A DNA stretch of 64,000 bases. Origin: Asanoa ishikariensis. Its GTDB lineage: Bacteria > Actinomycetota > Actinomycetes > Mycobacteriales > Micromonosporaceae. The DNA is taken from NCBI RefSeq assembly GCF_900107455.1, contig NZ_FNQB01000005.1:1-64000 (forward strand), read 5' to 3'. Positions 1-64,000 of the stretch are shown piece after piece (position 1 is the first letter of the stretch; each line of letters starts with the position of its first letter). The position numbers and the translations under genes are program-made. A model generated the notes under the pieces. It saw only the letters and a program-made list of their open reading frames with translations. It ran no database searches and had not been told where the DNA came from.

Positions 1-309
1 TTGTGCATCGCGCGGACGATCGCGGTGGAGCCGCAGGTCGTGCTGATGGACGAGCCGTGCTCGGCGCTGGACCCGATCTCGACGCTGGCGATCGAAGACC
101 TGATGTTCCAACTGAAGGATCTGTACACGATCATCATCGTGACCCACAACATGCAGCAGGCCGCCCGGGTGTCAGACCGGACGGCGTTCTTCTCGATCGA
201 GGAGACCGGCGACCCGGGCCGCCTCATCGAGTACGACACCACGCAGCGGATCTTCAACAACCCGAGCGAGAAGAAGACCGAGGACTACATCACCGGCCGC
301 TTCGGCTAA
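1..309 (+). CDS. pstB: Phosphate ABC transporter ATP-binding protein PstB, C-terminal part
   Basis: Only the last 102 residues are present; the first codon (ttg) is an internal leucine and the gene begins upstream of the window. The fragment keeps the Walker B stretch [13 protein letters not shown], the H-loop VTHNMQQA and a C-terminal tail ending ITGRFG. The DEPCSALDP form is characteristic of PstB, the cytoplasmic ATPase of the high-affinity phosphate importer PstSCAB. The rest of pstSCA would be expected just upstream. The stop overlaps by 4 bp with the convergent gene at 306-773. Confidence 0.9.
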
Positions 310-773
310 CGGAAGCCCGCCGCCCGCAACGAGTCGGCGGTGGTGAGCAGGCAGGCGCCGAGGAGCACGCCGTCCTTCAGGAGGGCCTCGCCCAGCACCG
401 AGAGCTGCGGCACGCCGTGTCCCTCGCGCCAGGCCTCCGGTGTGGTGACCAGGAAGCTGAGCGTGCCGACCATCATTCCCGCCGCGCCGAGGCTGCCGAG
501 CGCCGAAGCCCGTGGTGCCAACGGTTTCGCCGCGATCAGTGCGCCCAGCGCGACCTGCGAGATGGCGACGATGCGGCCGAGCTTGCGCGCGCCGAGCTTG
601 CGGCGCAGTCCCGCGGTGAGCGGACTTCCGGTGACCAGCGGCTCCGCGTTCTGGATCTCGTACTCCGTGAACTTGAGCCCGCCGACCCACACGAACACCG
701 TCGCGAGGCCGTAGCGCATGACGGGTATGCCCACTGACGTCAGGACGCCGACGGGCGTGAGTCCTGTGCGCAT
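306..773 (-). CDS. DUF417 (YkgB-type) inner membrane protein
   Basis: 155 residues from the ATG at 773; an in-frame start exists at 824, but 773 has a purine-rich ribosome site (gggg) close upstream and begins just before the first hydrophobic segment. The protein shows about four membrane spans, with the family-like stretch [14 protein letters not shown] after the first span and a second conserved-looking segment around TPEAW. DUF417 proteins are small four-helix membrane proteins of unknown function related to the DoxX group. It runs divergently from the flavoprotein gene at 851 and converges on pstB. Confidence 0.75.
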
Positions 774-850
774 GATTGGCCCCGTTTCCGCCCGGCAATG
801 CCGGTCTGACCGACTCCGGTTCACCGCAACTTGAGCCTAGCGTTGGACGC

Positions 851-2584
851 ATGTCGGAGCGTTCGGAACGTCGCCTGTCCACGTCCGTCCTCGTGATCGG
901 CACCGGCGGGTCCGGGCTGCGGGCGGCCATCGAGCTGGCCGAGCGCGGGGTCGACGTGCTCGTCCTCGGCAAGCGTCCGCGACTCGACGCACACACCACG
1001 TTGGCCGCCGGCGGGATCAACGCGGCGCTCGGCACGATGGACCCGCAGGACAGTTGGCAGCAGCACGCCGCGGACACCGTCAAGGAGAGCTACCTGCTGG
1101 CCGACCCGCGCACGGTGGAGATCGTGACGCAGGGCGCCGCCGCGGGCATCCACGACCTGGAACGCTACGGAATGGCGTTCGCCCGCGAGGACGACGGCCG
1201 CGTCTCGCAACGCTTCTTCGGCGCGCACACGTACCGCCGCACGGCTTTCGCGGGCGACTACACGGGTCTGGAGATCCAGCGGGCGCTCGTGCGGCGGGCG
1301 ACGGAGCTCAACGTCCGGATCCTCGACACCGTGTACGTCACCCGCCTGCTCGTCCACGACAACACGGTCTTCGGCGCGTACGGCTTTGATGTGGGCGACG
1401 GCACCCGCGCCGTGGTGCACGCCGACGCGGTGATCCTGGCGACCGGCGGGCACACCCGGATCTGGCGGCGCACCTCGTCGCGGCGGGACGAGAACACCGG
1501 TGACTCCTTCCGGCTCGCGGTGGCGGCCGGCGCGCGCCTGCGCGACCCGGAACTGGTGCAGTTCCACCCGTCGGGCATCCTCGAGCCCGAGAACGCGGCC
1601 GGGACACTGGTCTCCGAGGCCGCCCGGGGCGAGGGCGGAATCCTGCGCAACGCGTCGGGTGAACGGTTCATGGAACGCTACGACCCGGAGCGGATGGAAC
1701 TGTCCACACGCGACCGCGTGGCACTGGCCGAGTACACCGAGATCATGGCGGGTCGTGGCACTCCGAACGGCGGCGTCTGGCTCGACGTGTCGCACCTGCC
1801 GCGCGAGACCATCATGCGGCGCCTGCCGAGGGTCTACCAGATGATGTTGGAGATCCAGATGCTCGACATCACCGCCGGCCCGATCGAGATCGCCCCGACG
1901 GCGCATTACTCGATGGGCGGAGTATGGGTCCGGCCGGAGGACCACAGCACCGACGTCGCCGGCCTCTACGCGGTCGGTGAGGCGGCCAGCGGGCTGCACG
2001 GCGCGAACCGGCTCGGCGGCAACTCCCTCTCCGAACTGCTCGTCTACGGCCGCATCGTCGGTGCGGCGGCGGCCGCGTACTCCGCCGGCCTTGACGCACA
2101 GCGTCGCTCCCGGGACGCCGTCGCCGAGGCCCGCGCCGAGGTCGACGACCTGCTCGCGGCGGACGGCCACGAGAACGTCCGCGCCCTGCAGCGGGCGGTC
2201 CGCGACACGATGACGGCGTACGCCGGAGTGGTCCGCGACGAGCCCGGACTGCGGGCCGGCCTCGCCGAGCTCGACGCGATCGAGGACCGCATGCAGGACG
2301 TGGGCATCCATCCGGACATCGCCGGCTTCCAGGACCTCGCGCACGCCTTCGACCTCAAGTCATCGGCGCTCGCCGCGCGGGCCACGTTGGCGGCGGCGCT
2401 GGAGCGGCGCGAGACCCGGGGGTGCCACAACCGCAGCGACTACCCGGACCTCGATCCCGCGCTGCGGGTCAACCTCGTCTGGTCGCCGGCGACGGGCGTC
2501 GTCCAGGAGGAGATTCCGCCGGTGCCCACCGAGATCGCCGAGCTCATGACCGAAGTGTCGAGTGTAGGGAAACTGGTGGAGTGA
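851..2584 (+). CDS. FAD flavoprotein of the fumarate reductase / L-aspartate oxidase family
   Basis: 577 residues from the ATG at 851; a longer reading frame begins at 776 but adds a non-homologous leader. An N-terminal dinucleotide fold (VIGTGGSGLRAA) binds FAD. Family signatures follow: TTLAAGGINAALG, the substrate-loop QFHPSG, EAARGEGGILRN, STRDRVALA (catalytic-arginine region), AHYSMGG and GANRLGGNSLSE. The family oxidises succinate or L-aspartate, or reduces fumarate. No iron-sulfur or membrane-anchor subunit genes lie alongside, so a stand-alone soluble enzyme such as L-aspartate oxidase (NadB) is possible, but no nadA or nadC is visible either. The 3' end overlaps the convergent gene at 2544 by 41 bp. 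Confidence 0.8.
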   Translation: MSERSERRLSTSVLVIGTGGSGLRAAIELAERGVDVLVLGKRPRLDAHTTLAAGGINAALGTMDPQDSWQQHAADTVKESYLLADPRTVEIVTQGAAAGIHDLERYGMAFAREDDGRVSQRFFGAHTYRRTAFAGDYTGLEIQRALVRRATELNVRILDTVYVTRLLVHDNTVFGAYGFDVGDGTRAVVHADAVILATGGHTRIWRRTSSRRDENTGDSFRLAVAAGARLRDPELVQFHPSGILEPENAAGTLVSEAARGEGGILRNASGERFMERYDPERMELSTRDRVALAEYTEIMAGRGTPNGGVWLDVSHLPRETIMRRLPRVYQMMLEIQMLDITAGPIEIAPTAHYSMGGVWVRPEDHSTDVAGLYAVGEAASGLHGANRLGGNSLSELLVYGRIVGAAAAAYSAGLDAQRRSRDAVAEARAEVDDLLAADGHENVRALQRAVRDTMTAYAGVVRDEPGLRAGLAELDAIEDRMQDVGIHPDIAGFQDLAHAFDLKSSALAARATLAAALERRETRGCHNRSDYPDLDPALRVNLVWSPATGVVQEEIPPVPTEIAELMTEVSSVGKLVE

Positions 2585-3491
2585 CGCCGGCGCGGACCAA
2601 CGAGATCACCGTGTCGGCGGTGTGGTCGAGGTGGGTGCGCCCGTCGGGCAGCGTGGCGGCCGGGCTGATGTAGCTGTTCGGGCCGATGTGGGTGGCCGGG
2701 TCCAGCCGGTGCACGGTGACCTTGCCGCTGCGTTCGGCCTGGTTCCACGGGCTCCGGCGAAACAGCCGCCACCGCTGCGGGAAGATCCGGGTGCCGAGGC
2801 GTTCGATCCAGTCGGCGTCGCTGGTGAGCCGGTGGAGGTGGGTCGCGTGGGTGAGGTCGTTGGCGCCGTTGTGGAACCCGCCGAGGTTGATGAGCTGGAG
2901 CGGGCAGCGTAGCTGCGCCCACAGCTCCTCGACCGCGCCGGTGGCGACCTGGGCGCCGCCGCTGTAGCTGAGCAGCACGACCGGGATGCCGCTGTCGCGC
3001 TGGTAACCCGCGAGTCGGAGCTGGGTGGCGATCTGTGAGCCGACCGCCCGGTTGTAGAGCGGGCGGTACCGGTGGTCGGCGGCGATGAAGATCTGCATCA
3101 CGTTGTGCAGGAACAGCAGCAACCCGACGTGCCGGCGCAACCAGATCCACACTGGACGTTCGGCCAGGGCATAGGCCAAGGGGGAGTACGGCTGCACCTG
3201 GCCCAGCACCCGCAGCTCCGGCGCCGCCGCGATGATGGCCTTGACCAGCCGGCCGCCGTCGCGGGTGTCGCGGTAGTGGCGTTTGCCGATGCCGTCCAGA
3301 TAGACGAGGTACGCCGCCGGCGGCGCGTCGGGCTCCGCACCCCGGGCGTGGGGGATGCGGGTGCGGAGCCCGCCGGTGGGCGCGCGCCAGCCGGCGGCGT
3401 AGGCCAGCACCTCGTGCCGGGCCAGCAGCGCCTCGGCCAGCAGGACCGGCCCGAGCACGCAGAGCAGCAGCAGGAGCGTCAGGCCGGCCAT
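2544..3491 (-). CDS. Alpha/beta-hydrolase-like membrane-associated protein
   Basis: 315 residues from the ATG at 3491, overlapping the end of the preceding membrane-protein gene by 13 bp, which suggests translational coupling. The N-terminus is a strongly hydrophobic segment, probably a signal or anchor. The middle contains VVLLSYSGGAQVA, a nucleophile-elbow-like motif (S-Y-S-G-G), followed by LINLGGFHNG. A later histidine in HLDHTADT could complete a triad. I do not recognise a precise family. It is the last gene of the six-gene operon with a glycosyltransferase and a patatin lipase, so action on a lipid or glycolipid is plausible but inferred. Confidence 0.6.
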   Translation of the reverse strand: MAGLTLLLLLCVLGPVLLAEALLARHEVLAYAAGWRAPTGGLRTRIPHARGAEPDAPPAAYLVYLDGIGKRHYRDTRDGGRLVKAIIAAAPELRVLGQVQPYSPLAYALAERPVWIWLRRHVGLLLFLHNVMQIFIAADHRYRPLYNRAVGSQIATQLRLAGYQRDSGIPVVLLSYSGGAQVATGAVEELWAQLRCPLQLINLGGFHNGANDLTHATHLHRLTSDADWIERLGTRIFPQRWRLFRRSPWNQAERSGKVTVHRLDPATHIGPNSYISPAATLPDGRTHLDHTADTVISLVRAGVTPPVSLHSTLRS

Positions 3492-3979
3492 GTCAGTGCC
3501 TCCCGGGCCGGTGCCGTGTTGAGCCAGGCGGCCAGACGGCGGACCACCTCGACGGTGACGCCGAGGCCGACTCCGGCGACGGCAACGCAGCCCGCGGCGG
3601 TCCACCAGCCCAGCCCGACGAGCGGGGCGAGCGCGGTGGTCAGGCCGGCGCCCACTCCCACGAAGAGCGCCAGGTGCAGGAACGGCCCGAGCAACGGGAA
3701 CGCGAGCACCGCGGCGAGCAGCAGCGGGGCGACCAGCCCTGGTGACCAGACCAGCGCCGCTCCGTCTTCCGTTCCGGGCGGCAGGATCAGCATGGCGACG
3801 GCCCAGGCCGACAGGGGCCAGAGCGCGAACACCGCCGCTTCGACGACGGCGCCGGCGGTGATGAGCCCGATCGCCCGGGTGCGGGACACACCGGACCGTG
3901 CCGCCACCACGGGCAGGACGCGCCCGACGGCCTCGGACAGCCCGGCGAGCAGGAGGAGGATGACGACGAAGGGTGACAT
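3479..3979 (-). CDS. Small polytopic membrane protein
   Basis: 166 residues, nearly all hydrophobic, with about four to five membrane spans (starting FVVILLLLAGLSEAVG). No recognised domain. It starts 3 bp after the stop of the glycosyltransferase gene and its end overlaps the start of the hydrolase gene at 3491, so all three are probably translated from one message. A role as membrane partner or exporter for the product of this operon is a guess. Confidence 0.6.
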   Translation of the reverse strand: MSPFVVILLLLAGLSEAVGRVLPVVAARSGVSRTRAIGLITAGAVVEAAVFALWPLSAWAVAMLILPPGTEDGAALVWSPGLVAPLLLAAVLAFPLLGPFLHLALFVGVGAGLTTALAPLVGLGWWTAAGCVAVAGVGLGVTVEVVRRLAAWLNTAPAREALTWPA

Positions 3980-3982
3980 GGG

Positions 3983-5149
3983 TCAGCCCCACACCGACTC
4001 GAGCTCGTCGGCTGCCCGCTGATAGCCGCCCGCCGCGCGCTGGGCGGCCCGCAGTTGGTCGGCGGCCGCCCGGAACCGGGGCTCGTAGAGCAGGCGTTGG
4101 GCGAGCTCGCGTACGACCAGCACCTCGACCTCCTCGGTCCGGATCGTCAGGCCCGCACCGAGCTCGACGACCCGGGCCGCCACCAGCGGCTGTTCGGCGC
4201 CCTGCGGGACGACCAGCATCGGGACGCCGGCGTGCATGGCCTCGTTGACGCTGTTCATCCCGCCGTGGGTGACGAACAGCGACGCGCGTTCCAGCACCTC
4301 GAGCTGGGGCACGGTGCGGCGGGCGAGCACGTTGGCCGGCAGCGGTCCGAGCGCCGCGGGATCGGTCTGCCCGGTGGAGACGACCACGGTGCCGGCCAGC
4401 GGGGACAGGGCGGTGGCGAGGCTGCGCAGCAGGCGCGGCTCGGCGTTGAACACGGTGCCGAGGGAGGCGTACACCACCGGCTCTTTGAGGTCGTCGATCG
4501 GGAACGACGGATCGGGCCGGCGGGCGCCGATGCTCGGTCCGACGAACCGGAACGACGCGTCGAAGTTCTCGGCGCCGAGCTGGAACTCCCGCGACGTGTA
4601 GACCAGGTTGAGCGGCTCGGCGATGTTGCCGAGGTCGAGCAGGGGCAGCCCGCGCGCGTCGAAGCGGCGGTGCAGGTCCCATTGCGAGCGCAGGAAGGCG
4701 CGCAGCGTACGAGGCCGGGCCGCGGCCAGCAGTCCCCACGACCCGCGGGTGGGGCTCGGCACCTGACGGTTGAAGGCGAACGTGGTGAACGAGGACACCG
4801 CGGGCACACCGAGCTCGCGGGCGGCGATCGCGCCCCACAGGCAGGCGGCGTCGTGGACGATCAGATCGGGCCGGGTACGCCGCAGGTCCGTCAGCACCGT
4901 GGGCAGCACGGCGACGGCGGTCTGCGCCAACCCCGCGAGCAGGGTGGCCGGGGTCGGCGGGTCGGGGAGCGGCTGGTCGCCGCCGGGGTAGAGGCACAGG
5001 GTCGCGCCGGCGGCCGTGACCTCCGCGCCGAACGAGGGCGAGGTGTGGTACGTGACGGATTGTCCACGTCGGACAAGCTCGGCCACGACCGGCAGCGTCG
5101 GGTTGACCCGACCGTGCATGGGGATGTTGACGAACGCGATGGTGCTCAT
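3983..5149 (-). CDS. Macrolide-type (MGT/UGT, GT1) glycosyltransferase
   Basis: 388 residues from the ATG at 5149, preceded by a strong ribosome site (ggaggaggc). It has the two-domain GT-B layout: an N-terminal acceptor domain starting MSTIAFVNIPMHGRVNPTLP, whose histidine is the likely base, and a C-terminal nucleotide-sugar domain with VVYASLGTVF, a VTHGGMNSVNEA segment and PQGAEQPLVAARV. This is the GT1 family that moves a hexose from a nucleotide sugar to a small lipophilic acceptor such as a macrolide, polyketide or lipid. The start overlaps the patatin stop codon by 4 bp (ATGA), so the two are coupled. Acceptor unknown; no polyketide genes are nearby. Confidence 0.85.
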   Translation of the reverse strand: MSTIAFVNIPMHGRVNPTLPVVAELVRRGQSVTYHTSPSFGAEVTAAGATLCLYPGGDQPLPDPPTPATLLAGLAQTAVAVLPTVLTDLRRTRPDLIVHDAACLWGAIAARELGVPAVSSFTTFAFNRQVPSPTRGSWGLLAAARPRTLRAFLRSQWDLHRRFDARGLPLLDLGNIAEPLNLVYTSREFQLGAENFDASFRFVGPSIGARRPDPSFPIDDLKEPVVYASLGTVFNAEPRLLRSLATALSPLAGTVVVSTGQTDPAALGPLPANVLARRTVPQLEVLERASLFVTHGGMNSVNEAMHAGVPMLVVPQGAEQPLVAARVVELGAGLTIRTEEVEVLVVRELAQRLLYEPRFRAAADQLRAAQRAAGGYQRAADELESVWG

Positions 5150-5994
5150 GAAGCCTCCTCCGTCCGGTACAGGTGGGGACCGCTGACCCGCAGCCGATCC
5201 AGAAACCGTCCGGCCGTGGCGGACGCGGTGTCGATCAGCCGCTGCGACTGGTCGAAGTCCCACGGCGCGGGCCAGGCGTCGACGCCGGTCGGCAGGACGA
5301 CGGTCGGAATCTGCTGGGACACCTCGAGCAGGTCCCGCTCGATCTGGTTGCGCAGCATCAGCAGCCCGGCCCGGGCGGCGATCGCGTCGGCCCGGCGACG
5401 CGGCGCGATCCTTTGCAGCGGACCGCTTTCCGGACCGGTCGACAGCACCACCACGCTGGCCGCACCGGCCTGGCGCGCGGCGCGCACCGGGACGTACGCC
5501 GTCACGCCGCCGTCGACCAGGATCCGGCCGTCGCGGGTGACCGGTGGCAGCACGCCGGGGATGGCGGTGCTGGCCAGCAATGCCGACTCGAGGTCGCCGT
5601 GGTCGAGCAGCGCCTGCTCGCCGGTGACCAGGTCCATCGCGACGGCCGTGAAGGGGATCGCGAGTCGCTCGATCCGGTCTGGCAGCCCGGCCCGGGCGAT
5701 CAGGCGGCGCAGGCCGCGGTCGGCGAAGACGCTGGCCCGCGAGGGCGGGTAGCCGAACGGGAACACCTCGCGGCGCCGCAGCCGGGTCCACACCTGTTCC
5801 AGCCACGGTGCCGCGCGGTCGGGGTGGGCGGCGGCGATCGCCCCGGTCAGCGCGCCCACCGAGGTCCCGATGATCAGGTCCGGGACGAAACCACGCCGCT
5901 CCAACGCGTGGCCGACGCCGACGTGCGCGGCGCCGAGCACGCCACCGCCGCCGAGAGCGACGGCCACGGGGCGGGGCAGGTCGTGCAGTCCCAT
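5146..5994 (-). CDS. Patatin-like phospholipase
   Basis: 282 residues. The oxyanion glycine string LGGGGVLG lies near residue 15, the nucleophile serine is in GTSVG (Ser45) and the catalytic aspartate is in VDGG (Asp160), giving the Ser-Asp dyad of the RssA/YchK group. Members hydrolyse acyl esters of phospholipids or lysolipids in the cytoplasm or at the membrane face. It begins 10 bp after the aldo/keto reductase gene and overlaps the glycosyltransferase start, so it belongs to the TetR-led operon. Confidence 0.88.
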   Translation of the reverse strand: MGLHDLPRPVAVALGGGGVLGAAHVGVGHALERRGFVPDLIIGTSVGALTGAIAAAHPDRAAPWLEQVWTRLRRREVFPFGYPPSRASVFADRGLRRLIARAGLPDRIERLAIPFTAVAMDLVTGEQALLDHGDLESALLASTAIPGVLPPVTRDGRILVDGGVTAYVPVRAARQAGAASVVVLSTGPESGPLQRIAPRRRADAIAARAGLLMLRNQIERDLLEVSQQIPTVVLPTGVDAWPAPWDFDQSQRLIDTASATAGRFLDRLRVSGPHLYRTEEAS

Positions 5995-6004
5995 AGTCCC
6001 CTCC

Positions 6005-6868
6005 TCAGGTCACGTCGAGCGCCGCGCCCTGGATGTTCAGGGCTCCCGCGGCGGCGTTGGCCGCCAGGTGCTCGGGTTTGCCGGTGCCGGGGATGAGCAG
6101 CACGTGCGGGGCGTGCTGGAGCAACCAGGCGAGGCCGACCTGGGCGGGGGTGGAGCCCAGGTCGGCGGCTGCGGCGCGCACGGCCGGCGCGTCGGTCACC
6201 TTCGGCAGGCCGGGGGTGGCGCCGCCGAGCGGGTAGAAGGGCACCCACGCGATGCCCTCGGCCAGGCAGAGCTCGAGCAGGTCCTCGTGCTCGCGGTGCA
6301 GCAGGCTGTAGGCATTCTGGACGGACGCGATGCCGGCCGGGATGGCCCGCTTGAGCCCGTCGAGGTCCACGGCGCTCAGCCCGATCGCCCCGACCGTGCC
6401 CTCGTCGCGCATCGCCACGAGCGCCGCGAGCTGGTCCTCGAGGTCGACCACCTGGTCGCCGTCGAGCGGCATCCGGGCGCCGACGTCGAACCGTCGCAGG
6501 TACACGAGGGGCAGTTGGTCGACGCCGAGGCTGCGCAGGTTGTCCTGGATGCTGGCCCGCAGCTCGTCGGGCCGCTGGGCGGGACGCATCGGGAAGCGGC
6601 CACCCGGGTCGGGGTCGATGCCGACCTTGGTCGCCACGACGACGCTGTCGGTGGGCCGCAGCGCGTCACGGACCACGCCGTTGACGAAGCCGGCGGCGTA
6701 GACGTGTGCGGTGTCGACATGGTCGACGCCGAGGTCGAAGGCGCGGCGCAACAGCGCGACCGCGGCGGGCCGGTCGTCGCGCAGGCGGGCGAGCTGCATG
6801 GCTCCGTACCCGATGCGGGAAACGTCGTGTCCGGCGAGACGGCCGATGCCGCCTGGGCGTGTCTGCAT
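6005..6868 (-). CDS. Aldo/keto reductase family oxidoreductase
   Basis: 287 residues, slightly short for the family, with a good ribosome site (aggag) before the ATG. The TIM-barrel signatures are present: IGYGAMQLA, the Asp/Tyr pair in GVDHVDTAHVYA, the catalytic lysine in VVATKVG and the NADPH-loop IPGTGKPEHL near the end. The usual catalytic histidine position reads VYLRRFD, so Arg replaces His, as I recall for the YdbC-like branch. Expected activity is NADPH-dependent reduction of an aldehyde or ketone. It starts 14 bp after the tetR gene and is probably under its control. Confidence 0.85.
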   Translation of the reverse strand: MQTRPGGIGRLAGHDVSRIGYGAMQLARLRDDRPAAVALLRRAFDLGVDHVDTAHVYAAGFVNGVVRDALRPTDSVVVATKVGIDPDPGGRFPMRPAQRPDELRASIQDNLRSLGVDQLPLVYLRRFDVGARMPLDGDQVVDLEDQLAALVAMRDEGTVGAIGLSAVDLDGLKRAIPAGIASVQNAYSLLHREHEDLLELCLAEGIAWVPFYPLGGATPGLPKVTDAPAVRAAAADLGSTPAQVGLAWLLQHAPHVLLIPGTGKPEHLAANAAAGALNIQGAALDVT

Positions 6869-6882
6869 GTGGTGCTCCTAGA

Positions 6883-7458
6883 TCAACTGATTGCTTCGAT
6901 GGCCGCGTGATCGATGGCGTCGGGCGCACCGAGCGCGGCGCGGACGAGGTGCGCCTGGTAGGCGGCGACGAGCTGGTCGGCCAGCCGTGCCGCCCGGGGG
7001 CCGGCCTCGGACGGTGCGTAGTCCTTGGCGGAGACCAGCCACTGCTCGCAGCTCGCCCGGAACAGGCCACGAATCCGATCGATCATCGCGACCACGACGT
7101 CGTGTATGGCGGGGTCGGTCGTGGCCTCACCCCAGGCCTGGAGGGCAACGCGCGCCTCGTCGCGGTCGGTCGCGGCGGCGAGGTGGACGATCACCTGCGC
7201 GGGGCTGGGCGGTTGGGCGCGGGAGGCGTACTCGGCCAGGATCGCGGCCCGTCGGTCCATCACGTCCTGGACGACAGCGAGGACGATCTCGGCCTTGCTG
7301 CTGTAGTGCGCGTAGATCGACCCGGCCGAAAGCCCCGACTCGGCGGTGATCTCCGCGACGGAGGTGCGCTCCATGCCATTGCGCACGAAGCAACGCCGAG
7401 CGGCCTGCACGATCTGATCGCGCCGCAACTGACTACGAGCCTCGGTCAACTTAGGCAC
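6883..7458 (-). CDS. TetR-family transcriptional repressor
   Basis: 191 residues if translation starts at the GTG at 7458. An upstream ATG at 7509 is in frame, but it falls inside a likely -10 element and next to the operator, so the GTG is preferred. The N-terminal helix-turn-helix (SVAEITAESGLSAGSIYAHYSSKAEIV) is typical of TetR, and the C-terminal ligand/dimer domain is variable. It is the first gene of a leftward operon with the reductase, patatin, glycosyltransferase, membrane protein and hydrolase, and probably represses its own operon through the palindrome at 7513-7532. Confidence 0.88.
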   Translation of the reverse strand: MPKLTEARSQLRRDQIVQAARRCFVRNGMERTSVAEITAESGLSAGSIYAHYSSKAEIVLAVVQDVMDRRAAILAEYASRAQPPSPAQVIVHLAAATDRDEARVALQAWGEATTDPAIHDVVVAMIDRIRGLFRASCEQWLVSAKDYAPSEAGPRAARLADQLVAAYQAHLVRAALGAPDAIDHAAIEAIS

Positions 7459-7504
7459 GGCGACCCACTCTCGGTTGGCAAACAGAACGGTCCCTCCGTA
7501 AGCG

Positions 7505-7532
7505 AGCATACAAACAAAATGGCCATCCTGTT
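7505..7532 (-). promoter_or_regulatory. Candidate TetR operator with overlapping promoter
   Basis: A 20-bp near-palindrome, aacaaaatggccatcctgtt, lies at 7513-7532; only two symmetric positions fail to pair. On the minus strand it is followed at 7510-7505 by TATGCT, a good -10 hexamer. A message starting near 7498 would have a roughly 40-base leader before the GTG at 7458. A repressor bound here would cover the promoter. No protein-binding evidence exists in the sequence itself. Confidence 0.6.
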
Positions 7533-8034
7533 AGTGGCACCAGTCACACAGGCTCGATCGCGCTGTGGAGATGGCCCGCGCCGCGCCGCATGACGGGTGA
7601 GTTGACGTTTGGTGCGGATCGTCGTCGACGGGGTGGGAGTCTGCGCCCGGCGGCGTACGTGTTCTGGCACGTACGCACATGCCGGGACACGTAGGCCGCC
7701 CGGGAACACCCGGCCGGATGGGTTCGGCCTGCGTTTCGCGACGGCCAACAGCGACGGTTCGGAGCGGCCGAACCCGGAGATCGTCGACGGCAGCCCGGCG
7801 GCCATCACCCTGATCGACGTTATCGACCGGCGGTCCATCATGGACGGTGGCGGAGCCAGGTCATCGGCCCGGCTCGCTGCCTACTAGTGGAGGGCGCGTT
7901 GGCCACCCGTGACGCCGCGAACGAGGTCAGAGCCGACCTGCGGCTTCGGCGGCAGGCCGCTTCCGGCGCCAGTCGCACGGACCTGCGCGTGATGGCCTTA
8001 CTCGCACTGCCCGCGCTGCCCTGGGAAGGGCGGG
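7533..8034. other. Intergenic stretch with one hairpin, no convincing gene
   Basis: About 500 bp between the tetR promoter and the acetyltransferase. Small open frames here (for example 7609-7887) have no recognisable protein features and unremarkable starts. The one visible structure is a perfect 8-bp inverted repeat, cgtacgtg/cacgtacg, at 7654-7675 with a 6-base loop. Confidence 0.5.
7654..7675. repeat. Perfect inverted repeat, possible operator or hairpin
   Basis: The arms cgtacgtg (7654-7661) and cacgtacg (7668-7675) are perfectly complementary around ttctgg. There is no T-tract, so it does not look like a terminator; an orphan binding site is possible. Confidence 0.4.
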
Positions 8035-8439
8035 TTACAGCACCAGCGCCATGCCGACTGACTCCGGTGCGGTTTCCGTGAAGCCGAACTTCTCGTAGAG
8101 GTGGCGGGCGTCGCCGTCGGCGATGAGGGAGACGTAGGCCGTGCTGGGGGCGCGGTCACGTAGCTCCTGGATCAGGGACGACATGATGGTCTTGCCGACT
8201 CCGCGGCCCTGGTGCTCGGGGAGCACGCACACGTCGACGATCTGGAAGGCGGTGCCACCGTCGCCGATGACGCGGCCCATTCCGATCGGCTGGTCGTCGA
8301 GGTGGACCACGACCGCGTGCCAGGTGCCGGGCAGTCCGGCGGCCGCGGCGGCCGGTGACTTCGGAGTCATCCCGGCGCCGACGCGCAGGGCGCGATAGAC
8401 CTCGGGCGACGGCGTCTCGTGTCGTATGACGTAGGTCAA
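8035..8439 (-). CDS. GNAT-family N-acetyltransferase
   Basis: 134 residues. Translation appears to start at a TTG at 8439: a clear ribosome site (ggagg) lies seven bases upstream inside the end of the tetR gene, and no better start is in frame. The acetyl-CoA pocket motif EHQGRGVGKTIM and the C-terminal YEKFGFTE are typical of the GNAT fold. It would transfer an acetyl group from acetyl-CoA to a small-molecule or peptide amine; the substrate is not predictable. It is separated by one base from the upstream TetR gene and is probably co-expressed with it. Confidence 0.85.
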   Translation of the reverse strand: MTYVIRHETPSPEVYRALRVGAGMTPKSPAAAAAGLPGTWHAVVVHLDDQPIGMGRVIGDGGTAFQIVDVCVLPEHQGRGVGKTIMSSLIQELRDRAPSTAYVSLIADGDARHLYEKFGFTETAPESVGMALVL

Positions 8440-8440
8440 C

Positions 8441-9007
8441 TCAGGCCTCCAGCATCGACGAAATGGTGGCGGTGACCACGCCCGCGGCCTCAGCGGTCTT
8501 CAGCCGGCCGGCGCGGATCTCCTCGGCGGCGCCGTGCAGCAGGTACTGGACCGCGTTGACCAGCCAGGCCGTCGGCAGATCGGTGCGGAACACGCCCTGC
8601 CGCTGACCGCGCCGGATGAGCTCCTCCATCCGGTCGGCCGCGCCGGCGTGCAGCTCGCGGACCCGCCCCTCCGGCAGCACCTTCTGCGCCGCGACGAGCA
8701 GGGCGGCGGACTCGCTGACCAGGGACCAGCTCGACTCGAGCAGCCGGGTCAGCGCGTCGTGGGCGTCGCCGGACAGGTCGAGGCCGCCCAGTGTCTCTTC
8801 GCCGGAGCGCAGGGCGTCCGCGATCGCGGCTTCGACGAGTTCCGGGCGGGTGCGGAAGTGCCCGTACAGCGTCATTCGCCCGACGCCCGCGGCTTTGGCG
8901 ATGTCGTCGACGGTGGCGTCCGGGTCGGCGCTCAGGGCTTCGCGGGCTGCGGCCACGATCCGGGCGATGCTGCGCTCGGCGTCGGCCCTCCGGCGGGGGC
9001 GCGTCAT
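8441..9007 (-). CDS. TetR-family repressor of the adjacent efflux pump
   Basis: 188 residues with an N-terminal helix-turn-helix (TVDDIAKAAGVGRMTLYGHFRTRPELV) and a variable effector domain. It is divergent from the DHA2 transporter at 9097, and the 89-bp gap between the two genes contains two copies of the same palindrome. This is the standard arrangement of a drug-responsive TetR that represses both itself and an exporter. The GNAT gene follows in the same operon. Confidence 0.9.
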   Translation of the reverse strand: MTRPRRRADAERSIARIVAAAREALSADPDATVDDIAKAAGVGRMTLYGHFRTRPELVEAAIADALRSGEETLGGLDLSGDAHDALTRLLESSWSLVSESAALLVAAQKVLPEGRVRELHAGAADRMEELIRRGQRQGVFRTDLPTAWLVNAVQYLLHGAAEEIRAGRLKTAEAAGVVTATISSMLEA

Positions 9008-9017
9008 GAACGAACAC

Positions 9018-9043
9018 TAGCTCGTATGGGCATGTACGAGCTA
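9018..9043. promoter_or_regulatory. TetR operator 1
   Basis: A perfect 9-bp inverted repeat, tagctcgta ... tacgagcta, with an 8-base spacer (tgggcatg). It lies 10 bp upstream of the tetR start at 9007. Confidence 0.7.
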
Positions 9044-9055
9044 ACCTGGCCACTG

Positions 9056-9079
9056 AACTCGTACATGAGAGTACGAATT
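9056..9079. promoter_or_regulatory. TetR operator 2
   Basis: aactcgta (9056-9063) and tacgaatt (9072-9079) flank an 8-base spacer. It shares the CGTA-8-TACG core and spacing with operator 1 and sits directly upstream of the transporter ribosome site. Two sites with the same core and spacing support a shared regulator for both genes. Confidence 0.65.
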
Positions 9080-9096
9080 AAGGTGGGAGGCCGTCG

Positions 9097-10491
9097 ATGA
9101 CTACCGACGAGAGACGCGACACCGAGGTGGCGCACGAGGCACCGCATCCCGCGCGCTGGCGGATCCTGGGCTTCCTCGGCATCGCCCAGCTCATGCTGAT
9201 CCTCGACGTGACCGTGGTGGCCATCGCGTTGCCACACATGGAGACCGACCTGCACCTGAGCCGGGCGGCGCTGACCTGGACCGTCAGCGCGTACACCCTG
9301 ACGTTCGGCGGCCTGATGCTGCTCGGCGGCCGGATCGCCGACCTGGTCGGCGCCAAACGCGTGGTGCTCGCCGGCCTGCTGATCTTCACCGCGGCTTCCC
9401 TGGTCACCGGTCTGGCCGGCTCGGCCACGATGCTCCTGGCCGGTCGCGTCGCACAGGGCGCGGGCGCGGCGTTGCTGTCCCCGGCGGCGCTGTCCCTGGT
9501 AGTCACCCTGTTCGGCGGCGAGGAACGCAACAAGGCACTCGGGGTGTGGTCCGCGTTGGGAGGCGGCGGAGCGGCCCTCGGCGTGCTCCTCGGTGGGCTG
9601 ATCACCGCCGGCCCCGGTTGGCCATGGGTCTTCTACGTCAACGTCCCCATTGGACTGGTGATCGTCGCCCTGCTCGCGCGGATGTTGCCGAGCCGCACCC
9701 AGGCCGCGCCCCGGACCGGGCTGGACGTGCTGGGCGCCGTCCTGGTGACAGGCTCGTCGGCGGCCGTCATCTACGCGCTGATCCGGGCCGGCGACACAGG
9801 CTGGTTCACGGCCACCACCGGATGGCTGTTGCTGCTGGCGGCCATCGGGTACGTGGCGTTCGTGACCTGGCAGCGCAAAGCCCGGTCACCGCTGATGGAC
9901 GTCGCGCTGCTCGCCCGCCGCCCGGTGGCGACCGGAACGTTCCTCATCCTGGTCGCGACCGCACTGATGATCGCGGTCTTCTTCCTCGGCACGTTCTACT
10001 TCCAACACGCACGGGGGTACGGAGCCATGCGCACCGGGCTCCTCTTCCTCCCCGTCGCCCTCGCCACCATCCTGGGCGCGCACACCACCGGTCAGCTCAT
10101 CGCCAGGGTCGGCGCCCGTGCGCTCGCGGTGGCGGGGTTGGCGGTCGCGGCCGTGGGCCTCGCCGTGCCGGCGTTGACGATGAACCCCGTCGCGGTGGTC
10201 GCCGGTGTCGCGCTGGGTGCGGCCGGGACCGGTGCCATCTTCGTCGTCGCCTCGGCCACCGCGCTCGGGCACGTAGCGCCGCACGAGGCCGGGGTCGCGT
10301 CCGGCATCGTCAGCACGTTCCACGAGTTCGGCGCGTCGTTGGGCGCCGCGGTCGTCTCCAGCGTCGCCGCCGCCAGCCTCGTCGGAGACACCCTGACGGG
10401 ATTCGAGGACGGCTTCACCGTCGCCGCGATCGCCGCCGCGGTGGCCGCCGTCGTCGCGGGCGTTCTGACACCCCGTCGGCAGACCGACTGA
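9097..10491 (+). CDS. DHA2-family (EmrB/QacA) MFS drug exporter
   Basis: 464 residues with about 14 predicted membrane segments. The N-terminal LDVTVVAIALP in the first span is the hallmark of drug:proton antiporters of the DHA2 family; motif A (GGRIADLVGAKRVV) and the motif C-like GGGGAALGVLLGG follow. It should export hydrophobic or cationic drugs using the proton gradient. The ribosome site is ggtgggagg before the ATG. It is divergent from a tetR gene with two shared operators, so induction by its own substrate is likely. Confidence 0.9.
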   Translation: MTTDERRDTEVAHEAPHPARWRILGFLGIAQLMLILDVTVVAIALPHMETDLHLSRAALTWTVSAYTLTFGGLMLLGGRIADLVGAKRVVLAGLLIFTAASLVTGLAGSATMLLAGRVAQGAGAALLSPAALSLVVTLFGGEERNKALGVWSALGGGGAALGVLLGGLITAGPGWPWVFYVNVPIGLVIVALLARMLPSRTQAAPRTGLDVLGAVLVTGSSAAVIYALIRAGDTGWFTATTGWLLLLAAIGYVAFVTWQRKARSPLMDVALLARRPVATGTFLILVATALMIAVFFLGTFYFQHARGYGAMRTGLLFLPVALATILGAHTTGQLIARVGARALAVAGLAVAAVGLAVPALTMNPVAVVAGVALGAAGTGAIFVVASATALGHVAPHEAGVASGIVSTFHEFGASLGAAVVSSVAAASLVGDTLTGFEDGFTVAAIAAAVAAVVAGVLTPRRQTD

Positions 10492-10512
10492 CGTCGTCGG
10501 CCCTGGAGCGGG

Positions 10513-10569
10513 TCCTGCCGATCAACGCGGTCCTCCGTCTGGCGGTGAAGCCGGCGTTGGTCGGCAGGA
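10513..10569 (+). terminator. Hairpin after the efflux pump gene
   Basis: Sixteen-base arms (10513-10528, tcctgccgatcaacgc; 10554-10569, gcgttggtcggcagga) pair with a single G-T wobble around a 25-base loop. It lies 22 bp after the MFS stop and could stop transcription from the left; there is no long T run. Confidence 0.55.
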
Positions 10570-10693
10570 TTGTCCTGGGCACCGACGGTCCGGTCGTCAG
10601 GGCAGTTCGGATCGTTCGGCGAGGCGCTCCGATTTGTCCTGGGCGTCGACGGCTCGGCCGTCAGGGCAGTTCGCATCGTTCGGCGAGGCGCTT
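10568..10693. repeat. Tandem 63-bp duplication at the 3' end of the MBL gene
   Basis: The segments 10568-10630 and 10631-10693 align along their whole length with about ten differences. The second copy contains the stop and last codons of the metallo-beta-lactamase gene (stop at 10661), so the first copy is a diverged duplicate of that gene end. Each copy contains a GACGG...CCGTC-type inverted repeat, perfect in copy 2, that may act as a terminator. Confidence 0.75.
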
Positions 10694-11479
10694 GACTTGT
10701 CCGTTGTGGACATCGGTCACCCATTCCCAGCCGGGCTTGGCCGATGGGCCGATCCGCGGGTCGTCGGGCATCTGGCCGTCGCGCAGGGCGAGCACGTACG
10801 CCCGATCGCGCTCGATCCGTGCCTGTAGCTCGTCGGCTCCGCCGACTGACCCGTGGCCGGGGACGACGACATCGACGTCGCCCGCCACGTCCTCCAACAG
10901 CCGCAGCGCCGCGAGGTAGTCCTCGACGGGATCACCGGCGCAGTCCAGGTCGAGCATCGGGATCAGGATGTCGGAGAGCATGTCGCCTGCGACGAGAACA
11001 CCGCTCTCTTCCACGAGCAGCGCCGCGTGGCCCGGTGCGTGCGCCTGATGCTCGATGATCCGGACGTGCGGGCCGTCCCACGGAACCCGTGCCGTTTCGG
11101 CGGGCAGCGCGGTGATCAGGCCGTAGAGGTCGAGCGGGACGTGCTCAGCGATGCCCGTCGGCTCCAGGTGCTCGGTGATGCGGGCCTTCGCCTCCGGATC
11201 GGACAGCTCCTCCTGGAGGGTGGCCGCGCAGCGGGGCGTGCCGTAGCGAGGGGCCGAGCCGAAGTCGGCATGCCAGAGCGCGTGATCCCAATGTGGATGC
11301 GTGGAGAAGGCCGCCAGCACGGTCTGGCCTGAGAGGTCGTTAGCCAGGCAGACCATTTCGTGGCTCTGCAGCCCGGGGTCGACGAGCAGCACGCCGGCGC
11401 GGCCTTGCACGACAATGGCGTTGCTCTGCAAGAACTCGCTCTGGTGGACCAGCGCACGATCCGCGACCTGCCTCAGCAC
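10661..11479 (-). CDS. Metallo-beta-lactamase-fold hydrolase
   Basis: 272 residues starting at a GTG (11479) behind a gggagg ribosome site. The metal motif STHPHWDH (His61, His63, Asp65, His66) is followed by a third-histidine region HAPGHAALL, GDML and PGHG, giving the full binuclear zinc set. The fold covers beta-lactamases, glyoxalase II, lactonases and others. The FSTHPHWDHALW form and lack of a signal peptide suggest an intracellular hydrolase rather than a secreted antibiotic resistance enzyme. The substrate is not predictable. Its 3' end has been partly duplicated. Confidence 0.85.
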   Translation of the reverse strand: MLRQVADRALVHQSEFLQSNAIVVQGRAGVLLVDPGLQSHEMVCLANDLSGQTVLAAFSTHPHWDHALWHADFGSAPRYGTPRCAATLQEELSDPEAKARITEHLEPTGIAEHVPLDLYGLITALPAETARVPWDGPHVRIIEHQAHAPGHAALLVEESGVLVAGDMLSDILIPMLDLDCAGDPVEDYLAALRLLEDVAGDVDVVVPGHGSVGGADELQARIERDRAYVLALRDGQMPDDPRIGPSAKPGWEWVTDVHNGQVKRLAERCELP

Positions 11480-11666
11480 GGGTCAGCCTCCCATAGTGAT
11501 TGCGATCTGCAACCACTCTACGCGGCGCAGGGTGCCCGCGCTGTTCGCGATGCTCGTCCGGCACCTGGGTAGCCGCCTCGCCGTACCCGCGCCATTACCG
11601 GGTGGAGCGCTGACCTCAACCCCTGCCGGCCACACGTCGCCTGTGTGTTCTGACAGGATCGGCCGG

Positions 11667-12203
11667 ATGAGGAGACTGCTGTCGCTGTCGGTCGTCGTCG
11701 TGGTGGCTGCGACGAGTGGATGTTCGGGCGCCGCGACAGCAGGCGCGAGCCAGCCCACTGAGCGGTTCACCCAAGGCGGCGTCAGCATGGAGCCGACCGT
11801 CAAGTCCGGACAGGTCGTCACCGTCCAGGCTGTCGACGGCGGGTACCGTCCGCGGCACGGCGACATCGTCCTGTTCCGACCCAGCGGCGGGAAATGGGGC
11901 AACCGCGAGACGTCGTTCCTCAAGCGGGTCATCGCGGTGGGCGGCGAGACCGTCGGCTGCTGTGACCCGTCCGGGAAGGTGACGGTCAACGGCGCGCCGC
12001 TGGACGAGCCGTACGTCGCGGACGACGCGCCACTCGATTCGCCGCCGAACCCGGACGTGTGCGACTCGCGCCGGTTCGGCCCGATCGAGGTGCCGAAGGA
12101 CGCCGTCTTCGTGATGGGAGACAACCGCGCGAGGTCGAACGACTCCCGGTGCGCGGGGCCGATACCAGCGACATCGGTGACGGCCATCGCGACCAGCCAG
12201 TAG
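11667..12203 (+). CDS. Signal peptidase I (S26)-like lipoprotein
   Basis: 178 residues from the ATG at 11667. The mature part carries the S26 signatures: the serine nucleophile in GGVSMEPTVKSG (Ser40), the general-base lysine in SFLKRVIAVGGETV (Lys86) and the C-terminal FVMGDNRARSNDSR. Family enzymes cut signal peptides at the outer face of the membrane. It is odd in being short and in having a lipoprotein-like leader ending TSGC (Cys19) instead of the usual uncleaved membrane anchor, although the lipobox is imperfect. It is not obviously the housekeeping LepB; a specialised processing peptidase is possible. Confidence 0.75.
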   Translation: MRRLLSLSVVVVVAATSGCSGAATAGASQPTERFTQGGVSMEPTVKSGQVVTVQAVDGGYRPRHGDIVLFRPSGGKWGNRETSFLKRVIAVGGETVGCCDPSGKVTVNGAPLDEPYVADDAPLDSPPNPDVCDSRRFGPIEVPKDAVFVMGDNRARSNDSRCAGPIPATSVTAIATSQ

Positions 12204-12503
12204 TTTCGCGACCGCGAACAGGAAGCGGCGGTCGCTGCGGGCACGCTGCCGCGCGACGAGACGCACGCCGTCGAGCTGTGGCGGCCGTTGACGCCGTTCT
12301 CGAGGCGTTGCCTGGGCTCCCCTCTTGGCTGCCGCTTCGGTCGCAGTTCCCACCGCGGCCGCCATTCGTTGAGGCGGAGTCGAAAGACGCCAGCGCAACT
12401 GGCGATGTCGTGACCCGCGCGCTTGAACCTCGGACCGGCAGAACCCCCGCCGGTGTGCGAGGCGGCCACGTGAAGTTCGCCCATCGGTGGGTATCAACCA
12501 GGC
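12204..12503. other. Intergenic stretch, nothing identified
   Basis: About 300 bp between the S26-like gene and the aldolase. Open frames crossing it show no recognisable domain or credible start. The promoter of the aldolase gene probably lies in its last part. Confidence 0.4.
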
Positions 12504-13391
12504 ATGGAGAAGGCCTGGACCGAGAGGATGAGCGGCGGTACGGGCTTCGTCGCCGCTCTTGACCAGAGTGGCGGGAGTACACCGAAGGCGCTGGCGATGT
12601 ACGGCGTGCCTGAGTCGGCGTACTCCTCCGATCAAGAGATGTTCGACCTGATGCACGAGTTCCGGAGTCGGTTGATCACCGCGCCGGGGTTCACCGGTGA
12701 GCGCATTCTGGGCGCGATCCTGTTCGAGCAGACGATGGATCGGGACATTGAAGGCACGCCCGCGCCGCGATACCTGTGGGAACAGAAGAGCGTCGTTCCG
12801 TTCGTCAAGGTCGACGAGGGGCTGGCCCCCGAGGCCGACGGAGTGCGGCTGATGAAGCCGTTCACCAAGTTGCCCGCCGTGCTCGAACGGGCGGTGGAGC
12901 GGCAGGTGTTCGGCACGAAGATGCGGTCGTTCATCAGCCGCGCCGACGCCGGTGGCATCGCCGCCATCTTGGACCAGCAGTTCGCGTACGCGCGGCAGAT
13001 CCTCGACGCCGGCCTCGTGCCGATCCTTGAGCCGGAGGTCGACATCGAAAGCCCGGAGAAGGCGCGGTCCGAGCAGTTGCTCAAGCAGGGTTTCATCGAC
13101 CGCCTGGGTGACGTGCCCGACGGGCAGCGGGTCATGTTGAAGCTGTCGATCCCGACCGAGGACGACCTCTACCTCGACCTGATCCGGCATCCGAAGGTGC
13201 TGCGAGTGGTCGCTCTCTCCGGCGGCTACTCCCGGGAGGAGGCTGTCACCCGGCTCGCGCGCAACCACCGGTTGATCGCCAGCTTCTCGCGGGCCTTCAC
13301 GGAGGGCCTGGAGCGCGACCAGGACGACGAGGTGTTCGACCGGATCCTCGACACGTCGATCGCCGAGATCTACGCGGCCTCCACGACCTAA
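12504..13391 (+). CDS. fda: Fructose-bisphosphate aldolase, class I
   Basis: 295 residues, the normal length of the short bacterial class I aldolases such as FdaB of staphylococci. Recognisable stretches are GFVAALDQSGGSTPKAL at the N-terminus, VPILEPEVDI and VMLKLSIP, whose lysine (Lys213) matches the Schiff-base position. It splits fructose 1,6-bisphosphate to dihydroxyacetone phosphate and glyceraldehyde 3-phosphate in glycolysis, and runs in reverse in gluconeogenesis. Actinobacteria usually also carry a class II enzyme, so this may be an accessory copy. It is a single-gene unit. Confidence 0.93.
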   Translation: MEKAWTERMSGGTGFVAALDQSGGSTPKALAMYGVPESAYSSDQEMFDLMHEFRSRLITAPGFTGERILGAILFEQTMDRDIEGTPAPRYLWEQKSVVPFVKVDEGLAPEADGVRLMKPFTKLPAVLERAVERQVFGTKMRSFISRADAGGIAAILDQQFAYARQILDAGLVPILEPEVDIESPEKARSEQLLKQGFIDRLGDVPDGQRVMLKLSIPTEDDLYLDLIRHPKVLRVVALSGGYSREEAVTRLARNHRLIASFSRAFTEGLERDQDDEVFDRILDTSIAEIYAASTT

Positions 13392-13507
13392 TTGTCACCG
13401 TGAGTAATTGAACGGCAACACGCGGTGCTCGGCTAATGGGATCTTGATTCTTCGTACCCCATGATCATGGTGTTTCTGCAGGTCAAGTGGGGGAAGAGCC
13501 AAGATCA

Positions 13508-16500
13508 ATGAACATAGTGGAGTGTCGAAGTGCGGTCTTCGTCGGGGAGAACGCGCTTACGGTCGGGTGTGCTGAGCGTTGGCTCGCGGCGGGTCATGAG
13601 ATAGCCGGGGTCGCCAGTGAGGTCGAGTCCGTGCGGGACTGGGCGCGGGTCCGCGGCATCCGTGACGCCGAGCGGGTCGGCGAGCTCGGGGTCGAGTTCG
13701 ACTATCTGTTCAGCGTCGTTCATCTCCGGATGCTGCCGGACACGGTGCTGCGGCGGGCGAGGCTGCTCGCGGTCAACTTCCACGACGGGCTCCTGCCGGT
13801 CGACGCGGGTCTGCACGCCAGCGCCTGGGCCATCGTGCGGGGCGCGACCGTGCACGGCGTCACCTGGCACGTGATGACCGAGCGGGCCGACGCCGGCGAC
13901 ATCCTCGTGCAGCGGCGGGTCGCGGTCGGGCCGGACGACACGAGCTGGGACCTCAACACGCGCTGCTTCGCGGCCGGGCTCGACGCGTTCGGTGAGTTGG
14001 TCGACCGGCTGGACGCCGGCACGCTCCAGCCTGTCGCGCAGGATCTGGCCCGGCGTACCTATCACGGCGCCGCCGACCGGCCGACGCTGACGATCGACTG
14101 GGCCCAGCCGGCCGGTCGGATCGCCGCGCTCGTGCGTGCCACCGACTTCGGCGCGCACGCCAACGAGTTCGGCACGGCGAAGGTCGCCCTCGACGACGGC
14201 CGGCTCCTGACGGTGGGCGGTGCCGAGGTCACCGAGGCTCGCTCAACCGTGCGGGCCGGCACGGTGGTGGCAGGTGGCGAGGGGTCGTTGACGGTCGCGA
14301 CGACCACTCACGACCTGACGCTCACGGCGGTCGCCAGCGTCGCGGGGCTTCCGGTCGACCTGCGGGACCTGGTGGGCCGGGTGCTGCCTGCCCTCAGCGA
14401 AGGCGCGGCCTTCACCGCGGCCCAGCGCGTCGCCGTCCGTCAGGAACGTGCGTGGGTGGCTCGGCTCGCGACAGCGCGCCCGATGGACGTGCCGTACCGA
14501 CGTTCCGCCGCGCCTCCGTCCGCCTGGCACCACTTCGACGTGCCGGCTGTCCACGATGCTCCGGTCGCGGCCGTGTGCGCGTTCCTCGTCCGCATCGGTC
14601 GCGGTGAACCCGGCGACATCGGGCTTCGGGTGTCCACGGGCGATGGCGACGGTCTAATGGCGCCCGTCGTGCCGTTCGCGCTGCCGGAACTGAACCTCAC
14701 CGAGTACGCGGGTGAGGTGGCCCGTCGGCTCGACGCGACACGTGCGTCAGGGACCTACCTGCGCGACGTGTTCGTCCGCCATCCCCGGCTGCACGACGTT
14801 CGCACGCTCGACGACGGGCTGCCGATCGAGCTCGACCTGACCGGCCACCCCTCGACAGCCGGTCCGGCGACCGTCCTGCGGATCGCGGTCGCCGAGGATG
14901 GCTCGTCTCGTTGGTCGGTCGCCGACAGCGTCCTGGTCGAGGCCGAGGCGCGGGCGCTGGTCGCGGCTTTCGCCGGCAGTGCGCCGGTTCCGGCTCAGGC
15001 ACCGGCGGTGGACTACCCACGTGACCGCTGCGTCCATCAGCTCATCGCCGACCAGGTCGCCCGCACACCCGACGCCCTCGCCGTCACCTCGGCCGGGCAG
15101 GCGGTCACCTATGGGCAACTGCACGCGCGTACGCGAGAGCTCGCCGCTCGCATGGCGGCGCATGGTGTCGGCCCGGGCGACCTCGTCGGTGTCTCGGTCG
15201 GGCGGACGCCGGACCTGGTCGCGACGCTGCTCGCGGTGTTGCGGACGGGCGCCGCGTACGTGCCGCTCGACCCGGTGTACCCGCCCGAGCGCATCGCGAC
15301 GATGCTCGACGACGCCCGGGTGCGGCTGCTCGTCACGGACACCGCGCCGGATCCCCTTGTTGGGGCTGCCGCACCGGCGATCCTGCACCTGCGCCCAGCC
15401 GGGCTGGCCATCGCGGCCGACCACCCGGACAGTGCCACACCAGACGACCGCGCCTACGTCATCTACACCTCCGGCTCCACCGGGCGCCCCAAGGGCGTGC
15501 AGATCGGTCACCGTGCGCTGACCAACTTCCTCTGGTCGATGGTGCGCGAGCCTGGCCTGACCGCCGACGACCGGATGCTCGCCGTCACGACGGTCTGTTT
15601 CGACATCGCGGTCCTGGAGTTGTTCGGCCCCTTGCTGGTCGGCGGCGCCGTGCACCTCGCCGACGCGGACACCGCCCGCGACGGGCACGCGCTCTGCGCG
15701 CTGATCGAGCGGGAGCGGCCGACCGTGCTCCAGGCCACCCCGGTCACCTGGAAGATGCTCATAGCGGCGGGTTGGCGCGGAACACCCGGCCTGCGCGCGT
15801 GGTGCGGGGGCGAGGCGCTCACCCGTGACCTCGCCGACGGGCTCCTCACCCGCGCTGCCGAAGTCTGGAACCTCTACGGCCCGACGGAGACGACCGTGTG
15901 GTCGACGGTGAGCCAGGTCGTCGCCGGAGCACCCGTCACCCTGGGACAACCCGTGGCCAACACCCGCTTGTACGTGCTGGACGACCAGTTGCGGCCGTTG
16001 CCCGTCGGGGTGCCGGGGGAGCTGGGCATCGGCGGCGACGGGGTCGCCGACGGCTATCTCGGCCGGCCGGTGCTGACCGCGGACCGGTTCCGGGACGATC
16101 CGTTCGCGGCCGGCCGCCTTTACCGGACCGGCGATCTGGTGCGCCGCAACGCCGACGGGCAGCTCGAGTTCCTGGGCCGCACCGACCACCAGGTGAAGAT
16201 CCGTGGCTTCCGGATCGAACTCGGCGAGATCGAGGCCGTACTCGGCGCGGCCGCGGAGGTCGGCAGCGCGGTCGTGGTGGCCCGGCGCGACGGTGACGAG
16301 GCCACCCTGGCCGCGTACGTCACCCCCGCTCCCGGGCAGACCGTCGACATAGGAGCCTTGCGGCTCGCGGCGGCGCGAAGGCTTCCCGACTACATGGTGC
16401 CGGCGACCGTGACGGTGCTGGACGCGTTGCCGCTCACCGCCAACGGCAAGGTCGACCGCGGCGCTCTTCCCGCGCCCGCGCCGGCCGCCGCCGCGACGTC

Positions 16501-17818
16501 GTCCCGCCTGCCGGAAACGGTGCGGGAGCGCCAACTCTGCGCCCTCTTCGCCGCCAGCCTCGGCCGCGACATCGGGCCCGACGACGACTATTTCGCAGCC
16601 GGCGGCGACAGCCTGCGCGCGGTAGGCCTGATCGGCGCCGCACGCGACGCTGGGTTGGAGCTGAGCGTTGCGGACCTGTTCCGCGCACCGACCGCGGCCC
16701 GCCTCGCCGCGCACCTCGACGGGGCCGCCGCACCGCTCGCCCCGGTCGACCTGGCGGCCGAGGTCAGTCTTGACGTGGTCCCGCGACGGCGGCCTTCAGT
16801 CAGCCGCCCGCCCCGGCACATCCTGCTGACCGGTGCGACCGGCTTCCTCGGCGCCTTCCTGCTGTACGAGCTCGCCGCGGATCCCGCCGTGCGGGTCACC
16901 TGCCTGGTGCGCTCGGCGGACGGACTCGACAGGATCAGGAGGAACCTGCACGGGTACGGACTCCCGGAGCCGATCGGCAGCGTCGACGTGCTCACCGGCG
17001 ACCTCGCCGGCGAGTTTCCGCTGACGGTCGACGCCGACGCGATCGTGCACGCGGCGGCCGACGTGCACTGGCTCCGGTCGTACCACCAGTTGGCTCCGAC
17101 CAACGTCGGCGGAACGCGCCGGATCCTGGAGCTCGCCGCCCGGTCGGGCGCCGTCGTCCACCATCTCTCGTCGATGGGCGTGTTCGGGTACGGCCCGCGC
17201 GGCGCTGCCCGCGCGACGACCACATCGCCACTGCCGGCGCCGGAGCGGCTGGTCACCGGATACCAGCGGTCGAAGTGGGTGGCCGAAGGCATCTGTGAGC
17301 TGGCGCGGTCTCACGACATCCCGGTCACCATCCACCGGATCGCGCGGGTCAGCGGTGCGTCGACGACGGGAGCATGCCAGCGTGACGACTTCCTGTGGCG
17401 GATCCTCAAGGGCTGCGTCCAGGTCGGCGGGGTGCCGGCCGACACCGACCTGGCGTTCGACATCGTGCCGGTCGACCACGTGGCCCGCGCGATCGCGGAC
17501 CTGGTGCGAGAAGGCGCGGGCGGCAACCACCACCACGCCAACCCGATGCCCGTGACGTTCGCGATGCTCGTGGGCCACCTGCGAGAGGACGGCTATCCGC
17601 TCGCCGACCTCGACCGTGGCAAGTGGACCGAGTTGGTCGGGACCGACCCGGCGAACGCGGCGCACACGCTGGTGGACAGTTTCGCCGCGACGGCCTGGGG
17701 GCCGGACCACGAGGTCTTCCTCGAACCCGGTCCCGCAAGCGCCGGCTGCCCAGCCCCGGACGCCGAGCTCCTCCAGACCTATGTCGAGTACTTCCGCCGG
17801 ACCCGCTTCCTGCCTTAG
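13508..17818 (+). CDS. One-module NRPS-like enzyme: formyltransferase, adenylation, carrier, reductase
   Basis: 1436 residues from the ATG at 13508; an in-frame GTG at 13487 lacks a good ribosome site, while ggggaag precedes the ATG. Domains in order: a methionyl-tRNA formyltransferase-like domain (about 1-310) with the triad Asn90, His92 and Asp128 at the spacing seen in Fmt; a poorly conserved stretch (about 330-500) resembling the end of a condensation domain; an adenylation domain (about 510-1000, YTSGSTGRPKG at 653, Lys981); a carrier with Ser1035 in GGDSL; and a thioester reductase (GATGFLG at 1109, Tyr1252/Lys1256). The pocket residues read close to the glycine code. The likely sequence is to load an amino acid, N-formylate it and release it reductively as aldehyde or alcohol. 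There is no thioesterase, no second module and no phosphopantetheinyl transferase nearby. Confidence 0.9.
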   Translation: MNIVECRSAVFVGENALTVGCAERWLAAGHEIAGVASEVESVRDWARVRGIRDAERVGELGVEFDYLFSVVHLRMLPDTVLRRARLLAVNFHDGLLPVDAGLHASAWAIVRGATVHGVTWHVMTERADAGDILVQRRVAVGPDDTSWDLNTRCFAAGLDAFGELVDRLDAGTLQPVAQDLARRTYHGAADRPTLTIDWAQPAGRIAALVRATDFGAHANEFGTAKVALDDGRLLTVGGAEVTEARSTVRAGTVVAGGEGSLTVATTTHDLTLTAVASVAGLPVDLRDLVGRVLPALSEGAAFTAAQRVAVRQERAWVARLATARPMDVPYRRSAAPPSAWHHFDVPAVHDAPVAAVCAFLVRIGRGEPGDIGLRVSTGDGDGLMAPVVPFALPELNLTEYAGEVARRLDATRASGTYLRDVFVRHPRLHDVRTLDDGLPIELDLTGHPSTAGPATVLRIAVAEDGSSRWSVADSVLVEAEARALVAAFAGSAPVPAQAPAVDYPRDRCVHQLIADQVARTPDALAVTSAGQAVTYGQLHARTRELAARMAAHGVGPGDLVGVSVGRTPDLVATLLAVLRTGAAYVPLDPVYPPERIATMLDDARVRLLVTDTAPDPLVGAAAPAILHLRPAGLAIAADHPDSATPDDRAYVIYTSGSTGRPKGVQIGHRALTNFLWSMVREPGLTADDRMLAVTTVCFDIAVLELFGPLLVGGAVHLADADTARDGHALCALIERERPTVLQATPVTWKMLIAAGWRGTPGLRAWCGGEALTRDLADGLLTRAAEVWNLYGPTETTVWSTVSQVVAGAPVTLGQPVANTRLYVLDDQLRPLPVGVPGELGIGGDGVADGYLGRPVLTADRFRDDPFAAGRLYRTGDLVRRNADGQLEFLGRTDHQVKIRGFRIELGEIEAVLGAAAEVGSAVVVARRDGDEATLAAYVTPAPGQTVDIGALRLAAARRLPDYMVPATVTVLDALPLTANGKVDRGALPAPAPAAAATSSRLPETVRERQLCALFAASLGRDIGPDDDYFAAGGDSLRAVGLIGAARDAGLELSVADLFRAPTAARLAAHLDGAAAPLAPVDLAAEVSLDVVPRRRPSVSRPPRHILLTGATGFLGAFLLYELAADPAVRVTCLVRSADGLDRIRRNLHGYGLPEPIGSVDVLTGDLAGEFPLTVDADAIVHAAADVHWLRSYHQLAPTNVGGTRRILELAARSGAVVHHLSSMGVFGYGPRGAARATTTSPLPAPERLVTGYQRSKWVAEGICELARSHDIPVTIHRIARVSGASTTGACQRDDFLWRILKGCVQVGGVPADTDLAFDIVPVDHVARAIADLVREGAGGNHHHANPMPVTFAMLVGHLREDGYPLADLDRGKWTELVGTDPANAAHTLVDSFAATAWGPDHEVFLEPGPASAGCPAPDAELLQTYVEYFRRTRFLP

Positions 17819-17820
17819 CG

Positions 17821-17856
17821 GTCAAGGAGGGGCGGCCCCGGTCGCCCCTCCTTGAC
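17821..17856 (+). terminator. Perfect hairpin terminator of the NRPS gene
   Basis: Fourteen-base arms, gtcaaggaggggcg and cgcccctccttgac, pair perfectly around gccccggt and start two bases after the NRPS stop. The right arm also supplies the -35 element (TTGAC) of the following promoter. Confidence 0.8.
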
Positions 17857-17878
17857 GTATATCCGTCGCGGATATAGT
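17852..17878 (+). promoter_or_regulatory. padR promoter with PadR-type operator
   Basis: TTGACG (17852-17857) and TATAGT (17873-17878) are 15 bases apart. Between and across them lies the perfect inverted repeat tatatccg-tcg-cggatata (17858-17876), resembling the ATAT-rich palindromes bound by PadR proteins. The padR ATG follows at 17887, so the message would be nearly leaderless and probably autorepressed. Confidence 0.65.
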
Positions 17879-17886
17879 TTCGACCC

Positions 17887-18228
17887 ATGGCAAGCGGCGG
17901 TCCCCTCACTCCAGCGGTGCTCCACATCCTGCTCGCGCTCTCGGCCCAGGACCGCCACGGCTACGGGATCATGAAGCAGGTCGAGGCCGATTCCCGAGGA
18001 AAGGTCACGATGGGGCCAGGGACGCTCTACGGGTCGATCCGCCGGATGACCGACGCGGGCCTGATCTCCGAGAGCGACAAGAAGGTCGACCCGAGTTTGG
18101 ACGACGAGCGCCGCGTCTACTACCGCATCACCGCTCTCGGTCAGCAGACGCTGGCCGCCGAGTTGCAGCGCTACCGCGAGGTCGTGGCGGTCGCCCGGTC
18201 CCTGTCGCCCAAGACGGCGGGTGCCTAG
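17887..18228 (+). CDS. PadR-family transcriptional regulator
   Basis: 113 residues, the size of the short PadR subfamily: a winged helix (VLHILLALSAQDRHGYGIMKQVE, then GPGTLYGSIRRMTDAGLI) and a dimerisation helix at the C-terminus. It is followed 2 bp later by a membrane-protein gene that it most likely controls together with itself. The palindrome at 17858-17876 is the candidate operator. Confidence 0.92.
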   Translation: MASGGPLTPAVLHILLALSAQDRHGYGIMKQVEADSRGKVTMGPGTLYGSIRRMTDAGLISESDKKVDPSLDDERRVYYRITALGQQTLAAELQRYREVVAVARSLSPKTAGA

Positions 18229-18230
18229 TC

Positions 18231-18653
18231 ATGCGCTGGTACAGCAGGCTGCTCCGCCTCTATCCGAGGCCGTACCGCGAGCGCTTCGGCGAGAGCATGG
18301 AGCAGACATTCAGGGACCTCCGCCGTGAACGCCCCGGGCCCGGGTTCACCCTTTGGATTTTCCTCGAGACGTTCGCGGGCATCGTCCGCGAGCGCGCGAC
18401 AGACGTCGGGAGATCGGCCATGGCGAGGAACGTCTTCAAGACCGTCAAGTACGTCGCGCTGGCCGTCGGAGCCCTGATGGTCGCGGGCATCGTCACGGTC
18501 ATGCTGCTGGCCCGAGGTACCGGCGAAGACATCACGGGCGTCGTGGCACCGGCATTGTTGCTGACGATTCTCTCGGTGGTGGCCGCCGTGGTCGCGACCG
18601 TCATGCAGGGTCGGCAGAACAGGCGCAAGACACGCGACGACCTGGCCGGCTGA
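18231..18653 (+). CDS. Membrane protein coupled to PadR
   Basis: 140 residues. The N-terminal part (LYPRPYRERFGESMEQTFRD) resembles the opening of the many actinobacterial membrane proteins encoded directly after short PadR regulators; two membrane spans follow in the second half. Its start lies two bases after the padR stop. Function unknown; a role in membrane stress response is a common assumption for this pair, not shown here. Confidence 0.75.
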   Translation: MRWYSRLLRLYPRPYRERFGESMEQTFRDLRRERPGPGFTLWIFLETFAGIVRERATDVGRSAMARNVFKTVKYVALAVGALMVAGIVTVMLLARGTGEDITGVVAPALLLTILSVVAAVVATVMQGRQNRRKTRDDLAG

Positions 18654-18659
18654 CGCCAC

Positions 18660-19449
18660 TCACTCGCGCGTCGACAGCGCCGCTTGTTGCTCACGGCAGA
18701 CCGTCAGCGTCGGGTGGTCGTCCTCGACCACGCCTTCCAGGACGCTGATCGCCCGTCCGTAGAACACCAGTGCCTCAGCCGCGCGACCGCGTTGCTCGCA
18801 CAGCGTTCCGAGGTTCGTCAGGGTGGTCGCGAGCTCGGGGTGGTCCGGCCCGAGTGCCCGCTCCTTTATCGCCAGCGCGCGACGGTACAGCGGCTCTGCC
18901 CGGGCAGGCTCGGCACGCCGGTGGTAGATGCTGCCGAGGTTGTGCAGGCAGACAGCCACCTCGTGGTGATCAGCGATCCGCTCGAACACCTCCAGGGCCT
19001 CCTGGATGAGCTGCTCGGCCTCGTCGTCCCGGCCGAGGCCGTCGAGGATGGCCGCCAGGGCGCACTTTGTCGGCGGCGACGTCGGGATGGCCGGCGCCGA
19101 CGGCCCTGACCCGGATGTCGACGGCCCGGCGGGCCGGTCGTTCCGCATCCGACAGCGCGCCGCGGGCGTGGGCCAGGCCGCCCAGGTTGTGGTAGATGCT
19201 GGCCACGTCGACGTGGTCCGGGCCCTGGACACGTTCGATGATCGCCAGCGCCCGGTCGTACAGGACCTGGGCTTCGTCGAACCGTCCCGTGTACTTGTAG
19301 GTGACCGCCAGCGCGTTGCAGATGTCCGCGATCGCCAAGGGGTCCGAAGCGTGCCGCAAGGTGCTCCGCAGCAGCGCGGCCGCCTCGGTGTAGCGGCCTT
19401 GGGCGCGCAACAGCTCGGCCCGGGCCAACCGCTTCTCAAGAGGTGGCAT
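18660..19449 (-). pseudogene. Tetratricopeptide-repeat protein with a frameshift
   Basis: Coding similarity runs continuously on the minus strand but changes frame once. The first part (from the ATG at 19449 to about 19066) reads MPPLEKRLARAELL... and contains TPR helices such as EAQVLYDRALAIIERVQGP. The second (about 19066 to 18660) continues with ALAAILDGLGRDDEA and further TPR units (AEPLYRRALAIKERALGP). One extra base near 19064-19067 would restore one frame of about 262 residues when removed. It is either a recent pseudogene or a sequencing error. The start overlaps the MFS gene stop by 14 bp, so it was translationally coupled to it. Confidence 0.75.
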
Positions 19450-20683
19450 CGATCAGGTTCGCCTTCAACGGCAGCCGGCGGCCCACACTCCAGGCGAGCA
19501 ACGCGACCACACCGAGCGTGGCGATCAGGACAGCGAACAGACCGTGTCCGTGGCCGGCGGCGATCACAAGGCCGGCGACCCCTGGCCCACCGACATAGCC
19601 GACGGTCCAGGCGAGCGCGTACGCCCCGTTGTAGCGCCCCCGCAGGGAGTCCGGCGCGAGGTCGTTGACGATCGCGGGGACGGTCGGCGACACCAGCGTC
19701 TCACCGATCCCGAAGAGCACCATGGCCGCCACGAACAGAGGCAGAGCACCGCGCGAGCCGGCGAACAGCGTCATCGCCCACGCCGCTGCCATGAAGGCGG
19801 CCGCCAGAGCGATGCCCCGAGTCCGCCGCCGACCGGTCATCATGCGCAGCACGACCAACTGGGCCACGACGACGGTGACCATGTTCGCGGCGAACGCCAG
19901 CCCTAGGCCACGCGGGCTCAGACCGCCAACTTCGGTGGCGTACGCGGGGAATGCCGCGTGGTACTGCGCGTAACCCGCCATCACGAGCAGGAAGACCAAC
20001 ACCCACATGCGCAGGAAGACCCGGTCCCGCAGCACGTGCCGATAGCTGCCCTCCGCGAACGAAGGCTCAGCCGCGTCGCTCTGCACGTCGCGCAGACGGC
20101 CCAGGACCAAGGCGAAAGCGACGAACGACGCGGCGTCGAGCACGAACACCAGCACGAAGGTCGACGGCGTCTGGAAGCTGACGATCAACGCGCCCAGCAC
20201 GGTGCCGACGCTGAGCCCGACGTTCAACGTCGCATGTCGCACGGCGAAGACCTGCGGACGTTGCGCCGCGTCGACCGTGGTGGCCAACAGGGCGTCCTGC
20301 GCGGGCAGCAGCGCCGCCATGCCCATGCCGTACAGGAACGTGGCGGCGAAGCCGTGCCACGTGGCGTGCACCAGCGCGATCGCGCCGGCGCCGGCGGCCG
20401 CCACCGCCAATCCCGCGATGACGGCGCGCCGTGCTCCGATCCGATCCGCGAGCCACCCACCCGCCGGGTTCCCCACCAGGCCGGCCAGAGCCACGGTGGA
20501 GAGCATGAGCCCGGCGACCCCGAGGTTGATCCCCCGCACCTGATGCAGATAGACGAGCAGGAACGGCAGCGTCAGCCCACTGCCCAGGGCGGAGACAGCG
20601 TCGCCACCCAGGACGAACCAGGCGCGGGGGGAGAGCCTCGGTATCCAGCTACTTGCTGGTTCGGAGCCCAACCAGGATTTCAT
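19436..20683 (-). CDS. MFS transporter (12-span type)
   Basis: 415 residues with about 12 membrane spans, motif A (GGWLADRIGARRAV) and a short loop repeat later in the protein. It looks like a small-molecule exporter; the substrate is unknown. No ribosome site precedes its ATG at 20683, which lies inside a small upstream ORF (20649-20759) with a strong ribosome site, so translation probably depends on reading that ORF. A TPR gene, now frameshifted, overlaps its end. Confidence 0.85.
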   Translation of the reverse strand: MKSWLGSEPASSWIPRLSPRAWFVLGGDAVSALGSGLTLPFLLVYLHQVRGINLGVAGLMLSTVALAGLVGNPAGGWLADRIGARRAVIAGLAVAAAGAGAIALVHATWHGFAATFLYGMGMAALLPAQDALLATTVDAAQRPQVFAVRHATLNVGLSVGTVLGALIVSFQTPSTFVLVFVLDAASFVAFALVLGRLRDVQSDAAEPSFAEGSYRHVLRDRVFLRMWVLVFLLVMAGYAQYHAAFPAYATEVGGLSPRGLGLAFAANMVTVVVAQLVVLRMMTGRRRTRGIALAAAFMAAAWAMTLFAGSRGALPLFVAAMVLFGIGETLVSPTVPAIVNDLAPDSLRGRYNGAYALAWTVGYVGGPGVAGLVIAAGHGHGLFAVLIATLGVVALLAWSVGRRLPLKANLIDATS

Positions 20684-20759
20684 TGTGGTTGAGCGCGATG
20701 CCTCGGCGGACCTTCACCGAAGTGGTCTGCTTCGGCCGCTTGCTCTGCTTGCTCGACAT
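20649..20759 (-). CDS. 36-residue leader-like peptide upstream of the MFS gene
   Basis: This short ORF begins at an ATG (20759) with an excellent ribosome site (ggagg, six bases upstream) and ends with TAG at 20649. The product starts MSSKQSKRPKQTTSVKVRRG, is very basic in its first half and ends VGLRTSK. It overlaps the start of the MFS gene by 35 bp in another frame, and the MFS start itself has no ribosome site. It could be a leader peptide controlling the transporter by translation attenuation or coupling, or a small secreted or modified peptide exported by it. I do not recognise a family. Confidence 0.6.
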   Translation of the reverse strand: MSSKQSKRPKQTTSVKVRRGIALNHNEILVGLRTSK

Positions 20760-20787
20760 GCCGTCCTCCAACCCCCGATGGGAGACC

Positions 20788-20816
20788 TATCCCACCGGTA
20801 TAGCGGCACCTGTCAA
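20788..20816 (-). promoter_or_regulatory. Promoter of the leader ORF / MFS operon
   Basis: On the minus strand TTGACA (20816-20811) is a perfect -35 and, after 17 bases, GGGATA (20793-20788) is a plausible -10. An imperfect palindrome, ctataccggtgggatag, covers the -10 and could be an operator. The -35 overlaps the stop codon of the upstream dehydrogenase gene. Confidence 0.5.
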
Positions 20817-21844
20817 GCGACGGGTTCCCAGCGGCCCGACTTCATCGAGCGGTAGCAGGCGTCGACGACCTTGTTGACCACCAGGCCGTCGTGGAAGGTC
20901 TCCAGTGGAGGCTCGCCGGCCGCGAAGCGGTCCACGAAATGCCGCATCTCCTGTGAGAAGCCGTAGGCACGCGTCTCCTCCGGCACCGGGTAGACCCAGC
21001 CCGTGTCCGCGTCGGACTTCTCCACGAGGTAGCCGACCGGCTTGGTGATGAAGCCCCACACCGGTGTCGACGCCGTGTCCGTCACCAGGCGGCCGGCGCT
21101 GCCGACGATCTCGTGGCGTAGCTGCATGCCGCCCTGCTCCACCCAGGAGCTCTCGATCGAGGCGACCTGTCCGCCGGCGAACTTCAGCAGGGCGATCGAC
21201 GTGTCCTCGCCGGTGGTCTTGTCCTGGTGGGCGAGCGTCGCGCCCCACGCGAAGACCTCGACGATCGGGTTGTCCCGGCCGAAGAAGTGCCGGGCCGACT
21301 CGATCGTGTGGCAGCCCATGTCGAGCAGCGCGCCGCCGCCGGCCGTCTCGGCGTCCCAGAAGTGCGCGGCGTGCGGGCCGGAATGTCCTTCGCGGGCGCG
21401 CATCCAGAGCACGTCGCCGATGCCGCCGGCCGCGACGATCTCGTGTGCCTTGGCGAGGTTGGGGGAGAACACCGAGCTCTCCGCGTACCCATGCCAGATC
21501 CCCGCTGACGTGACCACATCGAGGATCTCGGCCGCCTCTGCACCGGTGCGGGCCAGCGGCTTGGTGCAGACGACGCCCTTGCCGGCCGCGGCGACCAGGC
21601 GCACGGCCTCCAGGTGCACCTCGTTGGGCAGGGCGACGACGACCAGGTCGACGGCCGGGTCGGCGCACAGCGACGCCATGGTGTCGTGTGGTCTCGTGTC
21701 CCGTCCCGGCTTCGCGGCGAAGGCGGCGGCCCGCTCCGGCGAGCGGGAGTAGTGCGCCACGAGCCGTGCGTCGCGTACGTCGTCGAGTGCCTCGGCGTAG
21801 GTCTCGCCGATGAACCCGGACCCCAGCAGGCCGACCCCGATCAT
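20813..21844 (-). CDS. Gfo/Idh/MocA-family NAD(P)-dependent dehydrogenase
   Basis: 343 residues from the ATG at 21844, which has a ggagg ribosome site; a frame extension to 21928 is unlikely to be coding. The Rossmann motif VGLLGSGFIG opens the protein and the family catalytic signature follows in VVCTKPLARTGAEA (the EKP-like lysine region). A GGGALLDMGCHTIE segment lies in the C-terminal substrate domain. These enzymes oxidise or reduce a sugar, inositol or sugar-derived hydroxyl. It is divergent from the ABC sugar importer and shares a regulatory region with it, so it probably acts on the same imported compound. Confidence 0.9.
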   Translation of the reverse strand: MIGVGLLGSGFIGETYAEALDDVRDARLVAHYSRSPERAAAFAAKPGRDTRPHDTMASLCADPAVDLVVVALPNEVHLEAVRLVAAAGKGVVCTKPLARTGAEAAEILDVVTSAGIWHGYAESSVFSPNLAKAHEIVAAGGIGDVLWMRAREGHSGPHAAHFWDAETAGGGALLDMGCHTIESARHFFGRDNPIVEVFAWGATLAHQDKTTGEDTSIALLKFAGGQVASIESSWVEQGGMQLRHEIVGSAGRLVTDTASTPVWGFITKPVGYLVEKSDADTGWVYPVPEETRAYGFSQEMRHFVDRFAAGEPPLETFHDGLVVNKVVDACYRSMKSGRWEPVA

Positions 21845-21859
21845 GGATCCTCCAAAACC

Positions 21860-21923
21860 AACAAGTGGTACGCCGTGGATGCGCACCTTAGCATCACTGC
21901 AAACCAAAGCTGTACCTCTTGTT
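21860..21923. promoter_or_regulatory. Paired inverted operator half-sites between the divergent sugar genes
   Basis: aacaagtggtac (21860-21871) and its inverted counterpart gtacctcttgtt (21912-21923) differ at one base. They sit on either side of the divergent promoters of the dehydrogenase and the ABC importer; TTGTTA/TATATG (21919-21924, 21941-21946) is a likely promoter for the importer. Similar TGGTA elements occur next to the gntR gene at 26022-26043, pointing to that GntR protein as the regulator. Confidence 0.55.
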
Positions 21924-22012
21924 ACCACTGGGTCTACCTGTATATGCTCCCGCCTCAGGCGCCGGCCACCGGGGGGAGCCGCGCGATGGCAACGATGACG
22001 AGAGGCAACTCA

Positions 22013-23293
22013 ATGCGTGCATTCCGTGCGTCCGTTGCGCTGGTCGCGGCGGCAGCAGTCGTCCTGACCTCGGGCTGCTCCCCGTCGGCGAGCGGCGGTG
22101 ATCCCGGCAAGGTCACGCTCACACTCGGCAGTTGGCGCACCGAGGACCTTGCGATGTGGCAGGACGAGATCCTGCCGGCCTTCGAGAAGACCCACCCGAC
22201 GATCGACGTCAAGTTCAGCCCGACCAATACCAATGAATACAACGCCGCGATCCAGTCGCAGGTGGACGGCGGCACCGGACCGGACCTGATCACCTGCCGG
22301 CCGTACGACGTGAACCGTTCGTGGATCAAGAAGGGGTACTTCGAGAAGCTCGACGGCAAGCCCATGCTGGACGCCTTCGACCCGCTCGCCCTCGACCCGT
22401 GGGCCGGCGACGACGGCAGCCCCTACTGCCTGCCGACCGCCGCGGTCCTGGCCGGCTTCTTCTACAACAAGGACATCTTCACCGAGCTGAACCTCCAGGT
22501 GCCGACCACACAGGACGAGTTCCTGTCGGTGCTCAAGGCCATCAAGGACAACGGGAAGTACGCGCCGCTCGCGGTCGGCTCGGCCGAGTCCTGGCAGCTC
22601 GCGTACAACGGGCTCTACAGCATCGGCCCGGCGTACTGGAAGGGCGAGGAGGGCCGGCAGGGGCTGATCAAGGGCACCAAGAAGGTCACCGACCCGGACT
22701 TCGTCGCCGCGTTCTCGGCCTTCGACGCCTGGAAGCCGTACCTGCCGAAGGGCTCCGCGAGCCTGAAGTACTCCGACATGACGCAGTTGTTCGCGCTCGG
22801 CAAGGCCGCGATCCTGCCCGACGGTTCGTGGGACATCAACCAGGTGGCCGTGGGCAACCTCAACGTCGGTGTCTTCGGTCCGCCGGCGGCGACCACGGGC
22901 GGCGAGCGCTACGTCCAGGAGATGCCGGACATGGCGATCGGCGTCAGCGCGGCCAGCAAGCACAAGGCCGAGGCGGAGACGTTCCTCGCCTGGACCGCGA
23001 CGCCCGAGTTCCTGTCGCTGTACGTGAACAAGCTCCCCGGGTTCTTCTCGATGGGCAAGGAGCCGGTCACCTACACCAACAAGCTCGCGCAGGAGTTCGC
23101 CGACCTGAAGCAGGGCGCCAAGCTCACGCCGCGGCTCGGCCTGGACCGGCTCAGCGCCGGCACGCCGCCCTTCGACGACGAGGTCTGGCGGGTGCTGCAG
23201 CTCATGTACACAAAGGACCTGAGCCCGCAGGACGCCACCGCGGAACTGCAGAAGGGCCTGTCGGCCTGGTACGCCCCGCAGCAGCAGAAGTAG
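22013..23293 (+). CDS. Carbohydrate ABC transporter substrate-binding lipoprotein
   Basis: 426 residues from the ATG at 22013 (gagagg ribosome site); an in-frame ATG at 21986 is equally well placed and would add nine residues. A lipoprotein leader ends in VLTSGC, and the mature part has the fold features of family 1 sugar-binding proteins: VTLTLGSWRTED, GTGPDLITC, FYNKDIFTELNLQVPTTQDEF and ILPDGSWDINQ. It should bind the imported sugar or glycoside outside the cell and hand it to the two permeases encoded next. No ATPase gene is in the cluster, so a shared MsiK-type ATPase is probably used. Confidence 0.92.
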   Translation: MRAFRASVALVAAAAVVLTSGCSPSASGGDPGKVTLTLGSWRTEDLAMWQDEILPAFEKTHPTIDVKFSPTNTNEYNAAIQSQVDGGTGPDLITCRPYDVNRSWIKKGYFEKLDGKPMLDAFDPLALDPWAGDDGSPYCLPTAAVLAGFFYNKDIFTELNLQVPTTQDEFLSVLKAIKDNGKYAPLAVGSAESWQLAYNGLYSIGPAYWKGEEGRQGLIKGTKKVTDPDFVAAFSAFDAWKPYLPKGSASLKYSDMTQLFALGKAAILPDGSWDINQVAVGNLNVGVFGPPAATTGGERYVQEMPDMAIGVSAASKHKAEAETFLAWTATPEFLSLYVNKLPGFFSMGKEPVTYTNKLAQEFADLKQGAKLTPRLGLDRLSAGTPPFDDEVWRVLQLMYTKDLSPQDATAELQKGLSAWYAPQQQK

Positions 23294-23347
23294 CGGCCCG
23301 GACGGGGATGCGCGCGGCGCATCCCCGTCCTCACCGAAAGGACAACC

Positions 23348-24226
23348 GTGCGCAGGGCCCACTATCGGTACTTCCTCGCGTTCACACTGCCCGCGCTCGC
23401 GGTCTACGTGCTCTTCGCGGCGCTGCCGCTGCTGAACTCCATGTACTACAGCCTCTTCGACACCGACGGGGACGTGGCGCGGTTCGTCGGCCTCGACAAC
23501 TACCACTACCTGTTCACGAACCCGACGACGAGCGAACGGTTCTGGAACGCGCTGGTCAACAACCTCGAGTTCTTCGCGATCCACCTGCTCGTCGAAGTGC
23601 CGCTCGGACTGTTGCTGGCCGCGCTGCTGACCTCCGGGCGGCTGAGGCGATCGACCGGCCTCTACCGCACGTTGCTGTTCATCCCGACCACCCTGTCGGT
23701 GGTGATCGTCGGGTTCATCTGGCGACTCATCATCAACCCGTTGTGGGGGCTGGTCGACTACCCGCTGCTCGGCACCGAGACCACGGCGCTGCCGACCATC
23801 TCGCTGATGTCGGTGTGGCAGTACGTCGGCATTCCGATGATCTTCCTGTACGCGGCGCTGCTCGCCGTGCCCAGCGACGTCCTGGAGGCGGCCCGGGTGG
23901 AAGGCGCGGGCGGCTGGACCACGTTCTGGCGGATCAAGTTCCCGCTCATCGCGCCGCAGTTCGGACTGATCGCCATCCTGACGTACATCTGGACGTTCAA
24001 CGGGTTCGATCTGGTCTTCGCCCTCAACGGGTCGGCGCCCGGTCCCAACTACAGCACGGACATCCTCGGCACGCTGTTCTACCGCACGTTCTTCGGCTCG
24101 AGCGGCCAGCTCGCCGATCTCGACCTGGGCGCCACCGTGGCCAGCGTCATCTTCCTGATCATCCTCGTCATCACCGGCGCGTACTTCGGTCTGTTGCACC
24201 GCCGGCTGAAGTCGTACGAGCTGTGA
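23348..24226 (+). CDS. ABC sugar transporter permease (MalF type)
   Basis: 292 residues starting at GTG (23348), with six membrane spans. The EAA loop that contacts the ATPase reads EAARVEGAGGWTTFWRIKFP. It lies 54 bp after the binding-protein gene and 11 bp before the second permease. It is one half of the membrane channel for the sugar importer. Confidence 0.93.
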   Translation: MRRAHYRYFLAFTLPALAVYVLFAALPLLNSMYYSLFDTDGDVARFVGLDNYHYLFTNPTTSERFWNALVNNLEFFAIHLLVEVPLGLLLAALLTSGRLRRSTGLYRTLLFIPTTLSVVIVGFIWRLIINPLWGLVDYPLLGTETTALPTISLMSVWQYVGIPMIFLYAALLAVPSDVLEAARVEGAGGWTTFWRIKFPLIAPQFGLIAILTYIWTFNGFDLVFALNGSAPGPNYSTDILGTLFYRTFFGSSGQLADLDLGATVASVIFLIILVITGAYFGLLHRRLKSYEL

Positions 24227-24237
24227 GTGGTGGACAA

Positions 24238-25080
24238 ATGAAGGCAGCACGCCGATCCTCCGAGCGCGCCGGCAACCTCGTGGTGCACGCCCTGCTGATC
24301 GTGTTCGCGGTGTTGGCGATCGCGCCGATCCTGCTGATCGTCGTCAACTCGTTCAAGACGACGCCGGCCATCTTCGAGCATCCGTTCGCGCTGCCGACCG
24401 CGGACACGTTCAGCGCCGCCGGCTACGAGCGGGTCTTCCAGCGTGGGCACTTCGTCGACAACTACCGCAACAGCCTCGTCGTCACGGTGGGCAGCACGGT
24501 GGCGACGCTGGTGCTGGCGACGCTGGCCGCGTTCGCGCTCACCGAGTACAAGGTGCGGTTCGCGCCGCTCGTCGGTGGGTTCTTCGTGGCCGGCATCATG
24601 CTGCCGATCCGCCTGGGCACCGTGCCGATCCTCAAGACGATGATCTCGTGGGGCCTGATGGACACGCTGACGGCGTTGGTCCTGGTCTACACCGCGATGA
24701 GCCTGCCGCTGGCCGTGGCACTGCTGATGACGTACTTCCGGTCGGTGCCGCACGACCTCAAGGAAGCCGCGCGCATCGACGGCGCCGGCGAGCTGCGTAC
24801 CCTCTCGATCGTCCTGCCGATCGTGCGACCGGGCCTGGCCGCGGTCGCGTCGGTGACGATGCTGCCGATCTGGAACGACCTCTGGTTCCCGCTGATTCTC
24901 GCGCCCAGCCAGGAGAACCAGACGGTGACGCTCGGCGTGCAGCAGTTCGTCGGCCAGTTCCTCAACGACTACCCGGCGCTGCTCGGCGCGCTGACGCTCG
25001 GCGCCGTGCCGCTGGTGGTGCTGTTCGTGGTCTTCTCCCGGCAGTTCATCCAGGGTCTGAGCCAGGGCCTCGGCAAGTGA
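24238..25080 (+). CDS. ABC sugar transporter permease (MalG type)
   Basis: 280 residues, six membrane spans, and an EAA loop reading LKEAARIDGAGELRTLSIV. This is the second half of the membrane channel. The ATG at 24238 is chosen as the first start after the upstream stop with a conserved length. The gene ends 38 bp before the convergent gntR gene. Confidence 0.93.
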   Translation: MKAARRSSERAGNLVVHALLIVFAVLAIAPILLIVVNSFKTTPAIFEHPFALPTADTFSAAGYERVFQRGHFVDNYRNSLVVTVGSTVATLVLATLAAFALTEYKVRFAPLVGGFFVAGIMLPIRLGTVPILKTMISWGLMDTLTALVLVYTAMSLPLAVALLMTYFRSVPHDLKEAARIDGAGELRTLSIVLPIVRPGLAAVASVTMLPIWNDLWFPLILAPSQENQTVTLGVQQFVGQFLNDYPALLGALTLGAVPLVVLFVVFSRQFIQGLSQGLGK

Positions 25081-25118
25081 GCGAGCCAAGGCATCCGAAA
25101 ACGAGCGTTCGTTCAGTT

Positions 25119-25886
25119 TCAGCGAGGTCCCCACGCCGGCCGGGCCGGCGCGCTGCGCAGGAAGAAGGTCCGCAGGCGGTAGCGGTCGCCGCGGTAGCGC
25201 ACCACCGAGGAGAACAGCGGCCGGTCGGTCGGGCTGAACACGAGCTGGCGCATCACCAGCACCGGTTTGCCGATCTCGAGCTGGAGCTGCTCGGCGAGGT
25301 AGGCGTCGGCCTGCTGCGCCTCGACGGTCGCGTCGGCCTTGACCGGATCGAGGTTGGCGGCGGCAAGGTGGTCGTAGAGCGAACCGGTGCGGAAATCCAC
25401 ATCCGTGATGCCGGGTACGAACTCGGCCGGCACCTGCGTGAGGTCCAGCGCGATCGGCACGTCGTTGAGCAGCCGGACCCGTTCGAGTACGAACAGCGGC
25501 GTGCCCGGCGCGATCGAGAGGTGCTCGGCCTGGTCCAGGTCGGCCGCGACCACCTCCTGCCGCAGCACCGTGGAGCTCGGCGCCAGGCCCATCCGGCTGG
25601 CGGTCTCGCTGAACGACTCCAGGCTGTTCGGCCACTCGCGGGCGCTGGCGCTGGCCGCCACGTACCAGCCGCGGCCGTGCGAGGCGCTCAGCGCGCCCTC
25701 CTCGACGAGGGTGGTCAGCGCCTTGCGCAGCGTCACCCGGCTGATGCCGAGTCGCTCGCACAGCTCGCGCTCCGGGGGGAGCCGGCTGCCCGGTTTCAGC
25801 GCGCCCGTGCCGATCTGTTCTTTGATCAGGTTCACGGCCTGGATCCACAGGGGTTCCGGGTGGTCGGCGCGGATCGACGTGGACAT
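25119..25886 (-). CDS. GntR-family (HutC/FarR subfamily) regulator
   Basis: 255 residues. The N-terminal winged helix has KPGSRLPPERELCERLGISR, typical of GntR, and the C-terminal UTRA domain (ligand sensing) includes LFVLERVRLLNDVPIAL and the end segment FSSVVRYRGDRYRL. HutC-type regulators sense phosphorylated sugars or small acids. It lies between the importer and the catabolic genes and is divergent from the amine oxidase, so it most likely controls the whole island through TGGTA-type sites. Confidence 0.92.
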   Translation of the reverse strand: MSTSIRADHPEPLWIQAVNLIKEQIGTGALKPGSRLPPERELCERLGISRVTLRKALTTLVEEGALSASHGRGWYVAASASAREWPNSLESFSETASRMGLAPSSTVLRQEVVAADLDQAEHLSIAPGTPLFVLERVRLLNDVPIALDLTQVPAEFVPGITDVDFRTGSLYDHLAAANLDPVKADATVEAQQADAYLAEQLQLEIGKPVLVMRQLVFSPTDRPLFSSVVRYRGDRYRLRTFFLRSAPARPAWGPR

Positions 25887-26021
25887 CGCAGCCTCGGTCA
25901 CCTTCGCATCATCGCGGACGAGCACGGTTTGTGCAAACCACAGAAGACCAGAGGGTCCCTGCGGTCCGGCCATTTTCCAGGGTTTCGTCCGTGTCTCGGG
26001 AAAGCCTGAGTTGCCACCCTG

Positions 26022-26043
26022 TACCAACGAGGCGAAATTGGTA
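26022..26043. promoter_or_regulatory. Candidate GntR operator before the amine oxidase operon
   Basis: taccaa (26022-26027) and ttggta (26038-26043) form a perfect 6-bp inverted repeat with a 10-base spacer in the gap between gntR and the amine oxidase gene. The half-site resembles the sites at 21860-21923. Confidence 0.5.
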
Positions 26044-26090
26044 TTGTGTGGTCGACATTGGGTATCCCACTGGTCAGGGGAGGATTTGCC

Positions 26091-27977
26091 GTGGTTGAAC
26101 CATCGAGCGCGCTCGCACCGCTTCGAGCCGAGGAGATCTCGGCCGCGCGTGAGCTTCTTGTCCACAGTGGCCTGCTGACCGACACGACGCACGTGGCGTA
26201 CCTCGGGCTGGTCGAACCTGACAAGCGGCTCGATGGTGAGGCGGTGCCCCGGCGCTTTCGGGCGATGTTGATCGACATGGGCGACGGCACGTCGCACGAC
26301 GTGGTGGTCTGCCCGATCGAGGATCGGGTGGTCTCCTCGACCCGCATCGAACCCGCCCGCGACGGCCAGGTGCCGGTCGTGATGCTCGAGTTCGCGATGG
26401 TCGAGGAGATCGTGCACAAGGACCCGCGCTGGCTCGCCGCCATGCACCGCCGGGGCCTGACCGACCTGTCCGTCCTGCGGGTGCAGCCGCTGTCGGCCGG
26501 CGCGGCGATGACAGAGTCCGAGCGCGGCCGCCGCCTCCAGCGCACCTTCACGTTCCTGCAGAAGCACCCCCAGGACCTGCCGTGGGCGCACCCGGTCGAC
26601 GGCGTCGTCGCGTACGTCGACGTCATCGCCCGTGAGGTCGTCGACGTGGTCGACGCGGCGCTGCTCGCGGTCCCGCAGGAGGACGGCAACTTCCACCTGG
26701 CCGAGTTCAACGGCCCGACCCGCGAGGGCTTCCGGCCGATCGAGATCACGCAGCCACACGGGCCGAGCTTCACGATCGACGCGGACAACGTGCTCGAGTG
26801 GCTCGGCTGGAAGCTCCAGGTGTCCTTCGACTCCCGCGAAGGCCTCGTGCTGCGCGACATCTCGATCGCCGAGCGGCCGGTGCTCTACCGGGCGTCGATC
26901 GCCGAGATGGTCGTCCCGTACGCCGATCCGAGCCCACAGCGGTGGTTCCAGACGTTCTTCGACGGCGGCGAGTACCTGCTCGGCAACTTCGCCAACTCGC
27001 TGGAGCTCGGCTGCGACTGCGTCGGCGACATCACCTACCTCGACGTGGTCGTCGCCGACAACGCCGGCCAGCCCCGCACCATCCCGCAGGCCATCTGCAT
27101 CCACGAGGAGGACGCCGGCGTGCTCTGGAAGCACACCAGCAGCTTCACCGGCTCCAGCGACGTGCGGCGCAACCGCCGGCTCGTCGTCTCCTTCTTCGTG
27201 ACCGTCGGCAACTACGACTACGGCTTCTACTGGTACTTCTACCTCGACGGCACGATCGAGCTGGAGGTCAAGGCCACCGGTGTCGTGTTCACCTCGGGCC
27301 ACCCTGGTGGCGACTACGCCTACGCCACCGAGGTCGCGCCGGCGCTGGGCGCCCCGCACCACCAGCACCTCTTCAGCGCCCGCCTGGACTTCACCGTGGA
27401 CGGACCCGCGAACTATGTCGAGGAGGTCGACGCGGTCGCGGTGCCGCGTGGGCCGGAGAACCCGACCGGGACGGGCATCACCCAGCAGGTGACCCGGCTG
27501 CGCAGGGAGAGCGATGCTCCCCGGCTCGCGGACGGCAACCGCGGGCGGGTCTGGCGGATCGGCAACCCGTCGGTGCAGAACCGGCTCGGCCGCGACGTCG
27601 CGTACGTCCTGCACCCGCAGGGCCAGCCCGCGCTGCTCGCCGACGCCTCGTCGGATCTGTACGGCCGGGCCACGTTCGCGACCGGGCACCTGTGGGTCAC
27701 CGCGTACGACCCGGCCGAGCAGTATCCCGCGGGCGACTTCGTCAACCAGCACCCCGGCGGCGCCGGCATCCCCGCGTGGATCGCCGCCGATCGCGACGTC
27801 GACGGCACCGACATCGTCGTGTGGCACACCTTCGGGCTCACGCACTTCCCGCGGCCAGAGGACTGGCCGGTCATGCCGGTCGACACCACCGGCTTCGTCC
27901 TCAAGCCTGCCGGCTTCTTCGGCCGCAACCCGACGCTGGACGTGCCCGCCAGCGGCGGCAACCACTGCCACGCCTGA
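26091..27977 (+). CDS. Copper amine oxidase (phenylethylamine/tyramine oxidase type)
   Basis: 628 residues from the GTG at 26091, which has a ggggagg ribosome site; a frame extension to 26046 is not needed. The cofactor tyrosine is in GNYDYG (Tyr375, converted to topaquinone), the catalytic base in FFDGGEY (Asp291) and the copper ligands are His424, His426 (HHQHLF) and His585 (THFPRPEDWP). The spacings between these residues are the same as those I recall for the Arthrobacter globiformis enzyme. It oxidises a primary amine to an aldehyde with release of ammonia and hydrogen peroxide. An aldehyde dehydrogenase in the same operon would finish the job. No signal peptide is visible. Confidence 0.95.
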   Translation: MVEPSSALAPLRAEEISAARELLVHSGLLTDTTHVAYLGLVEPDKRLDGEAVPRRFRAMLIDMGDGTSHDVVVCPIEDRVVSSTRIEPARDGQVPVVMLEFAMVEEIVHKDPRWLAAMHRRGLTDLSVLRVQPLSAGAAMTESERGRRLQRTFTFLQKHPQDLPWAHPVDGVVAYVDVIAREVVDVVDAALLAVPQEDGNFHLAEFNGPTREGFRPIEITQPHGPSFTIDADNVLEWLGWKLQVSFDSREGLVLRDISIAERPVLYRASIAEMVVPYADPSPQRWFQTFFDGGEYLLGNFANSLELGCDCVGDITYLDVVVADNAGQPRTIPQAICIHEEDAGVLWKHTSSFTGSSDVRRNRRLVVSFFVTVGNYDYGFYWYFYLDGTIELEVKATGVVFTSGHPGGDYAYATEVAPALGAPHHQHLFSARLDFTVDGPANYVEEVDAVAVPRGPENPTGTGITQQVTRLRRESDAPRLADGNRGRVWRIGNPSVQNRLGRDVAYVLHPQGQPALLADASSDLYGRATFATGHLWVTAYDPAEQYPAGDFVNQHPGGAGIPAWIAADRDVDGTDIVVWHTFGLTHFPRPEDWPVMPVDTTGFVLKPAGFFGRNPTLDVPASGGNHCHA

Positions 27978-28006
27978 TCAGCCCTTCACAAGTACGGAGA
28001 ACGCTT

Positions 28007-29023
28007 ATGTCAACGCCGGAGGGTCACATCACCTTCGCCGCCGCCCGCGCGCAGCAGCACGACGTGCTCGAGGGCGCGTTGCGGCGGCTTGGCGCCGAGG
28101 TCGCGGCGCGGCAGGCCGATGGTTGGTTCCGCGGGCCCGGCCCGATCTTCGTCGCCATCGGTGCGAGCTTCGCCGCGGCCTGCGCGCCGACCTGGACCCT
28201 GCGCTCGCGGGGGATCCACTCGTGGCGGCTCAGTGCCGGCGACCACCCGTTGCCGTACCCGGCCAGCCGCCACCCGCTGCTCGCCGTGTCCCAGAGCGGC
28301 CGCAGCGCCGAGACGCTCGCGGTGCTGTCCTCGGTGGACGAACCGCTGCGGTACGCGGTGACCAACGCCGACCCGTCGCCCATCGGCGCCGCCGCGTCCC
28401 GGCACGTGTCGCTGGGGGACCTGCCGGACAGCTACGCGTCGACGATCGGCTACACCGCGACCGTCGCCGGGCTCGGCATGATCGCCGAGGCCTGGGACGG
28501 TGGGCGGGTCGACCCGGGGTGGGCACTGTTGCCAGAGCGGATCAGTGCTCTGGAAGCAGTGCTCGCCGAACGGGCCGACGATCTCGCAGCCACGTTCGCC
28601 GGCGCCCGGTCCGCGGACTTCGCCGGTGCCGGCCCGTCGGTCGGCTCGGCGGAAGCCGGTGCGTTGCTCTTCCGCGAGGTGGTGCGGCTGCCGGCGACCG
28701 CGATGAGCACGCGGCAGTACCTGCACGGCGCGATGGAGTCGGCCGGCGGCACCGCGCACGTGCTCATCGGCGGCGAGCGGGAGATCGCGGTCGCCCGCAC
28801 CCTGTCCGGCGCGGGGCACCCGACGATCCTGGTGACGACCGACGACGTGCCGGCGGCGCCGCTGCTTCAGGTGGTGCGGCTGCCCGCCGTGCCGCTGAAC
28901 CAGCGGGCGATCCTCGAGGCGATCGTGCTGCAGGTGCTCGTCGCCCGGGCGGCGGCACAGGCCGACATCGACATCGAGGAGTTCGTGTTCCACCACGACG
29001 ACACGAAGGTGCCGGTGCTGTGA
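28007..29023 (+). CDS. SIS-domain phosphosugar isomerase/deglycase-like protein
   Basis: 338 residues, 29 bp after the amine oxidase gene. It has two SIS (sugar isomerase) lobes; the first contains FVAIGASFAA and LLAVSQSGRSAETLAVL, the phosphosugar-binding pattern, and the second is more diverged. It matches in size the FrlB deglycase and the GlmS isomerase domain, without a glutaminase part. The likely reaction is on a sugar phosphate bearing nitrogen, either deamination/isomerisation of an amino-sugar phosphate or release of an amine from a fructosamine phosphate. Its stop overlaps the kinase start (GTGA). Confidence 0.85.
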   Translation: MSTPEGHITFAAARAQQHDVLEGALRRLGAEVAARQADGWFRGPGPIFVAIGASFAAACAPTWTLRSRGIHSWRLSAGDHPLPYPASRHPLLAVSQSGRSAETLAVLSSVDEPLRYAVTNADPSPIGAAASRHVSLGDLPDSYASTIGYTATVAGLGMIAEAWDGGRVDPGWALLPERISALEAVLAERADDLAATFAGARSADFAGAGPSVGSAEAGALLFREVVRLPATAMSTRQYLHGAMESAGGTAHVLIGGEREIAVARTLSGAGHPTILVTTDDVPAAPLLQVVRLPAVPLNQRAILEAIVLQVLVARAAAQADIDIEEFVFHHDDTKVPVL

Positions 29024-29922
29024 GCGTGGTGGTGGTCGGCCTCGACATCGGTGGGACGAAGACCCAGGTTCGGGTCGAGACCCTCGACGGTGCGCGGTTG
29101 GTGGACGCGGTCTCGCCCAGTGGGGACTGGGCGGCTTCGCCGGTGGCCGCCGCGGCCGACTGGATCGCGGCCGCCGTCGATCGGCACGTGCCGGCCGGTG
29201 CGGTCCTCGCCGCGATCGGTGCCGGCGCGCAGGGGTGTGACACCGAGGAGCACTGTGTCGCGCTGGGGCGGGCGTTGACGGCCGCCAGCGGGGTGCCTTC
29301 CACGGTCACCAACGACGCAGCGCTGCTCGTACCCGCTGCCGGACTGGTCAGTGGCATCGGCGTGATCGCCTGGACCGGTTCGATCGCCGTCGCCGTCCGC
29401 CCCGACGGGAGTCTCGGCTTCGCCGGTGGCTGGGGCTGGGTCCTCGGCGACGAGGGGAGTGCGCCGGCGCTCGTGCGGGAAGCGGTGCGGGCCGCGCTCA
29501 CCCGGCACGACGCGGGCGGGGTGCACGACGTACTGCTGCCGATGTTGCTCGAAGCCTTTGGGGTGTCGAGTGCGGCCGGGCTCGCGCGCACGGTCAACGA
29601 CAACACCGACCCGGCACACTGGGCGACCCGCGCGCCCGCCGTGTTCGCCGCGGCCTCGTCGGGTTCAGCGGATGCGCGTCAGGTGATCACCGACGGCGGG
29701 GCTGCGCTGGCCGCTCTCGTCGGCGTCCTGCTGTCGTCCGGCGCGGTCGGGGATGTCGTGGCCGCCGGCGGGGTCATCACGAGCCAGCCGTCGCTGTTCG
29801 AGGCGTTCCGGGGCACCCTCGCCCGCTCACACCCCGACCTGACCATCCATCTGTTGGACGCATCGCCGGTCGCGGGGGCCGTCGCCCTCGCCCGGCGCCA
29901 TCCCCTTCCTGAGGAGCTGTGA
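29020..29922 (+). CDS. BadF/NagK-type sugar kinase
   Basis: 300 residues starting at GTG, overlapping the SIS gene by 4 bp. The phosphate-binding loop GLDIGGTKTQVRVE opens the protein; TVTNDAALL, IGVIAWTGSIAVA and GGWGWVLGDEGSA correspond to the PHOS2 and adenosine-region motifs of the ASKHA fold in N-acetylglucosamine kinases. It should phosphorylate the imported sugar or sugar conjugate before the SIS protein acts on it. Sugar specificity cannot be read from sequence. Confidence 0.85.
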   Translation: MSVVVVGLDIGGTKTQVRVETLDGARLVDAVSPSGDWAASPVAAAADWIAAAVDRHVPAGAVLAAIGAGAQGCDTEEHCVALGRALTAASGVPSTVTNDAALLVPAAGLVSGIGVIAWTGSIAVAVRPDGSLGFAGGWGWVLGDEGSAPALVREAVRAALTRHDAGGVHDVLLPMLLEAFGVSSAAGLARTVNDNTDPAHWATRAPAVFAAASSGSADARQVITDGGAALAALVGVLLSSGAVGDVVAAGGVITSQPSLFEAFRGTLARSHPDLTIHLLDASPVAGAVALARRHPLPEEL

Positions 29923-31316
29923 TGTCCACCCTTACTTCCCTGGACAAGGCTTCGGGCGTCGCCCTCGGCACCGTCCCGGTCTCCGCGCCCGAAGACGTCG
30001 ATGCCGCGGTCTCGCGTGCCGCCGCGGCGCAGCCCGCATGGGCCGCGCTCACCTACGCCGAACGGGCCGCGGTGCTGCGCCGGGCCGCCGCGTCACTCGG
30101 TGACCGTGCCACGGCGATGCGCGAGCTCATCGTCCGGGAGACCGGCTCGATCTACGGGAAGGCCGACTACGAGATCGGCGCCGCGAGTGCTGAGCTGCTG
30201 GAGGCCGCCGCCCTGGCCGCCCGGCCGATCGGTGAGGTGCGGCCGTCCAACCACGCGGGCCGGTTCAGCCTGGCCGAGCGGGTGCCACTGGGCGTGGTCG
30301 CGGCCATCACGCCGTGGAACTTCCCGCTCGTGCTGGGCATGCGGGTCATCGCGCCGGCGCTGGCGCTGGGCAACGCGGTGGTCCTTAAGCCGTCGCCGGA
30401 GACACCGCTGTCCGGTGGCGCGTCCTTGGTCGAGCTGTTCTCGGAGGCCGGGCTGCCTGAGGGCGTGTTCCAGGTGGTGCAGGGCGGCGCTGACGTCGGT
30501 GAGCGCCTGGTCGCCCACCCGGCGACGGCGATGGTGCACTTCACCGGGTCGAGTGCGGTCGGGCGGTCGATCGCGGCCACGGCGGGTGGGCTGCTCAAGA
30601 AGGTGTCGCTGGAGTTGGGTGGCAACAACGCGCTCGTGGTGCTCGACGATGCCGACCTTGAGCAGGCCGCGATGATCGGCGCGTGGTCGAGCTTCCACTA
30701 CCAGGGGCAGACGTGCATCACCGCTGGACGGCACGTGGTGCACGCTGCTGTCGCCGACGCGTACGTGGCCGAGCTCTCGCGCCGTGCGGCCGCGATCGTG
30801 GTCGGTGACCCGTACACGGGGCAGGTGGGTCTGGGTCCGATGATCAACTCGCGGCAGCATGGCCGCGCCGCATCCATGCTCGCGGAGGCGGTCGCCGACG
30901 GCGCGACGGTGGTGACCGGCGGCGCGGACGACGCGCCGTTCTTCCGGCCGACGGTCGTCACGTCCGTTGCCACCGACATGCGGCTGTGGCGCGAGGAGAT
31001 CTTCGCCCCTATCGCCCCGGTGCTGGTGGTGGCCGACGAGGAGGAGGCGGTGCGGGTGGTCAACGACACGGAGTACGGCCTGGTGAACTCGGTCGTGACC
31101 GCCGACCTGCGACGTGGTCTGTCGGTCGCGCGCCGACTGCGCGGCGGCATGGCGCACGTGAACGACGCGACACCACAGGACGAGGCGCTGGCCCCGTTCG
31201 GCGGCATCGGCCTGTCGGGCCTGGGCGGCCGCTCAGGCGGCGACGACAACCTGGAGGAGTTCACCCAGCGGCGCTGGCTGACCACGACCGACCTGCCGGT
31301 CCACTACCCGTACTGA
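29922..31316 (+). CDS. NAD-dependent aldehyde dehydrogenase
   Basis: 464 residues; its ATG overlaps the kinase stop by one base (TGATG). The catalytic cysteine is in GQTCITAGR and the general-base glutamate in LELGGNN; the cofactor pocket has TPWNFPLVLG and FTGSSAVGRSI. It resembles benzaldehyde/vanillin or phenylacetaldehyde-type dehydrogenases. It most likely oxidises the aldehyde made by the amine oxidase three genes upstream to a carboxylic acid. It is the last gene of the operon, before a strong terminator. Confidence 0.93.
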   Translation: MSTLTSLDKASGVALGTVPVSAPEDVDAAVSRAAAAQPAWAALTYAERAAVLRRAAASLGDRATAMRELIVRETGSIYGKADYEIGAASAELLEAAALAARPIGEVRPSNHAGRFSLAERVPLGVVAAITPWNFPLVLGMRVIAPALALGNAVVLKPSPETPLSGGASLVELFSEAGLPEGVFQVVQGGADVGERLVAHPATAMVHFTGSSAVGRSIAATAGGLLKKVSLELGGNNALVVLDDADLEQAAMIGAWSSFHYQGQTCITAGRHVVHAAVADAYVAELSRRAAAIVVGDPYTGQVGLGPMINSRQHGRAASMLAEAVADGATVVTGGADDAPFFRPTVVTSVATDMRLWREEIFAPIAPVLVVADEEEAVRVVNDTEYGLVNSVVTADLRRGLSVARRLRGGMAHVNDATPQDEALAPFGGIGLSGLGGRSGGDDNLEEFTQRRWLTTTDLPVHYPY

Positions 31317-31325
31317 CGCACCGCG

Positions 31326-31375
31326 CCGCGTGCGGGCCTCCGCGGGGCGTTGACCCCGCGGAAGCCCGCACGCGG
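31326..31375. terminator. Strong bidirectional hairpin terminator
   Basis: Twenty-two-base arms (31326-31347 and 31354-31375) pair with one mismatch around a 6-base loop (cgttga). It lies between the convergent aldehyde dehydrogenase and DGPF genes and could serve both. Confidence 0.85.
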
Positions 31376-31384
31376 TCGGGAAAG

Positions 31385-31756
31385 TCATCGCCGGTCGGAC
31401 TGGCGGAGCATCTCGTCGACCCTGGGGTCGGCCCCGAGCTCCCGTACCTCCTGCGCGCAGCGGCAGGCGGCGGCGATCTTGGCGGCCCACTTCAGTGCCT
31501 CTTCGCGTGCGGCCACGTCGACGACCACGAACCCGCCGATGACCTCCTTGGTCTCCGGGTACGGGCCGTCGGCGACCAGCCCGTCCGTGCCCACGATGCT
31601 CGCCTGCTGCCTCTGCAGTCCGCCGCCGAACACGAACACACCGGCGTCCACCGCCTCCTGGACCGCGGCGTGCGCGGCGTCGCCCACTTCGGGGAGTTCC
31701 TCCTCGCTGATGTGGTCCATCGCGCCCTCGTTGAACGAGATCAGGTACCGCGCCAT
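31385..31756 (-). CDS. YciI/DGPF-domain protein
   Basis: 123 residues with the defining DGPYPETKEVIGGF segment of the YCII-related (PCG1/DGPF) family and an N-terminal MARYLISFNEG strand. These small dimeric proteins are common in actinobacteria, often beside sigma factors or regulators, and have no settled function. No such sigma factor is next to it here. Confidence 0.88.
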   Translation of the reverse strand: MARYLISFNEGAMDHISEEELPEVGDAAHAAVQEAVDAGVFVFGGGLQRQQASIVGTDGLVADGPYPETKEVIGGFVVVDVAAREEALKWAAKIAAACRCAQEVRELGADPRVDEMLRQSDRR

Positions 31757-31864
31757 CCCATGACTCCCTAGTCCCGGCGGCCTCGTTCCGGCTGCCTCTC
31801 GCTTGCTCTACGAACGACCAGCCCCGGATCCGACGCACGGCCGGAACAATTTTGCCGGCAGTGG

Positions 31865-32344
31865 CTACCACGGCCAATGCGTGGCCAGGCGGATCGGGTC
31901 GTCGCCTGGCGACACCACGAACGTGTGTTCGCCGTTGTCGTCGAACACCAGGAGCGGTCCTGCCCGGGCCGCCAGTGCCACCGCCGCGGCCAGCACCGCG
32001 GCACCGGAGGGCTTGCGGAACCCGATGTCGGTCACGGGCTGGCCCAGCTCCACCGGTTCGACGCCCAGGCTGATCTCGCCTAGGTCCAACCCGCCCAGCG
32101 ATGCGCAAGAGGCCGGGTCCGGGCAGACCGGAAGACCATGCCCGGCCGGGGACCACAGCGTGCCGTGGCAGCCGGCCTCCCCGAACGCGGACAGGATTTG
32201 CGCAACTGTCGGCAGCTCACGGGTCGCCGGCGGCTCCTCCGGCAGACCAAAGGACGATTCCGCGTCGGCCGCCCACTCGAGCCCGCCGTCCGCGGCCGCG
32301 AGGTGTAGGGGCGTCACCAGCAGGTGCCAACTCACAGCACGCAT
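31865..32344 (-). CDS. Hypothetical protein
   Basis: 159 residues from the ATG at 32344; the open frame extends to 32458 but the extra part has no start-site support. The predicted protein is acidic and starts MRAVSWHLLVTPLHLAA, with a C-terminal FDDNGEHTFVVSPGDD strand pair. No signal peptide, membrane span or known domain was recognised. It stands alone between the DGPF gene and the divergent MFS gene. Confidence 0.5.
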   Translation of the reverse strand: MRAVSWHLLVTPLHLAAADGGLEWAADAESSFGLPEEPPATRELPTVAQILSAFGEAGCHGTLWSPAGHGLPVCPDPASCASLGGLDLGEISLGVEPVELGQPVTDIGFRKPSGAAVLAAAVALAARAGPLLVFDDNGEHTFVVSPGDDPIRLATHWPW

Positions 32345-32623
32345 CGTGCCATCCCAGCCTCGGTGTTGGGCGTGCGTGCGCTGTGGGTCGGGTGCGGGCG
32401 CGCGACCACAGACGGGTGCGTTCGGCTCACTCCGGTGGGGTTGTGCGCCTTCGGCCACGCCGAAGCCCGCGTACCCACCGTTGAAGGAAGACGCCGCTTG
32501 GCGGTGCGCGATCGACTCCGGGTCACCGAGGCAGACGGAAGCGGGTAGCCACGCGTGGTCCTGGTGCGGAGGCGAGAACGTCTCGGATGAGCCGACGGGC
32601 GGCTACGCCGAGCCAGGATCGGC

Positions 32624-33871
32624 GTGACGGCCGCCTTCGGACTCGCCGGCGCTCTGTGCGGCGTCCTCACCGCGCGGATCCCGGCGCTGATGGACGAGCA
32701 CGCTATCTCGCCGAGCCAGTTGGGCGGCGTGCTGTTTCTGTGGGGCCTCGGCGCGGTGGTCAGCACCCAGGCGCTGCGGTGGGTCATGGCACGCACGGGC
32801 AGCGCACCGGTGTTACGCGTGGCGGCGCCGGCGTATGCGATGGCATTGGCCCTCGTCGCCTGCGCGCCGACCTACGGAACGCTGCTCGCCGCCGTCACCG
32901 TGTTCGGGATGGGCCTGGGCGCGGTGGACGTCGCCGCCAACTCACAGGGCTCTGCCACCGAGCGGGCGTACGGGCGTCCGATCGTCGCCGGCATCCACGC
33001 GGGCTGGCCCGTCGGCGCCGGGGCCGGCGGCCTGATCGCCGCGTTCTGCGCCCACCTCGGCGTCCCGTACACGCAGACTCTCGTCGGCGCCGCGGTGCTC
33101 GCGCTGCCGGTGGCGGTGGTGCTGGGCCGGACACTGCTCCACACCCGCCCGCCACCCCTGGCCGGCCGTACGCGCGGACGAACCCGCCCGGTCGTCTACG
33201 GGTTGGGCGTCATCGCGTTCTCCGCGCTCGCGATCGAGGTCGCGGTCACCGACTGGACCGGCGTGCTGCTGCACGGCGGTCTCGGCACGTCCCAGGCCGT
33301 CGCCGCGCTCGCGTATCCGATGTTCCAGGCGGGCCTCCTGACCGGTCGGGTCGTGGCCGACCGGCTCCGCACCCGGCTGGGCGCGCGAGCGGTGCTCGTC
33401 TGGGCCGGCGCCCTCACCGCGGGATTCCTGGCCGTGACCTCCGCCTCGCAAGCGCTCGTCGTGCTCGCCGGCATCTACGGCGTCGGCGTCGCCATCAGCC
33501 CGGTGCTGCCGCTGGCCTTCTCCCTCGCCGGCAGCAGCGACGCTCAGAGCAGTGACGCGGTCATCGCCCAGCTCGGCGTCATCGCGTACGCCGGTGTGCT
33601 CGCCAGCCCAGCGATGATCGGCGTCCTCGCCGGCGCGTCGACGCTTCGGCTGGCGCTGGTCGTGGTCGCCGTCGCGCTCGGCGCGGCCATCGTGCTGGCG
33701 GGTCTGCTCCTGCCCATCGATCGTGCCGACGCCCGGCTGCGCGTCGGTGGCCTTCCCCAGCAGGCGAGGCGCGTCTCGGCTCCGTCCACGCTCAGCGCAG
33801 GAGCTCCGTCAGTGTCGCCAGCCACGCGGCCGGCTCGTCAAGGTGAGCGTCGTGTCCGGCGTCAGGGATGA
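32624..33871 (+). CDS. MFS transporter (YbjJ-like)
   Basis: 415 residues starting at GTG (32624) with agga just upstream; a stop codon at 32588 rules out a much longer N-terminus. The first span is directly followed by LTARIPALMDEHAISPSQLGG, a pattern seen in the YbjJ group, and about 12 spans follow. The last 40 residues are hydrophilic and overlap 80 bp with the convergent hydrolase gene, so the true C-terminus may be of little importance. Probable exporter of unknown substrate. Confidence 0.8.
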   Translation: MTAAFGLAGALCGVLTARIPALMDEHAISPSQLGGVLFLWGLGAVVSTQALRWVMARTGSAPVLRVAAPAYAMALALVACAPTYGTLLAAVTVFGMGLGAVDVAANSQGSATERAYGRPIVAGIHAGWPVGAGAGGLIAAFCAHLGVPYTQTLVGAAVLALPVAVVLGRTLLHTRPPPLAGRTRGRTRPVVYGLGVIAFSALAIEVAVTDWTGVLLHGGLGTSQAVAALAYPMFQAGLLTGRVVADRLRTRLGARAVLVWAGALTAGFLAVTSASQALVVLAGIYGVGVAISPVLPLAFSLAGSSDAQSSDAVIAQLGVIAYAGVLASPAMIGVLAGASTLRLALVVVAVALGAAIVLAGLLLPIDRADARLRVGGLPQQARRVSAPSTLSAGAPSVSPATRPARQGERRVRRQG

Positions 33872-34589
33872 CGACGTGGTCGACATCAGGACGCATCGCG
33901 AGCATCCGGTCCACCTCGTTGTCCGGCACGGTGCCTCGGCTCCCGCGTACCAGCGTCGTCCTCGCCGTGATCCGCGCCCACTCCAACCAGCGTGCGCGAG
34001 CGGCCACCGCACCGATCGCCTTCGCCATGATGTCGGCGTCGAAGCGCGGCCAGAGGCCGTCGGGACGCTTCTCGAGATCCCGCGCCCACGCGGCGGCGAT
34101 CGCCGTCCCGCCGAGGAACGTGACGGCCGTCTCCGCATCAGGAAAGGGGACGGGCCACGAGGCGAACCACGTCCCGAGGCGCTGCGGGTAGTCCCGGTCG
34201 GCCCCGCCGCCGACGCCACCTTCCAGGAGCACGAGCCGCTTGACCCGGTCCGGATGCCACGCCGCGGTGAGCAGGGCCGTGTGGGCGCCCATCGACTGCC
34301 CGACCAGCGTCACGTGCGCGACGTCGGCACCGCCGAGAGCGTCGAGCACGGCCAGAACGTCGGCGACATACGCCTCTCGTGACACATCGGACGGCCGCCG
34401 CGTGCTGTCGCCGTGCCCGCGCTGGTCGAAGGCGATGACCCGGTGGTCCGCCACGAGCGCCTGTGCGGTCGGAGCCAGCTCGCCGGCGCTGCCGGCGAGC
34501 CCGTGCAGCAACACCACCAGGCCGTCGCCGACGCCGCCGTGCCGGCACGAGAGCGTGACTCCTCCGCTTTCCACGCGAGCTGTTCTCAC
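33792..34589 (-). CDS. Alpha/beta hydrolase
   Basis: 265 residues starting at GTG (34589). It has the oxyanion HGLAGSAGE, the dipeptide-like DQRGHGDSTR, the nucleophile elbow VGQSMGAH, and the catalytic histidine in PDAGHDAHLDEP. This is the classical esterase/lactonase/haloalkane-type fold; the substrate is not predictable. It overlaps the end of the MFS gene on the other strand and is divergent from the GH3 lipoprotein gene. Confidence 0.88.
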   Translation of the reverse strand: MRTARVESGGVTLSCRHGGVGDGLVVLLHGLAGSAGELAPTAQALVADHRVIAFDQRGHGDSTRRPSDVSREAYVADVLAVLDALGGADVAHVTLVGQSMGAHTALLTAAWHPDRVKRLVLLEGGVGGGADRDYPQRLGTWFASWPVPFPDAETAVTFLGGTAIAAAWARDLEKRPDGLWPRFDADIMAKAIGAVAARARWLEWARITARTTLVRGSRGTVPDNEVDRMLAMRPDVDHVVIPDAGHDAHLDEPAAWLATLTELLR

Positions 34590-34661
34590 GACGGCAGCTA
34601 ACCACTGTGGAGCCCATCGATATGCGCGCTGCGTCCGGCGATCGGCCGTAGCGTGGATCGG

Positions 34662-35840
34662 ATGAAGGATGCATCCGTGACCCGGCGGCGGCTGCTCGCG
34701 GGCGTCGGCTCGGCCGTGGTGGCGGGTCTGGCGGGCTGCGGTTCCGGCAACGCCGAAACGCCCCCGCGACAGCCGGCGAGTCCGACACCGTCCCCGGCGG
34801 CCTCGCCGAGCAGCTTCGACGAGGCCGCCCTCCGGCGGAAGATTTCCAGCCTGCTCGTGGTCGGTTTCCGCGGCCAGACGGTCGACAACAACGACTGGAT
34901 CGTGAAGGCGGTCAAGAACGGCCTCGGCGGCGTCATCCTGTTCGACAAGGAACTGGAGACCAACGCCCCGCGCAACATCACCTCGCCGGCCCAGGTCACC
35001 GCGCTCGTGAAGAGCCTGCGAGACGCCGCACCCGGGCCGCTCATCGTGTCGATCGACCAGGAGGGCGGCCAGGTCGCCCGCCTGAACCCCAGCAACGGCT
35101 TCCCGGCGACGAAGTCGGAGGCCGAGATCGGGGCCCAGAACTCGCCGGCCGCGACCCGGGCCTGGGCTCAGCAGATCGTCGACAGCCTCAGGTCGATCGG
35201 CGTGAACCTCAACTACGCGCCGGTCGTCGACCTGAACCTGAACCCGAACAACCCGGCGATCGGCCAACTCGGCCGCAGCTTCTCCGCCAACACCGACGTC
35301 GTCGTCACGAACGCGACCGAGGAGATCCAGGTCCACCGGGCGGGCAAGGTCAAGACGTCGATCAAGCACTTCCCGGGCTTCGGCACGGCGACCGGCAACA
35401 CGGACTTCGACGTGGTCGACGTCAGCGCGACGTGGACGCGGGCCGAGCTCGTCCCGTTCCAACGGCTGATCAGCAGCGGAAACGCCGACTCGGTGCTGGT
35501 CGCCCACCTGCTCATCAAACAACTCGACCCAAACCTGCCGGCCTCGCTGTCACCGGCCGTCGTCACGAACCTGCTTCGCGGCCAGCTCGGCTTCAAGGGC
35601 CCGGCGGTCAGCGACGACATGCAGGCCGCCGCGATCACCAGGAGGTACGGCCTGGACGAGGCGGTCGCGCTCGGTCTGAAGGCCGGCCTCGACCTGCTCG
35701 TCTTCGCCAACCAGCAGGTGTACGACCCGAACGTCGTGGACGAGACCCTCGACAACGTCGTCAACCTGGTCCGCAACAAAACCCTCACCGAGGCCCAGAT
35801 CGACCAGGCCGTGGCGCGCGTCGACACCCTGCGCCCCTGA
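34662..35840 (+). CDS. GH3 beta-N-acetylhexosaminidase-like Tat lipoprotein
   Basis: 392 residues from the ATG at 34662 (GTG at 34653 also possible). The leader has a twin-arginine motif (TRRRLLAG) and a lipobox ending GLAGC, followed by a Pro/Ser-rich linker, so the enzyme is exported folded and anchored outside. The catalytic domain has VGFRGQTV, DQEGGQVARL, the KHFPGFG signature that places the acid/base His in NagZ-type enzymes, and the nucleophile aspartate in VSDDMQ. It should remove N-acetylglucosamine from peptidoglycan fragments or chitin-like sugars. Confidence 0.9.
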   Translation: MKDASVTRRRLLAGVGSAVVAGLAGCGSGNAETPPRQPASPTPSPAASPSSFDEAALRRKISSLLVVGFRGQTVDNNDWIVKAVKNGLGGVILFDKELETNAPRNITSPAQVTALVKSLRDAAPGPLIVSIDQEGGQVARLNPSNGFPATKSEAEIGAQNSPAATRAWAQQIVDSLRSIGVNLNYAPVVDLNLNPNNPAIGQLGRSFSANTDVVVTNATEEIQVHRAGKVKTSIKHFPGFGTATGNTDFDVVDVSATWTRAELVPFQRLISSGNADSVLVAHLLIKQLDPNLPASLSPAVVTNLLRGQLGFKGPAVSDDMQAAAITRRYGLDEAVALGLKAGLDLLVFANQQVYDPNVVDETLDNVVNLVRNKTLTEAQIDQAVARVDTLRP

Positions 35841-35871
35841 CTCTGACCCGTCGCGCGGTCGAATGCCCAGG

Positions 35872-38800
35872 TCACCGCCCTGATGGGTGCCCTGGGCTGA
35901 GGCGCACGTGGATGATTCCGAGTTCGGCGGCGGCGAAGACGCTGTTCGAAGGGCCGAGGACGATGTCGTGCGCCGCGGACGAGATGTCGATGGCGAAGTC
36001 GGGGTCCGAGTGGGCAACCGCGAGGCCCCGTAGGGTCCAGATCCGGATGAAGCCGCCGGTGCTGCCGGAGGCGATGATCGGTTGGCCGTCAAGCTGGCCG
36101 ATCGCGACCGCGTACACCGCGCCGGTGTGACCGGTCAAGGAAGCTCCGATCTGGTTGCCGGTGGCCGGGTCCCATATCCGCACGCTTCGGTCGCTGCTGC
36201 CCGAGACGATGATCGTGCGTCCACCGACATCACCGACCGCGACCGCGTGGACCTGATCGCTGTGGCCGACGAACGGGAAGCCGGTGCGGATGCCGGTGGC
36301 GATCTCCCAGAGCCGAACGGTGTGGTCATCGCTGGCGGTGGCGATGATCGGGCGGCCGTCGAGGTCGCCTGTCGCGATGGCGTTGACCGCAGCGCTGTGG
36401 CCGGTGAGCGGGTCGCCGATCAGGGTCCCGGTGGCGGCGCTCCAGATCCGCACTGTTCGGTCGTCGCTGCCGCTCGCGATGAACGGACGGCCGTCGAGGT
36501 CGCCGATGGCGATCGCCTTGACGGCGGCGGTGTGTCCGGTGAGCGGCTTGCCGACCGGCGTGCCCGTGGCGCCGTCCCAGATCCGCACCGTTCGGTCGTC
36601 GCTGCCGCTCGCGATGATCGGCTGGCCGTGAAGGTCACCGACGGCGACGGCGTTGACCACGGCGACGTGGCCGGTCAGTGGGTCGGCGATCGGTGCGCCC
36701 GTGGCCGCGTCCCAGATCCGCACGGTGCGGTCGTCGCTGCCGCTCGCCACGATCGGGCGGCCGTCGAGGTCGCCGATGGCGATGGCGTTGACCGAGGCGG
36801 TGTGGCCGGCGAAGGACGAACCGACCGGCGCGCGGGTCGCGGCGTCCCATACCTGGACCGTGCGGTCGCTGCTGTTCGAGACGATGATCGGCCGGCCCTC
36901 TAGGTCACCGACCGCTACCGCGTCTACCGAGCCGGCGTTCCCGGTGAGCGGCTCGCCGATCGCCGCACCGGTCGCGGGGTCCCACACGCGGACGGTCCCG
37001 TCGACGCCGCCGGAGACGATGATCGGGCGATCATCGAGGTGACCGACCGCGACGGCGTACACCGCACCGGTGTGGCCGGTGAGCGGCGTGCCGATCGGGG
37101 CTCCCGTAGCGGCGTCCCACATCCGGATGGTCCGGTCGGCGCCGCACGAGACGATCATCGGGCGGCCGTCGAGCTGACCGATCGCCAGCGCGTGGACCTC
37201 GTCGGAGTGACCGGCGATCGGGAGGCCGATCGAGGCGCCGGTGGCGGCGTCCCACACCCGCACGGTTCCGTCACGCCCGCCGGACACGATGATCGCTCGA
37301 TCGTGCAGTCGACCGACCGTCGCCGACTGAACGCCGCGGGCGTGGCCGGCGAGCGGTTGGCCGATCGGGGCTCCGGTGCCGGCGTCCCACACGCGCACGG
37401 TGCCGTCACCGCCGCCGGACACGATGATCGGCCGGCCGTCGCTCTGACCGATGGCCACCGCGTTGACCAAGCCGGTGTGACCGGCGAGCGCCTCGCCGAT
37501 CGGGGCACCGGTGGCGATGTCCCAACGCCGCACAGTTCCATCGTCACTGCCGGAGACGACGATGGGACGGCCGTCGAGTTCACCGACCGCGACCGTGCGG
37601 ACCCAGTCGGTGTGTCCGATGAGCGGTTCGCCGATCGGGGCGCCGGTGGCGGCGTTCCACATCCGCAGCGTCTGGTCGTCGCTGCCGGAGACGATGATCG
37701 GTCGGCCGTCGAACTGACCGACCGCGACGGCGTGCACCTCCTCGGCGTGCCCGGCGAAGGGATCGCTGATCGGGTTGTCAGTGGCGCTGTCCCAGACGCG
37801 CACGGTGCGGTCGCTGCCGCCGGACACGATGATCGGGCGGCCGTCGAGTTCGCCGACGGCGACGGCGCGGACCCAGTCGGTGTGGCCGGCCAGTGGTTCG
37901 CCGATCGGGTTGCCGGTTGTCGCGTCCCAGATGCGGACGGTTCGGTCGCTGCTGCCGGAGACGATGATCGGGCGGCCGTCGAGCTGGCCGATCGCGACCG
38001 CGTTGACCCACCCGGTGTTGCCTGCGAGAGGTTCGCCGATCGGGTTGCCGGTTGTCGCGTCCCAGATGCGGACGGTTCGGTCGCTGCTGCCGGAGACGAT
38101 GATCGGGCGGCCGTCGAGCTGACCGACCGCTACCGCGTTGACATCGCCGGTGTGATCGGACATCGGCTGGCCGACGAGGGTGCCGGTGGTCGGGTCCCAG
38201 ACCCGCACTGTTCGATCGTCGCTGCCGGAGACGATGACCGGTCGGCCGTCGAGTTCGCCGACGGCGACGGCGCGGACCCAGTCGGTGTGGCCGGCCAGTG
38301 GTTCGCCGATCGGGTTGCCGGTTGTCGCGTCCCAGATGCGGACGGTTCGGTCGCTGCTGCCGGAGACGATGATCGGGCGGCCGTCGAGCTGACCGACGGT
38401 CACCGAGTTGACTTCGCGGGCGTGGCCGGCGAGCACACCGCCGATCGGGTCGCCGGTTGTCGCGTCCCACACCCGGACGGTTCGGTCGCTGCTGCCGGAG
38501 ACGATGATCGGGCGGCCGTCGAGTTGGCCGACCGCCACGGCGTACACGGAAGCGGTGTGACCGGCGAGTGGGTCGCTGATCGGGGTGCCGGTGGCCGCGT
38601 CCCACACCCGCACCGTTCCGTCGCCGCTGCCGGAGACGATCGCCAGGCGTCCGTTGAGGTTGCCGGTGACCACCGCGCTCACCAGGTCTGTGTGACCGAT
38701 GAGGGTTTGGTGGGGTGGTTGCAGACGCCACGAGGCCCAGGCGGTCGCGAACGGCAGCGGCAGGCCACTGCCGGTGATAGCCGCGGCAAGGCCAGGTGCT

Positions 38801-41085
38801 CTCGCGCACCGGGCCGCGAGTTGAAGATATGCGGCGCGGTGGCGGTTCGACGCGGTGCGGATGCGCGTGGCCGCTCGGCGGTAGGCGTCGGCCGTCGCGT
38901 GTCCGTCGGCGGTGCGGATGTGCGGAAGGGCGGCTGACAACGGTGCTTGGGGAGTGTCAAGCAGGAACCGGGGTTGCGCCACGAGGTCGTCAAGGCGACT
39001 GGAGCCGGCCGCGTGGGTGGCGATGGTCGCGGCCGTGTAGGGATGAGCCCTCGCCCAATCGGTGGTGCCGTCGGGCAGTCTCGGGACGCGCCGGGTGAGG
39101 ACGTCGACGATCGCGGCCTGGTCGGCTTCGATGTCTCGTGCGGCGCGCAGGTGTTCGGCGAGGGACTCGTGATGGAGGCGGTACACCGAGCGGGTGCCGA
39201 GCGTGGTTTCGATGACGTAATAGCCGGCTTCCTTCATCAGCCAGTCGAGATCACCGTTGCCGCACGGGCGGCCGGTGAGCGTGCGCACCAGTTCGGGCCA
39301 CAGGTCCTCCCACGGCAAGCCGCTGGTCTGGGCGTACGCGAGCGGAAGAAGGAGGTCCCGCGCCCGTGGGGCTTGGTGGGTGAGGCGCTGGGAGAGGTCC
39401 TGACTCATCGCCTCGGCGGCTTCGCGGGGCAGCTCGACGCGCCAGGTCGGATCGTGCGGGTTGGTCACCGCGGCCGCGCGGAGGGCCAGGCTCTGGGCGG
39501 TGATGAACGCGACGAGGAACGAGTCGCCCGCGTTGGCGGCAACGGCGTCGGCGACGGCGTCCAGATAGGCGGCCGAGCGTCCACGGTAGGGCGAGGCGTC
39601 GGTGAGCGCGGTCAAGCAGGCCCGGGCGTACTGACGAACACTGTCCGGGTCAGCGAAACCGGGCTTGTCGAGGTCGAGCAGTTGCGCCTGCTGACCCAGA
39701 CCATCGACCAGATGTGTGCGGGTGCCGAGCAGCAGGCGCAACGGTGTCCGTCCGGCGGCGGCTACGAGTGGGGCGAGGACCTGGTCCACCACCGGCGACC
39801 CGACCCCGGCGAGGTCTTTGCCGGGCGCGACGGCTTCGTCGATCGCGTCGATGATGACAACGATGCGCGTTCTGCCTTCCGGCAGGCGGCGAAGCAGTGC
39901 ACCGACGGAGTCCACCGCGGCGATGTCGTCGACTTCGCACGCCTCGGCCAGTGCGGACAGGAGGTCCTGTGGAGTGTGACCCCGGGCGTGGATGAAACGG
40001 TCGATCACTCGAGGCGGGGGGATGGTGTCGGCGGGCAGCAGGTGAAGGTTCGGCACGCGCCCGCGGCGTTGGGCATCGCCGAGCACGTCGAGGCGACCCA
40101 GCAGTGCCGATTTGCCTGACCCGGGGCCGCCGGTCACGATCAGCGTCGCGGGGCCGGTGCCGCTGAGCCATCGATTGACGGTTCGCAGCGCGGCGTGTCT
40201 GCCGGTGAACAACCACAGGTCGTCCCGAACGGCGGGGCCATCGAGACCTTGGGCGCGTGGCATGACGTGGTCGTGACGCTCGCGCTCGCGTGCCTGCCGT
40301 TGATGTTGCCGGGCGCGTGCTTGCTGATCGAGGTCCGCGTACCAGTTCTTGAAGCGTGGGTTCGGAAAGAACTCTCCCGCGCGCTCGCCGATGAACATCA
40401 ACTGTGCGTGCTGATGCAGCGGTGTGTTGTCGTTGACGGCAAGGACGACGGCGTCGAGTGGCAGGTACGGTATCTCGCGTCCGCCGACAGAGGTGTCATG
40501 GCCTATGGCGGCAGCCAACGCGCGGGTAAAGGCGCCCGCCGTCGCGGATTCGTAGTTTCGTGCGGCGCCGATCACGGCCACGGAAGGCGTGCCGGCCAGG
40601 GCTCGCAGCCGATCCAGGAAGGCAGCCGCGTTGGCACCCATGAGGCCTGCTGCCGCAGCGCTGTAGCAGGTGTCGAGAATGATCAGCAGTTGTTGACCGG
40701 TCACCTCTCCGGGTTCCTGGCTGTCGAGCAGCTTGCCGGTCAAGTCGCCGGCTCGCACCGATTGATAGGTGACATCAGTCGTGTCGGCCATCGGCAGAAG
40801 CAGATCGGTGCCGTGCCCAATGCCGTGACCGGTGTAGTAGACAACCACCACGTCGGTGGGGCGTCGATCCTCGGAACGCAGGAACTCGCGAAGCTGATCC
40901 TGGAAAGGCCGAGCCCCCAGCCCGAGACCGAAGCCGGGCACCACCTCATAGCCGATGCCGGCGAACAGCTCCCGCGCGCGCCAGAGCTCCTCGGCCAGTT
41001 CCGGACGATCGTCCAGATTCACCTCTGGCTGGTAGGTGATCGTTGCCGCGCCGATGAAGTATCGCCGTGGCTGGGGGGTCGCCAT
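35872..41085 (-). CDS. Caspase-NTPase-WD40 giant protein (metacaspase STAND type)
   Basis: 1737 residues. Residues 1-250 form a caspase-like (C14) domain with the catalytic dyad His87 (YYTGHGI) and Cys140 (LDTCYS). Residues about 290-620 form a NACHT/AAA-type NTPase with Walker A GGPGSGKSALL (Lys325) and Walker B RIVVIIDAIDEA. A helical linker follows, and residues 798-1697 are 20 WD40 repeats of exactly 45 residues each, enough for nearly three seven-bladed propellers. STAND proteins of this form sense a target or signal through their repeats and then activate the protease. It starts 12 bp after an alpha/beta hydrolase gene and faces two TIR genes, which suggests an immune or programmed-death role. 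No defence function is proven by sequence alone. Confidence 0.92.
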   Translation of the reverse strand: MATPQPRRYFIGAATITYQPEVNLDDRPELAEELWRARELFAGIGYEVVPGFGLGLGARPFQDQLREFLRSEDRRPTDVVVVYYTGHGIGHGTDLLLPMADTTDVTYQSVRAGDLTGKLLDSQEPGEVTGQQLLIILDTCYSAAAAGLMGANAAAFLDRLRALAGTPSVAVIGAARNYESATAGAFTRALAAAIGHDTSVGGREIPYLPLDAVVLAVNDNTPLHQHAQLMFIGERAGEFFPNPRFKNWYADLDQQARARQHQRQARERERHDHVMPRAQGLDGPAVRDDLWLFTGRHAALRTVNRWLSGTGPATLIVTGGPGSGKSALLGRLDVLGDAQRRGRVPNLHLLPADTIPPPRVIDRFIHARGHTPQDLLSALAEACEVDDIAAVDSVGALLRRLPEGRTRIVVIIDAIDEAVAPGKDLAGVGSPVVDQVLAPLVAAAGRTPLRLLLGTRTHLVDGLGQQAQLLDLDKPGFADPDSVRQYARACLTALTDASPYRGRSAAYLDAVADAVAANAGDSFLVAFITAQSLALRAAAVTNPHDPTWRVELPREAAEAMSQDLSQRLTHQAPRARDLLLPLAYAQTSGLPWEDLWPELVRTLTGRPCGNGDLDWLMKEAGYYVIETTLGTRSVYRLHHESLAEHLRAARDIEADQAAIVDVLTRRVPRLPDGTTDWARAHPYTAATIATHAAGSSRLDDLVAQPRFLLDTPQAPLSAALPHIRTADGHATADAYRRAATRIRTASNRHRAAYLQLAARCARAPGLAAAITGSGLPLPFATAWASWRLQPPHQTLIGHTDLVSAVVTGNLNGRLAIVSGSGDGTVRVWDAATGTPISDPLAGHTASVYAVAVGQLDGRPIIVSGSSDRTVRVWDATTGDPIGGVLAGHAREVNSVTVGQLDGRPIIVSGSSDRTVRIWDATTGNPIGEPLAGHTDWVRAVAVGELDGRPVIVSGSDDRTVRVWDPTTGTLVGQPMSDHTGDVNAVAVGQLDGRPIIVSGSSDRTVRIWDATTGNPIGEPLAGNTGWVNAVAIGQLDGRPIIVSGSSDRTVRIWDATTGNPIGEPLAGHTDWVRAVAVGELDGRPIIVSGGSDRTVRVWDSATDNPISDPFAGHAEEVHAVAVGQFDGRPIIVSGSDDQTLRMWNAATGAPIGEPLIGHTDWVRTVAVGELDGRPIVVSGSDDGTVRRWDIATGAPIGEALAGHTGLVNAVAIGQSDGRPIIVSGGGDGTVRVWDAGTGAPIGQPLAGHARGVQSATVGRLHDRAIIVSGGRDGTVRVWDAATGASIGLPIAGHSDEVHALAIGQLDGRPMIVSCGADRTIRMWDAATGAPIGTPLTGHTGAVYAVAVGHLDDRPIIVSGGVDGTVRVWDPATGAAIGEPLTGNAGSVDAVAVGDLEGRPIIVSNSSDRTVQVWDAATRAPVGSSFAGHTASVNAIAIGDLDGRPIVASGSDDRTVRIWDAATGAPIADPLTGHVAVVNAVAVGDLHGQPIIASGSDDRTVRIWDGATGTPVGKPLTGHTAAVKAIAIGDLDGRPFIASGSDDRTVRIWSAATGTLIGDPLTGHSAAVNAIATGDLDGRPIIATASDDHTVRLWEIATGIRTGFPFVGHSDQVHAVAVGDVGGRTIIVSGSSDRSVRIWDPATGNQIGASLTGHTGAVYAVAIGQLDGQPIIASGSTGGFIRIWTLRGLAVAHSDPDFAIDISSAAHDIVLGPSNSVFAAAELGIIHVRLSPGHPSGR
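35995..38694 (-). repeat. Array of twenty 135-bp WD40-coding units
   Basis: The units are the same length with no indels, and several are nearly identical in DNA. A block of roughly 145 bp starting near 37846 recurs at 38251, exactly three units away. The array codes for the propellers of the caspase protein and is likely maintained and altered by recombination between units. Confidence 0.9.
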
Positions 41086-41097
41086 CCGACAATCCCG

Positions 41098-41961
41098 TCA
41101 GCGCAGCCCGGCCAGGACCGCGGCGCCGGTCTCCGCGGCCGACAGGTAGCGCTCCGCCGCGTGGCCCGAGACGCCGTTGCTGATGGCCACGTCGACGACG
41201 CGCTCGCCGAACACCGCCCGGAGCCGCGGTTGCAGCGCTACGAAGTCTCCGTCGTCATTGATGTTCACCCACCGGCTCACGCCCGGCCACACGCCGAGCG
41301 GCGCCCCCGCCCCGCTGCTCGGCTGCGGTCGCAGCCGGTGCAGGACGACATGCGGAACTCCCAGCGGGGAACCCAGCGTCACCAGATCCGTCACATTCGG
41401 GTGCTGTCGCGTGCACAATCCTTCGTACGCCAGGACGGAGCCGAGTGAATGCGCCACCACGACGCGGGTATCCGCGTCGATCGCTTCAGCGAACCGTTTC
41501 TGAATCGCCTGCCGCGTCTCGGCATCGGTGAAATATGTGCTGACCTGCTTCAACCACCACACCAATGTGCGCTCCGCGACCCGCGCCAGAAAGCGCGACC
41601 CGGCAAGGGCCAACAGAGCTGCCCGCGACGACGCCCGCGCCCCGAGGGTGCGACCGTCGGGCGGGGGCACTCCCGGATCTATCTCCGCCGCACGCTTCCA
41701 CCATGCCAACAGCAGCTCGGTCTCGAGGCCGTCGTCGACATCGTCCGCTGTCAGCGGGGGGCCATCACCGCCGAGAAACCTGCCAGACGGACGAAAGATA
41801 TCCCCGTAGGCCACGTAGCCGATGTCGTCTGTGGTCAGGATTCCGCGGGCGCCGCCAGCGAGCTCCACGCCACCGCGCAGCGCCGGTCCCCATGTCTGGG
41901 CCAATTGTGGGCCAGTGATGAAGGTATTCGAGATTCCATGAACGACGACGACTCGGCTCAC
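41098..41961 (-). CDS. Alpha/beta hydrolase (lipase-like) of the caspase operon
   Basis: 287 residues starting at GTG (41961); the open frame reaches 42060 but would run into the TIR promoter region. The oxyanion strand VVVVHGIS and the nucleophile elbow VVVAHSLGSVLAYEGL are clear, and a histidine near the end (VSGHAAERYL) may complete the triad. It resembles PGAP1/lipase-type hydrolases often found beside caspase and STAND genes. It is the first gene of the leftward operon, 12 bp ahead of the caspase gene. It could be an effector that attacks membrane lipids. Confidence 0.8.
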   Translation of the reverse strand: MSRVVVVHGISNTFITGPQLAQTWGPALRGGVELAGGARGILTTDDIGYVAYGDIFRPSGRFLGGDGPPLTADDVDDGLETELLLAWWKRAAEIDPGVPPPDGRTLGARASSRAALLALAGSRFLARVAERTLVWWLKQVSTYFTDAETRQAIQKRFAEAIDADTRVVVAHSLGSVLAYEGLCTRQHPNVTDLVTLGSPLGVPHVVLHRLRPQPSSGAGAPLGVWPGVSRWVNINDDGDFVALQPRLRAVFGERVVDVAISNGVSGHAAERYLSAAETGAAVLAGLR

Positions 41962-42105
41962 AGGTCCAGAGCATAGGGCCAACGCGGTCCGGAAGGCTGC
42001 GCTCAATCGGTCGATAGATTTCGGCCACGAGGTTGACACTTCGGTGCTGGCCCGCCTCAATCTAGTCTTGGTTCGCGACTCAATCGGACGTGGGAGATCG
42101 ACATC
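41962..42105. promoter_or_regulatory. Bidirectional promoter region between the hydrolase-caspase and TIR operons
   Basis: 144 bp separate the two divergent starts. The TIR gene has a gggag ribosome site ending nine bases before its GTG. No clear palindrome or -35/-10 pair stands out. Confidence 0.4.
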
Positions 42106-42777
42106 GTGAGAACCTCCAGGTACGACGTCGACCCGAGCGCGCCGTTGTTCTTCCTGAGCTACTCCCGGGCCAGTACGCGCACTGTCGCCCGCGATCCGGA
42201 CCGACGGGTGATGGAGCTGTTCTCCGACCTGTCCGAGAACGTGAGCGAACTGGTCGGCGGGCTACCCGGCGAAGACCCGGGGTTCGTGGATCACGCGACG
42301 GTGGGCGGCACCCGATGGTCCGCCGAGCTCTTCCGCGCCGCCAGCACCTGCCAGGTCTTCGTCCCGTTGATCTCGGCGAGGCTGCTGAGCAGCACCTGGT
42401 GCGGCATGGAGTGGGACTTGTTCGCGCGGCGCAGAGTGGTTCGCATCAGCGACGGTGAGGTGTCCGATGCCGGAATCCTTCCGGTCCTTTGGACCCCTAC
42501 GGACGACTACGCTTCCGCTCCGCCGGTGGTCAAAGATATTCAGCTCTTCACGCCGGTGGGCCTCCCAGATCCCCAAATGGCGGCGACCTACCGGCGGGAG
42601 GGGCTGCTCGGGCTGCGCATGGTCGGTGCGGATTCCGTCTACAACGCGATCGTCTGGCGACTCGCCCAGGCGATCGTAGAGATCGCCAGGCGGCATCACG
42701 TCGAGCGACTCGACCCGATCCCGACCAGCACTGACCACCTCCGGAACATCTTCCTCGCGGGCAGGGAGGTGGACTGA
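42106..42777 (+). CDS. TIR-like protein 1 (FxsC type)
   Basis: 223 residues starting at GTG. The opening strand PLFFLSYSRAS and the later FVPLISARLLSSTWCGMEWDLF match the TIR-like FxsC family; Glu102 sits where TIR NADases carry the catalytic glutamate. TIR enzymes of bacterial defence cleave NAD or make cyclic ADP-ribose signals. Its stop overlaps the start of a second TIR gene by one base (TGATG), so both are made together. FxsC proteins are usually annotated with FxSxx-COOH peptides, but no FxsA peptide or radical-SAM FxsB gene was found here. Confidence 0.8.
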   Translation: MRTSRYDVDPSAPLFFLSYSRASTRTVARDPDRRVMELFSDLSENVSELVGGLPGEDPGFVDHATVGGTRWSAELFRAASTCQVFVPLISARLLSSTWCGMEWDLFARRRVVRISDGEVSDAGILPVLWTPTDDYASAPPVVKDIQLFTPVGLPDPQMAATYRREGLLGLRMVGADSVYNAIVWRLAQAIVEIARRHHVERLDPIPTSTDHLRNIFLAGREVD

Positions 42778-43988
42778 TGGGCGCCAGCGACGCGCAGTCG
42801 CGGGCGGGAGGCGACAGCGGTATCTATTTCTACCTGAGCTACGCGCACTCGCCGCCGACGCCCGATGGCGTCGGCACCGACCGCCCGGTGGAGGCCTTCT
42901 TCGACGATCTTTCTCGCGCCGTCCAGCTCCGATCGCGTCCGGGTCGTGCGAGCGTCGGGTTCTCCGGCCAGCACGTTCCGGCTGGGGCGGACTGGAACGC
43001 CGTGGTCACCGGGGCGCTCGGCGCCGCTCAGGTCTTCATCCCGCTCTATTCTCCCCGGTATTTCAAAGGCGCGTGGATGACCCGGGAGCGCCGTGCGTTC
43101 GCCGAGCGGGTCGCGGCCACGGGCCAGGACCCCGTTGACCGGATCATGCCGGTGCGATGGATCCCGATGGAGACGTGGGATCAGACGCCCGAGACTCGGC
43201 GCGCCCTTCAATTCGGCAGCGACGTCCCGGAGTACGCCGCAGAGGGCATGCGTGCGTTGTGCATGGTGGGTCTCTACCGGGAGCCGTACGAACGGCTGCT
43301 CGACAAACTCGCGGTCGGGATCGTCGACCTCGCCGAACGATCGCCCTTGCCGCCCGTGTCCGGGCGATACCTCGGCCCGTTCCTGGACCAGCCGACCGAG
43401 GAGACAACTGCGGCTCCATTCGTCGTCGCGGTGACCGCGCCCATCGCCAGTCACCTGCCACCGCGCCGCGCTCCCGGCAGCTATGGCACCGTGAGCAGCC
43501 AATGGCGCCCCTTCGCACAGAGCCAGGAACGGCCAATCGGCGAGTACGGGGTGAACCTTGTCGAGCGGCTCGGATTGCGGGCCAGCCTCGCGTCGTACTC
43601 GAGTCGGTCGGAAATCTTCGCCTCGGCACCGGCGTTGCTTTTGATCGACCCCTGGGTGGCCGGTCAGCCGGACGGCATCAACGTGCTGCGTGCCGCCTTG
43701 AAGGATCTCCCGGAATGGGTAGTGCCCCTGGTCATCGCGGACCGCGACGACCCGCAACACTCCGAGCGCGGCGACCGCCTCGCCGGCGAGGTGATGACGA
43801 TGCTCCAAATGGCTCGCCCCACGCGAGCGGAGCGAGTGGCCGGGCTAAAAGAGTTCACGGACATCGTGCCCGGGCTCGTCGTCAGGGCGAAACGGACACA
43901 CCTGAAGCAGGCACAAGCGTTTCCGCCGCAGTCCGCGCGTCTCACGCGCCCTACGCTGCGTCAACAACGGCCGATGTCCACGGGGTAG
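42777..43988 (+). CDS. TIR-like protein 2 (FxsC type) with C-terminal extension
   Basis: 403 residues. The N-terminal half repeats the fold of its neighbour: IYFYLSYAHSPP, the FFDDLSRAV helix and IPLYSPRYFKGAWMTRERRAF, with Glu104 at the putative catalytic position. Residues about 200-400 form an extra domain with ALLLIDPWVAGQPDG and ADRDDPQHSERGD, in line with long FxsC-type proteins, which may act in partner binding. It is translationally coupled to TIR 1 and lies 79 bp before the NB-ARC/TPR gene. Confidence 0.8.
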   Translation: MGASDAQSRAGGDSGIYFYLSYAHSPPTPDGVGTDRPVEAFFDDLSRAVQLRSRPGRASVGFSGQHVPAGADWNAVVTGALGAAQVFIPLYSPRYFKGAWMTRERRAFAERVAATGQDPVDRIMPVRWIPMETWDQTPETRRALQFGSDVPEYAAEGMRALCMVGLYREPYERLLDKLAVGIVDLAERSPLPPVSGRYLGPFLDQPTEETTAAPFVVAVTAPIASHLPPRRAPGSYGTVSSQWRPFAQSQERPIGEYGVNLVERLGLRASLASYSSRSEIFASAPALLLIDPWVAGQPDGINVLRAALKDLPEWVVPLVIADRDDPQHSERGDRLAGEVMTMLQMARPTRAERVAGLKEFTDIVPGLVVRAKRTHLKQAQAFPPQSARLTRPTLRQQRPMSTG

Positions 43989-44067
43989 GACGGCACGTTG
44001 CCCGGCGTGGCCCCGGCGCGGGATCATCGACGCCACGTGATGGCTGGCTTTCCGGGACCGGGGGTAC

Positions 44068-46344
44068 ATGCAGGCGCTCGATCCACGCGGAGTGACGACC
44101 GCAGAGGAGTTCGTCGTCCTGCTGCGCCGCGTACGGGACCGGTCGGGCCTGTCCTACCGGACGATCGCGAAACGGGCCGAGGTGGCCGGCGCGGTGTTGC
44201 CCGCCAGCACGCTCGCCACGATGCTCGCCCGGCAGACCCTTCCCCGCCGCGAGCTGGTGACGGCCGTCCTGACCGCGTGCGAGGTTCCGCCCGCGGCGGT
44301 ACGGCAGTGGATCGCGGTGTGGGAACGGCTGGCCGAGGGCGCCGCCCCGGAACCGGAGCCCGCTGAGCGCCCGGTCCAGGTGCCGTTCCAGCTGCCACCC
44401 GCGCCGCCCGTGCTCGTGGGCCGCGACGACGAGCTCGACCGGCTCGCCGAGGGGCTGGCCCAGCCGCCGGGCGTGTGGCTGCTCACCGGTGCCGGCGGCG
44501 TCGGCAAGTCCGCCCTCGCGGTGTTGGCCGCCCACCGTGCGGCCGGCCGGCACCCGGGCGGCTGCCTCTACGTCGACCTGCGCGGTGCCAGCACCGATGC
44601 CGCGCCGAGCGAGCCGCACGACGTGCTCCTCGGCTTCCTGCGGGCCCTCGGCGTTCGCACCGCACCCGCCACGGTGGACGAGGCCAGTGCGCTGTTCCGC
44701 AGTACGACGGCCGACCGGGCGATGCTGGTCGTGCTCGACAACGCCGGGTCGGCCGCGCAGGTGCGGCCGCTGCTGCCCAGCGGCCCGCGGTCGACCACAT
44801 TGGTGACCAGCCGGCGCCGGTTGCCCGACCTCGACGTGACCCGGCGCCTCCCGGTGGAGCCGCTGGCGGCCTCGGCCGGGCGGGACCTGCTCGCGCACCT
44901 GTGCGGGCCGGAGCGGGTGACCGTCGAGGCCGCGGCCGCCGGCGACATCGTCCGGCTGTGCGGCGGGTCCCCGCTCGCTCTGCGGATCGTGGGCGCGCGG
45001 GCGGCGGGCCGGCAGGCACCGGGCACCCTCGGCGCCCTCGCCGCCCACCTCGGCGACCACGCCCGCCACCTCGACGAGCTCGAGGTCGGCGACCTGTCGG
45101 TGCGCGCGGGCCTGCGGGTCGGATACCGAAGCCTGCCAGCGGACACGGCCGCGACCGTGTTCCGCCTCGCCGCGGTTCCCGAGTGGATCGAGCTGGGCGC
45201 GGCCGCCTGTGCCGCGATGCTCGACGCGCCTCAGGTGGCCGTCGAACGCGCCCTCGACGTCCTCGTCGATGCCCATCTGGTCGAGTGCCCGGCGCCGGGC
45301 CGGTTCCGTTACCACGACAGCGTGCGGATCTTCGCGCGTGAGCAGGCTTCGGAGGTGGATCCACCGGCTGCCCAGCTCGCGGTGCGGGAGCGGCTGGCGG
45401 CGGTGATGTTCAGCGCCGCCGCCAGCGCCGCGCGCACGCTCTTCCCGCACGACCCACTGCCGTACACGGAGATCGCTGGCACCGCGCAGCGTCTGATCGC
45501 GCCGGACGCCACCACCGCGCAGGCCTGGCAGTGGCTCGAACAGGAGCGGGTCAACATCAGAATGCTCGCCGGTCAGGAGTACGCGGCCGGCCGCGCGCTG
45601 CCCGCGATCCGTGACCTGGGCATCGCCGTGGCCAAGTACCTGGACTACGCCGGTCACTTCGTCGACCAGGCCCGCCTCGGACAGCTCGCGATCGCGGCCG
45701 CGCAGCGGCTCGGTGACCAGCGAGGCACGGCGCAGGCGCTCAACACGCTGGCCATCGCGATGCTGCGGCACGAGCGGCGGCGCGAGGGCATCGAGCTGCT
45801 CGACCAGGCGCTGGCGATCAGGCGGGAGCTCGGCGACCGGGCGGGGGAGGCGGCCTGCCTCAACAACCTGGGCAACGCCCACCGCGACAACGGCGACTTC
45901 GAAGCGGCGCTGCGGTGCCTGGAGCGCAGCCTGACACTGCGCAAGGAGCTCAGCGACCGCTACAAGACCGGGTCCACACTGGACAACATCGGGATCGTGC
46001 TGCGCCGGCTGGGACGGTTCGAGGAGGCGCTGGACCACCACCGCGCCGGCCTCGCGATCACCCGCGAGCTGGACGACCGGCTCCGGGAGGCGCTGGTGCT
46101 GACCAACCTGGCCGAGACCGAGCATCAGGCCGGTCAGCAGCGCCAGGCGCTCTGGCACGCCGAGCGGGCGCTGGCCATCAGCCGGGAGTTGCGCCACGAC
46201 CGCGGGTGCGGCCTGGCCCTGCGGCTGTTGGGTGACATCCACGGGAGCCTCGGCCGGACGACGCAGGCGCAGGCGTGCCACGACGAGGCGGCGGAACTGC
46301 TGCACGAGCCGGCGATCGGCGTGGAGGCGCCGACCGCCGGCTGA
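44068..46344 (+). CDS. HTH / NB-ARC / TPR regulator-like STAND protein
   Basis: 758 residues. An N-terminal helix-turn-helix (SGLSYRTIAKRAEVAGAVLPAS) is followed by an NB-ARC NTPase with Walker A GAGGVGKSALAV, Walker B AMLVVLDN and the GSPLALRIVG segment, a winged region, and C-terminal TPRs (EGIELLDQALAIRRELGDR, then EEALDHHRAGLAITRELDD). It is like an AfsR/SARP protein lacking the OmpR-type domain, and like the TPR partner (FxsT) annotated with FxsC. It follows the TIR genes on the same strand and could sense the signal or control the locus. Confidence 0.85.
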   Translation: MQALDPRGVTTAEEFVVLLRRVRDRSGLSYRTIAKRAEVAGAVLPASTLATMLARQTLPRRELVTAVLTACEVPPAAVRQWIAVWERLAEGAAPEPEPAERPVQVPFQLPPAPPVLVGRDDELDRLAEGLAQPPGVWLLTGAGGVGKSALAVLAAHRAAGRHPGGCLYVDLRGASTDAAPSEPHDVLLGFLRALGVRTAPATVDEASALFRSTTADRAMLVVLDNAGSAAQVRPLLPSGPRSTTLVTSRRRLPDLDVTRRLPVEPLAASAGRDLLAHLCGPERVTVEAAAAGDIVRLCGGSPLALRIVGARAAGRQAPGTLGALAAHLGDHARHLDELEVGDLSVRAGLRVGYRSLPADTAATVFRLAAVPEWIELGAAACAAMLDAPQVAVERALDVLVDAHLVECPAPGRFRYHDSVRIFAREQASEVDPPAAQLAVRERLAAVMFSAAASAARTLFPHDPLPYTEIAGTAQRLIAPDATTAQAWQWLEQERVNIRMLAGQEYAAGRALPAIRDLGIAVAKYLDYAGHFVDQARLGQLAIAAAQRLGDQRGTAQALNTLAIAMLRHERRREGIELLDQALAIRRELGDRAGEAACLNNLGNAHRDNGDFEAALRCLERSLTLRKELSDRYKTGSTLDNIGIVLRRLGRFEEALDHHRAGLAITRELDDRLREALVLTNLAETEHQAGQQRQALWHAERALAISRELRHDRGCGLALRLLGDIHGSLGRTTQAQACHDEAAELLHEPAIGVEAPTAG

Positions 46345-46350
46345 CATGCG

Positions 46351-46387
46351 CGCCGGACGGCCCCCGAACCACTGTGCCCGTCCGGCG
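46351..46387 (+). terminator. Hairpin terminator after the NB-ARC/TPR gene
   Basis: Perfect 10-bp arms, cgccggacgg and ccgtccggcg, with a 17-base loop, seven bases after the stop codon. Confidence 0.65.
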
Positions 46388-46595
46388 AGTCGGTCGCCCG
46401 GAAAGCTGATGCGGCAATCGTCGGTGCGCGGGGTCCCTCGGGGAAAGGATCTCGAACAACCTCGAACGGATCCGAACGCGCTCGCGGCCCGCGACGGCGC
46501 TATGCACGAGGTCGATCTCTGACCATGCGATCAAAGCGAAAGCGCTACGAAATCAAACAGTCGCCGAGGCTCTGTTTCGCTCTACGCTGCGCGGC

Positions 46596-47474
46596 ATGGA
46601 AGGACGCAGGTTCTGGCTGCGCCGCCCGATGTCGCTGGGCCGGCACGTCGCAGTCGTTCTGCTCGTCGCCGTTCTGGTGTTCGGGGTGGCGGCCGCCGTG
46701 CTCTGGCTCGCGGTCGGGGCGCCCCACCTGCCACGGGGTGCCGCCTTCACGGTCACCAACCAGCTTGAGTTGATCAAGCTCGCGCTCGCGGTGGTGGCCG
46801 GGGTCGGCGGCGTGGTGGCACTCGTCGTGGCATATCGGCGGCAGGCGGTGGTCGAGAAGGAGAACGAGCGCGCCGTCGCCGCCGCCCGCCGCGACGACAC
46901 TCGCCTGTTCAACGAGCGTTTCGGCAGCTCGACGACCCAACTCGGCCACGAGCGGCCCGCGGTCCGGGCCGCCGCCGTCTACGCCGTCGCCGGTCTCGCC
47001 GACGACGCACCGAGCCAGGAGCTACGCCAGACCTGCGTCAGCGCGCTGTGCGCCTACCTGCGGCTGCCCTACCAGCCCGACCCGTCCGCGCAAGGCTGGA
47101 TCGCGGGAGAAGACGAGATCCGCCAAGCGATCGTCGGCTCCATCCGGGCCCACCTCGCGCCCGGTCCACTGCCGAGCTGGAACGGCTGCTCGTTCAACCT
47201 GCGCAACGCGGTGCTCGATGTGATCTGGTTGCCCGGTATCCACCTCACCGACGGCACCCACCTCAACTTCACCGGCTGCCGGGTCGTGGGCGGCACGGTC
47301 GACCTGCGCGGTGCCCGGCTCACCGGCGGCCGGATGACGTTCACGGGCTTGGAACTTGCCGCGGGGGCGCGGTTCGTGTTCGACGGTGCGGTGGCCGAGG
47401 GGACGCGGATTGAAGGCGACCCGCTGCCGGCCGACGTGGCAGCGTTCCTCGACGCCGCCGCGCTGTCCGACTAG
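46596..47474 (+). CDS. Pentapeptide-repeat-type membrane protein
   Basis: 292 residues with two N-terminal membrane spans (LLVAVLVFGVAAAVLWLAVG and a second at about 65-85). The cytoplasmic part carries RLFNERFGSSTTQLGHE and AVRAAAVYAVAGLADD, the linker typical of actinobacterial pentapeptide-repeat membrane proteins. The end has beta-helix-like strings (LNFTGCRVVGGTVDLRGARLTGG), but these repeats are degenerate. Function unknown. It is a single-gene unit 250 bp after the TIR/NB-ARC operon, so membership of that system is uncertain. Confidence 0.75.
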   Translation: MEGRRFWLRRPMSLGRHVAVVLLVAVLVFGVAAAVLWLAVGAPHLPRGAAFTVTNQLELIKLALAVVAGVGGVVALVVAYRRQAVVEKENERAVAAARRDDTRLFNERFGSSTTQLGHERPAVRAAAVYAVAGLADDAPSQELRQTCVSALCAYLRLPYQPDPSAQGWIAGEDEIRQAIVGSIRAHLAPGPLPSWNGCSFNLRNAVLDVIWLPGIHLTDGTHLNFTGCRVVGGTVDLRGARLTGGRMTFTGLELAAGARFVFDGAVAEGTRIEGDPLPADVAAFLDAAALSD

Positions 47475-47644
47475 CTCGCGCTCGCGATGGCGCTACGGAC
47501 GGACTTGGACGTCGTTTGATACACGTCATTCAATTGAGAATCGCAATTTCGTTCTTTCGAGTGAAGAATTGCGTTCGCGAGTCGTTGATCTGACTTGAAA
47601 GCCGACTGTACGTCGCCTTGACGACGCCTCTCTGGCGCGGCAAC

Positions 47645-47676
47645 CCTCTTTAGGAAATGCCTTTCTTGAAAAGAGG
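47645..47676 (+). promoter_or_regulatory. Hairpin over the ribosome site of the secreted protease gene
   Basis: cctcttt (47645-47651) can pair with aaagagg (47670-47676), which holds the likely Shine-Dalgarno (agagg) of the gene at 47686. Folding would hide the ribosome site. A second inverted repeat, cgcaatt/aattgcg, lies upstream at 47542-47573. This leader is AT-richer than its surroundings. Confidence 0.4.
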
Positions 47677-47685
47677 TGTACGCGA

Positions 47686-49368
47686 ATGAGCTTGGCAGGA
47701 AACCGAAATGCGAGACGGGTCGTCCTTCGGCGAATACGCGCGGCGCTCGTGGCCGTCGCCGTGGCCGCGACGTGCCTGGTGGCCTGGGCGGCGCCCGCGC
47801 AGGCGCTGCCGTTGAGCGTGACCGTCACGATTGTCAGGGTGGCGGAATGCTGTCCGGGCGGCCCGATCGACGTGACTTCGGACGCCGATTTCTATGGCCG
47901 GACGACCATCGCGGGCAACTCGACCGACTTCGGGGAGATCGAGGACAAGTCGATTATCACGCCGGACTGGAAAGCCACCGAAACGGTTGACCACAGCAAT
48001 GCCACCACCGATGTGAAGATCGAGATTTTCGACGAGGACGACGGCCTGAATTTCCGCGACAACCAGATCGACCTCACCAACAATGATGCCGACCGGGCGG
48101 TGAACTTCTCGATCGACCTGCACCCGGAGGACTCCCGCTGCTACTTCACCGGTGACGTCAGCGGACCGTGCGGTGCCGAGGTCACGACGCAGGGCAACGC
48201 GGACGACGGCGACGTCGGCGACATGATCCTCATGGTCGAGGTCAACGAGCCGGCGCAGGCGCCCGGACGGCATGTCAGGTGCCTGCACTCTCCGTTGTGG
48301 CCGCAGCCCGGCGAGTCGGTCACCATCACCGCCGAAGCGTTCGGCGACCAATCCGACGGCGGCCCACTGCCGCAACTGATCTCCGACCAGTTGGACATCT
48401 TCTTCTCGACCGACGGCGGCGCGACCCGACAGAAGATCGGTGGTTCGGGCCGGCAGACGACGTTCAGCGCCAGCCGGACGGCCGGGGCGGCAGGCTCGAC
48501 CTTCTCCTACAGCTGCCTGGCGATCGACAGACTCGAGCCTGTCGACTCCGGGTGGCACACGGTGCAGGTCGGGGATCCGCCGCAGGGACGCGCCGTACCC
48601 GTGCTGCTGTCCGGGGCCCGTGAGAGCGCCCTGGACGTGGTCCTGTTCCCGGCGACCACCAACGTGCGGAGTCAACCGAACAACCCGTCGAACACCAGCC
48701 TGCTGACCTTCCCGGTCTACAGCGGGCCGAAGGATTCCAACTTCCTCAACCACGCCCACACGGCCGTGGCGGAGCTGATGCGCGAGCAACTCGTGCTCGA
48801 CAACCAACGTCACATCAACGTCTGGATAGCTCTCGACCCGGCGGCCACGGGCGGTTTCCGGGACCTGCGCAACGGCGACGGCATCGACGACACGTGCCAG
48901 CACCAACCGCCGGCCAACCTCGGCGTCGACTATGGATTCGCCAATGTCCGCGCGATCCTGCATCCGGCGACCCCGCCACCCGGCAACGCGAACACCCTGC
49001 GGGAATGCGCCTTCGGCGGCGTGCTCAGCGCCGAGGCCGGCGAGACCGGGGTGTTCATCCACGAGGTCGGACACGCCGGCTTCGGCCTGGCCGACGAGTA
49101 CTGCTGCGACGGCGGCTACTTCCAGACCGACGACGCTCCGAACGTCTACCTGAGCAGCAACGCGTGCGTCAACGACGTCGGGAACCTCGGCGGGACCGCC
49201 GCCCAGTGCCGCGGCATGGACTCGGTCTTCGACACCGACACCAACTTTGATTTCTGGGTCTCCGACCCCGCGTCCAACGACCTGATGAACGACAACGACT
49301 TCGCCCGACGAGCCGACCGGCGACGCATGACCTTCGTGTTCGGTCTATGCGACCAGGCAAAGTGCTGA
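47686..49368 (+). CDS. Secreted M64-like zinc metalloprotease
   Basis: 560 residues. The leader has a basic n-region, a hydrophobic core and a cleavage site near PAQA (about residue 40). The N-terminal half is an acidic, Asp-rich beta domain (FDEDDGLNFRDNQIDL) of the kind that binds calcium. The C-terminal part holds the zinc motif HEVGHAGFGLADEY (HExxHxxxxxxDEY), as in the M64/IgA-peptidase-like family, followed by a Cys-rich region. It should be an extracellular endopeptidase. A second secreted protein gene starts 11 bp later and is probably co-expressed. Confidence 0.82.
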   Translation: MSLAGNRNARRVVLRRIRAALVAVAVAATCLVAWAAPAQALPLSVTVTIVRVAECCPGGPIDVTSDADFYGRTTIAGNSTDFGEIEDKSIITPDWKATETVDHSNATTDVKIEIFDEDDGLNFRDNQIDLTNNDADRAVNFSIDLHPEDSRCYFTGDVSGPCGAEVTTQGNADDGDVGDMILMVEVNEPAQAPGRHVRCLHSPLWPQPGESVTITAEAFGDQSDGGPLPQLISDQLDIFFSTDGGATRQKIGGSGRQTTFSASRTAGAAGSTFSYSCLAIDRLEPVDSGWHTVQVGDPPQGRAVPVLLSGARESALDVVLFPATTNVRSQPNNPSNTSLLTFPVYSGPKDSNFLNHAHTAVAELMREQLVLDNQRHINVWIALDPAATGGFRDLRNGDGIDDTCQHQPPANLGVDYGFANVRAILHPATPPPGNANTLRECAFGGVLSAEAGETGVFIHEVGHAGFGLADEYCCDGGYFQTDDAPNVYLSSNACVNDVGNLGGTAAQCRGMDSVFDTDTNFDFWVSDPASNDLMNDNDFARRADRRRMTFVFGLCDQAKC

Positions 49369-49379
49369 GGGGGCCCACG

Positions 49380-50657
49380 ATGCGAAAACGCGTACCCATG
49401 CTGATAATCGGTGTCGTCGCCCTGGCGGTCGGCGCGATCCACGCGACCGCACAGGCGGTCCCCACCGTAGCCAACTCGGCCTTCGCTCCGGCTCCACAGC
49501 CCGAATACGTCGACAACGCCCGTAGCTTCGTCGCCACGATCGACTTCCAATCCGCGCTGTCCGGCACGTCGGCCGGCGTCGTGGTGGCGAACGTGGCCAC
49601 ACCGGGCACGGCGTTTTTGAAGCCGGACCTGACGGTGACCAGCATCGCCGACGGCGCGGTGCTGCGCACCACCACCATGCCGAACCCGGCTCTGGCGTAC
49701 GCGGAGCATGCGGGCTTCACCGGCCAGGCCGGCCGCACCCAGGTGCTCGTGCCCTACGACAGCCGGATCGAGCAGATCAAGCTGGCCGGCCCGGCCGGTG
49801 CCACGGTGGCCACGGTCGACACCACGGCGGCCGTGCGCGACTACTGCGTCGCGAACCCGAACGACCCGGACTGCCACGAGAGCGACCTGTCGGTCGACGC
49901 GGTCGCGGCACCCGGGCCGCTGTTCGGCGTGATCGGCCGGCCGGTGACCATCACCGTGGCCAGCACGGTCGCCAACGCCGGACCCGACGGTCCGACCGAG
50001 GCCAAGGTGGAACGCAAGGTCGTGGCCGGTGCCGGCATCACCGTCACCCCCAGCGCTCCGGACACGACGCCGGCCACCATCGCGGTCGGCACACCGCAGC
50101 GGCTGGAGAAGACGTACACCGTGACTTGTGGCCAGCCGGGACCGCGCACGCTCGACTTCACCACCACGGTGACGCCGCGGCGGGCCTCAGTCGTCGACGC
50201 GAGGGCCGACAACAACCAGCGGACCGCGCGACTCACGCTCGACTGCGCGGTCCCGGTCACGATCAACATCCAGCCCGGCATCGCACAGAACTGGATCACC
50301 CTCTACGCGCCCTTCGTGCCCACCGCGGTGCTCACCACCCGAGCCGGCGAATACGGCAACCCGCTGGCGTTCGACGCGACCAAGATCGTCGCCAGTGCGA
50401 CCCGGTTCGGCTCGCCAGACGTCCTGCAACGCGGCCAGGGCGTGCGGGACATCAACAACAGGATCCTCAAAGTGTTCTCACTGGAGCCCAACGAGCGCAC
50501 GGTCGACCTCGACCTGGACGCGCTCCTCAACTTCGGACCACCACGCGACGCCTTGACCCGGACCGACACGACGGCCTGTGTCTTCGGCAAGTTCACCAGC
50601 GGCCCGTCGACGCAGACGAGCTTCTACGGCTGCGACACGATCAACATCATCCCCTAG
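49380..50657 (+). CDS. Secreted protein encoded after the metalloprotease
   Basis: 425 residues from the ATG at 49380, with an N-terminal signal peptide (MLIIGVVALAVGAIHATAQA). The body looks like immunoglobulin-like beta domains, including a CARDB-like segment (VTITVASTVANAGPDGPTEAKV) in the middle and a C-terminal domain with VTINIQPG. No catalytic motif was seen. It is likely an adhesion or accessory protein for the protease. A strong terminator follows. Confidence 0.7.
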   Translation: MRKRVPMLIIGVVALAVGAIHATAQAVPTVANSAFAPAPQPEYVDNARSFVATIDFQSALSGTSAGVVVANVATPGTAFLKPDLTVTSIADGAVLRTTTMPNPALAYAEHAGFTGQAGRTQVLVPYDSRIEQIKLAGPAGATVATVDTTAAVRDYCVANPNDPDCHESDLSVDAVAAPGPLFGVIGRPVTITVASTVANAGPDGPTEAKVERKVVAGAGITVTPSAPDTTPATIAVGTPQRLEKTYTVTCGQPGPRTLDFTTTVTPRRASVVDARADNNQRTARLTLDCAVPVTINIQPGIAQNWITLYAPFVPTAVLTTRAGEYGNPLAFDATKIVASATRFGSPDVLQRGQGVRDINNRILKVFSLEPNERTVDLDLDALLNFGPPRDALTRTDTTACVFGKFTSGPSTQTSFYGCDTINIIP

Positions 50658-50664
50658 GTACGCG

Positions 50665-50699
50665 CGGTCGGCTGTCAGGCCAAACCTGACAGCCGACCG
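50665..50699. terminator. Perfect convergent terminator hairpin
   Basis: Fifteen-base arms, cggtcggctgtcagg and cctgacagccgaccg, around ccaaa. It lies between the ends of two convergent genes. Confidence 0.85.
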
Positions 50700-50712
50700 T
50701 ACGTGCGCCTGA

Positions 50713-51387
50713 TCAGTGTCCGAACGCCCACGCCACCATCAGTGGAAACTCTTGCCTCCAGAACGCGTTGCCGTGCGAGCCGACCCGTTCGGTCAGGACA
50801 ACGTCGCCGCCCGCATCGCGCAGCGCGTTCGCCCACCGGGTGGCGTTGTCGCGGAAGAACGGTTCTTTGGTGCCCGCGACGAGGTAGGCGCGCGGGAGTC
50901 TGCCGGGCAGCACGGCTGGTGGCTGATATCCCGCGCCGGGCGAGGCGCAGAAGACCGCGCCGTAGATGTCGGGGTGACGAAGCCCCATGGCGAGCGCGAG
51001 TTCTGCGCCGGCGGAGACGCCGAACGCCGCGGTTCGGTCGGCTGGCAGCTTGGCGCCCAGGCGGGTCGCCGCCCACCGGCGTACGTCCTCGACGAAGAAC
51101 TTCTCGTGTGCCGCGAACCGTCGCGGGTCGAAGGCGAACGCGTCCGTGCTGCGGCCCGGTGAGTACTCGTGCAGCCGCAGCGTCTCATCCTCCAACCGGT
51201 GCGCGCCGATGATCATCGTGGGCGGCAGATCGGCGGCTTCCAGAACTCCTCCCCATGACGTGATCAACTGGCCGTCACCGGCGAAGACGATCGCCTCGGG
51301 CGCAGCCGCCGGAACGTAGGCGGTGACTTGACGTCCGCCGTCGTACTCCAGCACTTCGGTAATGAGCTCGCCTGCTGTGGACGACAT
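50713..51387 (-). CDS. Putative esterase (alpha/beta hydrolase, Fes/esterase D type)
   Basis: 224 residues from the ATG at 51387; a longer frame to 51450 lacks a ribosome site. The nucleophile elbow AAFGVSAGAELAL, the PGAGYQPP loop and the catalytic histidine in GSHGNAFW match the putative esterase family that includes enterochelin esterase-like enzymes. No signal peptide is visible. The substrate is unknown; no siderophore genes flank it. Confidence 0.82.
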   Translation of the reverse strand: MSSTAGELITEVLEYDGGRQVTAYVPAAAPEAIVFAGDGQLITSWGGVLEAADLPPTMIIGAHRLEDETLRLHEYSPGRSTDAFAFDPRRFAAHEKFFVEDVRRWAATRLGAKLPADRTAAFGVSAGAELALAMGLRHPDIYGAVFCASPGAGYQPPAVLPGRLPRAYLVAGTKEPFFRDNATRWANALRDAGGDVVLTERVGSHGNAFWRQEFPLMVAWAFGH

Positions 51388-51420
51388 CGGCGCGGGCTCC
51401 CTGCTGACGTGAGGTAGCTG

Positions 51421-51500
51421 CTGGCAGTCGCTCGTAAGCGCATCGGCCACACGCTGCCGCTCGCCGACGCGGCCAAAGCCACCGGTGCACTCCCGGCTCT
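51421..51500 (+). pseudogene. Remnant of a zinc-type dehydrogenase C-terminus
   Basis: One frame reads LAVARKRIGHTLPLADAAKA, which matches the C-terminal GxxxPLxxAAxAH region of quinone-oxidoreductase-like alcohol dehydrogenases. A stop codon lies directly upstream (tag at 51415) and the remainder of the gene is missing. Short and therefore tentative. Confidence 0.4.
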
Positions 51501-51886
51501 AGACCAACACGTTTCCGTCGTGACCGCTGGCCCACCTCTACCGGTTGATCGCGCACTACGGCGAGATCAACACTATCCGGGCAACAAGAACTGGGCAGCG
51601 GCCCGAGCCGCTGTTGGCCATAGCGAAGATGAACCTGTCGGCGACGGCGATTCTATGAGGGCGAACTGGCATGCGGCGCGGCTCTCTTCGCGAGCCGACG
51701 CGTTTGCGCAGGTCATGGCCCCTGCCTCGACGCGTGTGAGGGGTGCGGGAACCAGCGAGGTCGAGCGCCCGTCTCCGCGGACTACGTTGCCCGATTATTT
51801 GTTAACCAACACACGGGTGCGTCTCAGATCCTGGAGCGTGCTCAATACGTTGGCGGAACAGCGAATCCTGAGTCCACAGTAAATAG

Positions 51887-52054
51887 GTGGCAGAGGTCCT
51901 AAGCGGAGTCGTCGCCGTCATCACGGCCTTATCTTTGCTGGTCGCGGCATGCGTGCCCCTGGTGCGTCTGCTCATGCGCAGGGAAGCTCCGCGGGATCAA
52001 AGAGCGCTCCAGCCCGGCCCAGACGCCGCGGATCGAAACGATCGTGCAGCGTAG
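51887..52054 (+). CDS. Small single-span membrane protein
   Basis: A 55-residue frame from GTG (51887): MAEVLSGVVAVITALSLLVA opens a hydrophobic span, followed by a basic patch (RLLMRREAPRDQR) and a hydrophilic tail. The positive residues after the span suggest an N-out orientation. There is no clear ribosome site, so it may be chance coding. Confidence 0.35.
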   Translation: MAEVLSGVVAVITALSLLVAACVPLVRLLMRREAPRDQRALQPGPDAADRNDRAA

Positions 52055-52169
52055 GGGCGAGAAGTGCAGGGCGTGCGGGCGAACTGGTCGAGGGCAACAT
52101 CCAACGCCAAGTTCGTGCCGTCGCCGCACCCCGGCCGGCCACAGGGCGTCGACCTGATGCCCGGTCTCG

Positions 52170-52192
52170 CTATTGCCAATAATATGCAATAG
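52170..52192. promoter_or_regulatory. AT-rich inverted repeat upstream of the aminopeptidase gene
   Basis: ctattgc (52170-52176) and gcaatag (52186-52192) are perfectly complementary with a 9-base spacer. It overlaps a possible -35 (TTGCCA) and lies 55 bp before the start of the gene at 52248. A repressor site is plausible. Confidence 0.45.
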
Positions 52193-52247
52193 CCTAAGAG
52201 TTGCAGGTGATCATGGCCTGCCGGGACACACGGTCGAGGAGCAAGTG

Positions 52248-53711
52248 GTGACAGCAGGGGATGAACGGCATGAGGTGCGCACGGAGTCGTACGATCCCGA
52301 TTTTCCGGACGGGTTCCTGAGCTTCATGCGGACCGGGTGGCGTGACGAGCCGCTCGAGGTGCGGCCCAGACCCGAGATCGGCCATCATGCCCGTCGCCGG
52401 GCGGCGCTGTCGGAGGGGTTTCCTGGCGAGACGCTGGTGATCCCCACCGGGTCGCGGAAGGTGCGGGCGAACGACACGACGTTCCCGTTTCGCCCCGGCA
52501 GCGACTTCGCGTACCTCTCCGGAGACCACGACCCTGACGGCGTGCTGATCCTGCGGCCGAACGGCGGCGGGCACGACGCCGTGCTGTACACACGGACACG
52601 CTCGCCCCGCGAGAGCGACGAGTTCTTCCGCAGCCGCGACGGTGAGCTGTGGGTCGGCCGGCGGCACGCACTCGCCGAGAAGGCGACCGAGCTGGGGATC
52701 GAAACCACCGACCTCGCCGACCTCGACGCCGCGCTCGCCGCGTGCGCACCCGGCCGCACGCGGGTGCTGCGCGGCCTGGACCCGGGCGTCGACCACGCCG
52801 TGCGGCCGCATGACCCGCAGCGGGCCGGCGCACGTGACCAGGAACTGGCCGCGGTGATAGCGGAGGCGAAGCTCGCCAAGGATGAGTGGGAGATCGCTCA
52901 GCTTCAGGACGCGGTCGACGCCACCGTACGCGGATTCGAAGATGTCGCCCGCGTCCTGCCGGCCGATCGTGGCGTGTCGGAACGGCTTGTGGAAGGTGTG
53001 TTCGGCCTGCGCGCCCGCCACGACGGCAACCACGTCGGCTACGGGTCCATCGTGTGCGCCGGCGCCAACGCCACCGTCCTGTGCTGGAAACGCAACACCG
53101 GCCTCACCGCGCCGGGGCAACTGCTGCTGATGGACATGGGCGTGGAGAACCGGCACCTCTACACCGCCGACGTGACCCGCACCGTGCCCGTCTCCGGCAC
53201 CTTCACCCCGTTACAGCGGCAGGTCTACGACATCGTGTACGCCGCGCAGCAGGCCGGCATCGACCTGATCAAGCCGGGAGTCAGGTTCAGCGACGTCCAC
53301 CAAACCTGCATGCGGGCACTGGCCGAGGGTCTGGCCGCACTCGGCGTGCTGCCGGTGAGCGTCGACGAAGCCATGGACCCACGTTCCACGATCTACCGGC
53401 GATGGACGCTCCACCCGTTCGGCCACATGCTCGGCATGGATGTCCATGACTGCGCGTCGGCTCGTCCGGACAAGTACCGCGACGGCGAGCTCGACGAGGG
53501 CTACGTGCTCACCGTTGAGCCCGGCCTCTACTTCCAGCCCGAAGACGACCTGGTCCCCGCCGAGCTGCGCGGCATCGGTATCCGCATCGAGGACGACATC
53601 CTCGTCACCGCCGCAGGCGCGACGAACCTGTCGACGGGTCTGCCACGCAAGGCCGACGAGGTCGAAGCCTGGCTCGCCGCCCAGCGCGAAGCCGGCCCCC
53701 GGCTGCCCTGA
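52248..53711 (+). CDS. pepP: Aminopeptidase P family protein (M24B)
   Basis: 487 residues from the GTG at 52248 (gaggag ribosome site). The N-terminal creatinase-like domain carries FRPGSDFAYLSGDHDPDG, and the C-terminal pita-bread domain carries the five metal ligands: Asp in LLMDMGVE, Asp in YTADVTRT, His in GHMLGMDVHD, Glu in TVEPGLY and Glu in IRIEDDIL. This is a dimanganese enzyme removing N-terminal residues next to proline. It lies 4 bp ahead of a class V PLP enzyme gene, with which it is co-transcribed. Confidence 0.93.
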   Translation: MTAGDERHEVRTESYDPDFPDGFLSFMRTGWRDEPLEVRPRPEIGHHARRRAALSEGFPGETLVIPTGSRKVRANDTTFPFRPGSDFAYLSGDHDPDGVLILRPNGGGHDAVLYTRTRSPRESDEFFRSRDGELWVGRRHALAEKATELGIETTDLADLDAALAACAPGRTRVLRGLDPGVDHAVRPHDPQRAGARDQELAAVIAEAKLAKDEWEIAQLQDAVDATVRGFEDVARVLPADRGVSERLVEGVFGLRARHDGNHVGYGSIVCAGANATVLCWKRNTGLTAPGQLLLMDMGVENRHLYTADVTRTVPVSGTFTPLQRQVYDIVYAAQQAGIDLIKPGVRFSDVHQTCMRALAEGLAALGVLPVSVDEAMDPRSTIYRRWTLHPFGHMLGMDVHDCASARPDKYRDGELDEGYVLTVEPGLYFQPEDDLVPAELRGIGIRIEDDILVTAAGATNLSTGLPRKADEVEAWLAAQREAGPRLP

Positions 53712-53715
53712 GACG

Positions 53716-54927
53716 ATGACGCGAAAAGGCAATCCCGCGACCCTCGATGTCGATCGCGCGCGCCGGGAGACTCCCGGGTGCGCGAACGTCGTCCATCTCA
53801 ACAACGCCGGGGCCGCCCTCCCGCCCGCGGTGGTGACCGACGCGGTTGTCGACCACCTTCGGCTAGAGGCGCGGATGGGCGGTTACGAGGCAGCCGCGGC
53901 GGCGGTGGCCTCGGTGAACAACGTCTACGACGCGATCGCCCGCCTGATTGGCAGCCGGCCACACGAGATCGCCGTCGTAGAGAACGCCACCCGTGCCTGG
54001 GACATGGCCTTCTACGCGATGCGCTTCGGCCCCGGCGACCGCATCCTGACCGCCAGGGCCGAGTACGCCAGCAACGTCATCGCCTTCCTCCAGACCGCGG
54101 CGCGTACCGGCGCCCGCATCGAGGTGGTCGACGACGACGAGCACGGGCAGTTCTCCGTGGACGACCTGCGTCGACGGCTCGACGACGACGTCAAGCTCGT
54201 CGCGGTGACGCACGTACCGACGCAGAGCGGTCTGGTCAATCCCGCGGCCGAGATCGGACGGCTGACCCGGGCGGCGGGCGTGCCGTTCCTGCTCGACGCC
54301 TGCCAATCCATCGGACAGCTACCCATCGACGTCGCCGAGATCGGCTGCGACGTGCTGTCCGCCACCGGCCGCAAATACCTGCGCGGGCCACGCGGCACCG
54401 GCTTCCTCTACGTATCCGACCGGCTCATCGACCAACTCGACCCGCCGTTCCTCGACCTGCACGCCGCGACGTGGACCGACCACGACCGCTACGAGCTCAG
54501 GCCGGACGCCCGGCGCTTCGAAAGCTGGGAGACCAACTACGCCACCAAAATCGGTCTCGGCGTCGCGGTGGACTACGCCCTGCGGTGGGGCATCGAGTCC
54601 ATAGAGGACCGCGTCACCACCCTCGCCACCTATCTCCGCCGGCGCCTGGCTGAACTGCCCGGCGTCGTCGTTCAGGACCGCGGCAAGCGCCTCTGCGGAA
54701 TCGTCAGCTTCACCGTCGACGGCATACCTGCCGCGGAGATCCAGGCACACCTGGCCAGGGCACAGATCAACACCTCGACCTCCACGGTCACCTCAGCCAG
54801 GTACGACCTGGCCGCCCGAGGCCTGTCCGCGATCGTGCGGGCATCGGTGCACTACTACAACACCGAAGACGAAATCGACCTGCTGTGCGCGGCACTGTCC
54901 CGCCTGCCCAACGGCCGGCCGCGGTAA
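53716..54927 (+). CDS. Class V aminotransferase / cysteine desulfurase-like PLP enzyme
   Basis: 403 residues from the ATG at 53716. The PLP lysine is in SATGRKYLRGPRGTGFLY, preceded by LLDACQSIGQLPIDV (the aspartate that binds the pyridine ring). The opening VVHLNNAGAALPP and the segment THVPTQSGLVNP belong to the isopenicillin-epimerase/cysteine-desulfurase/EgtE branch. Candidate roles are a carbon-sulfur lyase or an amino-acid deaminase; no egtB or egtD genes are present here. It forms a two-gene operon with the aminopeptidase P gene. Confidence 0.88.
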   Translation: MTRKGNPATLDVDRARRETPGCANVVHLNNAGAALPPAVVTDAVVDHLRLEARMGGYEAAAAAVASVNNVYDAIARLIGSRPHEIAVVENATRAWDMAFYAMRFGPGDRILTARAEYASNVIAFLQTAARTGARIEVVDDDEHGQFSVDDLRRRLDDDVKLVAVTHVPTQSGLVNPAAEIGRLTRAAGVPFLLDACQSIGQLPIDVAEIGCDVLSATGRKYLRGPRGTGFLYVSDRLIDQLDPPFLDLHAATWTDHDRYELRPDARRFESWETNYATKIGLGVAVDYALRWGIESIEDRVTTLATYLRRRLAELPGVVVQDRGKRLCGIVSFTVDGIPAAEIQAHLARAQINTSTSTVTSARYDLAARGLSAIVRASVHYYNTEDEIDLLCAALSRLPNGRPR

Positions 54928-54952
54928 CAGGACGTCGAGGCTGGGCGAGTGC

Positions 54953-55330
54953 CTATCGGCGGCGCCTGCTCTCCCAGCGGGCTTGTCGTTCGGCATGGGC
55001 ACGCCGCGCGTCCGCCAGACTGACCGGCCGCTCCGCATACGCGTGCCGCGCGTCCGTCAGGCTCATCGAGCCGTTCGGACCACCGCGAACCGTGTCGGCG
55101 TCTTCATCGTCTTGCCCGTCGTCCTCCCAGGCGCAGACGAAGCAGATTTCGAACTGACCTCGCCCGTCAAGCGTCGGGTGCCGGCAGCACGGACACGCGT
55201 GCGGTCCGCTGCCCTCTTCAATCACCACAGAACGTACATTCAACGCCTCGGCGTACTGCTCGAACCATTCAGTTCGCCTCGCGAGTTCCTCCGCGGACGG
55301 CCCCTCGTGCTTATCGGTGGCCTCGCCCAT
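54953..55330 (-). CDS. CPCC-type cysteine-rich protein
   Basis: 125 residues from the ATG at 55330. A zinc-ribbon-like segment begins ACPCCRHPTLDGRGQFEICF and continues VCAWEDDG, followed by the acidic EDADTVRGGPNG, which defines the CPCC family. Members are small and of unknown function, some encoded near toxin-immunity loci. The C-terminal tail holds two near-identical DARxAxAER repeats. A DUF6188 gene is divergent from it. Confidence 0.88.
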   Translation of the reverse strand: MGEATDKHEGPSAEELARRTEWFEQYAEALNVRSVVIEEGSGPHACPCCRHPTLDGRGQFEICFVCAWEDDGQDDEDADTVRGGPNGSMSLTDARHAYAERPVSLADARRAHAERQARWESRRRR

Positions 55331-55476
55331 CCCCAGTACCTCTCCCCTTTGTGCGGCCCTGGTCGTGGAAGTCCCGCGCACGACGACAAGAGACCATCGC
55401 TAGATTCAAGGTTCGTAAACCCGAACCTCCACGCCAGCGGGCAACACCGCTGAACGGTCACGACAGGGTAGGCCTC

Positions 55477-55908
55477 GTGAGAATCCCGACCGCGTTGGTT
55501 GACTGCCGCGTCGACCGGACCGCCTTCGACTTCCAGGTCCGACTTAGCTTCAGCGGTCTCGGCCCCGACGAAGGCTATCGAGTTGATGCCGATCTGGTCA
55601 TCGAGACCCCGTTCCTGCTCTGCGACGCCAGCGGTGAATGGCACGAGCTCGATCCCGGCACCGGATCCGGCCTCGCACCGGTGCTGGACCTCTTCCGCCG
55701 GACCGTCAGCACCGTAGAAATCCGTGGCCGAGGCGCCCTCCACTTGACGTTCGACGACGGCTCCGAGCTGCAGGTCGGTCCGCATGCCGAGTACGAGTCC
55801 TGGAATCTGACCGGCATAGGCGTCGACCCAATCACCGTCGGCCCCGGCGGAGAGACCGACTGGTGTCTCCTACCGATCGTCGAGCCGGGGCTGTCACGCA
55901 TCACGTGA
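55477..55908 (+). CDS. DUF6188 family protein
   Basis: 143 residues starting at GTG (55477); the frame runs further upstream into the promoter of the CPCC gene, which is unlikely to be coding. The protein has a barrel-like pattern with ADLVIETPFLL, ALHLTFDDGSELQV and a C-terminal YESWNLTG and PGGETDW that identify DUF6188. Function unknown; the family is frequent in actinobacteria and often sits among immunity-like genes, as here beside CPCC. Confidence 0.82.
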   Translation: MRIPTALVDCRVDRTAFDFQVRLSFSGLGPDEGYRVDADLVIETPFLLCDASGEWHELDPGTGSGLAPVLDLFRRTVSTVEIRGRGALHLTFDDGSELQVGPHAEYESWNLTGIGVDPITVGPGGETDWCLLPIVEPGLSRIT

Positions 55909-56118
55909 CGCCGATCCGCAACGGATCAACGGGAGCCCGACAGCGTAACGATCACGATCCCGCCGAGTCGCCAACAGCGAGCCTCCGAGTACCAGTGCGC
56001 CGAAGGCGAGTTGGAAGCACAGAGCGTTCGCAGCCGGGACGCCTGTGTGCGAGCGGCGAACGGCATCGGCCTTGTCGACAGACCGTCGATTGTTCGTGCG
56101 GCACGGTCTAGTGCACTG

Positions 56119-56265
56119 TCAGCCGGTGATCACCGGCCAGGCGTACGCGAGCAGCGCGCACGCCGCGCCCAGCAGGGCCGGGGAAAATCCCCGCGGTCGC
56201 AGGGGCAGGGCGGCCACCGCGATCAGGATGACGGCGAGAACGTACAGGACTACCTGGACCGACAT
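56119..56265 (-). CDS. Small two-span membrane protein
   Basis: 48 residues from the ATG at 56265. It contains VVLYVLAVILIAVAALPL, a short basic loop (RPRG) and a second span (LLGAACALLAYAWPVI). A gagag ribosome site lies upstream. The frame can be extended to 56349, but the extra part is Arg/Pro-rich and not convincing. Function unknown. Confidence 0.6.
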   Translation of the reverse strand: MSVQVVLYVLAVILIAVAALPLRPRGFSPALLGAACALLAYAWPVITG

Positions 56266-56463
56266 GGCGCTCTCGCTGGGGTGGTGGACCGGCGGCCGCC
56301 CCTTGTACCCGCCACGGCGAGCCGGCGAAACGTGGCGCGATCTAGTCACCCGACGCGCCAGATCGCACTCAGGCTGGATGGTGCCCGGGCGTGTGCCTGC
56401 TGAGCAGTGGCAGACTGGCCACTTTGTCTGTGCTGCCCGCAGGAGGCCGGCAGGCTAACTGGT

Positions 56464-56507
56464 TACGGCGGCGCGGAGGCCCTGAGGAAGGGCCGCGCGC
56501 CGCCGTA
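56464..56507 (-). terminator. Terminator hairpin of the secreted S33 peptidase gene
   Basis: Perfect 12-bp arms (tacggcggcgcg and cgcgccgccgta) surround a second inner stem (gccct/agggc). It lies 22 bp beyond the stop codon of the gene at 56529. Confidence 0.75.
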
Positions 56508-56528
56508 TATGAATCAGTGAGCGGCCGG

Positions 56529-58034
56529 TTACTTCGTTTGGGCTGTGGCCCGGCAGGTCGCGCCAATCGGCGGGAGCTTGCGGTCGATCAGAAATCGGTC
56601 GACATACCCGGTGGTACACGCGGTACGTAGGTAAGCTCCGTGGCCCCAGCCCTGGTAGGTGACGAGCCGGCCGTTGTCACCAAGCTGGTCCGCGACGTTC
56701 CGCGCCCAGGCGTACGGGGTGGCCGGATCGTGCTGGGCATTAATCAGTAGTAGCGGCGTGGAGGTGTTTACCCGCAATCGGTGCTGTGGATTGTTCACTG
56801 TGCCCTGCCAGCCGAGGCACACCATGGTGGGTGCGAGGGCGCCGGTCGAGACGCGCAGGTGCGGCGCCACCGCACGCGATTTGTCGAGGTACCGGGACAT
56901 CTGTGCGTAGCCGTCAATGGGCAACGACCAGTCTCCGCAGACCACCGGCAGGGGCAGTTCAGCGACCTCACCGGTCGACGGCGCGGCCGCTTTTGGCGAC
57001 GTGGCGCCAAGGGTGGTGTTGTCCAGCGAGTCGAGCCAATTGGCCAGACTCGACCAGTTCGGCCCGTAGAACTCCTTGAACGCGTGCTTGCTCAGGTCGA
57101 ACCAGGTCAACCTGTTGCCGCTGGTCGGGTCCACCAGCGTGCCGGTCTCGGCTCGACGCATCAGGTCGTCGTAGAGCGCACCTACGCTCCGGCCGTGCAG
57201 CGCGCACGCCGGACTCCGGTCGCACCAGGCGGCGAACTCGTCAAAGGAATCCTCGACCGCCGCCGCTTGGTCGACCAGGAACGGTTTGGTGCTCAGGCTG
57301 TGGTCCATGACGCTGTCGAGCGCGAGCGCCCGGACGCGACCCGGGAATCGCTCGGCGTACACCTGCCCGATCAGCGTGCCGTAGGACACCCCGTGATAGC
57401 TGATCCGCTGTGCGCCGAGTGCGGCCCGGATCGCGTCCATGTCGTAGGCCACGCTGAGGGTGTCCGCGTGGTCGAACAGGGGTCCGGTGCGTGCGCGGCA
57501 GTCGTCGTAGAGCCGCTTGTTGTAGGCGATCTGCTGGTCGTAATCCGCTTGGCTGCTTATCACCGGGTATGGCATCTGGGCCAGGAGGGAGACCGAGCAG
57601 ACGGCCGGGCTGCTGCGGGCGACGCCACGCGGATCGAACCCGATGATGTCGAACCTTCGGCGGATCTCGGGACTGAACTTCGTATCCGCGTCGAACACGT
57701 AGTCGACGCCGGACAGGCCGGGACCGCCTGTGCCGACGAGCAGCGGTCCGATTCGCCTTTTCGGGTCGGTGGCGACCTGCTTGGCTATCGCCAATGAGAA
57801 TGTCGGTCCGTGTGGGTGGGCCCAGTCGATCGGGAGGTCGAGGGTGGCGCAGCGCAGTCCGGGGTCGTCGGAATGTTGCGGGCACGGGTTCCAGGTGATG
57901 GGGCCGGCCCGCCAGCCGTTTGGCCCGCTGCCAGCCGTCCAACTCGGTTTCGCACCCGCGGGGCTGGCCATGGGAGCGATCAGTGCCATGACGGCTGCTG
58001 CCATAGCTACCGCAGTACGGATGGCATTTCGCAT
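56529..58034 (-). CDS. Secreted S33 tripeptidyl-aminopeptidase-like hydrolase
   Basis: 501 residues with a Sec signal peptide (cleavage near SPAGA, about residue 28). The alpha/beta-hydrolase fold has GPLLVGTGGPGLSG, IIGFDPRGVARSSP, the nucleophile in YHGVSYGTLIG and the late INAQHDPATPY and GWGHGAYLR that give the Asp and His of the triad. It matches the Streptomyces SlpD/SlpE/Tap group that removes tripeptides from secreted proteins. Conserved cysteines (CPQHSDDPGLRC) suggest an extracellular, disulfide-bonded enzyme. Confidence 0.92.
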   Translation of the reverse strand: MRNAIRTAVAMAAAVMALIAPMASPAGAKPSWTAGSGPNGWRAGPITWNPCPQHSDDPGLRCATLDLPIDWAHPHGPTFSLAIAKQVATDPKRRIGPLLVGTGGPGLSGVDYVFDADTKFSPEIRRRFDIIGFDPRGVARSSPAVCSVSLLAQMPYPVISSQADYDQQIAYNKRLYDDCRARTGPLFDHADTLSVAYDMDAIRAALGAQRISYHGVSYGTLIGQVYAERFPGRVRALALDSVMDHSLSTKPFLVDQAAAVEDSFDEFAAWCDRSPACALHGRSVGALYDDLMRRAETGTLVDPTSGNRLTWFDLSKHAFKEFYGPNWSSLANWLDSLDNTTLGATSPKAAAPSTGEVAELPLPVVCGDWSLPIDGYAQMSRYLDKSRAVAPHLRVSTGALAPTMVCLGWQGTVNNPQHRLRVNTSTPLLLINAQHDPATPYAWARNVADQLGDNGRLVTYQGWGHGAYLRTACTTGYVDRFLIDRKLPPIGATCRATAQTK

Positions 58035-58257
58035 GAAAGGGCAACTCCATTCACCGATGGATGAGCTGCCGCAAGTCGAGCACGTGTCGATTCAGACCAG
58101 AAGAGATCGTCGACGGTTCCAGGGTGATCTCCGGGGAACCCCCCACGAGACGTCGCCGCGTCTGCAGAACATCCCTGAGTCGCTGCCGCCATCGCGACAG
58201 CGGTCAGCAAATGTCCTCTAGGGACGGTCCCGAGGTCGTTAGGGCAGGTCGAAGGTT

Positions 58258-58316
58258 TCCGAACGAAGCCGAGCGAATCCGAACAGTGTGGACCGCATGG
58301 TTCGGCTTTCCGAACC
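58258..58316. repeat. Three tccgaac repeats and a hairpin upstream of a membrane-protein gene
   Basis: tccgaac occurs at 58258, 58278 and 58309, and the last is part of the perfect hairpin ggttcgg-cttt-ccgaacc (58299-58316). The first two are 20 bp apart, about two helical turns. They lie 58-116 bp before the gene at 58374 and could bind the NarL-type regulator encoded just downstream. Confidence 0.5.
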
Positions 58317-58373
58317 AGACAGTGTCGTGGCGGCACGATTGGCCCGCAGCCGGAGCTCTCACACGATGGACGG

Positions 58374-58967
58374 GTGAATACTCTCGTTGACCACCTGGCC
58401 CCGCCCACCGCTCTGACCCATGGCCGCCTCCGCAACTGGATTCGCATTGCGGGCCGGAGCCTCGCGTACTGTGCGCTCTTGCTGCCACTGTCCCTCGTGT
58501 CCTTGTTCGCCGCCGTCATCGGCCGTCAGCGGTGGACGGTCGCGTCGTGGCGGTGGCTGCGGACCAGGCTGCTGGACCTGCCCGCGGTGCCGGAGGGCCG
58601 GCCGCGGACGCGCGCCGTCGCCGGCCACGCGATGGGGAGCCTCCTTCTCGGCGTGATGGCCGTGGTGCCACTCGGGGTCGAGGTGCTGTGGCTGCTCCGC
58701 GCCGTCCTCTACGGGTTCGTCGACTCCGGCCCGTACGACCATTCGTGGGGCGGCCCGACCCGGGGCGGCGCGTGGGTGGCCCACTTCCTGATCGGCACAC
58801 CGGAGGCGCTCGCCGGACTGGCCGCACTCGCGGGTATCGCCGCACTGCACCAGCGGTTGACGGCGGCGCTCGACGGGGCGCGGACGCCCCGCTGGCTGAT
58901 GCCGACCGTCGTGGTCGCTGGCCTGGCCACCGCGCTGCTGTTCGTGGCCTGGACCCGCCAGCTCTAG
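58374..58967 (+). CDS. Sensor-domain-like membrane protein
   Basis: 197 residues starting at GTG, with four membrane spans. Its layout (ALLLPLSLVSLFAAVIG, LLLGVMAVVPLGVEVLWLL, then two later spans) resembles the N-terminal membrane sensor of the histidine kinase at 59616, but without a kinase part. It converges on the response-regulator gene with a 4-bp overlap. It may be a partner or decoy sensor for that two-component system. Confidence 0.65.
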   Translation: MNTLVDHLAPPTALTHGRLRNWIRIAGRSLAYCALLLPLSLVSLFAAVIGRQRWTVASWRWLRTRLLDLPAVPEGRPRTRAVAGHAMGSLLLGVMAVVPLGVEVLWLLRAVLYGFVDSGPYDHSWGGPTRGGAWVAHFLIGTPEALAGLAALAGIAALHQRLTAALDGARTPRWLMPTVVVAGLATALLFVAWTRQL

Positions 58968-59608
58968 GCGGCTTCCAGATAGCGCAGGACGGCCAGGACG
59001 CGCCGGTGGTCGGATTCCGATGCCAGCAGGCCAAGTTTGCTGAAGATGTTGGCCACGTGCTTCTCCACTGCGCGCTCCGTGACCACGAAGGTCTTCGCGA
59101 TGGCCGCGTTGGTGCGGCCCTCGGCCATCAGCGCGAGGGCCTCGCGCTCCCGTCGGGTGAGCCGGGCGAGATCGTGGTCGCGTTGGCTGGCTCCGAACAG
59201 TTGGTTGACCACCTCGGGGTCCAGGGCGGTGCCGCCGGCGGCGACCCGCTCGAGGGCGTCGACGAATTCGTCGATGTCGCCGACCCGGTCCTTGAGCAGA
59301 TAGCCGACGCCGGCGGCGCCGCCGGTCAGGAGCTGTTTGGCGAAGCGCGTCTCGACATATTGGGAGAAGAGCAGGACACCTACCGCGGGGTACGCCGCCC
59401 GGAGCGCGACCGCGGCCCGCACGCCCTCGTCGGTATGCGTCGGTGGCATCCGGATGTCGATCACCGCAATGTCGGGATGCCAGGCCCCGGCCCGGTCGTG
59501 CAGGGCCGCGGCGTCGCCCACGGTTGCGATCTGGTGTCCGCGCATCTCCAGCAGCTGCGCCAGCCCCTCGCGCAGGATGGCGAGGTCTTCGGCGATCAGG
59601 ATGCGCAT
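58964..59608 (-). CDS. NarL/LuxR-family response regulator
   Basis: 214 residues. The receiver domain has Asp8 and the phosphoacceptor Asp51 (IAVIDIRMP); the C-terminal LuxR-type helix-turn-helix has LTRREREALALMAEGRTNAAIA and TERAVEKHVANIFSKLGL. It starts 7 bp after the histidine-kinase gene and is its partner. Binding to the tccgaac repeats at 58258-58316 is a testable guess. Confidence 0.95.
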   Translation of the reverse strand: MRILIAEDLAILREGLAQLLEMRGHQIATVGDAAALHDRAGAWHPDIAVIDIRMPPTHTDEGVRAAVALRAAYPAVGVLLFSQYVETRFAKQLLTGGAAGVGYLLKDRVGDIDEFVDALERVAAGGTALDPEVVNQLFGASQRDHDLARLTRREREALALMAEGRTNAAIAKTFVVTERAVEKHVANIFSKLGLLASESDHRRVLAVLRYLEAA

Positions 59609-59615
59609 CGATTCC

Positions 59616-60881
59616 TCACAGATGGGCGGGCAGGAAGACGCTGACCACCGTGGGGCCTCCTGGCGGGCTGGTAAGGCTCAGTGTGCCGTCCACCGTAGCC
59701 ACCCGATCGGCCAGCCCCCGCAGCCCGCTGCCGCCGGCCTCGTGCGCGCCGCCCGACCCGTTGTCCGAGACCACCACGCGTAGCCGATCGCCACGCCGGG
59801 AGAGCTCGACGGTGGCCCTGGTGGCCCTGCTGTGCTTGACGACGTTGGTGAGCAACTCGGCCACACAGAAATACGCGATCGTCTCGATCGCGGCCGCCGG
59901 TCGGTCACCGATCCGGATGTCGCAACTGACCGGCACCGAGCTGCGGGCGGTCAGGGTGGCGATCGCGGCCTCCAGGCCGTTGTCGAGGATCGGCGGATGG
60001 ATGTCGTGAATGACGTCCCGCAGGTCTTTGATGGCGTCGCGGGCGTTGGCCCGCGCCGACTCCAGCAGGTCACCGGTCTGCCCCGGACCGCGGCCGACCA
60101 AATCGCCGATCATAGCCAGGTTCATCGTCAACGCGACGAGTCGCGCCTGCACGCCGTCGTGCAGGTCGCGCTCGATGCGCCGCAGCGTGGCGGCCGCGTC
60201 CTCGACCGCAGCGGCCCGACTGCGCCGCAGGGCGGCGATCCGCACGGCGCGTTCGTCGCGGCTGAGCAGGCCGCGAACCAGGAGCCGATCGACGACCAGC
60301 ACCACCCGCAGCGACCACGGCGCGATGACCAGCAGCGCCGCACCGGCCGCGCTGAGCAGCGCGACCCCCACCCAGCTGTCGATCAGGACGCCCGCTACCA
60401 CCAGGCCGCGCCGGCCGTCGACCGTGTTCTGGTTGAGGTCGAGGGCGTGCTGTAGCGGTGCGGTGAGCCCGACGACACCCCACGCCCACGTGAACAGCAC
60501 CACGGTCAGCTCGACCAGCGCCAACGGCAGCGCCGAGAGCTGAAAGGCGACCGCGCGCCATCCTGGGCCGTCCCGAAGGCCGGTACGCAGCCAGGCGAAG
60601 AGCCCCGCGGCGGGCCGGAACGCCAGCGGCGCCAGCACGACCTCGCCGAGCAGCCATCGGGCGAGCGCGAGTCGCGTCCGCGCGATCAGGCGTGTGCCAG
60701 GCACCATAGCCGCGAGCACGGGAACACCGAGAGCCGTGATCGACAGCACCGCACACACCACGAAGCCGGCGAGCACATAGCCGAACCCGAGGGCCGTCAA
60801 GGGCGCGGTCAGCAGCACATACAGCAGTTCCTTCCCGGCGCGTCCGCGCGGCGGTGCCAGCGCACTCCACCACCTCGGCAT
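59616..60881 (-). CDS. NarL-type sensor histidine kinase
   Basis: 421 residues from the ATG at 60881; the frame continues to 61040 but without a better start. An N-terminal four-span sensor domain (LLYVLLTAPLTALGFGYVLA onward) is followed by the HisKA_3 phosphorylation motif IERDLHDGVQARLVAL and a HATPase domain with ELLTNVVKHSRA, VSDNGSGG and GSGLRGLADRV. It is the first gene of a two-gene operon with the response regulator. The signal is unknown; this family often senses envelope stress. Confidence 0.94.
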   Translation of the reverse strand: MPRWWSALAPPRGRAGKELLYVLLTAPLTALGFGYVLAGFVVCAVLSITALGVPVLAAMVPGTRLIARTRLALARWLLGEVVLAPLAFRPAAGLFAWLRTGLRDGPGWRAVAFQLSALPLALVELTVVLFTWAWGVVGLTAPLQHALDLNQNTVDGRRGLVVAGVLIDSWVGVALLSAAGAALLVIAPWSLRVVLVVDRLLVRGLLSRDERAVRIAALRRSRAAAVEDAAATLRRIERDLHDGVQARLVALTMNLAMIGDLVGRGPGQTGDLLESARANARDAIKDLRDVIHDIHPPILDNGLEAAIATLTARSSVPVSCDIRIGDRPAAAIETIAYFCVAELLTNVVKHSRATRATVELSRRGDRLRVVVSDNGSGGAHEAGGSGLRGLADRVATVDGTLSLTSPPGGPTVVSVFLPAHL

Positions 60882-61094
60882 CCGGCCATTCTGCTCGACT
60901 TGTTTGAATCCGTGCGCCCGCTCGACGACACGATCCGCACCTCGTTGCAACACCGCACCGCTTCGAGCAACTTCGCCATGACGCCTGTTCGCCAGGACCT
61001 GCGGCCGGATCGGATGTGGCGGGAAGCGAACGCGAGCCACGCTGACGTCGTTGTGTGCCCGGCTGGAGCCGGTCCGGTCCGGATGTTAGGGGTC

Positions 61095-61531
61095 TTAGTC
61101 GAAGACCGACGTGCGAGTCTGATGGTGTCGCGGCGCTTCGATCTCGTCTATGACGGCGACCGCCAGGTCGGCGTAGGACAGGGTCGCCGATCCCGGCCGG
61201 GTCTCCGCCGGTGCGGTAGCGACCGGTCCGAGGCGCAGCCACATCCAACATGGCCGGCGGGTCCACTGTGGCGTCGGCAGCCCGGAGCCGTTCCAACCAG
61301 CGGTGTGCAAAGGCCGAAGGGACGTAGGTGCCCGAGGAACGATGTGGGGTCGTCCAGGACCAGCCGACCGTGCTCATCGTGCAGGTTGGCGAAGAGACCG
61401 ATCAGAATGAGACGTCGTACGCCGGCTCGCGGCATTCCCTGCAGGAGAGCGTCGACGCCGTGGACGAAGAAGTCTGCGTCGAACCGGCGCGATCGGCGTC
61501 GACGCCGCCGGGTTACCGGGATCGCCGCCAA
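61095..61531 (-). pseudogene. Decayed NAD(P)-binding reductase (atypical SDR)
   Basis: Three frames each carry part of the family sequence in the right order: GVDALLQGMPRAGVRRLILI (about 61480-61400), AFAHRWLERLRAADATVDPP (about 61320-61240) and the C-terminal ATLSYADLAVAVIDEIEAP (about 61190-61130), ending at the stop at 61095. The N-terminal Rossmann loop is missing. At least two frameshifts separate the parts, so no functional protein is made. Confidence 0.75.
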
Positions 61532-61548
61532 GGGCTACGGTTCGCGGC

Positions 61549-62415
61549 GTGACTTCGGCGTTGGACGACCCCGACGAGATCGCCGCCGTATTCCGGGGGA
61601 CTGTATTGGACGGGCTTTCGATCGAGGAGGGCCTCGGCGACACGTGGGTAGTCACCGGCGTCGACAAAAGCCAGCTACTTCCCGCCTGGCGGGCGGCACG
61701 GGCGGCAACGGCACAGACCGGCCGATGGCCCGTCCTCGCCATGGTCGACGGGCAGTGGCTGGACCCCGAACGCGAGCAGATCGAGGCGCTTGAGCATGCG
61801 GCCCGGACGGTGGATCCGTGGGCGGTCCATCAATGGTCGGGGGCTGACGCACACTCCCTTATCGAGCCCGATCAGCTGCACCTGTGGCTGCCCGATTTCC
61901 TCGGGCAGGACGCCACGCAGCAGGCCCGGCAGGATCTTCGCCCGCCCACGACACCGGTCGCGGTCCAGCGTTGGACCTGGGAGCGGCTGTTGGCCGACCC
62001 AACGGCCCTTGAGCAGGCTTGGCCGCACACTGCGCCGTATGTCGGCACCCGGTGCTGGTTCACGCCCCTGGAAGGGGCGGATGTAGTGCTGCTGCCCACG
62101 CCGGTGCAGTGGCTTGCCCCGGCATGGTTCGACTACTGGGGTGCGATCTCGCTGGGCAATCGTGGTGGTGACCCCGGCCGGGACGGTCTCGCTGCGGCGA
62201 TCCGTCAATGGGAGCAGCAGTGGGGCGCCGAACTGGTGGCGTCCTGGGGGACGATGCTGCAGTTCGTCGTCAGCAGGCAGCCCGCCCTGGGCGAACAGGC
62301 GTGGCAGCTCGCTCTCCAGCACCTGGCGGTCGGCGGCAGTCTCGAAACACCAGCCTGGAAGCTGGCTCTTGCGTTGACTCGCAGCGACGCCTGGTTGCTG
62401 CACGACCGCCCCTGA
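61549..62415 (+). CDS. DUF4253 domain protein
   Basis: 288 residues starting at GTG. The C-terminal third holds the DUF4253 pattern: WFDYWGAISLGNRGGDP, IRQWEQQWGAELVA and MLQFVVSRQPALGEQAWQL. The N-terminal part has WPVLAMVDGQWL and an acidic stretch. Function unknown; the domain is common in actinobacteria, often near SUKH-like immunity genes. The start is close to the decayed reductase, with little promoter space. Confidence 0.82.
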   Translation: MTSALDDPDEIAAVFRGTVLDGLSIEEGLGDTWVVTGVDKSQLLPAWRAARAATAQTGRWPVLAMVDGQWLDPEREQIEALEHAARTVDPWAVHQWSGADAHSLIEPDQLHLWLPDFLGQDATQQARQDLRPPTTPVAVQRWTWERLLADPTALEQAWPHTAPYVGTRCWFTPLEGADVVLLPTPVQWLAPAWFDYWGAISLGNRGGDPGRDGLAAAIRQWEQQWGAELVASWGTMLQFVVSRQPALGEQAWQLALQHLAVGGSLETPAWKLALALTRSDAWLLHDRP

Positions 62416-62966
62416 CCCGGCGCCACGTACGCGCGCTCGCCCTGCCGGACTGGCCGGCCCTGGTCGCCTGGCGACCGCGCTGGTGGAACGCTCGCATGGC
62501 CGCTATCAGGGGTGGGGCGATGTGGTCACGTTCGCGGGCGGCACCGCCGCACGGATTGGGGAGGTCGCGGGTGTCCGGCGTGCCGACATCGACCGGGATT
62601 CCTGGATCTGGACGGTCCGGCGACAGACAACCACCGGACCCGGATGGGGGAGCGGCATGCTCGGCAACGTTTCCCAGGTCGTGCAAAGCATAGGCCAGCT
62701 GGGTAAAGGAGTCGCCGCAAACTCCCTCGGTGTCCACAATGGTTTCGTTGTCGCCGGGCCCTCCGTGGACGAACCCGGGTCGTCTTGGCTTGGTCGGTCC
62801 GGTCGAGGCGGCGACGACATCGTTGGGACCGCGACGTTGCCGCTGTTCGTCCGCGGCCGACCAGGCCGACGTCTTGGGACCGGCTCGACCGATGTGCAGA
62901 CGCCGAACGGCTACGTCATGCCGTGGTCGAACGCCGTGAGCGGCTCGTCCCCTGGGCCCTCGCAGG
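62416..62966. other. Apparently non-coding, degenerate stretch
   Basis: About 550 bp with several overlapping open frames, none showing a domain or a credible start. It may be decayed coding DNA, since recognisable gene remnants lie on both sides. Confidence 0.45.
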
Positions 62967-63086
62967 GTCGCAGCCGCGGTCGCTGATGCACAGACGCTCG
63001 CCGGCGACCGCGTGGTCGCGGTCACCGGTGGCACCATCGCCCGAGAAGGCCTCGAACTGGGGCTGCTCGACGAGGTGCCTTCCGGT
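62967..63086 (+). pseudogene. Fragment of a RibD_C/dihydrofolate-reductase-like gene
   Basis: One frame reads VAAAVADAQTLAGDRVVAVT, then GGTIAREGLELGLLDEV, which fits the C-terminal half of the RibD_C reductase family (nucleotide-binding GG and the GLLDE helix). The upstream half and the final strands are absent. Confidence 0.6.
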
Positions 63087-63149
63087 GGTCGACCGTGGGC
63101 GCGGAGTCGACGCCACCTGTCGGCTCAGACGTCGGTTCTCTGTCCGGCG

Positions 63150-63510
63150 TCAGCGGCCTCGCTCGCCTTCAGCGTTGTTGCGGGCCTCGGCGGCCTTGAT
63201 GGCGTGCTCCAGTTCCGTCGGGCTGCGGGCTCAGCGTGTAGGTGAAGCCCGACTTGCCACCCCACGTGTTGGATTCCGTGGTGGTGACCACGACGTGGTT
63301 CACGTCCGACCAGTCGTAGTGCATGCGTTCCCAGACGCCGCCTGAGCCCTCGGTGACGTCGGCCTGATCGATGCCCCGTTCGTGCACCTTGAGATAGCCG
63401 TCGGCGCTGCGGCTGAAGATGTCGGACCGCCCGGGCCCGAAGTCGGTCAACGCGGCGACGAACTGCTCGGGTGTCGCGGTCGTGGACTTATGAAGGTGAA
63501 TCGTGGTCAT
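63150..63510 (-). pseudogene. SRPBCC-family protein with an internal deletion and frameshift
   Basis: The first 96 residues (from the ATG at 63510) are a normal START/SRPBCC N-terminal part: IHLHKSTTATPEQFVAALTD, DVNHVVVTTTESNTWGG and FTYTLSPQPDG. After that the intact frame runs out at 63169 in an Arg-rich tail. A neighbouring frame instead reads ELEHAIKAAEARNNAEG to a stop at 63150, which is the family's C-terminal helix. About 35 residues of the middle are missing, so the gene is probably inactive; a short translated product is possible. Confidence 0.7.
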
Positions 63511-63600
63511 GCCGGTTCCTCGTCGCGACGTGTGGCACGTTCGCGCAGGTCATCCACCACTTCAGCCTAGAACGGCGGGCACATGATGGATGCCAAGGCC

Positions 63601-63666
63601 TTATAGGCGTACGCGGATGATCGTCTTTCCCTTGACGTCGGGTGTGTAGCTGGTCGGGCCTTCAGC
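63601..63666 (-). pseudogene. C-terminal remnant of an oxidoreductase
   Basis: One frame on the minus strand reads AEGPTSYTPDVKGKTIIRVR and ends at a TAA, which resembles the last residues of a zinc-type or quinone oxidoreductase. Nothing recognisable continues upstream of it. Very short and tentative. Confidence 0.35.
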
Positions 63667-63913
63667 GGACCACCACCGACCAGCCCTTGTCCGACCGCGA
63701 CGACAATGGATCCAAGTGTTCTTCATCGGCGGACGTCACTGGACCGGATCACCATCTGGCAGCTACGGTCAGCCTGGCAGTAGCGACCAGTTCAGCAGTG
63801 GAGCCGGCCTCCTCCTTCATTGCTGGTTGCGCAACCAGGGCGGTCCCAGGTCGGGCTAGCCGCCGGTCAAATCGGCGACCTGCTGGCCGCCTAAGAGAGG
63901 GAGCAACCCCACC

Positions 63914-64000
63914 ATGACTCGCATGACTTTCAGCAATTCGTCCTGCCGACGGGCAATCGCCATCGTCGCGGCAGTCTCGACCGCCGTGACCGTGGCAGCC
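63914..64000 (+). CDS. Secreted protein, N-terminal part only
   Basis: The ATG at 63914 follows gagaggga by 11-15 bases. The 29 visible residues end with RRAIAIVAAVSTAVTVAA, a basic n-region and hydrophobic core of a Sec signal peptide. The gene continues beyond the window, so the product is unknown. Confidence 0.65.
   Translation, partial: MTRMTFSNSSCRRAIAIVAAVSTAVTVAA

Follow-up and report, generated by a model that had tools for sequence, protein, structure and literature searches.

A putative caspase-STAND-WD40 receptor-protease and a lipase-like hydrolase in a strain-specific insert with an orphan FxsC TIR pair in Asanoa ishikariensis

Gene layout and the strain-specific insert

The window, a stretch of 64,000 nucleotides of Asanoa ishikariensis DNA, contains five open reading frames (ORFs) between positions 35872 and 46344, each at the position given in a first-pass annotation of the same DNA. 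The features of the locus are as follows.

34653-35840: GH3 gene, left flank of the insert, 83-89% alike in congeners
35837..43975, no strand: strain-specific insert, delimited by the edges of DNA homology to congeners
35872..41085, minus strand: caspase-STAND(NOD)-WD40 protein (P0001), 1737 aa, from its ORF, motifs, and domain matches
41098..41961, minus strand: lipase-like alpha/beta hydrolase, 287 aa, with the start implied by homologs (ORF open to 42060)
41962..42105, no strand: divergent hydrolase/TIR1 intergenic region, 144 bp, with short imperfect repeats only
42106..42777, plus strand: TIR1, FxsC N-terminal type (FxsC1), SxWCxxE motif, Glu102
42777..43988, plus strand: TIR2, full FxsC with N- and C-terminal domains (FxsC2), Glu104
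44068..46344, plus strand: HTH-NB-ARC-TPR gene, genus background, outside the unit

The caspase ATG lies 12 bp from the hydrolase stop codon, and the reading frames of TIR1, which starts with GTG at 42106, and TIR2 overlap by 1 nt. Comparison with homologs pointed to GTG 41961, and not the first start of its ORF, as the most likely start of the hydrolase, and with this start the divergence from the TIR pair is the 144 bp proposed earlier. A search of the gap for promoter-like or operator repeats yielded only short imperfect ones. No Rfam family was found in the 34-48 kb region, and no tRNA gene was found in the 64-kb window. The genes on the flanks (aldehyde dehydrogenase, MFS, GH3, and others) are unremarkable, and the HTH-NB-ARC-TPR gene follows TIR2 at a distance of 79 bp.

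The GH3 gene is conserved in 5/5 other members of the genus, and 5/5 also have homologs of the NB-ARC-TPR gene (80-92% alike in four and 49% in G088). DNA homology to these congeners stops at 35836-35849 (5/5 GH3 loci) and restarts at 43972-43975 (4/5 NB-ARC loci), indicating that the caspase, hydrolase, TIR1, and TIR2 genes form a single insert of ~8.1 kb that is specific to the strain. The GH3-to-NB-ARC interval spans 1433 bp in G072 and 2311 bp in G101 and holds other genes, judged by eye to be an ECF-sigma-like pair and a UspA-like gene, respectively. The GC3 of the four insert genes is 0.79-0.85, compared to 0.93 for GH3 and 0.92 for NB-ARC. The first-pass annotation had described a single new five-gene system, of which four genes do share one insert. 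The HTH-NB-ARC-TPR gene is present after TIR2 as described, but it was excluded from the unit because of its homologs in all congeners and the point at which homology restarts.

The caspase-NOD-WD40 protein and its repeats

P0001 has a caspase-like domain at about residues 3-245, with His87 in YYTGHG and Cys140 in LDTCY. Both residues are invariant in 35/35 aligned sequences (the window's own included), which bears out the dyad claimed for this 1737-residue protein; a His/Cys dyad together with a caspase fold is what defines the caspase superfamily, and P0001 has both. The Apaf-1-like NTPase region spans about residues 285-780, with Walker A from 319 (GGPGSGKS) and Walker B from 409 (VVIID). 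Its best matches are Apaf-1/CED-4 folds (Apaf-1 3sfz, E 6.7e-11), and for the predicted caspase-NOD region, matches to both Apaf-1 and caspases were obtained. Pfam NB-ARC was not called in P0001 among the best 25 of 38 families. The WD40 part consists of 20 repeats of 45 aa (residues 785 to 1684) and a closing stretch and would fit three 7-bladed propellers. The Walker motifs and the repeat number agree with the first-pass annotation, and with a P-loop NTPase of NOD fold and a repeat sensor, P0001 has the features of STAND/AP-ATPase NLR proteins. A match to NCBIfam PuhC (70.8 bits, cut-off 55) was taken as a false match of the WD40 type. PADLOC (2023) gave no match for P0001-P0004.

Proteins with a caspase, a STAND NTPase, and WD40 repeats in one chain are widely distributed (PMC3501461; this and the other papers cited here were available in part). 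P0001 has the same three-part single chain as the metacaspase-NACHT-WD40 and caspase-STAND-repeat proteins described (PMC3501461, PMC4986451). It differs from them in that its NTPase best matches Apaf-1/CED-4, the likeness among its repeats is unusual, and its constant neighbor is a lipase-like gene. The NOD fold and the WD40 sensor are shared with the Apaf-1 apoptosome. However, P0001 carries the protease in the same chain, has no CARD, and has 20 repeats.

On average, the 18 core repeats of P0001 are 62% alike. When the comparison is restricted to the last 28 residues of the repeats, the mean identity is 0.67, whereas the other three WD40 proteins identified in this genome give 0.20, 0.23, and 0.36. 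The repeats of the relative L021 are 83% alike among themselves and 63% alike to those of the window. After masking of four variable sites, the closest repeat lay in the same protein for 19/19 repeats of L021 and 16/19 of the window protein, compared to 0-2 repeats per protein in the Catellatospora/Hamadaea-type L022, L024, L025, L026, and L028. Homogenization is therefore not universal, as the repeats of 5/15 relatives resemble those of other proteins and not their own.

The combination of residues at the four sites is different in each of the 19 regular window repeats. Amino acid change is concentrated at repeat positions 17, 19, 37, and 39, which adjoin the invariant V18 and D38. At these positions, chosen after their variability (entropies) had been seen, the pooled pN/pS was 1.44 versus 0.63 (P<0.05 in 18/18 proteins), although a value near 1.4 at high divergence is also compatible with relaxed constraint. 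When the published-hotspot positions 17, 19, and 37 were used alone, 17/18 proteins passed. The four positions agree with hotspots R1-2, R1, and D-1 published for the top face, and hotspot diversity has already been noted for highly repetitive WD40 proteins in general (PMC5587647). They also agree with the paired sites that are under positive selection in the Podospora het-d/het-e repeats (PMC1805685). As in P0001, the fungal HET-D/HET-E proteins have highly alike WD40 repeats with top-face variation at pairs flanking V18/D38 (PMC1805685), where we infer the mapping of the HET positions onto P0001 across spacings of 20 in P0001 and 18 in HET. In contrast to HET-D/HET-E, P0001 is bacterial and has a caspase N-terminus for the HET effector and an Apaf-1-like NOD for NACHT. 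The WD40 surface varies much like that of fungal self/non-self receptors.

The hydrolase and the TIR pair across genomes

Ser172, Asp239, and His267 of the hydrolase are invariant in 52/52 aligned sequences. The predicted fold is lipase-like, with fold matches at low TM-scores, and the hydrolase profile had no significant match among PDB sequences (best E 0.11). A caspase was present at 13 of the 14 loci of family-level relatives (L027 being the exception) and an NTPase at 12. Among the best 80 of 512 hydrolase relatives in GTDB genomes, caspases were found at 77 loci, NTPases at 69, and WD40 repeats at 62, with an FxsB-like gene at 5 and FxsC at 0; these counts refer to flanks of up to 10 kb, several on short contigs, and at least 8 records duplicate genomes already present in the first set. 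The relatives are mainly from actinobacteria, plus cyanobacteria and one Methylomonas. These results show that the hydrolase and the caspase-STAND-WD40 protein are a widespread unit. The recurrence and the invariant dyad support the earlier proposal of a STAND caspase acting as a receptor-protease with a hydrolase partner. Among 25 of the 62 PADLOC families near the pair in relatives (109/115 selected neighbor genes), none was shared by more than 2 members, and there is thus no general defense-island signal.

FxsB-like genes adjoin the hydrolase in 6/14 family loci (L022, L024-L028). At L022, L024, L025, L026, and L028, hydrolase-caspase-WD40 units lie beside FxsB-like radical SAM, HEXXH, and NB-ARC-TPR proteins, and the NB-ARC-TPR protein of L022 bears EAD2 and VMAP-M0 domains. 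In Asanoa iriomotensis (L030:15174-17653), a CHAT protein, which matches EACC1 weakly, and a Trypco2 protein come after the caspase unit. For the window genes, membership in the EACC1-caspase two-gene system was rejected (NF047832, 51.9 bits, cut-off 140).

The neighboring caspase and alpha/beta-hydrolase genes of VMAP ternary systems have been predicted to operate jointly (PMC7159879), and the window locus has this pairing in common with them. However, the window caspase shares its chain with an Apaf-1-like NOD and WD40 repeats, and no VMAP, MoxR, or vWA was found in the ten flanking ORFs or the five genes (for P0001, among the best 25 of 38 families). A protease receptor also adjoins a membrane-acting partner gene in bacterial and fungal gasdermin-protease two-gene clusters (PMC10197012); in the window, by contrast, the partner is lipase-like and its cleavage presumptive.

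Both TIR proteins exceeded the cut-off of 130 bits for the FxsC N-terminal family NF040588 (146.1 and 135.7 bits), and TIR2 also exceeded that for the C-terminal family TIGR04276 (89.5 bits, cut-off 55). By these curated NCBIfam cut-offs, the TIR pair is classified as FxsC. In line with the conserved glutamates reported earlier for the coupled TIR proteins, Glu102 of TIR1 is invariant in 23/23 aligned sequences, and the position of Glu104 in TIR2 holds Glu in 26/27 and Asp in one (the window's own included in both counts). The FxsC1 profile matched the plant L6 TIR (E 2e-6) and the CRISPR-associated Cat1 (E 2.7e-4) among PDB entries, aligned at SxWCxxE, and the FxsC2 profile had no significant match among PDB sequences (best E 0.12). 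Since both Glu residues are kept, the pair is probably an NAD+-using or NAD-signal arm with putative NADase activity. Our literature search found no paper on FxsC together with TIR.

A survey of 200 family genomes gave at least 150 FxsC matches at no fewer than 102 loci. FxsB lay within 12 kb of the FxsC pair in 43/48 pair loci among the matches listed. The loci of 20 fetched FxsC2 relatives carried FxsT in 20 cases, FxsB and a HEXXH peptidase in 19 each, FxsC1 in 16, and a caspase or hydrolase in none. The window shares the FxsC pair with FxSxx peptide-processing systems (NF040588, TIGR04276; PMC7159879) but differs in that FxsA, FxsB, the HEXXH peptidase, and FxsT were not found beside it, and it was rejected as an FxSxx locus because these required neighbors are absent. 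The sole FxSxx-ending ORF at the locus encodes 26 aa and is antisense within the caspase gene. When compared with the reference proteins, the window matched those for TIR, caspase, and hydrolase only. Elsewhere in the genome, four FxsB genes exceed the cut-off, the nearest at C6:491292 (~450 kb off), and only one of the four loci has its own FxsC pair. Contig C2 carries a standard Fxs locus (FxsC1, FxsC2, FxsT, an FxSxx-ending peptide, FxsB, and HEXXH). On C6, a 75-aa peptide ending FCSFLDADL (L142:7888-8115, G000:C6) directly precedes an FxsB gene and is by position a likely precursor. Further FxsC pairs without FxsB were found at L149 and L153 (with FxsT), L152 (no partner found), and L145, a type of call that can err, as G031 has a split FxsB (L034) and G038 is a 3.5-kb contig. 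At L145 (L145:773-5132; G039, C101), the TIR pair faces an NNH7-NACHT protein head to head, and no FxsB was found, which makes this another instance of orphan FxsC opposite a STAND protein.

Among the 102 FxsC loci listed for the family, a hydrolase relative within 15 kb was found only in the window and in G020, and among 394 class genomes, for which the lists were compared by eye, only in the window. The nearest other class-level case is G472, with FxsC and hydrolase ~29 kb apart. L144 (G020:C1:194000-213000) is a partial exception, a VMAP ternary system with VMAP-M2, a MoxR-like AAA, a TIR, and a hydrolase in a row, plus a GHG motif judged caspase-like by eye alone. L027 (G132), the other partial exception, lacks a caspase, and its hydrolase adjoins an Fxs locus that includes an FxsC-like TIR. 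The first-pass annotation had grouped the TIR and caspase genes, had named the lack of co-occurrence in other genomes as evidence against its grouping, and had suggested a neighborhood search. This search recovered the hydrolase-caspase pairing at 77/80 loci but the TIR with the hydrolase within 15 kb nowhere else at class level. A recurrent TIR-caspase pair was not supported: because FxsC is at 0/80 hydrolase loci and co-occurrence is almost confined to the window, a lack of co-occurrence is nearly what was found, L144 and L027 being partial exceptions.

Proposed mechanism and alternative explanations

Each part of the locus is of a known kind; the unit with its diversified sensor is a new variation on them. 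The earlier statement that no named system matches holds for the combination but not for the parts, which correspond to the FxsC family and to the pairing of caspase and hydrolase described in the available text of PMC7159879. We found no description of the caspase-NOD-WD40/hydrolase/FxsC combination in the literature searched, a result that falls short of proving it unpublished.

The reading we favor, at about an even chance, is a receptor-protease that diversifies and acts through a lipase-like executioner, accompanied in the insert by an orphan TIR pair to which its link is putative. The four insert genes would form two modules. In the module of caspase protein and hydrolase, the WD40 wheel, with its 20 near-alike repeats and diversified top face, would bind a ligand that may be a non-self or invader-derived protein. 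Binding would open the Apaf-1-like NTPase and allow it to oligomerize, and the NTPase assembly would draw the caspase domains together. The caspase would then cut its targets, most likely including the co-encoded hydrolase, and the lipase-like hydrolase might damage the membrane, resulting in cell death or arrest. Such a module would resemble an apoptosome or inflammasome in a single chain, with a lipase in place of the pore former of the gasdermin clusters. The other module would be the FxsC TIR pair, cut off from its usual FxSxx peptide locus.

The strongest competitor, credible at clearly below even, is that the variable interval holds two unrelated cargoes, with the FxsC pair as an accessory copy acting in trans for the FxSxx peptide loci of the genome and the hydrolase-caspase unit acting alone. 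The regular company of FxsC elsewhere (FxsB in 43/48 listed pair loci; FxsT in 20/20 and FxsB and HEXXH peptidase in 19/20 FxsC2 loci, with caspase or hydrolase in 0/20) argues for such separate cargoes, as do the genome's four FxsB loci with one FxsC pair among them and the other genes carried in the same interval by G072 and G101. However, all four genes arrived within the same outer boundaries, and the FxsB-like genes beside hydrolase-caspase pairs in 6/14 family loci indicate that the FxsC and caspase worlds do meet. A further alternative is that the four genes form a single circuit resembling type IV Thoeris, in which the FxsC TIRs would sense infection, an NAD-derived signal would trigger the caspase protein, and the hydrolase would be a second effector. 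We consider this circuit unlikely, and just as doubtful is its corollary that the WD40/NOD part of P0001 is a signal-gated assembly platform.

The circuit would suit the head-to-head placement of all four genes in one insert with 144 bp between, the catalytic Glu retained in both TIR families, the alignment of the FxsC1 SxWCxxE motif with the plant L6 TIR (E 2e-6), and the similar arrangement at L145. As in the window, type IV Thoeris has a TIR and a caspase-like protease at one locus, and its N7-cADPR switches on the protease (PMC12847820). However, the Thoeris partners lie in one operon in the available text of that paper, whereas the window genes are divergent, on which ground type IV membership was rejected; the window also has the Apaf-1-like NOD and WD40 repeats and shows no recurrence, with FxsC at 0/80 of the best hydrolase loci and no other of the 394 class genomes having both within 15 kb. 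A further point against the circuit is that FxsC2 found no significant counterpart among PDB sequences (best E 0.12). Plain Thoeris membership was rejected for lack of a PADLOC match. A developmental or stress role (hyphal differentiation or programmed lysis) instead of conflict is likewise improbable: relatives in filamentous actinobacteria and cyanobacteria and the lack of defense-gene enrichment near the pair would fit it, but the patchy, strain-specific presence and the diversified top face would be unusual for a housekeeping developmental gene.

A more specific form of the receptor-executioner reading, to which we assign a low probability, is that the locus is a bacterial counterpart of fungal heterokaryon-incompatibility receptors, i.e., a one-chain apoptosome with WD40 repeats that are homogenized, and diversified on their binding face, for hyphal self/non-self recognition, with killing by the lipase and, in this strain, a recruited FxsC TIR pair as a second arm based on NAD. 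If the favored reading is true, bacteria would possess apoptosome logic (WD40 sensor, Apaf-1-type switch, and caspase) within one testable protein whose lipase-like partner is constant, and the P0001 sensor would evolve at the residues at which fungal non-self receptors do. It would become directly testable what bacterial caspase receptors recognize and whether multicellular bacteria have diversified repertoires for allorecognition or invader recognition.

Hydrolase relatives occur on 41 plasmid records and FxsC relatives on 5. The A. ishikariensis genome also encodes a further WD40 protein whose start appears TIR-like by eye (L189:1410-4187, G000:C8).
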